From Beta vulgaris subsp. vulgaris (lineage: Eukaryota; Streptophyta; Magnoliopsida; Caryophyllales; Amaranthaceae), in NCBI RefSeq assembly GCF_026745355.1, contig NC_079206.1, positions 41,399,536-41,463,535 of the forward strand: DNA of 64,000 nt, written 5' to 3'. Position numbers and translations under genes: made by a program. Below the pieces are notes generated by a model. It was not told the origin of the DNA. It saw nothing but the letters and a program-made list of their open reading frames with translations, and did not search any database. Positions within the stretch are counted from its first letter, which is position 1. The number at the start of each line of letters is the position of its first letter. Shown piece by piece: positions 1 to 64,000 of the stretch.

Positions 1-932
1 GGACTCTTTTATCTTTTGTGTTTCTTCATTAGGAAAGAAGAAATTTCCATCCTTATATTTTTTCGATCTCGCGAGAAGCAAGGCAATGTCCGATCCGGCA
101 AGGAGGAAATCACTGATGATGTAGATGAGTCAACAGATGATGTTGTAGAGGATGAAGGGATATATCCTTTACGTTTCCAAATGGGAATCATCTCCGTATA
201 TGATTTTTGACCCAAAAATGAGGATGCTTGTTAGCAGCCTGAGAGATTCTTGCTTTTTCACTTTTAGCCTAATATAGGATTTAGTAACTAGTCAATATTA
301 AAGAACTAATGATAATATAATTTCATATTATATATTACATACCTGGAACTCCTTAGAGCTACATTTTTCTACAAACTTGTCCCAGATCTCTCGCGTGATG
401 AAAGGATACATCTCGTACGGTCGCCTATCATTGTTAGGCCCCTTCCTCGTTTTGTGATACATCTAGTCACCAATCTTGACTTGAAATCTCTCCACCCTTA
501 TCACATGTAGTCAAGACATCTCGTTCTTCTTCTCATCCTCTTCTATTCTAAACTCTCTCTTCAATATACAAAAATAAACCAATTAATAATAAACGATTAG
601 AATAAACATAATCTCAATTAGTTATTAAAAGAATAAGGTTACTTACTTTACATCTTCCCACAAAGTTTTTTGTGCCTTCTGGAACATCATCCCAACTGTC
701 GTACAAGATAGACACTTTGCTTCTGCTGATCTCCCTGCAATATGTCTTGTACTCACCAGCAAATTGCCCCATCGGACGTATCCACTCATCCCACAGAAGA
801 ACTCTTTGAAAGCCGGGTTTGGAACGTATCCTTTTGTAGGACCTCTTGGCCTACTCATTTCTTCTTCTAGCAGCTCCATCAGTAATCTGGGGCTCATCAG
901 ATGCATCAGCATTATCTATCTTCCATCACTAC
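1..932 (-). pseudogene. Second CACTA gene, Ptta/En-Spm domain (partial)
   Basis: Downstream of TNP2 on the minus strand, 912-643 contains SRPRGPTKGYVP, the RGPTK motif that starts the plant transposase Ptta/En-Spm family, then in another frame residues resembling DSWDDVPEGTKNFVGRCK, followed by a GTAAGT-type donor. A further block at about 476-344 reads NDRRPYEMYPFITREIW then DKFVEKCSSKEFQ, also typical of this domain. A third open block at 215-9 would be the next exon. The N-terminal frame shift suggests decay. The gene continues past the window start, so any C-terminal domain (an Ulp1-type protease in the sister element) cannot be seen. Confidence 0.7.
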
Positions 933-1062
933 ACTGAAACCATGTACATCAGTTAGATTAATCAATAAATTAATACACAATTATTTGAACATGCAAAACA
1001 CAAAATAAATAATTAAAGATTATAAACATTAGTAGTTGTGTTAATATTACATAATTTACCTA

Positions 1063-4000
1063 TTAATCAGCTATTTCTTTGCCAACGTAAAATCCCTTAT
1101 TGTGGTCTCGACGAATGTAATTTGTGTCTAGATCTTCCCCTAATGTACTTGGAATGACTATTGACGAAGCAATGACTTCATTGAATTGGCATCGTAATCT
1201 TTTCATCGTGTACATCATCAATTCCAAGTATTCTCCTTTTTCCTTCCATGACAACAAACCATTTTGAATCGGCAGGGTCAACCATGTAGAATACTTGTTT
1301 TGCTTGTGATGCCAATATTAAGTTATCTTCATGATGTCCTAACCGGCTGAAATTGACTAATGTAAAAAAGTCATGTTCATCCTTCTCCACACCACGACGA
1401 ATATCAACCCACTTACATTGAACAGCGGAATTTTGAAGTCAACATAGTCAAGTTCTAATATCTCTTCAATGAACCTATAGTTTGACTTCATTGTCTCAAC
1501 AATCGTTCTATATCTTTTACTTTTATACTCTGATGACAAAGCCCCCATCGTAACACCACTATTTTGCATCGTGGAGTTGTCATCTTGCCGCTTAGTGTAA
1601 AATGTATAACCATTGATGTCATACCCCTCATAGGAAAGAACTTGGGCCTTTGACCCATATGCCAACCATTTCAACGTATCCGATACATCGTTAGGAGTAT
1701 CAGATAATTGTTTCATAACTCGTTCTATAAACCAATCAACGAACGTTCGATTATGCCCAATCATCAACTCGCGTTCAATCTTCAATGGATGCTGAAAACA
1801 AAGCACAGTCATGTGCTCATCTAAGTAAGGATGAACTTGTTTCAGATTTTCTAACACAATCAATTCTGCTTTTCTTTTCAACTCTCCATTAGACACAATC
1901 TTTTTCTCCCAATGGTCACAACCTTCAAGCCTTCCTTCATGTCTAGATTTTGGCAAACCAATTGCTTGTGCACGTGCAAAATACTGACTTCATATTCAGA
2001 TACTTCCTCAGCAACTGTTCTTTGACAATACTTGCTTCTGGTCTAGCTTGATTCATCACTTTACCCTTCAGAGTACCCATATGTCTTTCAAAAGGCCACA
2101 TATACCTCATACAAACGGGCCCACAAAGTTTAATTTCTCTGACAAGATGGATTATCAAATGAGGCATGATGTCAAAGAATGATGGTGGAAAGTACATTTC
2201 AAATCGGCACATCGTCTCTATTACATCGGCTTGCAAGTTATTAAATGTTAGGATCAATCACCTTGTAGAGATAGTTCTGAAGAAACACAACTTTTGTGTT
2301 ATATCTTACTTGGGAAGGCAAATTCCTCGTATTGCAACAGGTAATATAATGCTGCATCAAGATATGACAATCATAGATTTCAAACCAACAAGTTTCAAGT
2401 CCTTCAGTGAACAAGGTTTCGGAAATTTGACGAGTATCCAGCAGGAACCTTTAACCTATGCAGGACTCACAAAAACTAGTTTTCTCCTTCTTAGACAAAG
2501 TGTAGCAAGCTGGTGGAAGATAATAGCGTTGTCCCCGCTCCTGAGGTGCTAGTTCTAGTCTGCCCATTTCAGCCATGACTTTCCTGGCTTTAACTCCATC
2601 CTTTGTCTTCCCGGGCATATTCAACAATATTCCGACAATGGCATCACAAACATTTTTCTCAATGTGCATTAAATCAAGACAATGTCTGACTTCCAAACAT
2701 TCCCAATACGGAAGGTCCCAAAACTTAGATCTTCTCTTGTATAAGTTCTTTGAGACACTTTGAAGGGCTTGCCAAAAATGTTTCAATATCCTTTACCCTA
2801 TTAGAAACCTCTTTTCCACGTAAGGTACAGGGGCTTCTCTCATTCCACTTTTCCAGTTGAACAACTTTTTTTTCTTACGGAATGGATGATCTAAAGGAAG
2901 CCATGTACGATAATGCAGGTACACATTCTTCCCACAAAGATGTAACCGCTTGTCAATCATATCATCATCAAAATAGGGCATGCCTTTGCTCCTTTAACCG
3001 TATACCCTGACAAATTCCCATAATCGGGAAATCACTAATCGTGCAAAATATCATGGCATGCAATGTGAAGTCAGTTTTCGCATACGCATCGAACATGGAA
3101 ACACCTTCATCCCACAACAATTTCAGTTCTTGAAGGAGTGGGTCAAGATACACATCTATGTCGTTTCCGGGTTGCTTAGGACCCGAAATAAGAAGCGATA
3201 GCATAGTAAATTTACGCTTCATACATAACTAGGGAGGGAGATTATAACTTGTCAGTAGAACCGGCCAAGTGTTATGTTGGGTACCTGGTGTGCCAAATGG
3301 GTTCATCCCATCTGTACAAAGTCCAAGCCTAATATTTTGAGGTTCATTACCGAAATCGGGAAACTTTCGGTCGATATTTCTCCATTGCGGAAAATCGGCC
3401 AGATGTTTAAGCATCCCATCTTTCTTTCTCTCGTCCGCATGCCATCTTAATAATTTAGCATTCTTTTCATCAGAAAATAAACGCCTAAATCGCGGAATGA
3501 TTGGAAGATACCAAAGAACCTTCGTCGGAGTTTCTTTATTTCTCATCCCCTCATCATTATTCTCTTTTACCTTGTATTGAGACTTTCCACAATCATTTTT
3601 ACATGCATGTATCTTCTCATATTCCATACCTGATGGACACAACAGTTTCATTGCCTCGTAGGCAGAGTTTGGCATTTCATTCCCTTCAGGTAGCAATTCT
3701 TGTAAAAAAGTGAACAACTCACTTAGACTTTTATTTGTCCAACTATGCTTCGATTTCATATTGAACAATGTGAGGATGCCAGAAAGTTTAGTGAAATTCT
3801 TACACCCCGGATACATAGGTTTTCCGCTGCACTTAAAATACTATCATACATATGCGGATGATCGGTTCTTTCATCCTCCATATTGTGCAACATCTCATCT
3901 ACTTTATCATTTTCATCATCTACCATATCATTTTCGTCATCTACCCTATCATTCTCATAATCAGCATCTCCTTTAATCTCAACCTCAACCTCATCAACAT

Positions 4001-4247
4001 GAAAATCATCACACAAGCTAGTGGAGCTCATACCCATATCATAAAACTCTCCATGCCATGTCCACCTGGTATAGTTACTCTTAAGCACATGACGACTCAA
4101 ATGATCTTTAATTTGACCCATATCACGATACTCCCTTGAGTTATTGCAATCACAACAAGAACACAAGACTAACTTTGTCCCATTCTGCGATTGATGCTCT
4201 ACGCAACTCCCATATTCATACAGTAGAGACACCAAATATGAACACAA
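1063..4247 (-). pseudogene. TNP2-type CACTA transposase, frameshifted
   Basis: Consecutive minus-strand frames give the domain order of plant En/Spm transposases. A transposase-associated N-terminus with Cys-rich CSCCDCNN and TRWTWHGE lies at 4247-4010. The TNP2 catalytic region (3816-2451) has SLLISGPKQPGNDIDVYL and LPYWECLEVRHCLDLMHIEK. A DUF4218 region with MYFPPSFFDIMPHLIIHLVR follows (2257-1500), then a DUF4216 region with LASQAKQVFYMVDPADSKW (about 1430-1178). The reading frame changes at several points (near 3816/3756, 3222, 2980, 2790, 2450, 1950 and 1390), and these junctions do not look like introns, so the gene is decayed. It would encode the enzyme that cuts the element's CACTA ends. 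A second, better preserved relative is at 25531-28885. Confidence 0.88.
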
Positions 4248-4324
4248 TCGATCACATCATTCAAAGTGGTTTATCAAATGCAGTCATGACCATTTGGGTC
4301 CTTATCACTCCAGCCTAACCCATC

Positions 4325-4595
4325 CTTGAGTTTCTCATCTCACTAGTGAATGAACATTTGGTTTTCAATTCTAAGAAAAATCCGGCAGCACTTCCCTATA
4401 GTTCTCCAAGTAGACGATGAAGATAGTAGTTAAACTATCAACATATGTACCCAGAGAACGCTTAGGTAAATGAGCGGGATCTTTCTTAGAATCAAAAACC
4501 AAACATTCATTCACATCCTAAGTGAGATAAGAAACTCAAAGACAGTCCCAAAACGGGGACTATTCAAGACTTACTCCTAATGAGTAAGCCTCGAA
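4325..4595 (-). ncRNA. Three-hairpin structured leader of CACTA family A
   Basis: On the minus (sense) strand three inverted repeats follow one another: a 14-bp stem (4582-4595 with 4563-4576, two G-U pairs), a 6-bp AGTCCC/GGGACT stem (4556-4561 with 4544-4549), and a long arm-to-arm hairpin of about 215 nt whose base pairs 4521-4541 with 4325-4344. The same three structures in the same order occur in the other TNP2 element at 25078-25349, with different stem sequences. The block lies just upstream of the transposase gene, so it would be in the 5' leader or a leader intron. Function is unknown. A microRNA-like or siRNA precursor or a translational control element are possibilities. Confidence 0.65.
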
Positions 4596-4639
4596 CGGGT
4601 ATCTAGGCAAATGATGCACATTGCAATAAAACAACACAA

Positions 4640-5811
4640 ACCAATCCATTCCTTAGATTTCCCTCCCGCCCATTAAGGTATGTCCATATAGGTTTGGTTA
4701 TGATTCAACTTATACTATCCCAATCACATAATAACCAAACAATTTACATATACAAATCCACAAATCCAAACTAATGGTTACATTAACGTAAATATAAAAA
4801 AATAACAAAAGGTATAATACATACCTCTGCTCTCAAGGAGCAGCGAAGACAAGCACAAAGACGCGAGCTTGGAGAACCGACAAATTGATGAGGACTAAGG
4901 TGGCAACTAAAGTACAATGTAAAGGAATGACATAAGTTTCAAATTCTAAAGTAGCATTCAAGAATTCTAACTCATAAACGAAGCATATAATTCTAAAGAG
5001 AGCATTCAAGAATTCTAACTCATAATCGAAACACATAATTCTAAAGTGAGTATTCAAGAAACTATACACTACACTAACTATACAAATTCAAATTCATAAG
5101 CTACAAACATCCTAGATTCAATCTCAAAATTATTTCACATGTTTATCATGATTTGAATTCTAATTTTAACACACCTTAACAAAAATTAGAACTAAGATTA
5201 TTCAAAGCAACCCCTAAAAAAATTAAAATAACTTGAAAATACATAATTAATATACATTAATACAAAAAAAATAAAAAAACCAAGAATTACATACATTGTC
5301 GGTGGCGGGACCGATGGCGGCAACTCAGTCCAAGCGGCGGCGGCACGACGGTGTAGAGAGAGAGCCGACGAAGTGGCAGGGCAGAGAAGAGAGATAAAGT
5401 GTCGGAGAAAGCAATGTCGAATGGACCCTTGTAAATTTTAAGTGCGGACTCGGAGTTAATGAGAAAAGTGCCGGAGATGATGGTAATTCGCCGGAAAAGA
5501 AATGTCACCGGCGAGGGTGAAGGAGCGCCGACGATATAATAATGGCAGCAAGGACAGAAGCTGAGAGAGAAGCGAGTTTTTTTGCATGTAACTTGTGAAA
5601 TAATTTTAAGGGAGCGCCGGAGGGTCGCTAGAGAAGCGAAAGTCGCCGGCGGGAGCGAGGGTGCGCCGGCAAGAGTAAGGGTGCGCCGGCGAGTGTGAGC
5701 GAGGGTGACTTAGGGTGTGTCGTAGGGGAGAGAGAGAGAGAGTAGCAGTAGTTTGTATTGAGTTAGGGCTCGAAATAAAAAAGCCTTTAGGAAAACTAAT
5801 AGGTGGGCCTA
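4640..5811 (-). other. Leader/first-intron DNA of CACTA family A, with a 48-bp tandem repeat
   Basis: No coding potential is convincing here. About 4951-5062 holds just over two tandem copies of a 48-bp unit beginning attcaagaattctaactcat. Around 5287-5760 the minus strand is rich in CT and CGCCGG, like a transcribed 5' leader close to the element's promoter. The small open frames in this stretch follow the repeat or the base bias and are not called as genes. Confidence 0.5.
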
Positions 5812-6134
5812 GGTAATTTGCGTCGGACAGGTTAGAGGGTTCGACGCACATAGCTCTTTTGCGTCGCACATCCCTTAGTGCGACGCAGATTGTCCTCAGT
5901 TTCTCCCCACTAAGATGCAACAATATGCGTCGCACCACATCAGCATGCGACGCAAAAAGGCAATATGCGTCGCACATAATGAGGGTGCGACGCATATTGC
6001 TCGTACCTGATACATGATTGTTGATGTTTTGCGTCGTTCACAGTGTGTCATACAATGCAAATAGGGTTTTTGCTTCATTTACGTTTCAGTGCGAGGCACA
6101 TCAGGGGATGCAAATCATCGTTTTTCTACTAGTG
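5812..6134 (-). repeat. Terminal and subterminal repeat region of CACTA family A
   Basis: Short palindromic copies of TGCGTCGCAC / GTGCGACGCA (with variants such as TGCGTCGGAC) recur every 15-40 bp next to the CACTAGTAG terminus. In En/Spm elements such subterminal motifs are the binding sites of the element's own TnpA-like protein. That role is inferred here from position and repetition. Confidence 0.8.
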
Positions 6135-6540
6135 CATATAATGCAATTACAATGAACACAAAGGTCCCCACTGTTGTAATCTATAGAGTCATATCTGTAG
6201 TCTTCAACAGTATAACCTTTAACCTCTCTAAGCCTCCAGCCAAACCAAATTCTCCCTCTTGGAGAGAAATCCTAATTTTTATTCCAACTCCAGTGATCAC
6301 CAAATTTTTTCTGAATTTTTTCCACTTTAGCCCTTCTCACTCTAATTTCAAACAAAGAATAACAACCAGTATTCTATTTCAGAAGAAAATCCTTGACTTC
6401 CTTTATCTTAATAGGATAATTAATACCCCTAACATTCTAAGGCATAAGCTTCATTATGATAAATATGGATGTGGTCCCCTAGCACCCCCAGGTCTCCCTG
6501 AGTCAAAACCAGTGTTATAAGTAACCACCCTAGCAGCCTG
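6135..6540 (-). pseudogene. LINE ORF2 start (endonuclease N-terminus), truncated by CACTA
   Basis: On the minus strand a frame just after the ORF1 stop gives NVRGINYPIKIKEVKDFLL, then KKFGDHWSWNKN and PRGRIWFGWR. This is the opening of the apurinic endonuclease domain of plant LINE ORF2, whose usual start is a W-N-x-R-G-L-N motif. Stops and a frame change show decay. The sequence is cut at 6135 by the CACTA terminus and the rest of ORF2 is not in the window. Confidence 0.7.
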
Positions 6541-6828
6541 AGAGGCAACTTGTTTTCCTTAAGACTTCCTAGTCACAATTTTCCAAGGTTCTTCAATCTC
6601 AGTAGCTTGTTGTATAGGAGTACTAACAGGTGTTATATCTATGACATGCTCTACTACGAAGGGAGGATCACCAGCAGAGCTTAGTTCTACTACCTTGACA
6701 GGAACACCATCATCAGATATAGCATTAGTCTCCTCCTTTTGATCCTTAGCTTCATTATCATTTACTAAGTCCATGGTTTCAACTGTTCGGTCATTCTTTT
6801 CCCCCTGAATTGATGACCCTACACCTTA
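6541..6828 (-). pseudogene. LINE ORF1 C-terminal part
   Basis: An open minus-strand frame (6774-6559) encodes an acidic, Val/Pro-rich tail ending PWKIVTRKS, a common C-terminus of LINE ORF1 proteins with a DUF4283 domain. It is the continuation of the ORF1 at 15671-16604. The break at 6828/15668 is exactly the insertion point of the CACTA element 6829-15667, with TTA on both sides. Joining across it, one in-frame TAG follows shortly, so ORF1 was already damaged or decayed later. Confidence 0.72.
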
Positions 6829-7330
6829 CACTACAAAAAAAATTGGTTATATAGGCACGTTGTTTGGCCGACTTACCTCTAAAAGCCCCTTTTAGCATCG
6901 CATAAACATGGTTGCCCCTAAATTATATGGTGTTTAGCATCAAGTATATTCTAGTGCCTCTAAAGATACATTTCAGCATCACATGAATGTTGGTTGCCTC
7001 TAAAGCCATTTTTTTAGCGTCACATGAATATTGGTTGTCACTAAATCCATATTTATAGCATCACATGAAATTAGTTGCCTCAAAAGCCATTTTTTTTAGC
7101 ATCAACTGTAGTTAGTTGTCTCTAAAGTCATGCATTTAGCATCACATGAATTTAGTTGTCTCTATAGCCATTTTTTTAGCATCACATAAAGTATTGTTGC
7201 ATCTAAAGATATTTTTTAGTGTCACATGAAATGTGGTTGCATCTGAACTACCTTTTTTTAAGATCATGTAGAAAGCAATTGCCTCTAAAGGTAGTTTCAA
7301 TTATCGCTTAAAGTATATTTGACTATAAAA
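6829..7330. repeat. Left subterminal repeats of CACTA family B
   Basis: About ten degenerate copies of a unit 'ttagcatcacatgaa...ttgcctctaaag' at 55-70 bp spacing. The right end (15060-15667) carries the same motif in the opposite sense ('ggttgcctctaaa'). Confidence 0.8.
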
Positions 7331-7689
7331 CAACAATTATATCTGTCTTTATTAATATCATTATGATTATGCTTAATTGCATGTATGTATGTGTGTTTGT
7401 GTATACATACCGTTAGTAATAATGTTTAGATAACTGGATATTTTAATTTCTTTGCATTATCTTTACTTTTTTTGTATTAACTTAAAACCATTTGTACTCT
7501 TACAAAAATGTTAATCAATTAATTTAACGTCCGAACTTAGTGATTGATTTAATGAACATTAAAAGTTTGTCGCTAAATGAAAAGAAGATTGCACTAGACT
7601 ATTAGTTGCAAATTAGCAATAGATATATATATTATAGCTCAAAAACAAACAACAATCATACAACCTACTCTGAGCTTAAAACTCAGAAT

Positions 7690-8340
7690 TCAACTAGTAA
7701 GCTCCTGCATCACATCTCTAACTAAAAGAGCAGTTGAAAAATAAGTGCTCATGTGTTCAGCTGCAGTATTACAAAGCAAGCACCTATCATCAGCACATAA
7801 TGCTATTCTGTACAATCTATCCTTAGTCTTCAGCTTCTGGTGCATGACCAGCCAACCATATAATCTGTGCTTAGGTTGAGATAACCTATTCCAAACATAT
7901 ACTATGCCCACGGAACCTTAGGTTGACCAACACATATACTCGCTTACATTTACCCAAGTTGCAGCTAGAAATTGTAGCCGTTACAAAGTCTTTGATCTGC
8001 TTAACAAACTGATCAACATCAGGGACAACTGACTTCTAAACAAATTGGTTCCTCATATACCAGATCTGATAGACCAGCAATGTCAGCATAAGCAAATTGC
8101 TTCTAGAAGAGGGATAGTCCCTGCCTCCTATTGACCCATATGAAAACTTGGGTGATAGTTCCCTGTCTAATTGAAAAGCCCAACCACTGAGATAAACTTT
8201 GCAAGATACTATGATGGTAAGAGCAGCCGAATAAGAGGATTCTAGTACACTATTAAAAGCATCAGAAGTGTCTTCAGCTATGTTTTAGTACACTCTTCTT
8301 GGTAACGTCTGCATCAGGGACACTGTAAATTCGGGAACAC
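7690..8340 (-). pseudogene. LINE reverse-transcriptase C-terminal zinc-binding fragment (zf-RVT), captured
   Basis: The minus-strand frame 7911-7690 gives VWNRLSQPKHRLYGWLVMHQ, then KLKTKDRL and CLLCNTAAEHMSTYF. This matches the zf-RVT module of plant LINE ORF2, which has W-x-x-L-x-x-P-K-x-R, T-x-D-R-L and C-x-x-C-x4-E-H. Upstream, about 8260-7935 in several frames resembles the tail that normally follows this module (LSQWLGFSIRQG, FIWVNRRQG). The order therefore looks rearranged, or two copies abut. It is cargo of the CACTA element, not an active gene. Confidence 0.6.
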
Positions 8341-10230
8341 AGCTAACCAAATGCAAGTTTTAGGCACAAATGGCATCCTCGGTTGTTATCACCACCTGAT
8401 ACATAAATAAACAAACGAGTTAGCAAATCCAACATCTTCTGCCCTAATGCTTTGAGGCACCTTTCACAGTTGGTTATAAAAATAATCAGCATTAAAAGTG
8501 CAAAGGGTGCCTCATTTGTACGATTAACACTCACATTTTGCAGCACAAGCCTATAAAGATCAGTACCAATTAAGACTCTCAAAGACCTCAACCTTATAAC
8601 TTTAGCTTGGGCGATAACAGGTGGTCTCCAAATTTCTTTACTGTGGTTAACTACCAATACATAAAAAGCCTACATAGTTTAAAGACTCATTGTAGCTATT
8701 ATCAATACAGCTTGAATGCCAAAGAAAACCAATAAACTCTTTAACTTCCATGAAATTGGATAGAGTTGTGCACGATAGCATGGAGTTAAGAAATGAACCA
8801 ACTTTGAAGAATGCATAAAATGACAACATATCTATCCACGATAGATACCAGCAGCATTCTTCAAAATTAACTTCTCTGTCATTCACACATGCGCAACAGC
8901 TCAACCACTACACACAGATTCAATATAATTTTTGGCTAGGAGTCCTATCTAATTTGGAAGCCTCATGTTTCATTCATTTAGCTCAGACTCTCAGTACACA
9001 CACAACTGCAAAAAATTATCAAGTGTTTGAAGTGGTGCAGTGCGAGGCAACGGGAAATCTCTAGCCAAAGACTGCTTATATAGTTCTTAAAGCAGCAATA
9101 TCATAGTAGGTTATAGAGTCACCAATAAAGTTCATAAAAAAAATAGGAGAAATATGTGTGCACCTAGATTAGTAGAGCCACAGCAAGGGGCTGCAAAATA
9201 GTACCAGCAGCATAAGCCCACTGCCATAGCAGGTCCAACACCTGAAATATGAAAGCACAGAAGACAAACAAGTTTAACAACATCATTAAGTACAAGAGGC
9301 TGCAGAACTTGATTAAGGATTTCATTTTTAGGAGAGAAATAGAGAATTGAGTAAGATCAGTTTGCTATGTAAAGAAGAACACAGATCAGCAGCATAAGCC
9401 CACATCAAGGGGCTGCAGAACAATACTAGCAGCATAGGTCCAACACCTAAAATATGAAACAAGGAAAAAGAACAAGTTTAAGAACATCATTAAGCCACAA
9501 CAATAAAAAGGTAGACTATTTGCCAAGCAAAATGGAAACAAAATAAAATTCTTTCGCTCCTTGGCTCCTTACACAACGCCAAATGATGAAAAACCAGCTA
9601 AATAAGAAGTTATAGAAATCATGAATTGCCAAGGGCAACAGTTACCAACAAATCACATAAAGATGCCTTTGAAGTATACATATCAAAACTAAAAATGGAA
9701 AAGGCACCAATGTTCTCATCAAATGTAGCGGACACATCTTAAACATATTTTTACCCATTAATCGAACACCTTCTACTGGATTGAATGATGAACTAACCTG
9801 AATATTAAGTCGGTGCAATTCAGGGAGTTGCAAACTCCTTCTTTGAAATCAGTTTCAATGAATTGTAAACACTCTGCAAGAAATTTATAATTTCGAAAAT
9901 TTAGGAATGAAAATTATTGTGCGTGATTTTGTATAATTGAATGAATTATTATGCAAACAATCAACTAAACTAACACTTACCGCCAAAATAATAATGAGGG
10001 AAATAGTGAAGATTTTTGACTTAATTTCACTTCAAATTTCTCGTTAATAATTCCCTCCTTTTTTTGGAAGATCTGAATGATTCTTTGAAATTGCATAGCA
10101 GATTTTTCGCGATTGAATTTTTGTTTTTTTGTGCGAGATATGGGAAGAAGATAGGGGAATAAGATGGATTCCTAATTACTGAAGGAACGGGTCCTGCGCA
10201 AGGACGGAATTTCATTTTTTTTTTCTTTTT
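8341..10230 (-). other. Gene-like, mostly non-coding DNA inside CACTA family B
   Basis: No domain is recognised. Two related blocks (about 9180-9290 and 9380-9500) share 'cagcataagccca...gtccaacacctgaaatatgaaa' and form a local duplication. Toward 10030-10215 the minus strand has an A/T-rich start followed by CT-rich sequence, like the 5' leader of a minus-strand transcript. Together they may be a captured fragment of a host gene with introns. Short frames at 8904-8647 and 8657-8343 have no recognisable motif. Confidence 0.35.
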
Positions 10231-12079
10231 TTAAAAAAATTCAATGGATTATTTTAAATTTTTTTTTTTTGAGGGGATGGATTATTTTATTACTTTTTAC
10301 TTCTTTATGTCACAAATTATCTTAATTAAGGTTCACGTGAGTTTTTGGTTTCAATTTTCCAATTTTCAATTTTTTCAATTTTTTAACACCTCAGTGTAGG
10401 AAATACGTGTCTCTCAAGCCCTCTGTACGTTTGCTCAAAACACCTGAACTGAATTGAACTGAATACAACTGAAAGTATTTTTGGATAAGAGAAGAAAATT
10501 GAGAGCTGAACTAAACTGAATTTAAGTTGAAGTAATAATTATTTTTTTTATTAAATAGTTGTTTTTGTTCCAAATTTATTGAAATCATAATTATTATAAT
10601 ACGATAAATTATATTTCATGATATATAAATACCCTCTGTTACTATATTTTAAACTTTAAAAATCTTAAGATCTTAGGATATTTCTCTTAAAATCATGGAT
10701 TCAATAATCATGATTTAAAGTTCTTATAATCATATCATGTAATAAAAATATATGTTAAAACCAGTTTAAGACTCGTGCGTTCAATGACTGATGTAGCTGA
10801 TGTCATGATAAAATATATTGGAAGTTTATTTATTGATTAGATATACTAAAAAATATTCATTGAATATTTTATTTATAAAAACTCTTGCGTAACGCAAATA
10901 TACAATAAACTATTGTGAGATGGGAGTAATAACTTTTGCCTTAAATACGTCAATTTTATTAATGTAAAAATGACCCATGTCACTAACTTGATTATTACCT
11001 TCCTTACATACCCAAATATAACCTGCTCTACTCTCTAGTCATTTGATATTAATGGTGTCGATCAAACTTTATTGATTTCATAGTGTTATAATTATCTTGC
11101 TCCAGGGTAATCATGGTTTTTATTCTGAAATATTTTCAAAATCAACTAACTAAAGCAATTTAAATTAATTTTCAGAATTAATGCACATCGACACACGTTC
11201 ATGATAATTGTGGAGGTGACACATCAACTTTTGAACCTAGCAGATGACATGTGGACAGATTGTGCTGGTGAATGACACATAGGCAAAATGAACCTAGCTT
11301 TATATAGATATATATATGAGTAAATGAACAAAATGCCCACATGAGCAAATTTGGTGTGTAATGATCGAGCACCTGAATTTTTAATTTATTACAAAAATAC
11401 CCTAGGTGTACCATGCTCACGGTACACCCGGGTGTACTATGAGTGAACTCCTTAATAATGGTTTAACGATTACAACAATGAGATCAAACCAGTGCCATGT
11501 CCGATATAAATAAATGAGAATAATCAATTAAAGTAATATACTATTTCAATATAAACTTATGAAATTAATATATGATGATTTGATAAGTAATAGGGTAAGA
11601 CATTTCATGTGTTAATAAATTAGTTTGGTGAGTTAATACAGTCTTCATAACAGAGTTATTGGCAACTTATGCTCATATATATAAATCAAGAATTGAGCCT
11701 TTGTTAAGAAGTTATTAGTGACATGTTATTCAATACTTTAGTTATCATTTGATCATGCAAGAGGGTCGTCAAAACTTATAATTACTAAAACTTGTATGAG
11801 GCATGCACGATGGCAGAGCACGAATTAGTCATGGTCGTACATGCATCTTCACGTTTAGGAAATAACATAGTCACAACGTTCACTAGGTTTAGAATACTCG
11901 TCTTAAAGAGAACTACAACATATATAGGAGCAAATAGTCATGTTAGATTAGTAATATAGTTACACATAACCTAACCGAATTAATACACTTACATCAAATT
12001 CAGCCTAATTAATTAATTCGCCTGATTATTACTTAAAAAAACGACATCATCTCCCTTGCTTATAGATGCTTAGTACGTA
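10231..12079. other. Non-coding interior of CACTA family B; old MITE remnant and palindrome
   Basis: No genes seen. About 10437-10545 has degenerate 'ctgaactgaattgaactgaa' sequence related to the Harbinger-type MITE at 44768, presumably an old relic. At 11401-11435 there is a short palindromic stretch (ggtgtaccatgctcacggta), whose relatives occur near 44400 and 48665. The rest is AT-rich without visible structure. Confidence 0.4.
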
Positions 12080-12177
12080 CTCCCTCCGTTACGCATTATT
12101 GGCAACATCATTAAGTATTATTTGTGAGAGGTGCACTAAAATATTCAATCGTTGCCAATAATGCGTAACGGATGGAG
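12080..12177. mobile_element. Stowaway-type MITE, 98 bp, TA target duplication
   Basis: It starts CTCCCTCCGTTACGCATTAT and ends with the near-perfect inverse (ATGCGTAACGGATGGAG), with TA on each side (12078-12079, 12178-12179). The inverted repeats of about 35 bp leave a short loop, so the whole element folds as one hairpin. The CTCCCTCCGT terminus is typical of Tc1/mariner-related Stowaway MITEs. Confidence 0.88.
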
Positions 12178-12652
12178 TAACAATTTCGTTCTTGTTATCA
12201 TGAAACATTCTTGTTCTATAGGAATTGAATTTGTCTTAATTTATTATGTGTCAATTTCTCTTATTTCATACGGAACAATAAATGAATATTTTTTCCCGAG
12301 GCGAAATATCTATTTTATTAAGAAGAAAATATCAAAATTCTCTAAAATCTTAGATATTATTTACGGTATAATTTAGGAGTTTCTCAAACCCAAAAATCTA
12401 AGATATAATTTAAGATAACTTAAGGAGGGAAAATTTTTAATTTCTGAAATAGATTCCCGCCTCAGCAAAACAAACCCCCTAATCTCTTCCCTTCCCTTTG
12501 CCAAACCAATTATGACCTCCTAATTCCCATTAAACCCTAATCAAAAGATTTTTGAGCGTTCAATCTCCTTCACCTCCCTCAGATTAGTCGCTCTACAAAA
12601 CATCAATCCCCTTCCCTTTTCCAGACATTCCCACCCCTTATCCACCCAAAAA

Positions 12653-14477
12653 ATGGTTGACCTAACCACATTGGAAATTGCTTACGAAATTGAAGAACAT
12701 CCGCAGAGAAAGGCATGGCTCAAACTCTATCTGGACCTTCTCTCTCAAAGAAAATTTCTAGATTTCTTTCTGAATTTGAGGGGAAACAAAGAAACAAGGA
12801 CATTCATGAGTCCCTATGCCATTACAGCCTTCGACATGGTCATAAGAACTATTACAGAAGAGGTTGCAGAAGGTCGATGCATTGTGTGTGCCCTTCTAGC
12901 AAAGGGGAGCGAAATGGAGAACAAAAAGGAACGGAAGAAGGCCAGGGTTTCATCTGAAAAACATGCGGCTGGAAGTAAGGGGAACGAGAAGGTCCTTGAT
13001 GATTCAGAAGGTATAAATTAGATCTTTTTGTTCAATTTAGTTAATAATTTTTTTTTTCAACTCAGAAGGTCTAAATTAGTCCCTTTAATTCTGGTATTAT
13101 GTTGTTGTTGTTGTTGTTATTATTATTGTTGTTGTCGTTGTTATTGTTGTTGTTGTTGTTGTCGTCGTCTTTAGTTATGTATTGGGGTTAACATACATAA
13201 AGCAATTGTAAATTTACAGCTAATTGCCCTGTTTCTTTTTTTTATCTAATGACCCTTATTTGATGCCTTAAACAGAAACATGTCATTTTTAGTGATGTAA
13301 CCCCAAGGTTATTTTAACTTAAAGTAAAGCTTTTTTTCTGCATTGATGCTATTTTTTGGGATTTCCTCTAGCATCAAGTGAGTTGTAAAATTGATATGGA
13401 GCTAAACTATGTATAGGGTCAATGGCTCCGTGCAATAGAGATGGATCTGTTCCTCATGTAGTGCACTCCATAAGCAGCTGTAGAGCCCACTGTTGCAGAA
13501 GCCGCCAGCCAACTACACCAAATTACATATAGTCATCTCTGCTTTGTAGCTCATGCAACAATATGGTCAAACTTATGTTACTAGGACTTTTCATTTTACC
13601 TGTGTTGAATGCTCAATACTCAGCCTTTGACACTTCATTTTGGGCCAAAAACACAACTTTTTCATAAAATAGCAAAGTCATACTCATCGACCATACATAC
13701 ACATATTCAACATAGGTACCTGAGCCCAAGTACCATAGGTAAACACATAGTTCATGTACCAATTTACCTCAGATATGTGATGTATGCTTGAGTCTTGGGA
13801 GTTCCTAGATCTGGTTACAGCAAGGCTGTAGCGACTAAGATGAGTTGGAAAACTGTATTTACCTGTTCGAGTAGTCGTCATCAGTGTACAGAAAACAGTC
13901 AACCCACTTTTGTGTGGCCAATTCAAATTCACTACCTAAGAACAGGAAGAAGGATCTCTTTTGATAGTAAACTATGAAATAAATTGATTTCCTTATTTGT
14001 TACTTTCTTATATATGTAAAGAAAAAGTTATACTCTGATTTTCATGTATTTCTGAATTTTAATGTTGGATCTTTCTGGTTTGTTTTATATAAATGATCAT
14101 ATAGTGAATAAATGGTTTTGTTATTATTGTTGTTGTTATTCGGTCATTGTGGAGTCATCATGAACAAAATGAATAATTGGGGTTTGTACTGAGGATTGCT
14201 TGCTCCTAGAAGAACGTCTAAGAGGAGGAGGACCAAGGGGGTTGGGGTCATGATCTATGACCATGAAGAGGAAAATTCTGACAATGAAAGTGAGGAGAGT
14301 GATGATGAGGTCATCATCTTAGAAGGGGATGGATATTATGCTGTACCTTATGACTTTGATGATGATAGGACCAATTCTTATGAAAGCGACGAAGATGAGG
14401 TGATAGAAATCGACAGTGATAGTAGTAGTGACGATGAGGTTCCCCCAAAGAGCGGATTTCCTATCCGGTTTGCATAA
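12653..14477 (+). CDS. Two-exon gene of unknown function, acidic C-terminus (captured or host)
   Basis: Exon 1 (12653-about 13009) begins MVDLTTLEIAYEIEEHPQRK after a CT-rich leader (12480-12640) like a plant 5' UTR, and ends near a gtataa donor. It encodes about 119 residues, including AWLKLYLDLLSQRKFL and a basic patch KKERKKARVSS. Exon 2 (from about 14199 to the TAA at 14475-14477) adds a basic run (TSKRRRTKG) and a very acidic tail with repeated D/E/S, ending PPKSGFPIRFA. The 1.2-kb intron includes a GTT-rich microsatellite. No known family is recognised. Basic and acidic stretches suggest a nuclear protein, but that is inference. It lies wholly inside a CACTA element, which argues for a captured gene. 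The exact splice sites are uncertain. Confidence 0.45.
13098..13172 (+). repeat. (GTT)n-type microsatellite
   Basis: Imperfect GTT/ATT/GTC trinucleotide run in the intron of the gene at 12653-14477. Confidence 0.9.
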
Positions 14478-15667
14478 TCCAGGTCATTACTAAGCCCGGC
14501 TCAGTATGTGTTCTTAGTTCTCACCCTCCTTTATTTCTCAGAATTTTATACTGCAATTTCTTCACAGCATACTAATATTTGTAAGTTTATCCTATTTGCA
14601 GATTTTTTCGGAAGATGTACAGCAGTTTGGAAGATGTACATCAGTTGCATATTTTGGAGATCTTTTAGGCACAGACTTTTGGGAACAGATTGCCAGACAT
14701 GGTGCATTGCCTACCTAGCTTAAGTTACGAATCAGTAAATCTTAGATTTTGCCTCCTTGACGGGACTGATTATGTTAAAACCTTTTAGGTTATTATGCTT
14801 CCCGGATTGGATTTACTGTTGGCCATCTGTGGATATTATTTTGGATTGTGTACAGTTGTCACGTTCATATAAATACATATTTCTTTCTTTGATAAATCTA
14901 TAATTTCTTTCTTCCATTTTTGTTAATAATCTGAGTTATTATGCAAAATAAGTAAATAAATAAATAATATTAAAAATTAGGTAGCATTATTAAACATCAT
15001 TATAACAGTTTGGTGCATTTAAAAAGCTACTTTATAAAATTTCACAGTTGCATCGAAATATAATTAGGAGCAACATGTATAAATGTCCCTAAATGTATTT
15101 TGAACCTACGAAATGTAATTGCCTCTAAATATATTTAGATGCAAAAGAAGTGGTTGCCTTAATTTAGTATCAGTGGCAAAATTTATAGTTGCATCTAAAC
15201 ATTAGTGGTTTTAGAAACAATATTTGTGTGCTCCAAAAACTAAGCAATAGATGCAATTTAAAATTAGAGACAAACTTATGGTTGCCTCTAAATATAAATG
15301 GTCTTATCACCAATGTAACATGTGTGCCCCAAAAATATGGCATTAGGGGCAACCTATAATTAGCGACTGACTGATGGTCGCCTCTAAATGTAGTGGCTTT
15401 AGCAACACTTCAAGTTTTGTGCCTCAAAAAGGTGGCATTAGGGGCAACCAACAATTAGCAACAAACATATGGTTGCCTCTAAACATAAGTGTCTTTAGCA
15501 ACACCATAACTTGTCTGTCTCTAAAAGGTGGCATTAGGGGTAACATATAATTAGCGACGGACTAATTAGAGGCAGCAAGAAAATTGCTTCTAAACACCAT
15601 TAGAGGCTACAAATATATATTTAGATGCAATTTTGGTTTGCCTCTATATGTAATTTTTTTTGTAGTG
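14478..15667. other. 3' flank of the cargo gene and right subterminal region of CACTA family B
   Basis: Nothing coding is seen after the stop at 14477. From about 15060 to 15667 there are repeated 'ggttgcctctaaat' and 'gcattaggggcaac' motifs, the right subterminal array, ending in the inverted CACTACAAAAA terminus. Confidence 0.7.
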
Positions 15668-15670
15668 TTA

Positions 15671-16604
15671 GGAACCCATTTCTGATTAGCCTTAACTGGA
15701 GCCTTCCTTTTAACATCACAATTATTCCCAACCATTTGACAAGTTTTACAGAATGGTGGAGCCAGTAATACACCACTTTTTGAGCAAATTTTCTACCACT
15801 AGGGTTTTCAACTTGGATTTCCTGAGGGATAGCCTTTGTGATATCCATATCAACAAGAATACGGGGCAAACTAACACTCTTAGGACCTTAGTTGTACACT
15901 CATCTGAATATATATGAATGCCTAACACACTACAAATTCTACTTAAAGAGTTATCACTCCAGTAATTAAGAGGTAGATTTGGTAATTTCACCCAAATAGG
16001 AACAACCTTAAGGACTTGTTTATGAAAATCAAACTTAAGTGTCCACAGTTTGACAATCATAGGTTTGCCATAGAATAGGTGAGGACCAAAATATAGAATT
16101 GAATCCCTATCTTCTCTGCACTTCATTTGGATAACAAAATAACCTTCATCATGCTTAAACAGATATGATTCATTCATGAGGCCCCATTTAGCTTTAATAT
16201 AGGCAGACATGGCTGTTATGGTAGGATTTTGACCTACTACGTACATGATTATCACATTTTCCCATGTTTCATTCAGTTTTTCAACTTCATTTTTGTCCAA
16301 GTTTGCAATCACAGACCCATCAATAATAGTAGGAGCAATAAACATTAATCCCATATCTTTATATTAAAATCGATTATGGCCAGTGAACCCTTGCCATTTC
16401 TTCTGAGCATCTTCTATATGCTTTGAACTTCCCTCTTTTTCTATAGCAGACAACTTCTCTATTTGGTCGATACTTTTACTGTTCCATTGGCAGGAGCTTC
16501 GAAAACATCAATATTATCTACTCTTACACTTGATTGAGGCCCAGTAGATGCACTGATCCCGACGAACCAGTTACTGGAGTTGTCGTCTTCTTTTTCAGTC
16601 CCAT
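15671..16604 (-). pseudogene. LINE ORF1, N-terminal part with DUF4283 domain
   Basis: A start at 16604 gives MGLKKKTTTPVTGSSGSV. After frame changes, the minus-strand frame 16354-15746 contains SAYIKAKWGLMNESYLFKHD, FVIQMKCREDRDSILYFGPH and VPIWVKLPNLPLNYWSDNSL, the conserved core of the DUF4283 nucleic-acid-binding domain of plant LINE ORF1. It is followed by a degenerate zinc knuckle (CKTCQMVGNNC in another frame, near 15760). ORF1 is cut at 15668 by a CACTA element and resumes at 6828. Several frameshifts mark it as dead. Confidence 0.8.
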
Positions 16605-16617
16605 ATTACTAGAGGGG

Positions 16618-18540
16618 TGCACGATAACATTCGCTCGTAACGTATTTTAATATGTTTATGTTTAAAGTTGTAGCTTAATGATTGAAATATAAATCTATGA
16701 TTATGTCATTAATATAATAAAGTAATTAAATCACCAGATATATTGATTAGGTTAAAATTAAGATTTTAAGTATCAAAGTATGGATTTTGAGGGTTTTATG
16801 AGTTGAAAAATCATAGTAGTATATTATAGTTTATGAAATTGAGTACTCTTACGATTTTAATTATGTTTAAGTATGCTTAATAGTGGTTTTGTTACATTAT
16901 AAGTTGCATGAAATTTTATAACTATGCTTATGATGGAGTTTTCATGATCAAAGTATGAGTTTTTAAGGGTTTTTAACAACTAGTATAATAGTACTATATT
17001 ATGAGATTTTAATAATTAAATTATAATGACAAGGAAGGTTTTAAACACTTTTAAAGTTGGTTTAAAGTATTTTAATATTGATGGAAATTTTTAGAGTATT
17101 GATTTGTGGTTATGTTGATCATTGTTACGTGAAAAATTCTCTCTAGGCGACTTTTAAGCTTGTTATGTGGCCTCGAACTTTGTCTACACAAGGTACGTAC
17201 ATAACTATGTGTGGGTTGGACTAGTATCATGTCCAAAGGATAGGATTTACGTAGTATCATGTATAGGAAACTGTTTTTAGTTCATATGTGATTTATATTT
17301 AATTGCATTTGCATGTTTTACGATGTTGTGTGAAACTTGTTGATTATGATGGTTATATTATGTTTGTAATGGATGATTGATGCAAGCAAACGGGATTTTA
17401 GAACTTTATTTTATTAATTCGCATGAAGGATTAATAATTATGTTGGTATTGGATCATGATTGAATCATGTTGTCCTCTTTGGATTATTTAATTACTTCAT
17501 AAGGACCTATTGCCTTATTTGGTATGTTGGTTATTCACCTATGAAAGGTTGTTGACTTGGTTCAACACATAAATGAAGGTCATGGATTTAATATTGAAAT
17601 TAATCTTGGGTTGTTAAGTTGATAATCACCTTAGTTAATCCTAAGATAAAAAGGAAAGTTTATGCACCTTTGATGATTATATGATTTTTCCTACTTGTGA
17701 GTCATAACAAGTAAATAAACTATTAATCATGTAAAGTGAAATGTGAATAGCAATAGCTTTAGATTTGTGCACGTCTGAAGTGTTAGACAAGTATGAGTTG
17801 GACACATGGTGGTATCCCATGGCTTTTCTTGGGGCCAGATGGATTACCGAGTGCTATTTTTATTTAAAAGGTTCCTCGATATCGTAGGTCATGGGAATAC
17901 AGAGTCGCGCTTGTACTTCGTCTTCTAGATTGAAGACTGTTTTGGTTTAGACAACTCTTTCCATTGACTATTCCATCTGAAGTAAATTAACTTATTAGTT
18001 GTGGAGTTTAGTTTACTAAAGTAGTCTATTATGTTATTATAGTATTATTTATCCTTGCTTAATGTTTATTAGTATCATTGTTAGGTTTTATATTTATTTG
18101 CCATGTAGTACTCAACTATGCTGATTAACGTGCTTAGTGTGTATGTGTTGATCACAGCTATGCCTTATTGATCATGTGATGACCCAACTGGTGAGCAGTC
18201 TCTCGGGCTCAGTAGAGCATCGTCGTTTACAGGTTGAAAGATAATGCATCTTGGATTCGGGAAATTGGAGAGCTTGTGTTGATTTTATATTTTATAGCTG
18301 ACTTTCTTATTTATAGTTGATTTTTATTTTTGGGGTTGACTTTTGACTTTATGTTGTTTTGACTTTTGGAGTTTGACATTTTGGTTGGCTAAGTTTTAAT
18401 TTCAAAGTTATTTATTATTCTTTCCGCTGCAAAATTCTGAATAAGCCGAGACGTTATCACACGGGCGACAATACTTTGATAATTCTCTAAGTTTTATATT
18501 AAAAAGGCATTTTGGAAAATAGAGAATTCTCGGGGTATCA
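16618..18540 (+). mobile_element. Probable solo LTR of a Ty3/gypsy (chromovirus-like) element
   Basis: About 1.9 kb without coding capacity, starting TGCACGATAACA and ending CTCGGGGTATCA. Internal signatures familiar from plant chromovirus LTRs are present: CATGGTGGTATCCCATGGC, GGTCATGGGAATACAGAGTC, and near the 3' side TTTCCGCTGC followed by CACGGGCGAC. No matching LTR or internal domain follows, so it looks like a solo or truncated LTR. No clear 5-bp target duplication is seen and the left boundary is uncertain. Confidence 0.5.
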
Positions 18541-19609
18541 TAAAAGAGATTGTGAAAGGCTCCAGTTCCAGAATGCTCCCAAGACAATCAAGTGAAGACA
18601 TTGGAGCAAGAGCCTTTTGAAGATATCATGAAGATTGTAGTACTTAGTGATGTAATGCATACATGAATCTTAAGCTAATTTTAGGTGTATTGTGAGGTGT
18701 GCAAAGAAGTTTATGGAATGTAGTGTTATGAGATCAGTTGCAAACTTCATATCAGGACATACATTTCCATGTAGTCAGTAATGATATCATTACCATACTA
18801 GTTCACTTTACTACGTTTCGAATATCAAAGTCCTATTATATCTTTGGAAAGATTTTGTGAAGATACTTTCCTAAACTTTGTTTTCAAAGATGGACTTTGT
18901 GCGTATGTATTATCGGTTAAGTATGAGTTGAAAATAAAGTTTATCCTATTCATTTTATTCCTATAACTCGGAATAAGGTCAAAGGAAATATATTTGCCAA
19001 AAATTTAGGCAAATATTCATATTTTACAACTCAAGACTTACCTAAACAAAGATACTATGAGAAATTCAGAGAGCTTTTTCGAGAAAAATTATAATGAATT
19101 AGGAAAGCTTCTTGCACTTATTAGAAACCCTAAAACACGATTGAGATAAGCATAACAATTTAGGGAAAAATTAATATCCATTAAAGCTTGTTGAAGCATA
19201 GTTTTAGGGGGGAAATTTATTGTAGTAACGAGATATACTAGTGTACAATGTATTTGGGGAAGTGGTTTGGGGAATCACCTCATTGAAATTTATACGTAAC
19301 TGTTGGGAAATCATTTTCTTCATAGGTGGACACCTTGATTGAGTGTAATCCTTTTATTTGTCAGAGTTGATCAGTAAGAGTAATTAGATTTGTGGAGGAT
19401 GTAGGCTTAAGTTAATCTTTTATTCTCCTGCTACAAATTAGTTCTCTTACTAGTCTTGTGTTCATTAATGCATTAAATTGAAAAAGTGATAACCTATTGC
19501 TATACTTAATTCATGTCCCATCTTAAATATAATATGGGCCTTAGATTGATATCATAGCCTAACTTATCACAAGGTTAAACCCAACGTAAGGATTATAATA
19601 AATGAGTAT
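18541..19609 (+). mobile_element. Decayed Ty1/copia LTR and leader with tRNA-Met-type primer site
   Basis: The stretch precedes the copia gag fragment. At 19547-19558 TGATATCATAGC matches the usual copia primer-binding site TGGTATCAGAGC at 10 of 12 positions. Upstream, CTGTTGGGAAATCATTTTC and TGTGGAGGATGTAGGC resemble copia U5 sequence. A possible LTR start is TG at 18551. The LTR ends are not certain. Confidence 0.5.
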
Positions 19610-20285
19610 TTAGCTACAGGATCAATTTCAAGCCCACCACCTAAGTTCAATGGTTCAAACTATCCTTGCTGGAAAAATTAATGAAGAATTACATCATAAG
19701 TATTGACTAATGAATATTTGAAGATTGTAAAAGATGGTCCCTTGATCATTTAAGTGACATATCACAAAGGAAAAAAGTCCATCAACAGGGAAAGTGAGTA
19801 CTCCTCAACAAACTTCAAGATAATGGAGAAAAATCCCAAGGCAATGTCTCTTGTACAACAAGACATTGCTGACTGTAAGGTAAATCGAATTTTAGCATGC
19901 TCAACGGCCAAAGAAATTTGGGATACCTTATAACTAGCATATGAAGAAACGAGCGAGGTACGACATTCCAAGATTGATTTATTAATGACTAAATATGAAT
20001 CTTTTAATATGTCTAACGAAGAGAATATACGTGATATGTTTACTCGCTTTATGACTATTATTAATGAACTAAAATCACTTGGAAAAGATATTACTCACAA
20101 GGATGTTGTCAGAAAGTTGTTAAGCAGTCTTTCAGGAAAACGGTTATCCAAGGTAACTACGATACAAGAGGCTAAGGATCTGTCCATTCTATGCTTGAAA
20201 CAATTGATTGGTCACTCATGACCCATGAAATGTTAGTTGACTCCAAGGAAGAAACCATTGCTAAGACCAGACCTATTGCAATGGA
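19610..20285 (+). pseudogene. Ty1/copia gag fragment (UBN2 type)
   Basis: Spliced across several stops and shifts, the plus strand gives PPPKFNGSNYPCWKN, then ACSTAKEIWDTL, SEVRHSKIDLLMTKYESF, ENIRDMFTRFMTIINELKS and VVRKLLSSLSG. This is the standard order of the gag-polypeptide of copia elements (F-x-G-x-N-Y-x-x-W, then the A-x-E-x-W-D-x-L block and L-L-x-S-L). The longest open part is 19985-20221. It ends near 20285 without zinc knuckle, protease or reverse transcriptase, so the element is a truncated relic. Confidence 0.8.
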
Positions 20286-20930
20286 AGTAAAATAGTAAGA
20301 TCAGGTGGATGAAATAAATCTCAATAATATGTAAGAATCAAATAAAATTCAATCACAACGATCAAATAAAATATTCCCCATTCGTATACTAAAATAAGTT
20401 GTTACTCAATTTGAATAACTAAATAATCACTTTTATTCCTCCAAACGATTATAATAATATTTTTCAATCCATAATAACCAAAGTTATTCCTTGACAAATA
20501 AAATAAAGATACTAAAGAAAGAAATTTAAACCATTACAACTTAGCTTCTTATTCAACTACTAATCTTATAACGTACATAAATAGTCTATGGAGTCACATC
20601 ATCAGTCCTATCTTTAATTTCCTTGTACTTCTCAGGAGTGAACATCTCATCTTCAAAGTCTTTAATATATATCCTCACCATCACAATATAACAATCTGGA
20701 TTTCTAGCTCTAGTAGATCTTCGAATCTTCTTAGGTTAAGGTTCATCCTCTTCTAACTTATAATTAGAATCACTATCAACCCTCATAACAACCTTGTAGA
20801 TGTCCTTTCGGGTCTGCCCTCTAGCATGATAAAACTACTGAATGACCTCATCGTCGCTATCAGGATGCCTACTCTTAACACACGACATATGACAAGCTCT
20901 AGGCTAGTGTAGCTCTCACAATCGGATTCT

Positions 20931-20936
<6 letters not shown>
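20286..20936 (-). pseudogene. Unidentified minus-strand coding remnant
   Basis: From about 20890 to 20605 one minus-strand frame, broken by about two stops, reads SRHPDSDDEVIQ, then GQTRKDIYKVVMRVDSDSNY, RRSTRARNPDCYIVM and DFEDEMFTPEKYKEIKDRTD. The composition is protein-like and lies next to the copia relic in opposite orientation, but no family is recognised. 20286-20600 shows nothing. Confidence 0.3.
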
Positions 20937-21011
<75 letters not shown>

Positions 21012-21012
21012 G
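20937..21012. repeat. (TA)n then (GA)n microsatellite at left edge of the giant inverted-repeat element
   Basis: TA repeats cover about 52 bp (20937-20988), followed directly by a GA run. A second TA tract lies at 38873-38897 at the other edge of the element. Confidence 0.95.
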
Positions 21013-21657
21013 CAAGATCATGTGAGAAAGGAAATTAGGTGAGAAATGAGAAAGAATCACTGCCCTTCGATTAGATACTGTCAACGGCCAAGATTTCAAA
21101 ACTAATGTTAACCTTAAACTACCTTTTTTTTATCCTTTCCATGCAAAACCTAATTTTCTCTCTCCTCTCTTCCAATAACGGCGTATATTCCCTCCCTTCT
21201 CCTACTGCAAGTCACTCCTGTCATCTCCTTTTATCAAGAAATTTCATGGAATCCATTACCCCATCGCGTGAAGGTTAGTTTATTTTCTTGAATTTGTATG
21301 CTTCTTTCTTTTAGAAATTTGTTTACAGTTATAACTTATAAGGAGAACAAATTTGAAATTTTGAAGTTCCGAAAATTTGTTTCGAAAATTTAATCAAATT
21401 TGGCTCGAAAATTTCAGGCAACAACTTAACTTACGTTGGATTTGTATTTTTGATTTCTGTTTTTTTGCCTTTCCGTGAATTTATGATATAATTTTGAAGT
21501 TTCAAAGTTGCTATAATGTAACTATGAGGAAATATAAACCATGCGAGTACATTGCCATGACAGTTGTGTATTACAGTCATAGTATATCACGAGATTGCCA
21601 ACAAGGAGGGGAATGGGTTGCTATTTTCCTGAAGACAATCACATTTTGACTATTTAG

Positions 21658-22298
21658 CACTACTACAAAAAAGGCCTAGGAAACCGGTTGAAAATGGCCT
21701 AGGAAACCGGACTATAACACATCTCCATCTCACAGGTGTCCTAGGTTAAGAGACCGGTTATAATGCCTGGTTTCTTTGTTTATTTAGGAGACCGGTTAAT
21801 AGGTAAAACCAGTCTCTTAGATAAATGTACATATAGTGTGAAAAGAGGTTAGGAGACCAGTTAACATTTATAACCAGTGGTGGTTCTATTAACCACGATG
21901 CATAGACAATAATATTAGGAGAGGTAGTTTTTTTTCTATTGTATTTCTTACGTAATTTTAAAAGTAAATAAATTTATACATACAATTTATACTGCATTTG
22001 TATTAATTGAAAATATATTAAATTTTAAAATTATTATTTTTAGGAAATCGGTTCAAGTTAGAAGTAGTCTCTTATATCTTCACAAGAAGAATATACACGT
22101 ATAATAGTGTATTATGTTGAAAAAAAATTGAATTAAAAAAATAAAATATTTCAAAGAAACCGATTTTACTTATTAGTCAAGAAATTAAACTTAAGAGACT
22201 GGTTTTAGATAATCAATGGTTTCCTACATTTAGGAAATGGGTTAGTAACCTCAACCGGTCTCCTATATGTAGTCTCTTTGGCCATTTTTGTAGTAGTG
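21658..22298. mobile_element. CACTA-type MITE, family C, 641 bp, TAG target duplication
   Basis: The left end CACTACTACAAAAAAGGCC and the right end, reversed, CACTACTACAAAAATGGCC form a terminal inverted repeat. The flanks are TAG at 21655-21657 and 22299-22301. Subterminal copies of AGGAGACCGGTTA / AGGAAACCGGT recur in both halves. There is no coding capacity. The terminus and 3-bp duplication identify it as a non-autonomous CACTA element. Confidence 0.9.
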
Positions 22299-22479
22299 TA
22301 GGCATTATGACAATCGAGACACTTCGATCTTTGATTAGTCAGTATGAAGTTCAATTAACAACAGAACTTAATTAGGTGATAACTATATATTCCAAAACTA
22401 TACTATATAAGATCGTAAAGCATTATATGATATATATATTTGACAATATTTTGATTCAACTGTGTTTAACATCTGTGAA

Positions 22480-24045
22480 TGAGCTCTTGGGAAGTTTATT
22501 AATGTTCATATTATACGACATGTTTAGAGTTATATAAAGTAATGATTAGAGTTATAGACATTCTTGGTTAGAGTTATATAATACTAACTTATTTCCTTTG
22601 ATACTAATTACAATTATGGTAAAACTTCTTTAGAGTTATATGAATGAGTAGTTAGAGTTATATGAAATAATTATTACAGTTATGCTGACACATGTTTAGG
22701 AATTGTACAATAACCTCTTTAGAGTTATAAGAAATAGTCATTAGAGTTATGCCAACACTTATTCAGAGTTATAGAAATTACTAATTAGAGTTATAGGGGT
22801 ATTTGAGTAGTTGTAAGAGTTATTAATTATAGTTATAGCATTACTTGTTATGTACGTTCTAATTAGAAGAGTTATAGGACCATTTGATAAGAGTTATAGG
22901 ATTTACTAATTAAAGTTACAGGAGTAATTGACATGTCATACTATTATAGATAGTTGTTTTTTTTTTACATATTAATGTATTATTGTTGTTACAATTAGAA
23001 TAAAAAGGTATACAATGCTGCAAACTTTATAAATATGAAAGTGAAATCATTCTTACCCCTCTCTTATATTGCCATTGTTGTTGTTGTTACATGAAGAAGG
23101 CGCTTGGTTGGTTGATGTTGGCAAGACTGCTTGGTTGGAAATCATGACATTGATGTTGGCAAGACTGCTTGGTTGATATTATTTTAGTAATATTATTGTA
23201 ATTATTGTAATTATATGTACGTGTTCAAAATATTTTAAATATATATGTTGATATAACTCTAATTAAATTATTGTAATTGTTATAATATAATCATTTCATC
23301 TACCATGATAAAAAGATTTATGGCATGTTGTCGTTATAATTATGGCGTTACTTGTTAAGAGTGCTAATTAAAGTTATAGGCGTATGTGGTTTGAGTTATA
23401 TGAATTATTAATTAGAGTTATAGGAGTATTTGCACTATTCGTAAGAATTTTAATTATATTTATGGCATTACTCATAATGTACTTCTAATTAGAGTTATAA
23501 GAGTCTTTGATTAGAGTTATGAGAGTATTTGATTAGAGTTATATGAATTACTAATTAAAGTTGTTATTTTCTACAACTCTAAATAAGTTTACGTAATATC
23601 AATTTTCCTATATATAATATAACTCTATACAAATCCTGATGTAACTCTAATTACTATTGCATATAACTCTAAAGAATTGTTGTCATAATTCTAATTTTAT
23701 TTTCAACAACTCTAAAGAAATGTTTTCGTAATTCTAATTACTAGTCCCTATAAATTTATACAAAATTTTCTTATTTGTAACTCTAATTAGTATTTTCTAT
23801 AACAAAAAACAAGTGTTATTGTAACTCTAATTACAATTTTCTAAAACTCAAACAAGTATTGTACTCATAGCTATAATACCATTTCCTATAATTTCTAGAG
23901 AAGAGATGGCGTAACTATAATATGTATTTTCTACAACTCTAAACAAGTGTAGATGGCGTAACTATAATATGTATTTTCTACAACTCTAAACAAGTGTAGC
24001 TGCAACTCTAGTTACTACTTGTTATAACTCCAAACAAGTAATTTA
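22480..24045. repeat. Degenerate 'agagttata / ataactctaa' motif array, inverting at about 23575
   Basis: Dozens of GAGTTATA-type motifs 20-45 bp apart run in one orientation to about 23570, then switch to the reverse complement (TAACTCTAA) up to 24045. The array resumes at 36600-37145 after the CACTA element that split it. A 48-bp unit is tandemly duplicated near 23905-24000, and another short duplication (gttggcaagactgcttggtt) is at about 23110-23180. Confidence 0.85.
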
Positions 24046-24063
24046 CACTAGGGGAAAAAATCG

Positions 24064-24358
24064 AAAGGGCTGCGCAAGTAGGGCTGCGCATTTTAAAAAA
24101 GCGCAGCCCTATTGATGAAGGGCTGCGCTTTTTAAAAAAAGCGCAGCCCTTTTGTATGAAGGGCTGCGCTTTTTTTAAAAAGCGCAGCCCTACCTACAGA
24201 AGGGCTGCGCTTTTTAGAAAAGCGCAGCCCTTCTGTAGGTGAAGGGCTGCGCTTTTTAGGAGGCGCAGCCCTTCACATGCAGAAGGGCTGCGCTTTTCTA
24301 AAAGGCGCAGCCCTTCTATGTGTAGGGCTGCGCTTTTTTGAAACTAGCGCAGCCCTTC
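24064..24358. repeat. Left subterminal hairpin array of CACTA family D
   Basis: Alternating AGGGCTGCGC and GCGCAGCCCT copies enclose short A/T spacers (for example GCTTTTTAAAAAAAGC), so successive 28-45 bp units each fold into a hairpin. About seven pairs are present. Confidence 0.9.
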
Positions 24359-25077
24359 ATTCAAATTTTTTTTTTTCGATACAAGCTATGTAGCGCGCCT
24401 TACTTCATTTTCCCACTTTCATTCTCTCTCTTCCTTCTTACTACCCAAGTGCGATTTTCCTTCATTCTCTCTCTTCACTTCTTCGAGTTGCACCACCACC
24501 ACCACCACCACATTGGTGCCCTAATTCGCGCACCACCACCCCTTCAGCACCACCACCCTTCGCGCACCACCACCCCTTCGCGCACCACATTTCGCACACC
24601 ACACCCCAATTCGCACACCACATTTCGCGCACCACCACCCCTTTGCGCACCACCCTTGCGCACCACCCCTTTCGCACCACCCTTCTCTTCTCTTTATTTT
24701 CTTCTCTTCTCCACCATTTGAGTGGTTAATTAGGTATGGATTAATTTTGTTTTTAAGTTACTTTTGTTTTGTTAAATTGAATTAAATGGTTAATGTGCAA
24801 TGTGGGTTTTGTCAATTGTAGGAAGAAGAGGCTAAGGAAGGCAAGTAAAGTTCCAAGTATCTCTTTTCTCTTCATTGCTCGTCGTTGGTGTTAAGAGGTA
24901 ACTATTTTAACATGTAGACAAAGTTGATAATTTATTGAATGTATATGTATTTTTTATAATGTATATATAATTATTATTGTTGATATGAGATTGTATGAAA
25001 AGCAATGTGATTTAGCTATATATATGAAAATATATAAGTAGTTGTTTGAATCATCATCATATATGCCTAGATACCCG
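24359..25077 (+). other. Promoter/5' leader and leader introns of the family D transposase
   Basis: CT-rich sequence (24415-24480) leads into a CACCAC/CGCACC-rich stretch up to 24710, typical of a transcribed leader. Splice-like signals follow (ggttaattaggta). The open frame here, with a run of seven His codons, only reflects this repeat and is not called as a gene. Nothing else is seen to 25077. Confidence 0.45.
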
Positions 25078-25349
25078 TTCAAGACTTACTCATTAGGGGT
25101 AAGTCTTGAATAGTCCCCGGTTTGGGACTGTTCTTGGACGTTTGATCTCACTTAGGTGGTGAATGTGTGTCTTCTTTTCAATTCTGAGGAAAATCTTGGC
25201 TTATCGTTTCGCTACATTGTTCTCTGGGTACATATGTAGATAAGCAATTATCTACATTGTGTACTTGGAGAACTGTAGGGAAATGCTGCCGGATTTTCCT
25301 TAGAATTGGAAAGTTGGCATATATTCACTAGTGAGATTAGACGTCCAAG
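25078..25349 (+). ncRNA. Three-hairpin structured leader of CACTA family D
   Basis: Hairpin 1: TTCAAGACTTAC (25078-25089) pairs perfectly with GTAAGTCTTGAA (25099-25110). Hairpin 2: AGTCCC (25112-25117) with GGGACT (25124-25129). Hairpin 3: about 215 nt, base CTTGGACGTTTGATCTCACT (25133-25152) with AGTGAGATTAGACGTCCAAG (25330-25349), paired through two G-U wobbles. The arms continue to pair (AATTCTGAGGAAAATC with GATTTTCCTTAGAATT) up to an apical TGTAGATAA/TTATCTACA stem. The same architecture with other stem sequences lies at 4325-4595. It ends about 180 bp before the transposase start codon. Confidence 0.75.
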
Positions 25350-25530
25350 GATGGGTTAGGTTGGAGTGATAAGGACCTTTGACTGCATGCATACAATTGA
25401 ACATGTGACTATCTTAGCTTGTTGTATACGTGTGTGATTTGAATATGTGAGTGTATGTGTACTTTAATAATGATTGATGCATTATAATGAATGTTGTGTT
25501 TAATTATTAGAGGTGGTCTTCTTGAATGAG

Positions 25531-28500
25531 ATGGATCGTACTTGGATGTATGGTAGTCGTGAATCGATTGAGTTTGTGAATGGGGTCTCGGAATTCTGTA
25601 GAAGTGCATTAGAATATCAAACATCCTCTGGAGCAGTCGACTTTTATTGTCCTTGTTTGGATTGTAGAAATGTGAGCAAGGTTAGTAGTATACATGTGGT
25701 TAGGGAGCATGTATTTCGCCGTGGGTTTAGGCCTCAATACCATGTATGGATTTGGCATGGTGAGCAGGGGAGGTATATGGGAAGCTCTGGATTAAAGAAT
25801 GATGTATGTGAAGAAAAAAAAGAAGGATGATGATGAGTTAGGGGATGAGAATTTGGATGATGAATTTGGAGATGATGATAGGGATCGGGTAGACGAGATG
25901 ATACACGAGGTTGAAGATCAGTCGTGTAGACGACCTCGTATTTTTGAGTCTATGTCTAAGGCTGCTGAAAAGCCGTTGTATCCAGGTTGTACAAAGTACA
26001 CCAAACTTTCTGCAGTGGTAACACTGTTCAACATTAAGTCGAACGCTGGTTGGACGGACTCTAGTTTCACATCGTTGTTGGAAGTTTTAGCTGAGATGCT
26101 CCCTGAAGGAAATGAACTGCCAAAGTCGTACTATTATGCGAAGAAGTTGATGTGTCCTTTGGGTTTAGAGTACGAGCGGATACATGCTTGTCCTAACGAT
26201 TGTGTGCTCTATCGTAATGAGTATGAGCATTTACATGAGTGTCCACGTTGTGGATTGTCGAGGTACAAGCGTGAAGGAGCTGGAGGTAGTGAAGGACCAC
26301 CAGCCAAGGTGTTGTGGTATCTACCCATAATACCTAGATTTAAGCGCATGTTCTCAATGAAAGGAGATGCGAAGAATTTGAGGTGGCATGCAGATCGTAG
26401 GAAGAAAGACGGTCTGCTCAAGCATCCGGCTGATTCGCCTGAGTGGAAAACTATCGACAGGGTGCATAAGTCATTTGGTAATGAGGATAGGAATCTGAGG
26501 CTTGGATTATGTACGGATGGCATGAACCCTTTTGGCAATCTCAGCTCGCAGCATAGCACATGGCCAGTAGTTTTAGTGGTTTATAACTTGCCTCCTTGGT
26601 TGTGCATGAAACGTAAGTACATGATGTTGTCGCTTCTTATATCGGGGCCCAAACAACCTGGAAATGACATAGATGTATACCTTCAGCCGCTTGTTGAAGA
26701 TTTACAGAAGATGTGGAACGAAGGAGTGTTAGTATTTGATGCGTATGCTAATGAGATGTTCACTCTGCGTGCCATGCTTTTTTGTACTATGAACGATTAT
26801 CCAGCTTATGGGAACTTATCTGGGTATAAGACTAAAGGAAAACAACCTTGCCCGATTTGTTTAGATGACATGAAATCTACACACCTTAAGGGCTGCAAAC
26901 ATGTGTATATGCGCACACGAAGGCTCCTCAGCCGCGACCATCCCTATCGGTTTAAGAAGAAGGCATTCGATGGGACGGTTGAAGAAGTTGCTCGTAGACC
27001 ATTAACTGGTACTGAAGTTTATAATCAGGTGAAGGGCATTGAAACAGTCTTTGGTAAACCTGCTAGTGAGGTTGATAGACCTACAGGATTATGGAAAAAA
27101 CAGTCCATTTTTTGGAAACTCCCATATTGGAAAGATCTAAAGGTCAGACATTGTTTGGATGTCATGCACATAGAGAAGAATGTTTGTGAAGCTATTATCG
27201 CGACACTTATGAATATTCCGGGTAAGACAAAAGATGTTAAGGCGTCACGACTTTACTTGGAAAAGAGGGGATTCGACCAGAGTTGTGGGCTCAGAAAAGG
27301 GACGGAAGAAAGAAGAAAAGAGGGGAGGAAAGGGTTGATGATGATGAAACACATAAAAGTAAAAAGGTGGAGGATTCTGAGAGGAATTATTTGCCACCAG
27401 CTTGCTACACGATGTCGCGTGCAGAGAAACGGATTTTTTGCGAGTCATTGTATGGCATTAAGGTCCCTACTGGCTACTCATCGAATATGAAGCGCTTTGT
27501 TACCTTAAATGGTGAGTTGAAGTTATCGAGTATGAAATCGCACGATTGTCATGTCATGATGCAAGTATTCTTACCGATTGCAATTCGTGGGATACTTCCA
27601 AAGCATGTGAGGCACACCATTACAGAACTGTGTTCATTTTTTCATTCAATCTGCAGCAAAGTCCTAGACCCGTCGACCTCGATTCCTTGCAGACTAGAGT
27701 AGTTGAAACTCTATGCAAATTTGAGATGTATTTCCCCCCTGCATTCTTTGACATTATGGTCCATCTCATTGTCCATCTAGTTCGAGAAATTAAGCTGTGT
27801 GGTCCAGTGTTTTTGAGGTGGTGCTATCCTTTTGAGAGATATATGGGAACTTTGAAAGATAAAGTTCGTAATCCTGCACAACCAGAAGGTAGTATAATTC
27901 AAGGGATTGTGGGTGAAGAGATCAGTAATTTTGTGGCTGAGTATTTTGCTAGTGTTGATCCTGTTGGACTTCCGACATCCCGACACGAGGGCAGACTTGA
28001 GGGCAAGGGTACAATTGGTTCAAAATTGATCACACCTTCCGTAGAAAAGCGTAAACAAGCTCACTTATTTGTATTGCATCACGTACCAGATGTCCATCCT
28101 TATTTAAGTGAACATATGGAGGAATTACGTGTTAGCAATCCTGGAAAAGGAGTGAGGGCATTGACGCAAATGCATAACAAGACTTTCATTGATTGGTTTC
28201 ATAAACGAGTACTCAATGATTTGGATGAAAGTGTTCCTGAAACAGTCAAGTGGTTAGCATTTGGTCCTCGTGAAGCTGTACGCTCTTATGAGGGTTATGA
28301 TATTAATGGGTATACTTTTTGGACTGAACGTCAAGATCTCAAGTCAAGATCGCAACAAAATAGTGGTGTTTCACTTGTGGCGTCGTCTACACAATATGCA
28401 AGCTCGAAAGATAAGTCGCCTGTACATGCTGAAAGCAACTACTATGGGCGAATACAAGAAATCTGGGAGCTGGACTACTGTACATTTAATATTTGCCTCT

Positions 28501-28885
28501 TGTGTTGCACGTGGGTTGACAATAATCGCCGTTGTGTAAGAAACGATGATCCTTGCGGTTTCACCCTTGTTGACCTTAGTCGTTTACGTGAAACTGAGGA
28601 GCCATTTGTAATTGCATCACAAGTGAAGCAAGTATTTTTTGTAACTGATCCTGCTGATCATAAGTGGTCAATTGTTGTACCTGGTAAAAGGAGTATCCTC
28701 GGTATTGGTGATGTTGATAATGAGGAAGAATATGATGCATTTGAGGACCTCCCCCCTTTACCTATCCTGAAATTCGTGTGGAAGATGATGTAAATATGTC
28801 GGAGAATTATATGCGTGTAGATCACACGGAAGGGATACATGTACTTGAGGATCCTAAGAAAAGGCGGAAGCTCAATGAATCATGA
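25531..28885 (+). pseudogene. TNP2-type CACTA transposase, frameshifted at homopolymers
   Basis: The start MDRTWMYGSRESIEFVNGV follows a splice acceptor (ttattag) at 25510. Domains in order: transposase-associated N-terminus with CPCLDCRN and YHVWIWHGE; TNP2 core with LYPGCTKYTKLSAVVTLF, GPKQPGNDIDVYLQPL, CPICLDDM and VRHCLDVMHIEKNVCE; DUF4218 with MYFPPAFFDIMVHLIVHLVR; DUF4216 with IASQVKQVFFVTDPADHKW; end KKRRKLNES. The frame changes at an A-run near 25811, a G-run near 27268, near 27680 and at a C-run near 28752. Four frameshifts in about 3.3 kb show that no full-length transposase can be made. The protein would bind and cut the CACTA termini. The relative at 1063-4247 is more decayed. Confidence 0.93.
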
Positions 28886-28911
28886 GACATAAACTCAGGT
28901 GTGTGTAATTT

Positions 28912-30190
28912 CTCCAATTTTTAGGCTTCAATTTCTTGTTGGTTGCATTTTGGGAACGAAAAGGCCATTTCCGGCCTATTTTGGCCTATTTTGGCCTTTT
29001 CGCTCCCAAAATGTACTTATGAAGTGATTTAACCTCAAATTCTTTTTGAACATGATATATGATGTATAATGTAACTAGTATGTAGATTTTTAGGCTTTAA
29101 TTTCTTGTTGGTTGATTTTGGGAACGAAAAGGCCATTTCCGGCCTATTTTGGCCTATTTTGGCCTTTTCGCTCCCAAAATGTACTTATGAAGTGATTTAA
29201 CCTCAAATTCTTTTTGAACATGATCATATGAGTATAATGTAACTAGTATGTAGATTTTTAGGCTTTAATTTCTTGTTGGTTGGATTTTGGGAACGAAAAG
29301 GCCATTTCCGGCCTATTTTGGCCTATTTTGGCCTTTTCGCTCCCAAAATGTACTTATGAAGTGATTTAACCTCAAATTCTTTTTGAACATGATCATATGA
29401 TGTATAATGTAACTAGTATGTAGATTTTTAGGCTTTAATTTCTTGTTGGTTGGATTTTGGGAACGAAAAGGCCATTTCCGGCCTATTTTGGCCTATTTTG
29501 GCCTTTTCGCTCCCAAAATGTACTTATGAAGTGATTTAACCTCAAATTCTTTTTGAACATGATCATATGATGTATAATGTAACTAGTATGTAGATTTTTA
29601 GGCTTTAATTTCTTGTTGGTTGGATTTTGGGAACGAAAAGGCCATTTCCGGCCTATTTTGGCCTATTTTGGCCTTTTCGCTCCCAAAATGTACTTATGAA
29701 GTGATTTAACCTCAAATTCTTTTTGAACATGATCATATGATGTATAATGTAACTAGTATGTAGATTTTTAGGCTTTAATTTCTTGTTGGTTGCATTTCGG
29801 GAACGAAAAGGCCATTTCCGGCCTATTTTGGCCTATTTTGGCCTTTTCGCTCCCAAAATGTACTTATGAAGTGATTTAACCTCAAATTCTTTTTGAACAT
29901 GATCATATGATGTATAATGTAACTAGTATGTAGATTTTTAGGCTTTAATTTCTTGTTGGTTGCATTTCGGGAACGAAAAGGCCATTTCCGGCCTATTTTG
30001 GCCTATTTTGGCCTTTTCGCTCCCAAAATGTACTTATGAAGTGATTTAACCTCAAATTCTTTTTGAACATGATCATATGATGTATAATGTAACTAGTATG
30101 TAGATTTTTAGCTTTAATTTCTTGTTGGTTGCATTTCGGGAACGAAAAGGCCATTTCCGGCCTATTTCGGCCTATTTTGGCCTTTTCGCA
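28912..30190 (+). repeat. 170-bp tandem satellite array 1 in CACTA family D
   Basis: About eight units with a 170-bp period: the TGTAGATTTTTAGGCTT start recurs at 29249, 29419, 29589, 29759, 29929 and 30099. Each unit contains an inverted repeat around GGAACGAAAAGGCC...GGCCTTTTCGCTCCC with GGCCTATTTTGGCC between. Units are near-identical, implying recent amplification. The last unit runs straight into the C-rich tract at its 'cgcaccc' position. Confidence 0.95.
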
Positions 30191-31017
30191 CCCATGCCCG
30201 CCCACACCCCATGCCCACCCCCCCCTTGCCCCACCCCACCCCACCCCCCTTGCCCACCTCCTCCCCCACCATGCTGCCCCCCCTTCCCCCCCTGCACACC
30301 CCCCACCCCCCTGCCCCCCCTTTCCCCCTGCAGACCCCCCAACCCCCCGCCCCCCCCTTTCCCCCTGCAGACCCCCAACCCCCCCCGCCCCCTTTCCCCC
30401 TGCAGACCCCCCACCCCCCTGCCCCCTTTCCCCCTGCAGACCCCCCAACCCCCCTGCCCCCCTTCCCCCTGCAGACCCCCAACCCCCCCCTTCCCCCCTG
30501 CAGACCCCCAACCCCCCTTTCCCCCCTGCAGACCCCCACACCCCCCTGCCCTCCCCCCCCCCTGCAGACCCCCAACCCCCCTGCCCCCCCCCTTCCCCCC
30601 CACATGCGACCCCCACACCCCCCTGCCCCCCCTTTCCCCCCTGCAGACCCCCACACCCCCTGCCCCCCTTTCCCCCCCTGCAGACCCCACACCCCCTGCC
30701 CCCTTTCCCCCTGCAGACCCCCACACCCCCCCTGCCCCCCCTTTCCCCCCTGCAGACCCCCCAACCCCCTGCCCCACCCCCCCCTTCCCCTGCAGACCCC
30801 CCAACCCCCTGCCCCCTTCCCCCTGCAGACCCCCACCCCTGCCCCCCCCCTTCCCCCCTGCAGACCCCCCAACCCCCTGCCCCCCCTTTCCCCTGCAGCC
30901 CACCCCCGCCCCCCCCTTTCCCCCCTGCAGACCCCCACACCCCCCTGCCCCCTCCTTCCCCCCCTGCAGACCCCCCACCCCCCCCCCTTCCCCCTCAGCC
31001 CCACACCCCCCCTTTAA
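30191..31017 (+). repeat. C-rich minisatellite, about 825 bp, with repeated CTGCAG
   Basis: Almost pure C runs are broken by CTGCAGACCCCC, TTTCCCCC and AACCCC blocks in units of roughly 30-40 bp. About 20 PstI-type CTGCAG sites occur. The plus strand has virtually no G outside CTGCAG, so the other strand is extremely G-rich. The long Pro-rich and Gly-rich frames on both strands are by-products of this composition. Confidence 0.95.
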
Positions 31018-31097
31018 CATATTCTATGTTAATCTATTTTTTTTTTTAATTGCCATTTTTTTAATTAATTCGTATGTTTTTTTACCATTTCAGGGAC

Positions 31098-34000
31098 ATG
31101 GAGGATGTGCATACGGATACGAGTGCGGAACACACTACCGAGGATGAGTGTTTCGATCACAAAAAGGAACAACGGCAAATGGTTATGGCTCGCCGTGAAG
31201 AAAAAGGTAAACAAACGTCAATTGCAAGTAAGAACTTGCAGACGAAAAAGAGGAAAGGAAGGGGACCTACAAAGTCACTAGGGAAACCCACCCTAATGAC
31301 TTTGGAGTACGATCACTTGGGGCAACCTTGTGGAAAATGGCGTCAAAAGTATGCCATGCAAATTGGGATTTGCATGCATAAGCTCTCCATTCTCCACTCA
31401 TGGAAAGAGGTCCCGAGTCTTTGAAGAAGATGATTTGGGAAGATACTATGGTAAGATTCGCGTATACTTATTTAGAATTTTAACACTTTGGTTAAATATA
31501 CTATGTAATATTGAGTAATTTGTGATATGCGTTCTTTGTAGAATCAATTCCATATTCCAAACGATGAAGCGAAGAAGAATCTGTTTCTATCCGCAGTTGC
31601 CCAAAGGTTCCGAGACTTCAAGGCCAAGCTAGTGTCGGGGTGGATCACGAAGCGGAGAAAAGTCGGGGGAACAAAGAAGAAGAAAATCTACGACGGGGAA
31701 GCAACACCTTCTTCTGAGGCTTCACGTGACACATCATTCGAGGATCCCTCCAAGCTTCCATATCAGATATGGAGGCATATCACAGCTGAGCAGTGGCATG
31801 CATTTGTTGCACAAAAAACAACTACCCCAGAAGTTGTTGTAAGAATTTTTTACTAGCTAAGATTTATTACTTCAGATCCAATATTATATAACACCATATC
31901 TAACCTTTGTTTATATTTGTGTGTTTCAGGCAATTCGTGAGCAAAATAGCGCGAATGCAAAATCTAGGAAGCACTACCACATCTGGGTGCTCATTCGTAT
32001 GGTCAGGCGAGAGAATCGTGGATGTATGACCATTACCCCACGCTTGCGTCGACCACGACGCAATCGGGCACTAGCTCTACGACGACAGCTGCACAGCGGC
32101 AACCAGATAGAGTGCTCGATTGGTGGTGTTCCATGCATGGGGTTGATGCAAAGGGACAGAGAATCATACCTGATCCCGGAACAAAACAGATAGCTAATGC
32201 CATTGTAAGTACATATTATAAGTTATTGATAAGGTTTACATAATAATATAACTTCTGCGCTCACGAGTATTTCTCTCATCATTTATGCAGATTGGCTTGA
32301 AGGAAAAGGAGGCAGCTGGTGAGTTCACTCCTAGAGGACAAGTTGATGCCTTACACGAGACTCTAGGACGGGACCAGTATGGACGTGTGAGGGGCGTAGG
32401 AGGTGTCCGCCTCGGGGTGAGAAAGGTGTATGGTGATCAATACACCTCTACGTCCAGATCCACTACCTCCAGTGTCAATTCATCACCTTCCATAGATGTG
32501 GAGGCTATGAAAGCCGAACTTCGGGAGGAGCTCAGAGCGGAGATGACTCAGAATTTCAACGCCATTTTGGCGCAGATGGGCTTACCGACTTTTGGTGCTT
32601 TCACGCAGGGCAATGTTCCTATGCAGCCTGTTCCTACGCAGCCTGTTCCTACGCAGCCTCGTCCACAACCGGAGTTAACGGTAATTGTTTAATATCACAA
32701 CTATTGTTCTTAAATATGTTGTTTCATAGACTAACCTTGAATAGAGTTTTTTTTAAAGGAAGAGACACCATGTGAGCTATGTAATCAAGGAGATGGTCAT
32801 GGTAGATTCATTATCGTGGCTTATGGATCTGTACAGCCCCCTAGGGATCGGCCACTATTGCACAACCAGCCAGTAGCTGATATTCACTATGTGGTCAGCG
32901 TTGAAGACATTGTGACCGGTTTCGAAGCATTTCCTCTTCCGCTGCCGAATGCAGCAGTTGGTCTACAGTTATTGTCTGATTCCATTGGCAGTTATATTCT
33001 ATGGCCGCGTGCATTGGTGCGGTTAGCATATCAGGTACAATCTCTAACATAAGTTATATACATAGTTTAATTTCTTTTATAGTTCCTATATATGATTGTC
33101 AGTAATATCTTTTAATTTAACTAATTACTAGGGTTCGGGGAAGGCCGACAGGAAGGGAAAGAAGGTAGCTTCACCTCAGGGAGGCCGACGTGCCCAAGTG
33201 GGAACGAATTCTTAGCAAATATCCACTCATTACGGATATGGAGGTGGTGCAACGCCTTACTAAACCGTGCTTCTGGCTACATGAGTGCATTAGTGATGCA
33301 GCCGATGGAGCAATGATTGAGATTAAGTTGTCGCACCACCAATTCCACTACATTGATGAGGAAACATCGACCTTCATTTGTAAGGATGATATTAAAGAAT
33401 TCTTACTTGGGGAAGAGTTGAATGTTTCCATGATACAAACATTCATGAGGTAATACTTTATTAATTAAGTAGTATTCAATCCAACTAATAATAACTTCCA
33501 TAATAAGTTGTTTTATTTTTATCAATATGAATTCTCAGGCTATTATACAATGATGTGAGGCGATCTAGTCAGCCAATCTTTGGTTGGTTATGTCCAAGCT
33601 TTGTACGAGATGACAGTTGCGTACAAAACGAAAAAGAGGTTAAAGTATATCTCAAGGTTCTTTGAACGCATGTTCTCGTCTTGGATATAAGATCGTTCTT
33701 CTTCCTTACATTGAATCGTATGCTTCGTAAACTGACTTTTTAATTAATTAAATTGACCTATTAGTTGTTCTACGATAACAATAACATTATTTTTATTGTT
33801 GTAGGAACCATTGGACACTCATTGCAATATGTGTGTCAAGTAACGAAGTCTACCACTTTGATTCTTTGCGTAAAGAAACAATACGGTCCTTACTAGTCAA
33901 ATCATTGTTAAATAGGTAGCCTAATTGAAACTATATATGCACACTTATTAGCTTATTAAATATTAAATGTACATCTAATCTTATAATAATGTGTATTGAT

Positions 34001-35974
34001 GTAGTGTATGAAGAAGATTACTTCATCTGGACTTCGACAAGGAAAAGCTCCTGTTTGGTATTTAGTCGAGGTAACATGTAATATTTTTTGCATCCTTTTA
34101 TACAAACACATAATACACATATAACATGTCATTTATTGCATCTTTGGTGAATTTTAGTGTCCGGTACAAGAAGGTGGACTTGCGTGTGGGTATTACGTCA
34201 TGAGGTTCATGCTCGATATCGTCAACTATTGCAAAGATGTTGTTGATCTTCGAAAGGTATGTAACTTTTAGGTTTCCAATTGTTGTTTCTTGTATTTCCG
34301 GCCTATTTTAGCCTTTTCGCTCCCAAAATGTACTTATGAAGTGATTTAACCTCAAATTCTTTTGAACATGATTATATGAGGCATTTAAACTAGTATGTAG
34401 ATTCTTAGGCTTAATTTGTTGTTGGTTGCATTTCGGGAACGAAAAGGCCAATTCCGGCCTATTTTGGGCTATTTTGGCCTTTTCGCTCCCAAAATGTAGT
34501 TATGAAGTGATTTAACCTCAAATTCTCTTTGAACATGATTATATGAGGCATATTATAACTATTATGTAGATTCTTAGGCTTTAATTTGTTGTTGGTTGGA
34601 TTTGGAACGAAAAGGCCATTTCCGGCCTATTTTGGCCTATTTTGGCATTTTCGCTCCCAAAATGTAGTTATGAAGTGATTTAACCTCAAATTCTCTTTGA
34701 ACATGATTATATGAGGCATATTATAACTAGTATGTAGATTCTTAGGCTTTAATTTTTGTTGGTTGCATTTCGGGAACGAAAAGGCCAATTCCGGCCTATT
34801 TTGGGCTATTTTGGCCTTTTCGCTCCCAAAATGTAGTTATGAAGTGATTTAACCTCAAATTCTCTTTGAACATGATTATATGAGGCATATTATAACTAGT
34901 ATGTAGATTCTTAGGCTTTAATTTGTTGTTGGTTGCATTTGGGAACGAAAAGGCCATTTCCGGCCTATTTTGGCCTATTTTGGCTTTTCGCTCCCAAAAT
35001 GTAGTTATGAAGTGATTTAACCTCAAATTCTCTTTGAACATGATTATATGAGGCATATTATAACTAGTATGTAGATTCTTAGGCTTTAATTTCTTGTTGG
35101 TTGCATTTCGGGAACGAAAAGGCCATTTCCGGCCTATTTTGGCTATTTTGGCCTTTTCGCTCCCAAAATGTATTATGAAGTGATTTAACCTCAAATTCTC
35201 TTTGAACATGATTATATGAGGATATATATAACTAGTATGTAGATTCTTAGGCTTTAATTTTGTGGTTGCATTTCGGGAACGAAAAGGCCAATTCCGGCCT
35301 ATTTTGGGCTATTTTGGCCTTTTCGCTCCCAAAATGTAGTTATGAAGTGATTTAACCTCAAATTCTCTTTGAACATGATTATATGAGGCATATTATAACT
35401 AGTATGTAGATTCTTAGGCTTTAATTTCTTGTTGGTTGCATTTCGGGAACGAAAAGGCCATTTCCGGCCTATTTTGGGCTATTTTGGCCTTTTCGCTCCC
35501 AAAATGTATTTATGAAGTGATTTAACCCCAAATTCTCTTTGAACATGATTATATGAGATATATTATAACTAGTGTGTAGACTTTTAGGCTTTAATTTCTT
35601 GTTGGTTGCATTTCGGGAACGAAAAAGGCCATTTCCGGCCTATTTTGGCCTAATTTGGCCTTTTCGCTCCCAAAATGTAGTTATGAAGTGATTTAACCTC
35701 AAATTCTCTTTGAACATGATTATATGAGATATATTATAACTAGTGTGTAGACTTTTAGGCTTGCATTTGATTTTGATTCCATTTCGGGAAGATATATGTC
35801 ATTTTTAGAAGTACTAACGGTAAAATGATTGACTTTTTGTATATGTTTATTTGTTGGTTATTTTGCAAGGTTTATGCTAGTTCCAAACCACGTTTGAGGA
35901 ACTTCACCAAAGAAGAAATTGACGAAGTTCGGGATAAGTTGGCGTCCTACATTACCGATGATTGCATAGGATGA
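31098..35974 (+). pseudogene. Second CACTA gene: Ptta/En-Spm region joined to an Ulp1-type (C48) protease domain
   Basis: Exons inferred from GT-AG sites: 31098-31450, 31542-31838, 31930-32204, 32291-32680, 32759-33034, 33132-33449, 33539-33717, 33805-33915, 34005-34070, 34158-34256 and 35870-35974. The N-terminus has KRKGRGPTKSLGKPTLM and GQPCGKWRQKYAMQIG (Ptta/En-Spm domain). A middle exon has an amphipathic region (EAMKAELREELRAEMTQNF). The C-terminal exons carry the cysteine-protease signature: His in NHWTLIAICV, Asp in VYHFDSL, Gln in CPVQEGG and Cys in ACGYYVMRFM. The end is KLASYITDDCIG. A frameshift near 33660 and an awkward junction at 33915/34005 suggest loss of function. The 1.6-kb last intron contains satellite array 2. 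Ulp1-like domains cleave SUMO conjugates in host proteins. Their role in transposons is unclear. Confidence 0.8.
34270..35780 (+). repeat. 170-bp satellite array 2, inside the last intron of the Ulp1-type gene
   Basis: About nine units of the same repeat as array 1 (GGAACGAAAAGGCC, GGCCTATTTTGG, TTATGAAGTGATTTAACC), but more diverged from each other and with small indels, so it is older or less homogenised. It lies between the exon ending GATCTTCGAAAG (34256) and the exon starting at 35870. Confidence 0.93.
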
Positions 35975-36225
35975 GATTTTCGCTCCAACAATAATGTAGT
36001 AGCTAGTTTCTATCACCTATGTACACTTTTTACATTATTTTAATATATTTGAAGTTAATTATTACCTTTCTCCACTTGTCATATATTATCGTATTGCAAT
36101 TCGCATTTTTTTCTTGTCCAAGAGAGGTTATGGGTGGGTGGTGGCTGGTGTGTGGGTGCAGGCTGTGCTGCTGGTATGTGCAGGCTGCTGTGTGCAAGCA
36201 AAATAAAAAAAAAAAATTATAGTGA

Positions 36226-36575
36226 AGGGCTGCGCTAGTTTAAAATAGCGCAGCCCTTATACTAAGAAGGGCTGCGCTAGTGCTTCACTAGCGCAGCCCT
36301 TCTTGCTAGAAGGGCTGCCCTTCTAAAGCAAGAAGGGCTGCGCTTGTGAAGGAGGCGCAGCCCTTCTATTAAGAAGGGCTGCGCTTTTTTCAAAAAGGCG
36401 CAGCCCTTCCTATTGAAGGGCTGCGCCTTTTTGAAAAAAGCGCAGCCCTTCGTCTTGAAGGGCTGCGCTTTTCTAGCGCAGCCCTACTTGAATAATGAAG
36501 GGCTGCGATGGAAAGGGCTGCCCTCTAAAAGCGCAGCCCTACATACCATTTTCAGCGCAGCCCTACTGCTTTTTT
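36226..36575. repeat. Right subterminal hairpin array of CACTA family D
   Basis: Pairs of AGGGCTGCGC / GCGCAGCCCT separated by short spacers, as at the left end, finishing at the terminus TTTTTTCCACTAGTG. Confidence 0.9.
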
Positions 36576-36599
36576 CCACTAGTGTTAATAAAATTAATT

Positions 36600-37145
36600 A
36601 TTACTTTCTATAACTCTTAAGAAGTATTTTCATAACTCTAATTACTAGTGCATATAACTCTAAACAAGATCTGATGTAACTCTGCCAAGTATATTCTACA
36701 ACTCTAAAGAAGTTTTGCCACAACTCTAATTACTACTTCCTATAACTCTAAATAAGTGATCTCATAACTCTAAACACATGTTGTCGTAACTTTAATTACT
36801 AGTTCCTATAACTCTTAAACGAGTATTATGTAAGTCTAAAAATACAATTTCATAATCACATCAATTCTTCCATGTCATAATGGTTAACCACATCAATATA
36901 TTCCTATAACTCTTAAACAAGTATTATGTAAGTCTAAAAATACAATTTCATAATCACATCAATTTTTCCATGTCATAATGCTTAACCACATGAATATCAA
37001 TTTCATAATGTTTATGGACTAAAAATCACATCAATATTTATAAATGAGGATTATATAGGTACACATTGTCCCAAAAATGAGCATTGTGAGTTCGGAGAAC
37101 TCTTGTTTAGAGTTACATGAAGTCTTTTGTAGAGTTATAGGAAGA
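36600..37145. repeat. Continuation of the 'ataactctaa' array right of the CACTA insertion
   Basis: Motif copies continue the orientation seen at 23575-24045. A unit of about 98 bp (TCCTATAACTCTTAAAC...ACCACATCAATA) is tandemly duplicated at about 36805-37000. At the end (37080-37145) the motif flips back to 'gagttata'. Confidence 0.8.
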
Positions 37146-37275
37146 AATAAACTACACTAGCTTGAGTAATAATAACAAAAGAAGTTCGACTCTACCTAAA
37201 ACTTACATGATTGCAATTGTACAAAATAATTTTTTATATGTTTAACTTTCTAACGTCTAACAAGAGTCATTTCAT

Positions 37276-37343
37276 AACCTATGTAGGAATCGAACCCACA
37301 TCTTGTGCATAGCACAATGCTCTTCCAGTTGAGCTAATAGGTT
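37276..37343 (-). tRNA. tRNA-like sequence, probably a pseudogene or SINE head
   Basis: On the minus strand 68 nt form a perfect 7-bp acceptor stem (AACCTAT/ATAGGTT), a D-arm GCTC...GAGC with A-box TAGCTCAACTGG, and a T-arm GTGGG-TTCGATT-CCTAC with B-box GGTTCGATTCC. The anticodon arm is abnormal (TTGTGC-TAT-GCACAA palindrome or a mispaired 5-bp stem with loop CTATGCA) and the variable loop is too short. Overall it looks derived from a tRNA-Ile-like gene. Both internal polymerase III promoter boxes are intact. A functional tRNA is unlikely. Confidence 0.5.
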
Positions 37344-37345
37344 TT

Positions 37346-38060
37346 AGGGTGTAGAAAGGAGTTATATTCCTAGTTGTTAGTACAAAAGTTTCTTGATCAA
37401 TTTTGGTTTGTGAGTTGAAACAAATTCCACTTTCACAATGCATATAAATTTAGAAATTCAATCATAAACATCCAATCTGAAAAATCTTAGTACACATAAC
37501 CACATATGAGTGCATAGAGCAATAGCAGGAACGCACATTCCTAGCTACCAAAGGTAACCTAGTCGCAAAACCAAAACTAAAAGGTAGTCACTATGGCATT
37601 GCTCTGCTCAAAAGCAAGACAATCTAATTAACTGAGAATCTTTAAAACATTCATCTCAATTCTTAATAAAGGTGAATGTTTATAAGCTTGAATAATCCCC
37701 AAACATTCTACTCATATCCCACGGCTGCTGAGTATTCATTTCATAATGTATTTATAAGCACTCTAAAATTCCTTATCTAGATCTTTAATCAGATTTAAAC
37801 TCTATTTTTTCTACAACGGAAATTCAGATATATCTACCAATTCACAATTTTTCTCCAACTACTTTAGCTCTCCATCCTACACACAGATAGAGGGAGAACA
37901 TCTACCAATCCACAACTTTACATAAGAAGATAATATCATCCCACAAAAAAGACCAAAATCGAGTTCTTGAAAAAAATTAGAAAAAGAATTGGTAAACTTC
38001 ATCAGATTTTTTAAACAAGATTATAACTTTCCTACTGCACTATCCAATTCAACGAAATTA
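37346..38060. other. Non-coding right arm of the giant inverted-repeat element
   Basis: AT-rich sequence with no domain or long frame. Nothing recognised. Confidence 0.5.
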
Positions 38061-38320
38061 CTCCCTCTGTATTTTTTTATCTTTCCTACTTTGACTTTGC
38101 ACGTTTGCCAATGCACTTATTCTACATTAAATATCTCTTATTACATATTAGTAAAAAATTATAATGATTGAATATTAATAAAGTACTCATTGAGACGAAT
38201 CAAATAAGACCCCACATGACTATATTTTTTCTTATATATTGAGAAAAATTTAAAAGATTCTCTCTAATTGTGAATAGTGTCAAGATTCTAAGTGAGAAAG
38301 ATAAAAAAATACAGAGGGAG
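38061..38320. mobile_element. Stowaway MITE, 260 bp, TA target duplication
   Basis: The left end CTCCCTCTGTATTTTTTTAT and the right end ATAAAAAAATACAGAGGGAG are perfect inverted repeats, flanked by TA (38059-38060 and 38321-38322). Internal sequence (TTTGACTTTGCACG) is typical of plant Stowaway elements. Confidence 0.95.
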
Positions 38321-38872
38321 TAAATTATAACTATATAACTAAACCCACCCAAAATGAACAAAGCTCAAGCAAATTAATTAATGTCAGGAAAATTAATTTT
38401 TATAAGCTCGGAAATTTTCGCATAATTAATGTCAATAGATTTCATGAAGTGCCCAATCACAATCGCAATTCTGAAAAAAACTCAAGAAGAAAACTAGAAC
38501 GAAAAAAAAAAAACTTACCTTTCTCTCCCATACTGTATGCAACAAGTAATCTTGAGATTTGGTGTCGAATTGCAGAAGAAATTCGCTGAACTAGTATTGC
38601 AAGGAAAAAAAATAGTATGTGAACCTAATTGAAACCGTCAAAGTTTAGCAGAGAGGAGTATTTGTTAGGAGAGAGGACAGAGAGGATGAAAGAGGAGAGA
38701 GAAGAGAGATAGGAAAGAGAGAAGCGTGAGAAGTGGAGATAGTTTTGGGATTTTAGGGTGTTAAATTTTTTTATTTTAATTTTTAATCAGCACCGTTAAA
38801 TGGAGCATGATCTAAGGGTTGTTATTTCTTCTCATTTCTCATGTAAAACCTCATTCTCACCTGAACTCAATT
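38321..38872 (-). other. Right terminal region of the giant inverted-repeat element
   Basis: Read on the minus strand, CT-rich leader-like DNA (38740-38650) is followed near 38530-38510 by ATGGGAGAGAAAG and GTAAG, mirroring the left end (CT-rich, short ATG stretch, GTTAG near 21280). The outermost 80 bp are the inverted copy of 21013-21080. Confidence 0.55.
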
Positions 38873-38903
38873 CTATATATATATATATATATATATACAT
38901 ACA

Positions 38904-38936
<33 letters not shown>

Positions 38937-38984
38937 GTATATATGTATATATGTATATATATATATGTATAAATGTATATATGT

Positions 38985-39016
<32 letters not shown>

Positions 39017-39060
39017 GTATATATATTACATATACATATATGTATATACATATATGTACA
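38873..39060. repeat. Compound TA / TACA / ATGT microsatellite
   Basis: (TA)n at 38873-38897, (ACAT)n to about 38931, then irregular TATGTATA repeats to 39060. The Tyr/Ile/His-rich frames here are composition artefacts. Confidence 0.95.
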
Positions 39061-39204
39061 TGTTGATGTGTTAAACGCATGAGTCCTGCACCATGGGCAT
39101 GCTCCTGTGCGGAGCGCATACACGTCCGTGGCAGAACATATTCTGCCTGAATTTTTCCGTAGCTTACCAATATTGAATTTTGTTATTCTTGTGGTTTGAG
39201 TTGA

Positions 39205-40273
39205 CTATTTAGTTTGGAAATCTATTGTTTTTTTCTTTACACGGGATGAAAGAAATGAAAGCGTCAACACGGTACAAGTTACAAGTAAGCAACTAAAACG
39301 AGCTTTTATAGCTCTTACATTAGCGTCTACCGAAGCAAAAGAACCTGGTGACTTTTCCCTTTTGTCACCAATACCTACCTTGGTAAAGGAATTATACTTA
39401 AGGTATTTCCTTTTCTTTCGTAGCATAGATTGAGAAGCTTGAAGTGGGGTTAAAACCTGGGTGATAGTAGACCTACGAACTGGGGATGGAGTTGAGAAAA
39501 CGAATGAGGTAATTACAGCTGACTCTTGTATTAATCCAGGGGAAGAGTTTTTAATGTCAACAACCATGATGAATCCTTGCGCATTTGTGCCTTCCATGTC
39601 GATCATACCTTCTTCAGTGGAAATGGCCTCTCCAATGTCATAATCCATAGACACTGAGCAACCTGCGCTTAGATTAGTAGGGAAATTATCAGCTTGTCAT
39701 GGCTTTTGTTGCATCATTGCCCCTCCTTGATGCTGCAAAATGTTTTTTTGAAGCAATACAAACAGACATCCCTGAGCATTCACTCGGTTTATGAACCATA
39801 AATTGCCTTCCTTATATCACCTTAGAGTAAGTAGAAGAAGAGAGGTGTAATGTATAACACTTCTTCCGCTTGTTTGTAAATCCCAACATGGTTGATTCTG
39901 TTCTTGGAAAAGTGCTCGATCTTGACTCTTCATATCCTGCTTCAATATTTCCTAATACTATCTTCTGATTCACACACTCATTACCTTGTGAAATGGAACC
40001 TCCATTACTACCTGAGCAATGCAAATTGTCTACTTTCCCTTTTGGAATATAGGTAGACTCTAATGGAACAGTTGAAAAGACCTTCATGCTTTTCCTGTTC
40101 TTAGCTATCGAACATCCATTATCTAGAGGTCGCTTTCCTCCTAACTGAACGACCTTGTTAAGTACATGCAAAGGATCGAAAGTCCCTATTAGTTGACTCT
40201 CTTTAGTCAAAGAGCGGACTGGGTTGGTACATTCATCATGAACATACACCTTTGGTAGAAACCACATGCTCAT
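39205..40273 (-). pseudogene. Unidentified decayed coding sequence
   Basis: Two minus-strand frames (40273-39812 and 39654-39205) look protein-like: VRSLTKESQLIGTFDPLHVL, GGKRPLDNGCSIAKNRKSM and STMLGFTNKRKK, then FVFSTPSPVRRSTITQVLTP and ASQSMLRKKRKYLKYNSFTK. The Ser/Lys-rich, linker-like composition is like the C-terminal half of LINE ORF1 or gag proteins, but no domain is recognised. A stop-rich segment (39790-39655) separates the two frames. Confidence 0.3.
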
Positions 40274-40560
40274 GTTGGTTTCCTTGAGTTTGAAGAAGGT
40301 TTGAAATTTCTACTTTGATAGTTGTATCAAAAGGTTCGAATATTGATGCTTTAGGAAGATCTGAAAGAGCTTCCTGAATTTCACCTATCCTAGCATATGC
40401 TTGGCCTCTCTTGTAGCAGCTCTTGGTGTTCTTGCAGTCAATAGTCAATATGACAGAGAATTGAAAAATGACGTCGTAGTTATGAAGCTTGAGCTCACAA
40501 GCTGAAAGGTCTGAAAAACAACTCATAATCAAGATGGTGACTTTAGGTTCTTGCAAAGTC
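40236..40560 (-). pseudogene. TPR-protein fragment
   Basis: The minus strand encodes LTIDCKNTKSCYKRGQAYAR, then IGEIQEALSDLPKASIFEP and FDTTIKVEISNLLQ. The Y-K/R-R-G-Q-A-Y-x-x-[IL]-G-x-x-x-x-A-[LV]-x-D-L-x-K-A pattern is one tetratricopeptide repeat of the kind found in chaperone co-factors. The frame overlaps the next fragment (39812-40273) in a different frame. No start, other repeats or introns can be assigned, so this is a captured or decayed piece of a host gene. Confidence 0.5.
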
Positions 40561-41310
40561 TCCAGCGACAGTTATCCCATAACAGAATCCATAATTGTTT
40601 CATAAATCAAGGCGGCAGCACAAAACTCCTATTGATTGAAGTAGCAATAACCCATTTCCTTTAGATCACAAGCCCATTCTATAAGCAACAGAGGAAGAAC
40701 CATCAAAAGTTCTCAATTTCATAACGTGCAATTCAAACTCTATCCCCAACTTTTGAAACCCGAGTTTCCAATATTCTGACTCCATGATGAGACTAACAAG
40801 CACAAACACAAACAAGTAACACTGATTTCCAAAACATAACAAAGACCAAAAAAATATAACGCCTAACAGCTAAACCAATTAACTAGTAACATTCAAAACA
40901 CCCCAAACTACATTAAAAGACAATCAACTGAAAAATTAAACATTAAATTAAAACTAAAATTAAAAAGAAAATCTATAGAGGAACCTAAGACTTAGCTCGT
41001 TGCAGTGGAAGATGTTGTTCGTCAACCAATCAGCAGCGAGGTTCAGAGTTTCTGAGGAGATTCTCCCAAATAGAACACCCTTAGATGAAGATGAAGACAA
41101 TAAGAAGCGACAAAATCGACGCCCAATTCTTCTCTGTCGGGTGAAGGACTAAGGAAATCAGGAATTCACTGGTAGAACAGGCTCGTCGATGACTTTGAGG
41201 CTGTAACACCCCCAACTTATGTGAGAAGTTTGCAATAAAAGTTGATAAATAGAAAAGCTGCAAGCATCATGCATGCATTCTCACAAAAACAGCTCTAGAG
41301 CTCCCTTTCT
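40561..41310. other. Intergenic region downstream of the CGI121-like gene
   Basis: No recognised gene. The minus strand around 41220-40960 has leader-like or exon-like sequence without a clear frame. Confidence 0.4.
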
Positions 41311-43899
41311 TCACAAAGCATCACGAGCAGCAATTCGACATGTAATGGCATCTGCAAGTGTGCCTACCCCCAATTCTAGGCTGGAAATTTTGAAGAGCTG
41401 GACATAGATCAAATGTGTTAGCCACCACACGAGCAAAGATAGCTATAGAAACTACATGAACGGAGATAGCTATAGGTGTTGAGTGATTTATCAAGCATAA
41501 AGTAGCCTACCTTTAGAATTTGGCCTTGACTTGCTTTCCCTGCCAACTCTTCCAAATCAATTTCCTTTCCCTTGATGATGTCTTGCATGGCTTTCATCTA
41601 CGAAAATTCGAATCTAAGATCAATTGCGTCATGTTGAATTTTTCAGCACCACCACTTAATAGAAATATATAATAGCTCACCTCATCTACTGAAGCATCGA
41701 AGCATGCAGCAAGGACATATGAACAACTATCAGAGATGCCACACCTTTTTAAAGACTCTGTAATCTATTGACATTAACACTTTAGATACAGAAGGTCATA
41801 GGGCCGCATTGGTAGTGTTTACTGTTTAGGAACAAAGATGATTACATGCTTAGATCCTGAATAATTGTAAACTAGCTCAGAATGAAGAGTCCTTGTTGTT
41901 AGAGACTCCCGCGCTTTTGACAGAAGAGCCTTGTGGGCAGCTGCCAGAACAGGGAAGACATCAGGAATCTGTTTCAAGAAATATAACAAATTAAATTTCT
42001 TTTTAGAAAAAGGTGTTAAACCCCACTATAAACAGAAAATTATAGATGTAGCAGTAGTTTAGAGAAGCTCACAAGAGATGCATTGAGAAACGCAACTTCT
42101 GGCTTCAAGTTTCCAGCTTGCATAGAATCCAAAAGTTCCCTGTAAACACAGGCATAGAAAAATGGCATAATATTTGCAGATGGTATATCTTCATAAGAAC
42201 TAGAACAGGACAGTTGGTGCAAACATTACAGCAATCTAAAACCATTCCATTTTCATCATCTTAAGGCCTAGTAAGTGCAAATAGAAGAAAACATCATTAA
42301 AGCCTGATACAGACAAGACCTCAGAGCAGTGCAGATTTGGAGTGCTTTGAACAGATTACATGTACTAATGAGCTCTTGTGAAGTTTCCTTGATACAGCTG
42401 ATGTTAAACCCCTTTGAGGCTTTGAGCATGTCTTAAGAAGTCTAGATATGGCACTCTGAAGTTTCAAATTGTTGGAGAAACTAAGGTAGCAGGTGAAAGG
42501 CAAAGTGGTTGCTCGCAATTATGACTCAAGCAGGTGCTTTGCTGCGTACTTGTGCTACAAATGCGTCGGCAGCATGGACATGTAGAAATAAGGTGCTATT
42601 TAAAAATCTCTCACCCTCGCCTATTCACATTGGTGCTGGTTTTTGTAGAATGGTGGAAGAATATATAGAATTCACAAAGAAAGTTTGTGGGAGCCAAAGC
42701 TCCCCTACTGTGCTATCGGGATAGCAATGGAGTCCTACTTGCTGCTGCAGCAAAGAAGCTTGAGGTGTGTTGGGAGGCTCGAATAGCAGAGGCTGCTGCT
42801 AGATATGGGGTGATGTTGGCTCGTGCTCGTCAAATGGGTTACACACAGGTTTGGCTGGAATGTGATGCATTGGAGGTTGCTACTGCCATTTCTCAAGAGC
42901 ATGGGGGGTTCCCCCAATCTTTCTCCTATGTGAGGATACTATTGCACTTCGTAAATCTTCCTCTGCTTTTAAGTGTAGTCATGTGAAGAGAGCGGGAAAT
43001 ATCGTAGCAAATTTAATGGCACGGCGGAATTTTAACTTAGATTATGAGGTTGTTTCTAAGCTATTTTCCCCAACGTATCTCTACTTTGGTCGAACTTGAT
43101 TTAGCTTAATAATATGGTTCCCGCTTTCCTCTCAAAAAAGAAAAGTAAGGAAAGCTAATATCGTCCAAACTTAATAGTTTGAGTCAATTCGCATTCTTTT
43201 ATAAACAAACTACACCCTAACAAAATCTACAAGCTCACTTTTCATGTGCATCTGCACATAGGCAAGGGGAACTAGCTAACACATTTCCCTGATCCATATA
43301 TATTCCATGCTACCAGGACATCTTTGAACCAGCCCGACTGAAACCAAAAGACTGCACAGAAAGAGAAGAGGCGGTATATTACTTCTTGCTAACAAAGGCG
43401 GCACCTACACAGTAACACATCTTCCTTAGGGATCACCTACCGCAATATATAACCTTCGCACAAAAAACAAAATCCCTGTCCATTCAACTAGTTTACAGCA
43501 TTTCATATCCTAGAAAGTAGCCTTGTACTGATTCGGCCAGATTTCACAACATTATCACTTTAATCCACCTTAAATTTTGTGATAGGTTCCTCTTCCTAGT
43601 CAATTGCCAATCAAAAAAGGGTAAATTCAAATGCGTATAATTTTCACTTTGAGGAAGTAAGTGAATGCACCATAGCACTCTAGAAACAGCAAACACTCAG
43701 TAGATCTTGAAAGCTTCAAAGTAAGCAGGTCATATAGATGTCATTTTGTTTTCATTTATGATTCCCAACTCTAAGTTATAATATTATATATAGATAGATA
43801 GATAGAGAGAGAGAGATAGAAAGAAACCTACTTTGAATTAGTGACGTCGATGAAGAGGGAAAGAGTGATTGTGTGAGCATCGACCTCAAACACCTTCAT
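41311..43899 (-). CDS. KEOPS/EKC complex subunit CGI121 (TPRKB-like), six exons, intact
   Basis: Exons (minus strand): 43899-43832, 42139-42073, 41968-41846, 41764-41681, 41597-41511 and 41397-41311. All junctions are GT-AG and phases agree, giving 171 residues from MKVFEVDAHTITLSLFIDV to ADAITCRIAARDAL. Family landmarks are ELLDSMQAGNLKPEVAFLNA, the HK-x-L block (DVFPVLAAAHKALL), TLHSELVYNYSGSKH, and SLKRCGISDS followed by VDEMKAMQDIIKGKEIDLEE. CGI121 binds the Bud32/PRPK kinase in the KEOPS complex, which makes the t6A modification on ANN-decoding tRNAs. The length fits the family. A 5'-UTR exon probably lies upstream, with donor CAG|GTAAGT at 44092/44091. A Cys stands in LAACFDAS, where I would expect Arg. 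Intron 1 (1.7 kb) holds a LINE fragment. It is the only clear host gene in the window. Confidence 0.9.
42500..43143 (+). pseudogene. LINE 3' fragment (RNase H-like domain) in intron 1 of the CGI121 gene
   Basis: The plus strand reads RDSNGVLLAAAAKKLEV, then AEAAARYGVMLARARQMGYT, VWLECDALEVATAIS and, after a frame change, HVKRAGNIVANLMARRNFN and PTYLYFGRT. This is the RVT_3/RNase H-like domain at the end of many plant LINE ORF2 proteins. A short A-rich end (ctcaaaaaagaaaag) closes it at 43143, consistent with a 5'-truncated LINE copy. It is antisense to the host gene and spliced out with the intron. Confidence 0.75.
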
Positions 43900-44091
43900 C
43901 TGAGCTCAAATTCAAAGACTGAAAAGATGTTGTTTCACGAAAATGACCCAGCATCAAAGATTAGCCCCAGCCAACCTCAGAAAATCTCAAATGATTAAAT
44001 AATACACTTATCTGCTACGCAAAGCTAACACAAGTATAGAGAAACCCTAATTCGAACGCGAAGAGAAAAAGAGAAGAAGAGGAGAACTTAC

Positions 44092-44340
44092 CTGACGGCC
44101 GACAGGAGCTTCGAACTCGCCGGAGCCCCACCGCCGGTCAGTTTCTTTCTTCTTTTTCTTCGCTTCTTTATTTCTTCGTTTCTGGTTTCCCACTTCTCTG
44201 TTCTTTCTTTCTTCTCTCTCTTCGATCTTCCGTTGTTCGCTTTTTCTTTCTTTCTTTTTCATTTTCTTTTTTTCTTTTTCATTTTCTTTGTCCTTTGTGG
44301 CCACGTAACTTTTCCTCTCTTTACCTTTTTCTTTTTCCTT
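44092..44340 (-). promoter_or_regulatory. Putative 5'-UTR exon and promoter side of the CGI121-like gene
   Basis: The minus strand has a purine-rich stretch (GAAAAAGAAAAAG) leading to GTCGGCCGTCAG|GTAAGT. A Lys/Glu-rich open frame from 44304 crosses this exon and could in principle be spliced in frame to the MKVFEV start if the AG next to the ATG (43901-43900) is used. The alternative acceptor is at 43920-43919. Confidence 0.45.
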
Positions 44341-44394
44341 TTCCTATTGTTCTTCTATTTTGCTTTCTTTATTTTAACACTGCTTTTAGGCAAT

Positions 44395-44767
44395 TCGTGG
44401 ACAGTGCATCCAGGTGCACAGTGAGCTGTGTGCACCTGGCCCAAACGAATGGAAGCGAAAAACTAAACTCACAGGAAAGCTCAGTCACTCAACATGGATT
44501 AAATATCCCAATTTGTGGTAAAAGAACACAAGTTTTTTTCGACAACTTTTCTACTTTAAAAAATAACACACGACTTAAAATTAAAGAAGATGTAAATTTG
44601 TATTTATAAAAGAACATAGGTTATAATGAAAGAACATATAGTAAATAAACATGTACGCTTAAGGTAAAAGAACATGTATCTTTTAAATTCAAATTTGAAA
44701 AAGGAATATTTAGTTGCAAAATTTAAGGAAACAAATAATAACAATTTTTTAAAATTATGGACTCTAA
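44395..44767. repeat. 'agaacata' motif array, first part
   Basis: A GTGCATCCAGGTGCACAG palindromic stretch (44404-44421) is followed by AAAGAACATA-type motifs every 20-40 bp. The array resumes after the MITE at 48900-49880. There is no gene. Confidence 0.6.
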
Positions 44768-44925
44768 GGGTCTGTTCTCTTCGGCATAAAACAACTGAAC
44801 TGAATTGAACTGAACTGAATTGAACTGAACTGAACTGAATTGAACTGAACTGATTTGAACTGAACTGAACTGAAATGAATAGTGATATGTGAGAGTAAAA
44901 GTATTGTCAAGAGCTGAACTGAACT

Positions 44926-47900
44926 TGTAACAGCCCGTTTTCCCGAGCTGCTAGGTAAATACGCTTAAGATTCACTAATCACAATTAATGCTTAATAAGC
45001 CTCGAAATAAACATTTACTCGCAACGGAAACATAACCTAGAAAACGATCCTGAACTTGTGGGTTATTGGCCCACAAAACAAAATCCTTTATATAAGACTT
45101 CAATTACACTGATATCTCGACTAATATTCCCAAATATTATATACAACGAAATATATCAGAAACTATTCCTTAATTGACTATCTAAAATACAAAACTCAAT
45201 CCATAAGCTACGACGGCATCTTTATCTTGCTTCGCTTCAGAATCCTGAGCTCACAACACCAAACCTGCAACGATGTTTGACTCTGCCACCCACCAAGTGA
45301 CAGGCCACAGAAATGACAACACCATCAGCAAAGCTGAGTACACACTGTGTAATAGAAAATACAAGTTTAGGTGTATTTTGAAAACTAACACATAGTTATA
45401 GTAACAGATAATCACATCAACTTAGTTGATATATTTTCACAAAATCAAATCGTTTGGCATGAACGCGAGTGGAGAGGGGTACCACGCAGTAGCTGTCTCC
45501 AAACTAGTGAGGGTCGTCACCCAGCCTTTTATTGTTATGCTTGCAAGACTTACCCGGACATGTCTTATAACGCCAGGAATTCGCCCCTCCTAAAGGCAAC
45601 AGCTAGGGACTTCCGCCCTAACTCGGGGTGCCTTATTCATGCCTCACTTTCATATTTATAAATAAGATATTTAATGATTCATACTTGAATCCTCAATACT
45701 CATAACATAACACCATATTCGACCTTATCTGGTCTTAACTCATATTTGAATCATTTCCTCATTATCATACCAAATCATATTTTGAGAAATATAGTATTTT
45801 CGAACGATTTCGATAATTGAACAAAATGATACTAACAATCCAATAACAATTCACAACTAACTCAAGAGATGTATCTATAATCATGGCCATTACCACAAAC
45901 GATATATGATATCCAAAATTCAATATAACGCCCACGGGAGCATTTAAATATATTTTGCTGAACCTAAAGGTTACCTCAATCTATAACAATTATACGAAAC
46001 CTCCAATCATCATAACTTGATTTCCCATATCATCTTCAATTCTATACGTCTACATAGCCATCTCCAACAACCACCTCACAGTAACATAAATCAATAATAT
46101 CAAACTTAACTATTCTAATTATCTTCTTCTAAGCAACCATTATGCTAATCAAACTGAATCCCGTAAATAGAAATTAACGAAGTCATTCCATAACTCATAA
46201 CTCGACTTCATGCATATCAACTCCAACTAAATAATTATAACAGTCTCCCAATTCTAAGATTATGACTTCCCTCGCATCATCAACAACGACTATCCAATAA
46301 GAACGATACAAAACAACAAATAACAACAGCACATACAACAATAATACCACCTCCACCACCAACAATAAACTCCAACACCAATAACACAACATTAAGCACA
46401 ATAACAGAACAACACAACCACAATACAACAGACACAACCAACAAAGAAACCACCACCTACTATGTTCATAACAAACCTAAGTAAATCATATTCCCAAATT
46501 TATCACTCCAACTTCTTGAATCATAATAACAAGATGAACCATATTGTTCTACTGAATACTTTGGATATATATACTTAAACTATAAACCACATGATACTAG
46601 CTCTGGACACATCATCGTAACCTTTTTAATCATATCCAAACTAATTCATCTTCCAAACTAGTAAACTATTTCATATAACCTACCACAACATCACCACAAC
46701 AACAGAACAACAACATAATAAATCTACACAACCATCAAACTACTCCACAATAGCCACCACAACTACAACAACAACAACCATAACAACGGCCAACAACAAC
46801 AATAGCAACAACTTACACAACTCCACCACAACCACAATGAAGAACAACAATAACCCAACAACCTACTACAACAGAGCAACAACAACAATAGCAACTCCAC
46901 AACAACTTCACCACAACCACCACAACAACTCCACAACAACAATAACATAACAACTCCACCTCAATCATCACAATTACTCCACAAGTCCATGTACTAAACA
47001 CATTCCATTAAGAAGCATAATCGTAATACTTAGTGTATAAGTGTTGTTTAGGTCAAATAAAACATCTCTAATGAACCTTAGCATGTTATACTCATGTAAT
47101 ATACTCAATATACACATAATAAAATACACATCATAAGTAAATTCATTTCATAGACATGCTTTACACTAGAAAGAAACAATCACCTAACTATAGGTATGGA
47201 AATCTCTAGGGTAAAACCAAACTAAGTGTGTACCTTAACTAAGGATGCTTAAAGCCACGAAATTCCTTAATCCACTTGGTTAACTACTCCTACAGCTTCC
47301 CCTGAATGTATAAAATGCTAAAGATTAGTTTCAACAAGCTTATAGATATGAAAAACTAAGCTTAAATACAAGAGGTGTAAACTGTTGAACTTACAACAAC
47401 TTATGTGATCTTTCAGCAAGGTTTTCTATATGAGTTTAGGTCTAAGTTGGAACCAAAGTTCTACTACTTTGTATGGATTTAGAAGAGTTATATGTAAAGA
47501 AAAGTGGGTGTCCAAGAGGAAGAAATAAGAGAAAAGAGACGAAAATCCAGAACAGGCTTTTATAGTCTGTTCTGGCGGTACCCCCAGGGAGGGAAACCTC
47601 TTCTGGGCAAGGTCGGTTTCTTGGATTTTTGGGTGATTCTTGCTTGAGGTGTTAGCCTAAGGTGTTGGCTTTCATGCATAAAAAGTTCTTTGAGAGATCG
47701 ACACTTAAGAGCTGCTAAGCAGCTTTCTTTGAGGCATAGGTCTGAGCTGTAATTTCAGCTGGCCAGGTTTTACTATGTAAGCAATTTACCTATTGAGCCA
47801 CGTAATTCTTGGGATAAATGACCATTTTAACCTTAAGACATCCCAAGCATGTCATATTCAAGTTTGTGTTGGTTCGAGCTCGGATTCAATCCCAAAGGCT

Positions 47901-48519
47901 CTTTAACTGGAAGTTCATCGCTACCCGATAAAACAATCTCCAAACGATTTTCATAATCTTAATGTTTAAGGCTCTCAAGGACTTTCTAACTTATCTATTG
48001 GTTTCCAAAGCCTTCTTAGCTAATAAGAATGATGGTTCTTATCCTCTTTGACCTTTCTTAACCACTAAGAATGATAGTACTTATCCACAAGCTTTCTTAA
48101 CCATTAAGAATGATGATGCTTATCCACAAGCTTTCTTAACCATTAAGAATGATGATGCTTATCCACAAGCTTTCTTAACCATTAAGAATGATGATGCTTA
48201 TCCACAAGCTTTCTTAACCATTAAGAATGATGATGCTTATCCACAAGCTTTCTTAACATTAAGAATGATGATGCTTATCCACAAGCTTTCTTAACCATTA
48301 AGAATGATGATGCTTATCCACAAGCTTTCTTAACCACTAAGAATGATGATGCTTATCCACAAGTTTTCTTAACCATTAAGAATGGTAATGCTTATCCACA
48401 AGCTTTCTTAACCATTAAGAATGGTAATGCTTATCCACAACCTTTCTTAACCATTAAGAATGATGGTCTTATCCACTTTTAGCTTTTAAATAAAGGTTCT
48501 TAAAAACAGGGCTATTACA
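44926..48519 (-). mobile_element. Solo LTR, about 3.6 kb, GAACT target duplication
   Basis: It starts TGTAACAGCCCG and ends GGGCTATTACA, with GAACT on both sides (44921-44925 and 48520-48524; the surrounding ACTGA repeat makes this duplication less decisive). The inverted ends TGTAA...TTACA and the minus-strand content near its 3' end (GTTTCCGTTGCGAGTAAATG) suggest a gypsy chromovirus-type LTR in reverse orientation. There are no gag-pol domains and no second LTR. The interior includes CAA-rich low-complexity DNA (46300-46960) and a 39-bp minisatellite. Confidence 0.7.
48047..48475. repeat. 39-bp minisatellite inside the solo LTR
   Basis: About ten to eleven copies of a 39-bp unit (CTTTCTTAACCATTAAGAAT then GATGATGCTTATCCACAAG). 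The middle copies are nearly identical and the edge copies diverge. Confidence 0.95.
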
Positions 48520-48630
48520 GAACTGAACTGAACTGAACTGAACTGATCTGAACTGAACTGAATTGAACTGAACTGAACTGAATTGAAATGAACTGAACTG
48601 AACTGAAAATAAGCTGGGGAGAACAGGCCC

Positions 48631-49900
48631 TAAAAATGATAAAACGACGTAGTTTATAAGAGGGTGCACCATGCTCTACGTGCACTTGGGTGCATGTACT
48701 TATTTACGGAAATGTAGCTACTAACTTCTTCTCCACCAAAATAGGAGATTAGTTTTTTTCACCAATTATTTGCCTTTTATTTATTGTTTCTTTTGGGAAA
48801 TTTGTTTTCTCTCTCCAAAATATTTTAAGGTTTTATGTAAATACTCTAATTTTTTGTCTTCCATTAATAGATTTTACTTGTAAGTAAAAAGAAAATAAGG
48901 TGATAATGAAAAAAAAATGAAACAAATATTATTTTTATTTTATTTTACACAATGCGCGACATAGGTCATCAAAGAACATTAATTAAATTAAATTGAAAGA
49001 GCATATTTTATAGGTAAAAATAATACATAGTGCAAAATTTATTAGAGAGGAACTTAGGTCATAATGGATAAAAATTTAAAAGAACATACTCAATCACATT
49101 AAAAGAACATATCTAGGTAAAAAGAACATGTAGTTTAAACTTATTTCATTCCACAAAAAGAACATAGGTCATAATAGAAAAAATTAAAATAAAACAACTT
49201 ATCTAATTACGTTAAAAGAACATATTTTCTAGGTAAAGAACATATAGTTCAAACTCATCTCATTTTATAAAAAGAACATAAGTCATAATGAAAATAATGG
49301 AAAACAAAGTAAAAGAACATACATAATTACATCAAAAGAACATATTGTTTAGATAAAAGAAAAATGCACAAAATACGCTGATATGTGGTCTCGCCTCCAC
49401 CTACGAATTTGCGAGTTTATGCACCCAAAACTATGCACCCTAAAGAACATATTATTCTATTAGAGAACATTAAAGCAATTTTTTATGGCAACAAGAACAT
49501 GTAGTTCATGCTAAAATAACATGTAGAATCTTCATTCATAAAAAACATGGGACATACTGGAAAGAACATATAAAAGAATACGCAATTTAAATTAAAAGAA
49601 TATACCATTTTCTAATTGTATATTATTAAAAAAATCATGTTCTTTTTCATATTGAGTTATGTTGTTTTTAATATTGAGTTATGCTCTTTTTCTATATATT
49701 TTTTTTCTATGTAAATAACATCTCTAAGAAATATATCTGAATTAAAGAACATATTTTCTAAGTAAAAACACAAACATTTGAAAATCAAATAGCATACTCA
49801 TTTAAACATATAGTAAAAAAAAATTGCCCATTTAAATTTTAAATATAAGGAGCATATTTTTTAGATAAAAAAAGTTTGAAAATCAAAATACATATATTAA
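48631..49900. repeat. 'aaaagaacatat' motif array, second part
   Basis: Dozens of AAAGAACATA motifs with 'ggtcataatg' between them, same orientation as 44580-44760. It begins after GGGTGCACCATGCTCTACGT (48662-48681), a relative of the palindromic stretch near 44405. No coding capacity. Confidence 0.65.
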
Positions 49901-51945
49901 AAAGATAGATTTTCACTTTATTTAACCGGTACATCTCCCGCAGATGCCGGCATAATTTAGGGAGTTGTTTTAAATAATTTTTTTTAATGTAGCATTTTAT
50001 CACATCATGCGTTTTGTTTGTTGGAGGCTGCGTTTAATACCGAGATCACCAAGCTCTATATGGTCTCTAGACCACCTTCATATTTGCGGCTTTTAGGTGG
50101 TTGTTTTTCTAAACAACTACCTTAATTTATTGTTATATTATAAATAGATAATTATAAAACTTAAAATTAGTATCAAATTTTATATTATAAAATATTAATT
50201 TTGTCATACCCACCCGTGTCCAACTCTCGGGGCGAGTCCCCGTGTCCTGATATTTTGAAAGTGTCGTACCCGACACTCGGATCTGTACACATATTCGACA
50301 ATCCTAGCCGAGTCCAGGTAACTTAACTGATTATATAGAGAAATGTGTGCTCCAATCAATAGTAAACCGAAAAAGCATCATAATATGGGGCTGAGTGCTC
50401 ACAGAAAGCCACCACATATTGTCATACGGACAAAAACTCATAACATGAGTATGCAGGGAACAATAGATGTTCTGAATAGAAGAGGAAGTGTGGTCCAAGA
50501 ATTGGTTACTAGAGAGCTGATAACTTTTAGAAAGTAAATTGACCTAAAATTTACACAGCGGGGATAAAAAAAATGCATGTTGACAAACAATTTCCAGAAA
50601 ATTGGTGATTTAGTGGTAAAGCCAAGGTCACAATCACAGAAGACAATCATCTTTGACTTGTGCCATATCTTGGCTCGACACTCGTGCCAAAAGATGACAT
50701 GGCAAAGGACGAAACAATAGTAAAGAGAATAACAAAGGTGGAACATGCATGATCTTTTAGCAAATAGCAATACGCATAACACATTAAGATTTACTTTAAA
50801 TTAATTATTGAAACCGAATAGAATCTTTGCCATAGTTTCATCCCTATTTGACCTGAAAGTTGAAAAAAACCTTTTAAATTTTTTGGAATCCAATAGCTGA
50901 TTCTAGTACAAAAACTTGTCCACTTATAGCGAAAGCGTTTCCTGATTTTGGTGCACTCACCCGGAAGATAATTGAAACTTCGACAACTCAAAGTTTATAA
51001 TTATATTTAACTAATACAAACACTTGTATAAAAAAATAGCGAGTTACTACATTCCAATTTGCTTCTACTTACAAAACAACTCTAGATGTTCCCTTTCTCA
51101 GTCTCATTGGCCCATATATTCTTAAATTTTTTTGATTGATTATCTGCTCCCTACATTTGATGCTTGCAATAATATTGCATTGACCAAGGCAAAACAAACA
51201 AATGAAAGCAATTGTTGGCTACTGTTGCCTTTCCTGGATATGAGTCTTACCCCCAAATGAAGTTAGTCATGAACTCATGACACCTCCAGGTAAGGACTAC
51301 ACAAAGTTAATTTATAGTGGGATTGTTTAAAGAAGATGGCATAATTAGTATGGTTTGAAGAAGATAAGCCATAATCAAGATTGTTCGTGACAATTTTTCC
51401 AATGTTTCAAACAAATATCGGTTGAATCTAAAATGTTGGCACTTCAAAACACCAAATCTGAAATATGAATTTGTAACCTAATCAATACAGATCTCATATA
51501 TTAAAAATATAATCACTTATAGATAAATCCAAAATTATAAGTGTTTGTACATTACTACGACTATCAAAGCTTTCACAAAACATTGAAAACACCATGTGGC
51601 AATACCAGCCTACTAAAGCAGAAGCATTTATCTTTTTTTCTCTTACTCGGTCTTCAATCAGGACCGTCCCAAAGCAGAGCCAGGGCAAGGGAGAGAAATA
51701 ATGGTAGATCAAGGATTTCACCCACTTGGGTTTAGAATTGATGAGAAGTTAAACAAAAAAAGGACCAAATAAAATTTACTAAAAAATAAAATACATCAAT
51801 TCAAGTTTGGAGCCAAGGGGATGGGACTCAAATTCAGCTTCTTTAGTTGGAGTTTCCCTTGTATTTAAGCACGTGACTTTCGAGACTTCCTAAAATATTC
51901 TAAACTTTTCATCCTTCACAAATTTATTTAAAATTAAACAACTTT
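49901..51945. other. No recognised gene; one dispersed GTGTC-type repeat
   Basis: 50210-50330 has the GTGTC...GACAC-rich sequence (cgtgtccaactctcggggcg, agtgtcgtacccgacactcg) common as a dispersed repeat in plant genomes. Minus-strand frames at 50782-50438, 50991-50791 and 51721-51494 have no recognisable domain and may be fragments of a decayed spliced gene. Otherwise nothing is seen. Confidence 0.35.
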
Positions 51946-52430
51946 CACTAGTAGAAAAAAGGCTACTTGTTGCGGTTAAAAAGTGCCCTATTGCTGCGGA
52001 TTAGGGCGCGCAACAATTAAGGGCGCAACAATAGGTATTAATAATATTGCTGCGGTTTTAAACCGCAGCAATATAAAGAACTATTGCTGCGGTTTCTAGC
52101 ACAAAACCGCAACAATATTATCATTTTTTAATCTCGTTTAACACGTAATATTGCTGCGGTTTTTAGACCAAAACCGCAGCAATATGTCCCTCTACAGGTA
52201 AATTTTTTTTTTTTTTTTTTTGCATTTGTCAATTAAATTTGAAATATTAAAACCAAACAATTAACCCATTCATTATCCATTAAATTCTCAGGCAAACTGA
52301 ATAAAAATAACATGAATCTCATTAATATATTAATATATAAAGATGAAAAATTAATTACATGAATATTACAAAAGAATAATATGTAAAATGAAAAAACAAT
52401 CTAAAAAAACGAAAAAACAGATCTAAAATG

Positions 52431-52507
<77 letters not shown>

Positions 52508-53544
52508 GAAAAGAGACTAAAAAACGATCATCAATGATCGAATATATACAAAAAAGGAAAACAAAAAGGATATCTACAAAAAAAAATGAAAAAAAAAACG
52601 ATCGAATATCTACAAGAAACGAAAAAAAATCTACAAGGAAAAACAAACACAACCAAATATAAAAAGTAACCGAAAAAAATGAAAAAAAGGGAAAAAAAAG
52701 ATCGAATATCTAAATGAAAAAAATATCTACAAAAACTAAAATCACGATCGAAAAATAAACGATCGAAACAAACAGATCAGTGGTGGCTTGGCAGATCTGA
52801 TAACAAAAAAAAAATGCGAGAAAAAACAAAAGTGGTGGCTTGGCAGATCTGGATCGAACGACGGAGTAGAGGAGCACGAATACTCTGGTCGAGGCCGGTG
52901 GCTTGGCGGCTTCGTCGCGTCGCTGCGTTCGAAGGCTGACGGGAGCGGTCGAGGCTGGTGGATGACGAAGTTTTTTGTCGCTCCGTTCGAGGTTGACGAG
53001 AGCAGTGGAGTTCGAGGAGAGCGTGTCGCTCCGTTCGAAGGACGACGAAGAAAGAGTCGTTGATATTGCTGAGGTTGAGAGAGAGAGAGGGTTGAGAGAA
53101 TGGAAGGTTGACAGGAGAAAGAGGGTTGAGAGAATGAGGGTTGAGAGAATGGAAGGTTGAGAGAGAGAGAGAGAGAGAGAAGGTTGAGAGAATGGAAACG
53201 GTTGTGAGGATTGAAAAAATGACAAGGAAAAACCTAACACGCGTTTTTATATTTTTTTTAATAATATTGCTGTGGTTGCCACGTAGGAACGCAACAATAT
53301 ATTAAAAAAGTATTTTTTTAATATATTGATGCGGTCCTACGCGGAAACCGCAGCAATATTAGCTGTTGTGGGCCCCACATGTTTTTCAAAATTGACCCGT
53401 TGAACGATATTGTTGCGGTTTTTGGCGGGAACCGCAGCAATATTGTCATTTTCAATTTTTTAATATTTTTTGCGTATTATATTGCTGCGTATTGGTAAAA
53501 CCGCAGCAATATCAGCGCAGCAAATAGCATTTATTCTACTAGTG
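51946..53544. mobile_element. CACTA element, family E, 1.6 kb, TTT target duplication, non-autonomous
   Basis: The left end CACTAGTAGAAAAAAGGC and the right end, reversed, CACTAGTAGAATAAATGC are flanked by TTT at 51943-51945 and 53545-53547. Subterminal motifs TTGCTGCGGTTT / AAACCGCAGCAAT recur at both ends. The interior has a 76-bp A-run (52431-52506, one C) and AAAAACGATCGAA repeats. It also has, on the minus strand, a CT-rich leader-like region (53240-53050) with tandem CTCTCAACC units, probably a remnant of the autonomous element's promoter. Confidence 0.93.
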
Positions 53545-54574
53545 TTTCTTGGCATCACTATTATGGTTAACCAATTAAATTAAACAAGTTAAACTTCAAT
53601 AACCAATTAACTATTACTCCAATATCCAAATTAAACTTCAATAAGCCAATTCATCTTATTAATCTCTTGGCAATTTAATAATTTCAATTAATCAAAGCAT
53701 CCCAATGATTAAATTTGTAATTAATCCAAGCATTAGTATATAAAATGGAAAATGGAAACAAAAGAGTTACCTACACTCTTCAAGAGTTGCAATCTAGTAG
53801 AGTAGAGGGAAGGGGTTGCTAGATGCGCCACTACGGGAGTGCGGGACTGCGAGTGCGTTGAAGCCGACACCGTGTGTGGAGACCAGTTGGTGTAGAGGTT
53901 ACCGGTCGGTGTAGGGAAGCAATGGCAGGTGGGACCCGGGAGTAGGTTGAGTTTTGAAACCCTACGTTTTAGTGTTTGATGGCAATTTGTGTGAAAAGAG
54001 ACGAGAGAAACGAAACTGCAAGACGAGAAGAGAAAGAAATTAAATCTTTGCTGGAAAAAAAACTATGGACGCCCCGCCGTAAAAGGTCCCAATAATGAAT
54101 ATCTCACAACATGCCCAACTTTGTCATGCATTTTACACGTTTGGTTCCATTTGACCGGTGACTCAATGAGGTGGTTAAGTTTCACTTTTATGTTTTTTTT
54201 CAAAAGAACTCACTGAACTATTGTTCTCTCTCACAAAACATTCAAAACCCACAATGGTGGTAATCCAAAATCTCAAGCTCAACAACACCACAACTTACAG
54301 ATACATCATCTTCCCACAATTCAAATATATTCGTTAATTAGCTACCTCCATTTTTCTTTTGTGTTGCTTAGTCGCCATTTGTTTGGTCAATTGAACTTTT
54401 GAATGATGTTTTGAGTTGTGATTATTATGTAATTTCGATTATGAAAAAAAAATAATCAAATGAGAGCATTGTTAGCACAATATATCTATTAGTTTGAATC
54501 CCAATGTTGCTTTATAGTTGGATTAATTGATAATGTCTTTAGCACCCGTTGCCATTTTTTTTTATCAAGACTCG
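53545..54574 (-). other. Possible minus-strand leader exon; no gene identified
   Basis: The minus strand from about 54060 to 53773 is leader-like (TCTCTCGTCTC, then GC-richer sequence) and ends at a possible donor GTGTAG|GTAACT at 53772. No coding frame or downstream exons are recognised. 54100-54570 shows nothing. Confidence 0.25.
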
Positions 54575-55205
54575 TGTTGTGGCTTGGAAATCAACGGCTA
54601 CAAAGATGACACGTGGCTCCATCGCAGCCTTACATGTGACACTCACCTATTCTGGTAAAGTACATGGGTCATAAGCTTGTATGGGCTAAAGTACACTTTT
54701 CTGAAGAAAAGGTGTACTGAAACCCTTCTTGTGGCCCAAAATTGTATTTAGGCCCAGTAAAGGTAAGGCATATTTCTGAAAGAGGGTGAGGTGTACTATC
54801 CAATCAACAATTTCCACGTGTCACATCATCATTGCTTAGCCAATCAGATGCTCCCAAATTAGGGTGATATCGAGGTACAACAATCATTTCAGAGGCTATA
54901 AATAGTCCTTGAAATCAGGGGAAAGGTACGTTTTTCAGAAGCATAATACTGTTATTCTGCCATAAATTCTCTCTATTCTCTCTCTACTTTCTCCCTCTAA
55001 AAGTTTCTTTTCTACTCCTGATACCTGACTAAACCTTCGGAGGGGGAAATACCACCCAAACCTCCAGGGTGGGTCCCTTTTTGCAGGTCTAAAGGTAGAG
55101 CTCAAGTTTGGGATTTGAGTCCAGACATTGTTGCACAAGTCTCCTATTATTGAACCTATTGCTGGGGATTGTAGTATTGTTTTACGAGCTTTGCACTACG
55201 TAACA
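54575..55205 (+). mobile_element. 5' LTR of gypsy element 1
   Basis: It contains a TATA box (GGCTATAAATAGTCC near 54897) followed by CT-rich U5-like DNA. It ends GTAACA directly before TTTGGCGCCGTCTGTGGGG (from 55206), the Athila/Tat-type primer-binding site. The LTR start is placed at TGTTGTGGC (54575) by TG and length, and is uncertain. Confidence 0.65.
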
Positions 55206-55235
55206 TTTGGCGCCGTCTGTGGGGGAGACGCAACA

Positions 55236-56895
55236 ATGACTGATTGTCACTCATCCAATGTTGCTCGGAACAGAAGCTTTGAGATACAAGTGGAAGATAC
55301 AGTGGATGATGAGAGGCCACCCCGAGGAAGAGACAGGCCCTCTGCTGTCGTTCGTCTCTCTGGAGGAAGTAGGGGCCCTGTCATCCAAGAGAATCTTGAT
55401 CGTCCAGTAACAGTTGGTCATTTGGAAACTGTCTTAAACGACTTCCAGGCTAGGATGTCCGCTGTCATGGAAGAACAAATCAAAAGCAATATGCTGTTTT
55501 TTCAGGTTGATCCAGGTTAGGCTGCTGTGGTGCCGCCTAAGGGGCAATCCCAAGAAGGTCGTCCAGGGACAAGCCGACCTCCTCGGCCGGAAATGACAAA
55601 GCCACTGTCTAAAGAAAAGCAGCCAAATGTCAGTGAACCAAGGAGGAAGATGGACTGGAAGTTGGTGGTCCGTCCAGGAGATAACATTCCTCCTAACGGT
55701 CACAAGATGGAGACAGATGCTAGGGAGTACTTGGAGGCCAAGAGAGCAGCTGCTCTTCAGCGTTCAGCCTCCGGGTCTACTCCGTACATGAAGGATCCTC
55801 CGCTAAGGGTTCCTCCAGGACAAGGAAGAGTCAAGACCTTCGCTGTTAGCCAAGGCAAGAAAAAACAGTTTTACAACATATGGTGTATAGACATCAGGCC
55901 TTAGCTAAGACCTCCTCAAATCCAGTGCTGAAAGAATATCGCCGGGAGCACATACCCACTGAGGGACATGCCGGGGCACTCAAGATTAACTAGCCGACTC
56001 CCTTTTCAGCAGAATCATGGAGTCCCCCCCAGTCCCAAAGATTAAGCTTCCGACGATAGAGCCTTTCGATGGCACTATAGATCCGGATGATCACTTGTCA
56101 GCATACAAACATCAGATGTATGTTCAGGGAGTTGATGATGCTACATGGTGCAAGAACTTTCCAGCTACGCTGAAAGGGGTAGCTCAAAAATGGTTTAACA
56201 ATCTTCCGCCTAACTCGGTGAATAATTTCACTGAGCTTAGTATCTTGTTTACTAGCCATTTTGTCGCAAATCGACAAGAGCAGAAGAACAACATGCATCT
56301 AGGAAAGGTTGTCCAAGGACCTAAAGAAGCCTTAAGAAGCTATGTAAAGAGATTTAATCTGGAAGCATTGCAGATCCAGGATCCGAATGCGGGAGTGGCT
56401 TTTGACGCCTTCATCAGAGGTTTAAGACCAGGGAGCTTTAAGTTCAATTTGGTAAAGAAGAAGATATCCACCTTAACTGAGGCCGCTCAGGAGGCCGAGG
56501 CATTTATCCATGCTACGGAAGTTTGTGCGAAAGAAAAACATCCGGAAGCAAAGAAAATTGAAGAAACCATTCAGCCTAAGAAGAACCTCCCCAAGAAAGC
56601 TGAAACTTGGGAAGTGACTTCAATGCCAACTTCATCAAAACGAAGCAAGATAACTGAGCCAGCAACATCAGCTGAGCCTATAGAGTTCAGTAAGGATCAG
56701 TACTCCATTCTCATGGAAATCAAAGATCAATACGAACTGAAGACGCCAACAGAAATGAAGATGGCTTACAGAAACAGAGATAAAAGCAAGTACTTTCATT
56801 TCCACAAAGATTGTGGTCAGGAGACGATCGAATGTAAGCATCTGAAAAGAGCTTTGGAAGACTTAGCTCGCAAGGGTAAGATGAACTCTTATTGA
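55236..56895 (+). pseudogene. gag of gypsy element 1 (Retrotrans_gag type), broken
   Basis: The start at 55236 (MTDCHSSNVARNRS) follows the primer site. A TAG at 55518 interrupts the same frame, which continues to 55904. A frameshift near the A-run at 55860 and another stop follow before the core domain at 56017-56895. The core has KLPTIEPFDGTIDPDDHLSA, WCKNFPATLKGVAQKWF, LPPNSVNNFTELSILFTSHF and ALRSYVKRFN, typical of the retrotransposon gag domain of Tat/Athila-like elements. The C-terminal part ends FHKDCGQETIECKHLKRAL, a degenerate zinc-knuckle-like segment. It would form the particle coat. The stops make it non-functional. Confidence 0.85.
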
Positions 56896-56950
56896 CCTCA
56901 AGCAAGTAGAAAATTCCAGAAAAAAGATAATCGTCAAGGGAGAAGAAAAG

Positions 56951-57776
56951 ATGATGAAAGCATACGAAGATGTGTGTAGTGATTTTGGAGGATTTGAGCA
57001 GGGGGCCTACATCGCGGCACAAAATTATTTATGGGAACTCAGCCAGGTAATGCTCACAAATCAGGCAGAATCTAATCCTTTCCTTAAAATTGTGGTTAGC
57101 GAGCTGGATCGCGGGAAGATAAGGACACCCCATGACGACCCACTGGTGGTAGAAATGAAGATAAAAAATCTCAGGGTAAGACAGATCTTGATTGATACAG
57201 GAAGTTCTACCGATATCATCAGTGCGGATTGTTTATCAAGATTGAAGTTCGACGAAAATAATCTAGTTCCAGTCAATCATCCATCATTGGATTCGGAGGA
57301 GGATCATTCATCCAATGGGAACGGTCACCTTACCGTCAGGGTAGGGATAAAGAACCTCCAGGACGCTCTTTGTTAAGTTCTTGGTGGTACGAGATTCGAC
57401 AGTTTATAATGTCATTCTCGGACGACCCACCTTCAACCATGTCAAAGCAGTAATTGTTACTCATCTAATGCTAATGAAGTTTGAGTGCGATGGAGGGAAG
57501 ATTGGATCCCTATCTGGAGATCCAAGCAGCAAGGGAATGCTACCTCACCACTCTAAAACCTTCATCATGGAGAGGAGAAAAGTCAGAATGGCCAAAGGCC
57601 ATAGAGGAAGAACTGGTCGAGATATTGAAAGGCCAGATAAGTGGATTGAAGAATGAGGTAGGAAAATCTCAGTTAAAGGCCCCTCAAGAGAGCAAGCCGT
57701 CCATACTCTTGCCGAGCAAGAAGAGAAAATGCCTGGCTATCAAGGAATTAAGAGCAAGCTTCCTCTGAAGAAGTGA
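56951..57776 (+). pseudogene. gypsy element 1 aspartic protease, then truncation
   Basis: The frame 56951-57376 contains VRQILIDTGSSTDIISADCL, the active-site D-T-G-S-S of retropepsins, and, after a frame change at 57376, VVRDSTVYNVILGRPTFNHV (the family's I-L-G-R-P/T block). Coding similarity runs to about 57776 in a third frame. Reverse transcriptase is absent: the element is cut at 57801 by the LTR of gypsy element 2. Confidence 0.82.
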
Positions 57777-57800
57777 TGGCCATTATGGGCATGGGACTAG

Positions 57801-58794
57801 TGTTTATGTTAAAATTTATCACTTACGATGAAATTAAAGTTTTTGTGGGACGTGTCAACCAGATGATGTTAAAGACAATGCAACAAAAGAATGCAAAGGG
57901 GGATCAAAGGGGATGAACACACAAAAGTGGTGACGCGGAAAACCCCAATGAAGGTGGGTAAAAAACCGCGGCTGGTTGGAGATCCACCAAACTAATATAG
58001 TTCACTATCTTTTTTTGTGACTGACCGTCGTTTACAAGAATGCTTAGTTCTCTCTAATGTTCTTCCAACAATATTGCGTAAAAAACATGTCAATGACCTT
58101 TCTCTCCCTTTTATATGCCTTCTTTTTCCCTTGGCTTTTTCAACGAATACAGAAATGGATTCCCTAATTATTACATTAACTCCATGCTTTAATCATGGGA
58201 AATTTTACACGCTCACTCTCCAACGTCTTGATGTTGTCCCATTTAACGACTGAATTTATGGCCCATAACACTCTTTCCTTATTTGGCTGGACCGTTATCA
58301 TTCGATGCCCTGCTCTCAATCTTACATCCTTCGCTGTGTCTTCGGGTTGCATTTACTTTGTCATCACGTCAGATGGTATCACGTCATCGAGTCATCGCGT
58401 CAGCGTCATCCTGTCAAAAAATTCAGCCATAACTGTTTGTGCGCCCCCAATTGTTGAATTGGGGTGGCACAAAGCCCATGAGACAATTGTTAAAAAATCA
58501 ATGAATCAAATGAAATTCTGCTCAAGTCATTAAGATATCACAAATCGCAAGAAATCTCGCCCTTGTCAATTTATGGAAAAAAAAAGAAGATTTCCAAAGA
58601 GACGCGTGGAAGGAAAGGAGATCTGTTTTGAGCGGTTATTTTTGGTAGTCCAAGAGTCTCAAAATACAAAAGGTAGTTTTGTATTTAAATAGCCGTTTTA
58701 ATTATAACCGTTGGCACGATTGTCATGATTACTCGCTGTTGGCATAAATAACTTAGGCGGCTAAGAAATCACAACTTTTACTCTAAGTTCATCA
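57801..58794 (-). mobile_element. 3' LTR of Tat-lineage element 2
   Basis: It is bounded by TG at 57801 and CA at 58793-58794, so TGATGAACTT...ACATAAACA on the minus strand, about 994 bp. A TATA-like CATATAAAAGGGAG lies near 58108 on the minus strand, and CCGCGGTTTTTTACCC is downstream. The adjacent AAAGAGAGAGAAAGATT (58795-58812, minus) is a good polypurine tract. Boundaries are by motif only, since the 5' LTR is outside the window. Confidence 0.6.
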
Positions 58795-58820
58795 AATCTT
58801 TCTCTCTCTTTAATTATAAT

Positions 58821-60290
58821 CTGCCCCAAGTCTGGAGGATCCTGAGCGTCATCGATAGGGTGACGGCGTCGTGGGACGAAGCCTTCACTCTCCACGACTT
58901 GCTGTTACATTATGAAATTAGGGTCAAAGTAAAAAATAGGATAGCCTTGCATGCAAAGGCGAGGTTATAGCCTCTGGTCGGGGGATACAGTCAAATGACA
59001 GAGGTTGGAAAAACAGGTTTGTGTTTGTGAAGAGATGGTCGCTAGGGGAAGCCGGGACGTCTTTGGTTGGCGGCTGGAATACCGAAGGTGTGTTTATTTT
59101 CAGTCTTTCTAAGTTCGTGACGTGTCGTTAACACCACTCTTACATCATTTCTACTGCAGGTCTTAACCCAAAACTGCTGTCGCATCGCGACGAATCTCAG
59201 AGTCTATGTGACAAGTTTTTGAAGGTGTCAGAGGAGGACAAGCAGTTCAGAAGGGTCCTTTTTGCTTCTTAAGACAGTTGTTCATCTATGGCTTCTGGTT
59301 ATTCTATCTAATTTAAATTCCTCTTCTTCCTTTTATTCTTTGGGTAGGACTCTACCAGGGAAGGTTTTACACTAATGAATCAATCACTTCCGGACAGGTT
59401 AATCTCAATCGCGTCTTAGGGGGAGTCTGGATGGGCAGGTGCTGGCTGAAATGTTGCGCAAGCGTAAGAGGGAGTCCTCTACTAACGCTGCGCCAGCGTC
59501 GTCTAAGAAGGATACAGCGGTTGTAGTTCACTTGGACGACGAGCTGGACGTCGCGTCTAAGACGCGCAAAACTGACTTCCTAGCTCCCCTAGACAAAAGC
59601 GGTCCTTCCTATTTTGTGACTGTCCCCAATGACTTCATGTCGTTGGAACGGTCCATATGGCCTGAAGCGGACATGTTCCTTTTTCCTAGCGCAATGGAGA
59701 GGGTCAAGGAACATACTCTTCCTCGCATGATGTCAGATGGGCTGGAGCTCCTATTTCAGGTATAGACCCTTGGTTTCTTTTTCATACATTATGCTCATTA
59801 TGATGATAACTTGTGATTCTCTAAGTAAAGCGTATTATGTCTTTTTGTGCAGTCTTCTCAACATCTCCTAATGGCTAAGAGGGAGATCTCCTCTCTGCTG
59901 AAGGGTCATCTGACCATGAAGCAGAGAATGCAGAAGGCTGAATTGGACGCGAAGTCCAAAAGCGATGAGGTGGAGTCTTGCAAGAAGGCCATGGAGAACA
60001 TGAAAAAAGCTTTACAGAAGAATGGGGAGGAGCTGGAGGAGATAAGGCAGAGGGCGACTAAGTTGGAGGAATCTTCTCGTCATGAAATCACGACGCTCCA
60101 GGCGAGTGTTGACGCACAGAAGAACGAGCTGGACTCTTCAACAAAAGTTGATGAAAACGCCCCGTCTTGTGTTGGCTTCATAGCGTCTGATGTGCCCCCT
60201 GACCCTGAAACCGAGAAGGAGGCTCCACCTACTGTCTTACCAGCTGAACGTCCGAGGAAAAGGAAGCTGAAGAGGTCCATGTTGTTAATT
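58821..60290 (+). pseudogene. Antisense additional ORF of the Tat element (Transposase_28/gypsy-type, coiled coil)
   Basis: The ORF is plus-strand, opposite to pol, between integrase and the LTR. Blocks are VWRILSVIDRVTASWDEAFT then LHDLLLHYEIRVKVKNR (58830-58965); after an intron (acceptor CTGCAG at 59157), LLSHRDESQSLCDKFLKVSE and EDKQFRRVLFAS; then 59445-59758 (RKRKRESSTNAAPASSKKDT; GPSYFVTVPNDFMSLERSIW). A second intron (59760-59852) leads to 59853-60290, a Lys/Glu-rich coiled coil (KAELDAKSKSDEVESCKKAM) ending PRKRKLKRS. This matches the 'putative gypsy-type transposon' domain plus a coiled coil. Some stops (58965, 59270) show decay. Function in the element is unknown. Confidence 0.65.
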
Positions 60291-61057
60291 TTTAGGCCCT
60301 TTATATCACCCCCCTTTTATCTAAACATTAATCAAACTTTTGTTATAGGTCACTTGAAAGAGTGACCTTTTGTACTGTACTTTTGGGTCACCCACGGGGG
60401 TGACCATAACTATTTATCGTTTTAAACTTTTTGGGTCACCTACGGAGGTGACCATTACGTTGATGCTTTTGAACTTTAGCAAAATTGTTCTTATGTCTTT
60501 GTTTTATATCGCATGTATGTGTCTCGGTCGTTATTCTGACGTTCCTAGAGGATGGTCAGGCGCTCAGTAAGCCATCTTTGGTCGTTCAGACGTATCGTTT
60601 GGAATCAATAAAAGTCATCACTAGTCGTTCAGACGTATCGTTTGGACTAAACGACTTTAGAATACATATAGGAGATACATAAAAACTTACATGTGTTCGT
60701 TAGAGAGATAGACGAAATGTCATCGGCAGTTATAACTTTAAAATGGCTGTGCCCCTGTCATAACGTCGGCTGAGGCAAGGGTGGACCAAAACACTTTACA
60801 TGGTGGCAAAATGCAAATCTGCCTAATGTCTTGTTAAAATCGTCGGGACGTTAACAAGTTGGACGGGAACAATTGCCTGCAACTCAACAATACCTAGTTA
60901 GAGAACACTATGGTCGCTAACAACTAGCGACACAGATATAATAGCATTACCATCTATCTATATCTCTATATATATATATATATATGCATTTTCTTTTTCT
61001 TTTTTTTTTTGTTTTATTTATTTTTTAGACTGGGAAAACAAAGCTTATCACTTAGCT
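60291..61057. other. Spacer between antisense ORF and integrase; short repeats
   Basis: Two hairpin copies of GGGTCACCCACGGGGGTGACC (21 nt, given in part; 60388-60408 and 60433-60453), a direct repeat AGTCGTTCAGACGTATCG at about 60580 and 60622, and a short TA tract near 60970. No gene on either strand. Confidence 0.6.
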
Positions 61058-62217
61058 TTAAAAGTAGTATCGTTTGAGGTGTGTGGCATTCCAGCTACGT
61101 GGCACGGAGCTTCCGTCACGTCGGACCAATTGGTAGGCTCCGTAGCCTACCACTTTACTAATTTGATATGGTCCTTCCCACTTCTGACCTAGCTTACCAG
61201 CGTTAGCCTCTTGTGTGTTCTGGAATACTTTCCTTAGGACCCAGTCTCCTTCGACGAAGGATTTGGCTTGGACGTTTTTGTTGAAGCTCCTCGCTACTAT
61301 TTGCTGCTGGGCCGCCATGCGTACCAACGCTGCGTCGCGCAACTCCTCAATGGTATCTAGGTCGTTTATCAATTCATCGCGATTTTGTCGTTCCGTCGCT
61401 ACGCTATATCTCGCAGTGGGACGCTCACTTCCGAAGGCAGGACAACCTCACAACCATAGACTAGTGAGAACGGAGTTTGTCCAGTCGTGGTGCGCGGTGT
61501 CGTGCGATTAGCCCATAAGATGGAAGGCAACGCCTCCGCCCATTTACCTTTCTTGGCTGCGAGTCGCTTCTTCAAAGAGTCAATGATCGTCTTGTTACTG
61601 GACTCAGCCTGTCCATTGGCTTGCGGGTATCTTGGTGTTGACGTTAGCAACGCTATGCCCCATTCATCGCAGAAACGTCTTGTCTCGTTGCTGATGAACA
61701 GCGACCCGTTGTCGCATACTATCTCGGACGGGACGCCAAATCTGCAAATGATGTTAGTGTATATAGAGGAAATCACTTCCTTATCGCGTACCTATTGAAA
61801 AGAACCTGCTTCAATCCACTTAGAAAAGTAGTCAGTTAGTGTTAACATAAAGACCTTCTGACCTGGGGCTGGAGGTAATTTGCCAACTATGTCCATGCCC
61901 CACTTCATGAAAGGCCAAGGTGTTAGAGTAGAATGCAAAAGTTCACAGGGTTTGTGCGTTATACCTACATGTCGTTGACAACTATCGCATTTGGCGACAT
62001 ACCTTATTGCATCCTTCCTCATTGTTGGCCAATAATAGCCCATGCACAATATTCTGTTGGATAAGCTGCGTCCTCCTGAATGATTTCCACAAGTGCCTTC
62101 ATGCATGTCCTTTAGGACTTGCCCCCACTGTTCCTCCTCCAAACAGCGTAGGTAGGGGCCCGCGACAGATTTTTTGAACAGTACTCCTTGAATGAGTACG
62201 TATCGCGACGCCTTGAA
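61058..62217 (-). pseudogene. Tat element integrase
   Basis: Minus strand, with zinc-binding H2C2 (HEGTCGNHSGG ... CDSCQRH) at 62100-61980. The catalytic core has the first Asp in WGMDIVGKLPPAPG, the second in [10 protein letters not shown] and Glu in [20 protein letters not shown], so the D,D,E triad is present. A C-terminal part QKWEGPYQISKVVGYGAYQL ends at RYYF (61058). The frame has a TGA at 62218 just before it, a TAG at 61792 and a shift near 61400, so the protein cannot be made whole. It is usually made as part of a single gag-pol polyprotein. Confidence 0.9.
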
Positions 62218-63207
62218 TCAAATTCTACGTGCTTCCACCTTATTTGTTGGGAGTACATCGTTAGCAAGGAAATCATAAAATGGTTTTGTCCAACTGACAC
62301 TTACTTCCTCGGCGTCAGGGTCGCTCTCAGGTGCGATATTATCGATGTTAATGGCGACCTCATGATTGTCTCGAAGCTGTTCGATCGTCGTCGTGACAGC
62401 GTCCCCGATGCTCCTAGCAGTAGCAAGGCTTGTCAAATGAACAATAGGGACGGACGTAAACGAAATGTCCCTTAGAGAAGATCCGAGATTGGCCAATGCA
62501 TCTGCTTGTGTATTCTGGTCCCTAGGTATGTGCAAAATGTCAAATGAATTAAACACTTTACTTTTACTCTTAGCTATTTCTAAATACATGGCCATTTTAG
62601 AGTCTTTTGCTGCGAGTTCGCCTTTGACTTGGCTGACTATCAGCAATGAATCGCTGAAGACTTTCAATGCTTTTGCTCCCATATCCTCTGCTAACGTCAT
62701 TCCAGCTATGAGCGCCTCGTACTCGGCTTTGTTATTCGTCGCTCTAAATTCACAGCAAATGGCTCGTACTTTCTTGCCCCCTTGTGGTGACTTTAGCACA
62801 ATGCCTAGACCTGCACCACAAAAATTAGAAGACCCATCAACAAACAATATCCAAGAGTCGTCGTTCACTTGATTAATCCTTGCGACTTCGTCGTTTGCAA
62901 GCTTCTCTAGCTCTGGGCTAAAGTCTGCCACAAAATCTGCCAAAGCTTGTGACTTGACAACGGTCCTTGGATGAAACTGGATATCGTATGCGCTGAGTGC
63001 TATTGCCCACTTGCTCATGCGACCTGTCAATTCTGGGTGTCGCAAGACAGACTTGATAGGATAATTAGTCATAACGACAACAGTATGTGTTTCGAAATAG
63101 TGCCAAAGCTTTTTAACAGCTACGACTATGGCTAAAATGAGCTTTTCTAATGAAGAATACCTGGTCTCCGCGTCTAGCAGAGACTTACTGACATAGTAGA
63201 TTGGTAG
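62218..63207 (-). pseudogene. Tat element RNase H tail plus second, archaeal-type RNase H
   Basis: After a TAG at 63208 the same minus-strand frame continues (IYYVSKSLLDAETRYSSLEK; LTGRMSKWAIALSAYDIQF) as the end of the ordinary gypsy RNase H. Then 62870-62480 reads WILFVDGSSNFCGAGLGIVL, ATNNKAEYEALIAGMTLAED, LKVFSDSLLIVSQVKGE and PRDQNTQADALANLGSSL. This has the D-G-S, N-x-A-E-Y-E-A, D-S and A-D-x-L-A-N motifs of the archaeal-type RNase H acquired by Tat elements. Catalytic D, E, D and D are all present. Confidence 0.9.
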
Positions 63208-64000
63208 CTACTGGCTCTCCGCTTCCCGCGTCAGAACAATGCTGACGGACACGTTACTTACCGCGAGATAGAGCTGCAACGTTTCCCCGATATTTGGTTT
63301 TGACAATAACGGTGGCGACGCTAAGTAGCTTTTAAGTTTTTGCAGCGCGTCTTCGTGTTGTTGCGTCCACTCGAAGCCCTTATTCTTTCTCCAGACGACA
63401 TAAAATAGGTGGCATTTCTCAGATGACCGGGATATGAAACGATTTAACGCAGCCACGCGACCAGTCAACTTTTGCACCTCCTTGACGCTTCGTGGGGACA
63501 GAATGTTGATGATGGCTTTTATTTGATCTTGGTTGGCTTCAATTCCTCGTTGCGTCACGACGTACCCTAAAAATTTTACTGCGGACACTCCAAAGGTGCA
63601 CTTAGTAGGATTTACAGTCATGCCATACCTTCGTAAGACGTCAAAAGCCTCCGATAGATGCTGAATGTGATCGTCTGCTCGCTTGGATTTCACGAGCATA
63701 TCGTCTATGTACACTTCCATAGTGTCACCCAGTTGATCTTTAAACATTTGATTAACCAGTTGCTGATATGTGGCACCTGCATTTTTCAAACCGAAAGGCA
63801 TAACCTTGTAACAATATATACCTTTATCAATAACAAATGCAGTCTTTTCCTGGTCGTCCGGATGCATCAATATTTGGTTGTACCCGGAATATGCGTCCAT
63901 GAACGTTAAAAGCTCGTGACCTGCCATCGCGTCGACCATTGCATCTATATGAGGGAGAGGGAATGGATCCTTGGGACATGCTTTGTTTAAATCCGTGAAG
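63208..64000 (-). pseudogene. Tat element reverse transcriptase (partial)
   Basis: Minus strand: FMDAYSGYNQILMHPDDQEK, MPFGLKNAGATYQQLVNQMF, YIDDMLVKSK (the Y-x-D-D active site) and KFLGYVVTQRGIEANQDQIK, followed by the connection region with GRVAALNRFISRSSEKC. A TAG at 63208-63210 ends the frame. The N-terminal fingers continue outside the window. Confidence 0.93.

Follow-up and report, generated by a model that had tools for sequence, protein, structure and literature searches.

A conserved, covarying RNA module upstream of the transposase gene in one clade of beet CACTA/TNP2 transposons

We found that the 64,000-nt stretch of Beta vulgaris DNA analyzed here (the window) contains two copies of a conserved RNA module of ~312 nt, located at 25066–25377 on the plus strand and at 4297–4607 on the minus strand, each upstream of the transposase gene of a CACTA element. 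At the level of sequence, the comparisons establish its predicted fold, the maintenance of that fold, its sense orientation, hundreds of copies of its motifs, and its place ~500–530 nt before the transposase match at 18 of 25 loci examined. The fold of the sense transcript is very probably under selection, and the RNA as such very probably has a function. The reading that we favor, at a probability of about 0.4, is that in one plant CACTA/TNP2 clade the sense transposase transcript carries the module as a conserved structured domain, which would act in cis on the pre-mRNA. The data discriminate well between function and its absence but poorly between cis control and a small-RNA precursor; cis control of the transposase pre-mRNA is favored with modest confidence. 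In DNA transposons, the protein and the terminal repeats are usually expected to be under selection, and, to our knowledge, covarying RNA structures have rarely been described in cut-and-paste elements.

Architecture of the module and its host elements

Read 5' to 3', the module opens with one strand of an outer stem, P0, followed by the short hairpins H1 and H2 and a long hairpin, H3, of 217 nt in both window copies; the second strand of P0 and a tail of 17 unpaired nt complete it. P0 closes a four-way junction around H1, H2, and H3. The preliminary description had reported three ordered hairpins in two elements. Both copies are present with the order and positions it gave, and all three hairpins are correct, with H1 lengthened from 12–14 bp to 15 bp in the consensus and H2 and H3 at 6 bp and 217 nt. 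The span of 25078–25349 that it assigned does hold the module but is too narrow, the conserved island being 25066–25377. That description did not include P0 or the tail, nor did it give the copy number, the constant spacing from the transposase, or the signs of an intron instead of a leader exon. The features are as follows.

25066–25377, plus: conserved RNA module, subfamily s1 copy (alignment, fold, consensus, covariation)
25066–25076, plus: P0 outer stem, 5' side (CCUA, bulge GAU, ACCC; consensus fold)
25077–25111, plus: H1, 15-bp hairpin (fold and consensus)
25112–25129, plus: H2, 6-bp hairpin, loop CGGUUU (fold and consensus)
25130–25351, plus: H3, long hairpin, core 25133–25349 (217 nt; fold, consensus, covariation)
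25219–25237, plus: conserved 19-nt block in the H3 5' arm (identical between s1 and s2 representatives)
25259–25282, plus: conserved 24-nt block in the H3 3' arm (identical between s1 and s2 representatives)
25353–25360, plus: P0 outer stem, 3' side (GGGU-UAGG; consensus fold)
25361–25377, plus: unpaired 3' tail UUGGAGUGAUAAGGACC (identical in three lineage representatives)
4297–4607, minus: conserved RNA module, subfamily s2 copy (~98% identity to copies L032–L040)
24046–24061, plus: element 1, 5' terminal repeat (CACTAGGGGAAAAAAT); the homology of many other copies starts at ~24040–24047
24066–24359, plus: element 1, subterminal repeats (AGGGCTGCGCTTTT, both orientations; sequence and inverted-repeat arms)
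24898–25510, plus: putative last 5'-UTR intron of the transposase gene (GAG/GTAACT ... TTATTAG/AG), holding the module (from sequence)
25531–25755, plus: element 1, N-terminal Transpos_assoc domain (PF13963, 59.6 bits)
25799–27490, plus: element 1, TNP2 transposase ORF (PF02992, 299.9 bits)
27546–28793, plus: element 1, C-terminal part of the transposase gene (DUF4218, DUF4216)
6121–6134, minus: element 2, 5' terminal repeat (CACTAGTAGAAAAA; read in the sequence)
3229–4247, minus: element 2, remains of the transposase N-terminal part (two overlapping ORFs in different frames; PF13963 in 3756–4247)

As single-strand RNA, 25066–25385 (plus) is predicted to fold at −176.7 kcal/mol (z = −21.5) and 4280–4607 (minus) at −165.0 kcal/mol (z = −16.8); 0 of 100 shuffles were as stable in either case, which rules out a chance hairpin. 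The two conserved blocks of H3, at 25219–25237 and 25259–25282, pair partially with each other across the arms. In addition, the loop of H2 (25118–25123) could pair with ACC at the end of the tail (25375–25377), a possible pseudoknot that, if formed, would explain the sharp 3' border of the module.

The host elements resemble CACTA (En/Spm) transposons in their CACTA terminus, subterminal repeats, TNP2, Transpos_assoc, DUF4218, and DUF4216. Both terminal and subterminal CACTA repeats are present, the 5' ends lie at 24046 (plus, starting with CACTAGGGGAAAA) and 6134 (minus), and TNP2 and Transpos_assoc are found with all profile scores over the cut-off. In the window copy of element 1, the ORFs at 25531 and 25799 lie in different reading frames, so this copy is unlikely to be intact; in element 2, the transposase frame is broken and PF13963 scores 31.2 bits, above the cut-off. 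Downstream of the transposase exons of element 1, a tandem array of ~170-nt units with a GGGAACGAAAAGGCC...GGCCTTTTCGCTCCC palindrome occupies 28946–30140 and adjoins an extremely C-rich minisatellite of CCCCCTGCAGACCCCC-like units (30200–31010), whose long proline-/glycine-rich ORFs are probably spurious.

The genome holds 847 matches to the H1 motif (at most 3 mismatches) and 614 to the H2/H3-foot motif (at most 2 mismatches), with 0 matches for either reversed-pattern control. Among the matches listed (100 per motif), nearly all belong to the two subfamilies s1, which is like the copy at 25078, and s2, which is like the copy at 4325. At least 18 of 25 TNP2 matches examined on C1 and C2, two contigs, which are s1/s3-type transposase loci, have a module copy 497–532 nt upstream on the same strand; the other 7 have no upstream module among the matches listed, of which 9 of the 100 for one motif entered this comparison. 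Two further loci were read over ~550 nt, one with the module (L091) and one without it (L092). The 1,500 nt upstream of 30 other Transpos_assoc loci gave no blastn match to the module (0/30), which rules it out as a general feature of beet TNP2 genes; the eight of these loci with long ORFs all fall outside the s1/s2 clade. A single one of the 30, L082, a beet TNP2 element, has an equally strong upstream hairpin (−215 kcal/mol in 300 nt, ~750–1100 nt into the oriented locus), of a sequence unrelated to the module.

Maintenance of the fold and its strand asymmetry

The RNA domain is better kept between the two lineages than the transposase coding sequence: the s1 and s2 modules are 79–82% identical, and the transposase coding DNA is 66% identical, with agreement at 33/88 fourfold sites and 62.7–64.6% of the residues shared. 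Beyond the modules, no blastn match longer than 150 nt occurs until the transposase core. In the intron stretches flanking the module, 79/130 and 37/77 aligned positions agree between s1 and s2; the shuffle comparison covers the 37/77 stretch only, and its agreement is no better than that of shuffles (mean 0.49). The strongest conservation is situated outside the long hairpin, in P0-H1-H2 and the tail. P0-H1-H2 is identical at 61/64 positions between the s1 and s2 representatives, and the last 25 nt of the module are identical (25/25) in three lineage representatives, with one base difference each in the window copy at 4297 and in copy L091. This distribution fits a cis domain rather than hairpin cargo alone. 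In H3, 79/113 positions of the 5' arm and 85/104 of the 3' arm are identical between s1 and s2 (p = 0.057); in its upper part, which was chosen after inspection, the 3' arm agrees at 54/59 positions vs. 44/63 for the 5' arm (Fisher p = 0.003).

Between the s1 and s2 representatives (L032 for s2), 36 base changes occur in the 117 consensus pairs and none breaks a pair, with 18 pairs changed on one side, all via G-U, and 9 on both sides. Random placing of the same 36 changes kept 100.8 ± 1.8 pairs, and 109 at the highest in 5,000 draws; the consensus pairs were drawn from the same sequences in which they were tested. With an s1-only structure, 91 pairs are unchanged in s2, 20 are kept by one change, 9 are kept by two, 6 are broken, and 2 are gapped, giving 120 kept of the 126 ungapped pairs. 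The two window copies set against each other have 2 of the 117 consensus pairs broken, and a decayed copy from a third lineage, L095, has 6.

The broader alignment of 26 distinct copies comprises L095 and 25 distinct sequences from 61 scanned copies, 60 of which were selected as those matching the two window modules best. In this alignment, 99.4% of the cells pair, vs. 36–48% with the partners slid. The covariation score is above all 500 shuffles and 12 pairs are changed on both sides (shuffled mean 9.1; 1 of 500 shuffles reaches 12), results not to be read as probabilities because most rows are close copies; the number of further pair types, 37, is not above the shuffles (mean 39.0). Covariation above the substitution and slide controls, as expected of a structured RNA, was found in what are in effect three lineages, one of them decayed. 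The compensatory changes reported earlier at the foot of H3 were recovered: the foot keeps its pairing in both copies through 5 double substitutions. In H1, three pairs vary, always between A-U and G-U. P0 is conserved in sequence but hardly covaries, showing a single G-U change (L016) and a single broken pair (L095). Many of the differences of L095 from s1 are C-to-T and G-to-A, the pattern that methylation and decay would leave, and its H3 foot is still paired despite the decay.

The preliminary description had further stated that imperfect pairs in the basal stems are G-U in the sense RNA and not A-C, a rule that is borne out and extends past these stems. When the H3 arms are aligned strand-symmetrically, the 25078 copy has 13 G-U and 0 A-C transition mismatches and the 4325 copy 10 and 0, accompanied by 5 and 10 transversion mismatches, respectively. 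The lineage representatives L001 and L032 carry 13 and 11 G-U mismatches, some of them shared by descent, and no A-C mismatch; the decayed L095 carries 8 G-U and 3 A-C. As a control, 30 other inverted-repeat pairs were taken from the window and from locus L061 onward, leaving out L093 and L094; many of them overlap and come from the same tandem arrays, and together they total 80 G-U and 148 A-C. None of the 30 has at least 8 transitions all of one kind, and four of them, in two arrays, have 0 G-U and 6 A-C.

These counts bear on the explanation that the module is a DNA palindrome with no RNA function, such as a transposase site or a cruciform, whose arms owe their pairing to template switching or to gene conversion. 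Gene conversion can create double changes without selection. However, it acts on both strands alike and leaves the arms exactly complementary, whereas the mismatches retained in L001 and L032 are exclusively G-U among the transitions. Furthermore, all 18 single changes between s1 and s2 keep the sense pair through G-U, and H1, H2, the loops, and the tail are conserved too. Because of the G-U strand bias, arm conversion at the DNA level does not account for the data, and we regard this explanation as very improbable. Selection on the fold is instead very probable because the changes keep the pairs, double changes occur, and the mismatches in the s1 and s2 arms are G-U and never A-C; the earlier proposal of such selection on the sense RNA thus gains support from the third lineage, the substitution null, and the strand test.

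Putative intron placement and possible roles of the RNA

The splice-site-like sequences suggest that the module lies within a ~613-nt 5'-UTR intron, the last before the start codon. A donor-like GAG/GT precedes the module in both elements (24898; 4824, minus), and an acceptor-like sequence is located before the start codon, TTATTAG at 25504–25510 in s1 and CTCTAG in the s2 copies L032 and L041. The window copy of element 2 has AC at the site where L032 and L041 have the acceptor AG, which fits decay and gives the intron model no help. A pyrimidine-AG at most 45 nt before the start codon was observed at 30/30 other Transpos_assoc loci vs. 71% of shuffles, a weak result because these loci are related to each other. 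Of the regulatory leader that the preliminary description proposed, the selected RNA fold in the sense transcript stands, but the term leader is doubtful, since 3'-splice-site-like sequences adjoin the start codon.

An AG (CCUAG or CCCAG) is present at the 5' edge of the module, at the foot of P0, in three representatives. If the module works in cis on the transposase pre-mRNA, this AG could act as an upstream 3' splice site. A closed P0 would hide this upstream acceptor, and the whole module would be removed via the downstream acceptor to give a translatable mRNA. A module retained in the mRNA would, in contrast, block scanning by its fold of approximately −170 kcal/mol and its AUGs, turning the transposase off. 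The choice between the two outcomes could be tuned by a protein or small RNA bound at the tail or at the junction, both of them conserved, and this would limit the transposase dose. The splice sites are read from the sequence, and the gating step at P0 is a guess. The near absence of covariation in P0 counts against the cis model, which leaves the 217-nt length of H3 and the two-arm conservation of its upper part unexplained. If the module controls splicing or silencing, it would offer a handle on the self-limitation of a high-copy plant transposon or on its escape from RNA-directed silencing.

A serious, if doubtful, possibility is that the transcript is a small-RNA precursor, with H3 diced into a microRNA or hairpin siRNAs that would act in trans, for example on a host silencing gene. 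Plant MIRNA genes are recognized by a single foldback holding a 20–24-nt duplex with few mismatches and by discrete miRNA/miRNA* reads with 2-nt overhangs. H3 is a long, nearly perfect foldback in which, according to the predicted structure, such a duplex can be accommodated, and the 19- and 24-nt blocks on opposite arms near its top are identical in s1 and s2. The better-kept 3' arm of the upper H3 points in the same direction (p = 0.003 for the part chosen after inspection; p = 0.057 for the whole arms). A precedent exists in rice miR820, which, according to PMC3459959, is borne by a CACTA element, acts on DRM2, has five copies in Nipponbare, and shows homology to this host gene. Pre-miR820 and the module are both foldback RNAs inside a CACTA transposon, but the module differs in its hundreds of motif copies, its repeated place before TNP2, its multi-helix domain, and its conserved junction and tail; in addition, two DNA searches returned, among the 40 of 1002 candidates scored in each, only module copies and neither host homology nor a host gene fragment. 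The Rfam matches below the gathering level are mostly to long-hairpin miRNA models (MIR7533, MIR1319, MIR837, and mir-5014), the best being MIR7533 (E = 5.7e-10). These models share the long stem with the module, but score 23–53 bits against gathering scores of 101–230 (53.4 against 230 for the best), following the stem with no convincing shared sequence, and no known MIR family is matched at the gathering level in Rfam. The most conserved parts of the module lie outside H3, and the literature search by module fragments yielded no small RNA.

Adenovirus VA RNA binds a host protein, and, by analogy, the excised domain might be a trans-acting stable RNA or decoy that binds, for example, a protein of the dsRNA/Dicer pathway. 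The multi-helix fold, the sharp borders, the conserved junction and tail, and the G-U pairs through much of H3 would suit such an RNA, but it has no Rfam relative at the gathering level, and we consider this role improbable. A structured 5' leader acting on translation, through internal entry or a ribosome shunt, appears less probable still. In the shunt leaders of plant pararetroviruses, a conserved short ORF ends just before the hairpin, and a 16-codon ORF of s1 starting at 25063 likewise ends just before H2-H3, with its frame open from the ATG in L095. However, the start of this ORF is TTG in two s2 copies (window and L091) and two of its codons change the amino acid from s1 to s2, which rules out a conserved peptide or shunt ORF; the 4 ATGs inside the module, the 9 in the 153 nt after it, and the acceptor-like AG downstream also speak against a leader acting on translation. 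For a DNA transposon, a packaging signal would serve no evident purpose.

Known relatives and age of the module

In Rfam 15, the whole window gave no gathering-level match except a tRNA gene at 37275–37343 on the minus strand (RF00005, 47.5 bits). A self-cleaving ribozyme, a snoRNA, and a tRNA-like element were rejected, the module having no Rfam match at the gathering score. A literature search by twelve module fragments, with preprints and most subscription papers outside its reach, found nothing relevant (one unrelated kinesin paper). Both results agree with the earlier remark that no description of the module was known. Viral and prokaryotic collections contained two matches to a 16-base pattern, which look like chance, and none to the tail. 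The papers on Chenopodium CACTA elements and CACTA introns (PMC8978399, PMC4158355) do not use the terms hairpin or secondary structure. For the beet element Coe1, PMC2426827 reports inverted repeats around the transposase gene and does not use the word hairpin, and these repeats are set beside the module by description alone. In maize, miRNA-like hairpins have been predicted sequence by sequence in genes and TEs, and LinearPartition hairpins in CACTA elements are biased to the terminal repeats, according to the accessible sections of PMC10760457. The maize hairpins and the module share strong predicted secondary structure inside CACTA elements, but a conserved fold is described for the module and, in those sections, for none of the maize hairpins.

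The third lineage, s3, is represented by the decayed copy L095, located 510 nt before a TNP2 that is 83% identical to the Beta protein P0049. Another P0049-like TNP2 (86%) has the H1 motif at 532 nt, and two further P0049-like matches on C2 (86% and 83%) have no module among the matches listed. At P0049's own copy on C12, unrelated sequence fills the 351 nt where the module would be expected, which counts against a complete s3 set. This stretch upstream of the beet P0049 gene (L096) contains TGGTATCAGAGC, which resembles an LTR-retrotransposon primer binding site, and the P0049 element may be interrupted there.

In two TNP2 protein trees, s1 clusters with Beta P0049 and with proteins from spinach (88/80 and 90/83), s2 clusters with Orobanche minor P0007 and the contig protein P0005 (100/99), and both fall within one clade (100/99) with some Chenopodium, Silene, and Cuscuta proteins. 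The s1 and s2 lineages are interleaved with the TNP2 of spinach, quinoa, Silene, Cuscuta, and Orobanche, which suggests that the module is older than these lineages or has been exchanged between beet elements; if it is older, it is expected in the elements of those plants. A bolder reading, which we put forward tentatively and rate on the unlikely side, is that of an ancient ncRNA of a plant DNA-transposon clade that predates the s1/s2 split, a new RNA class setting the transposase dose or disarming host silencing. Compared with 25799–27490, the parasitic-plant TNP2 relatives from Cuscuta epithymum (71%) and Orobanche minor (65%) lie inside the Amaranthaceae-element clade, and horizontal transfer is possible.
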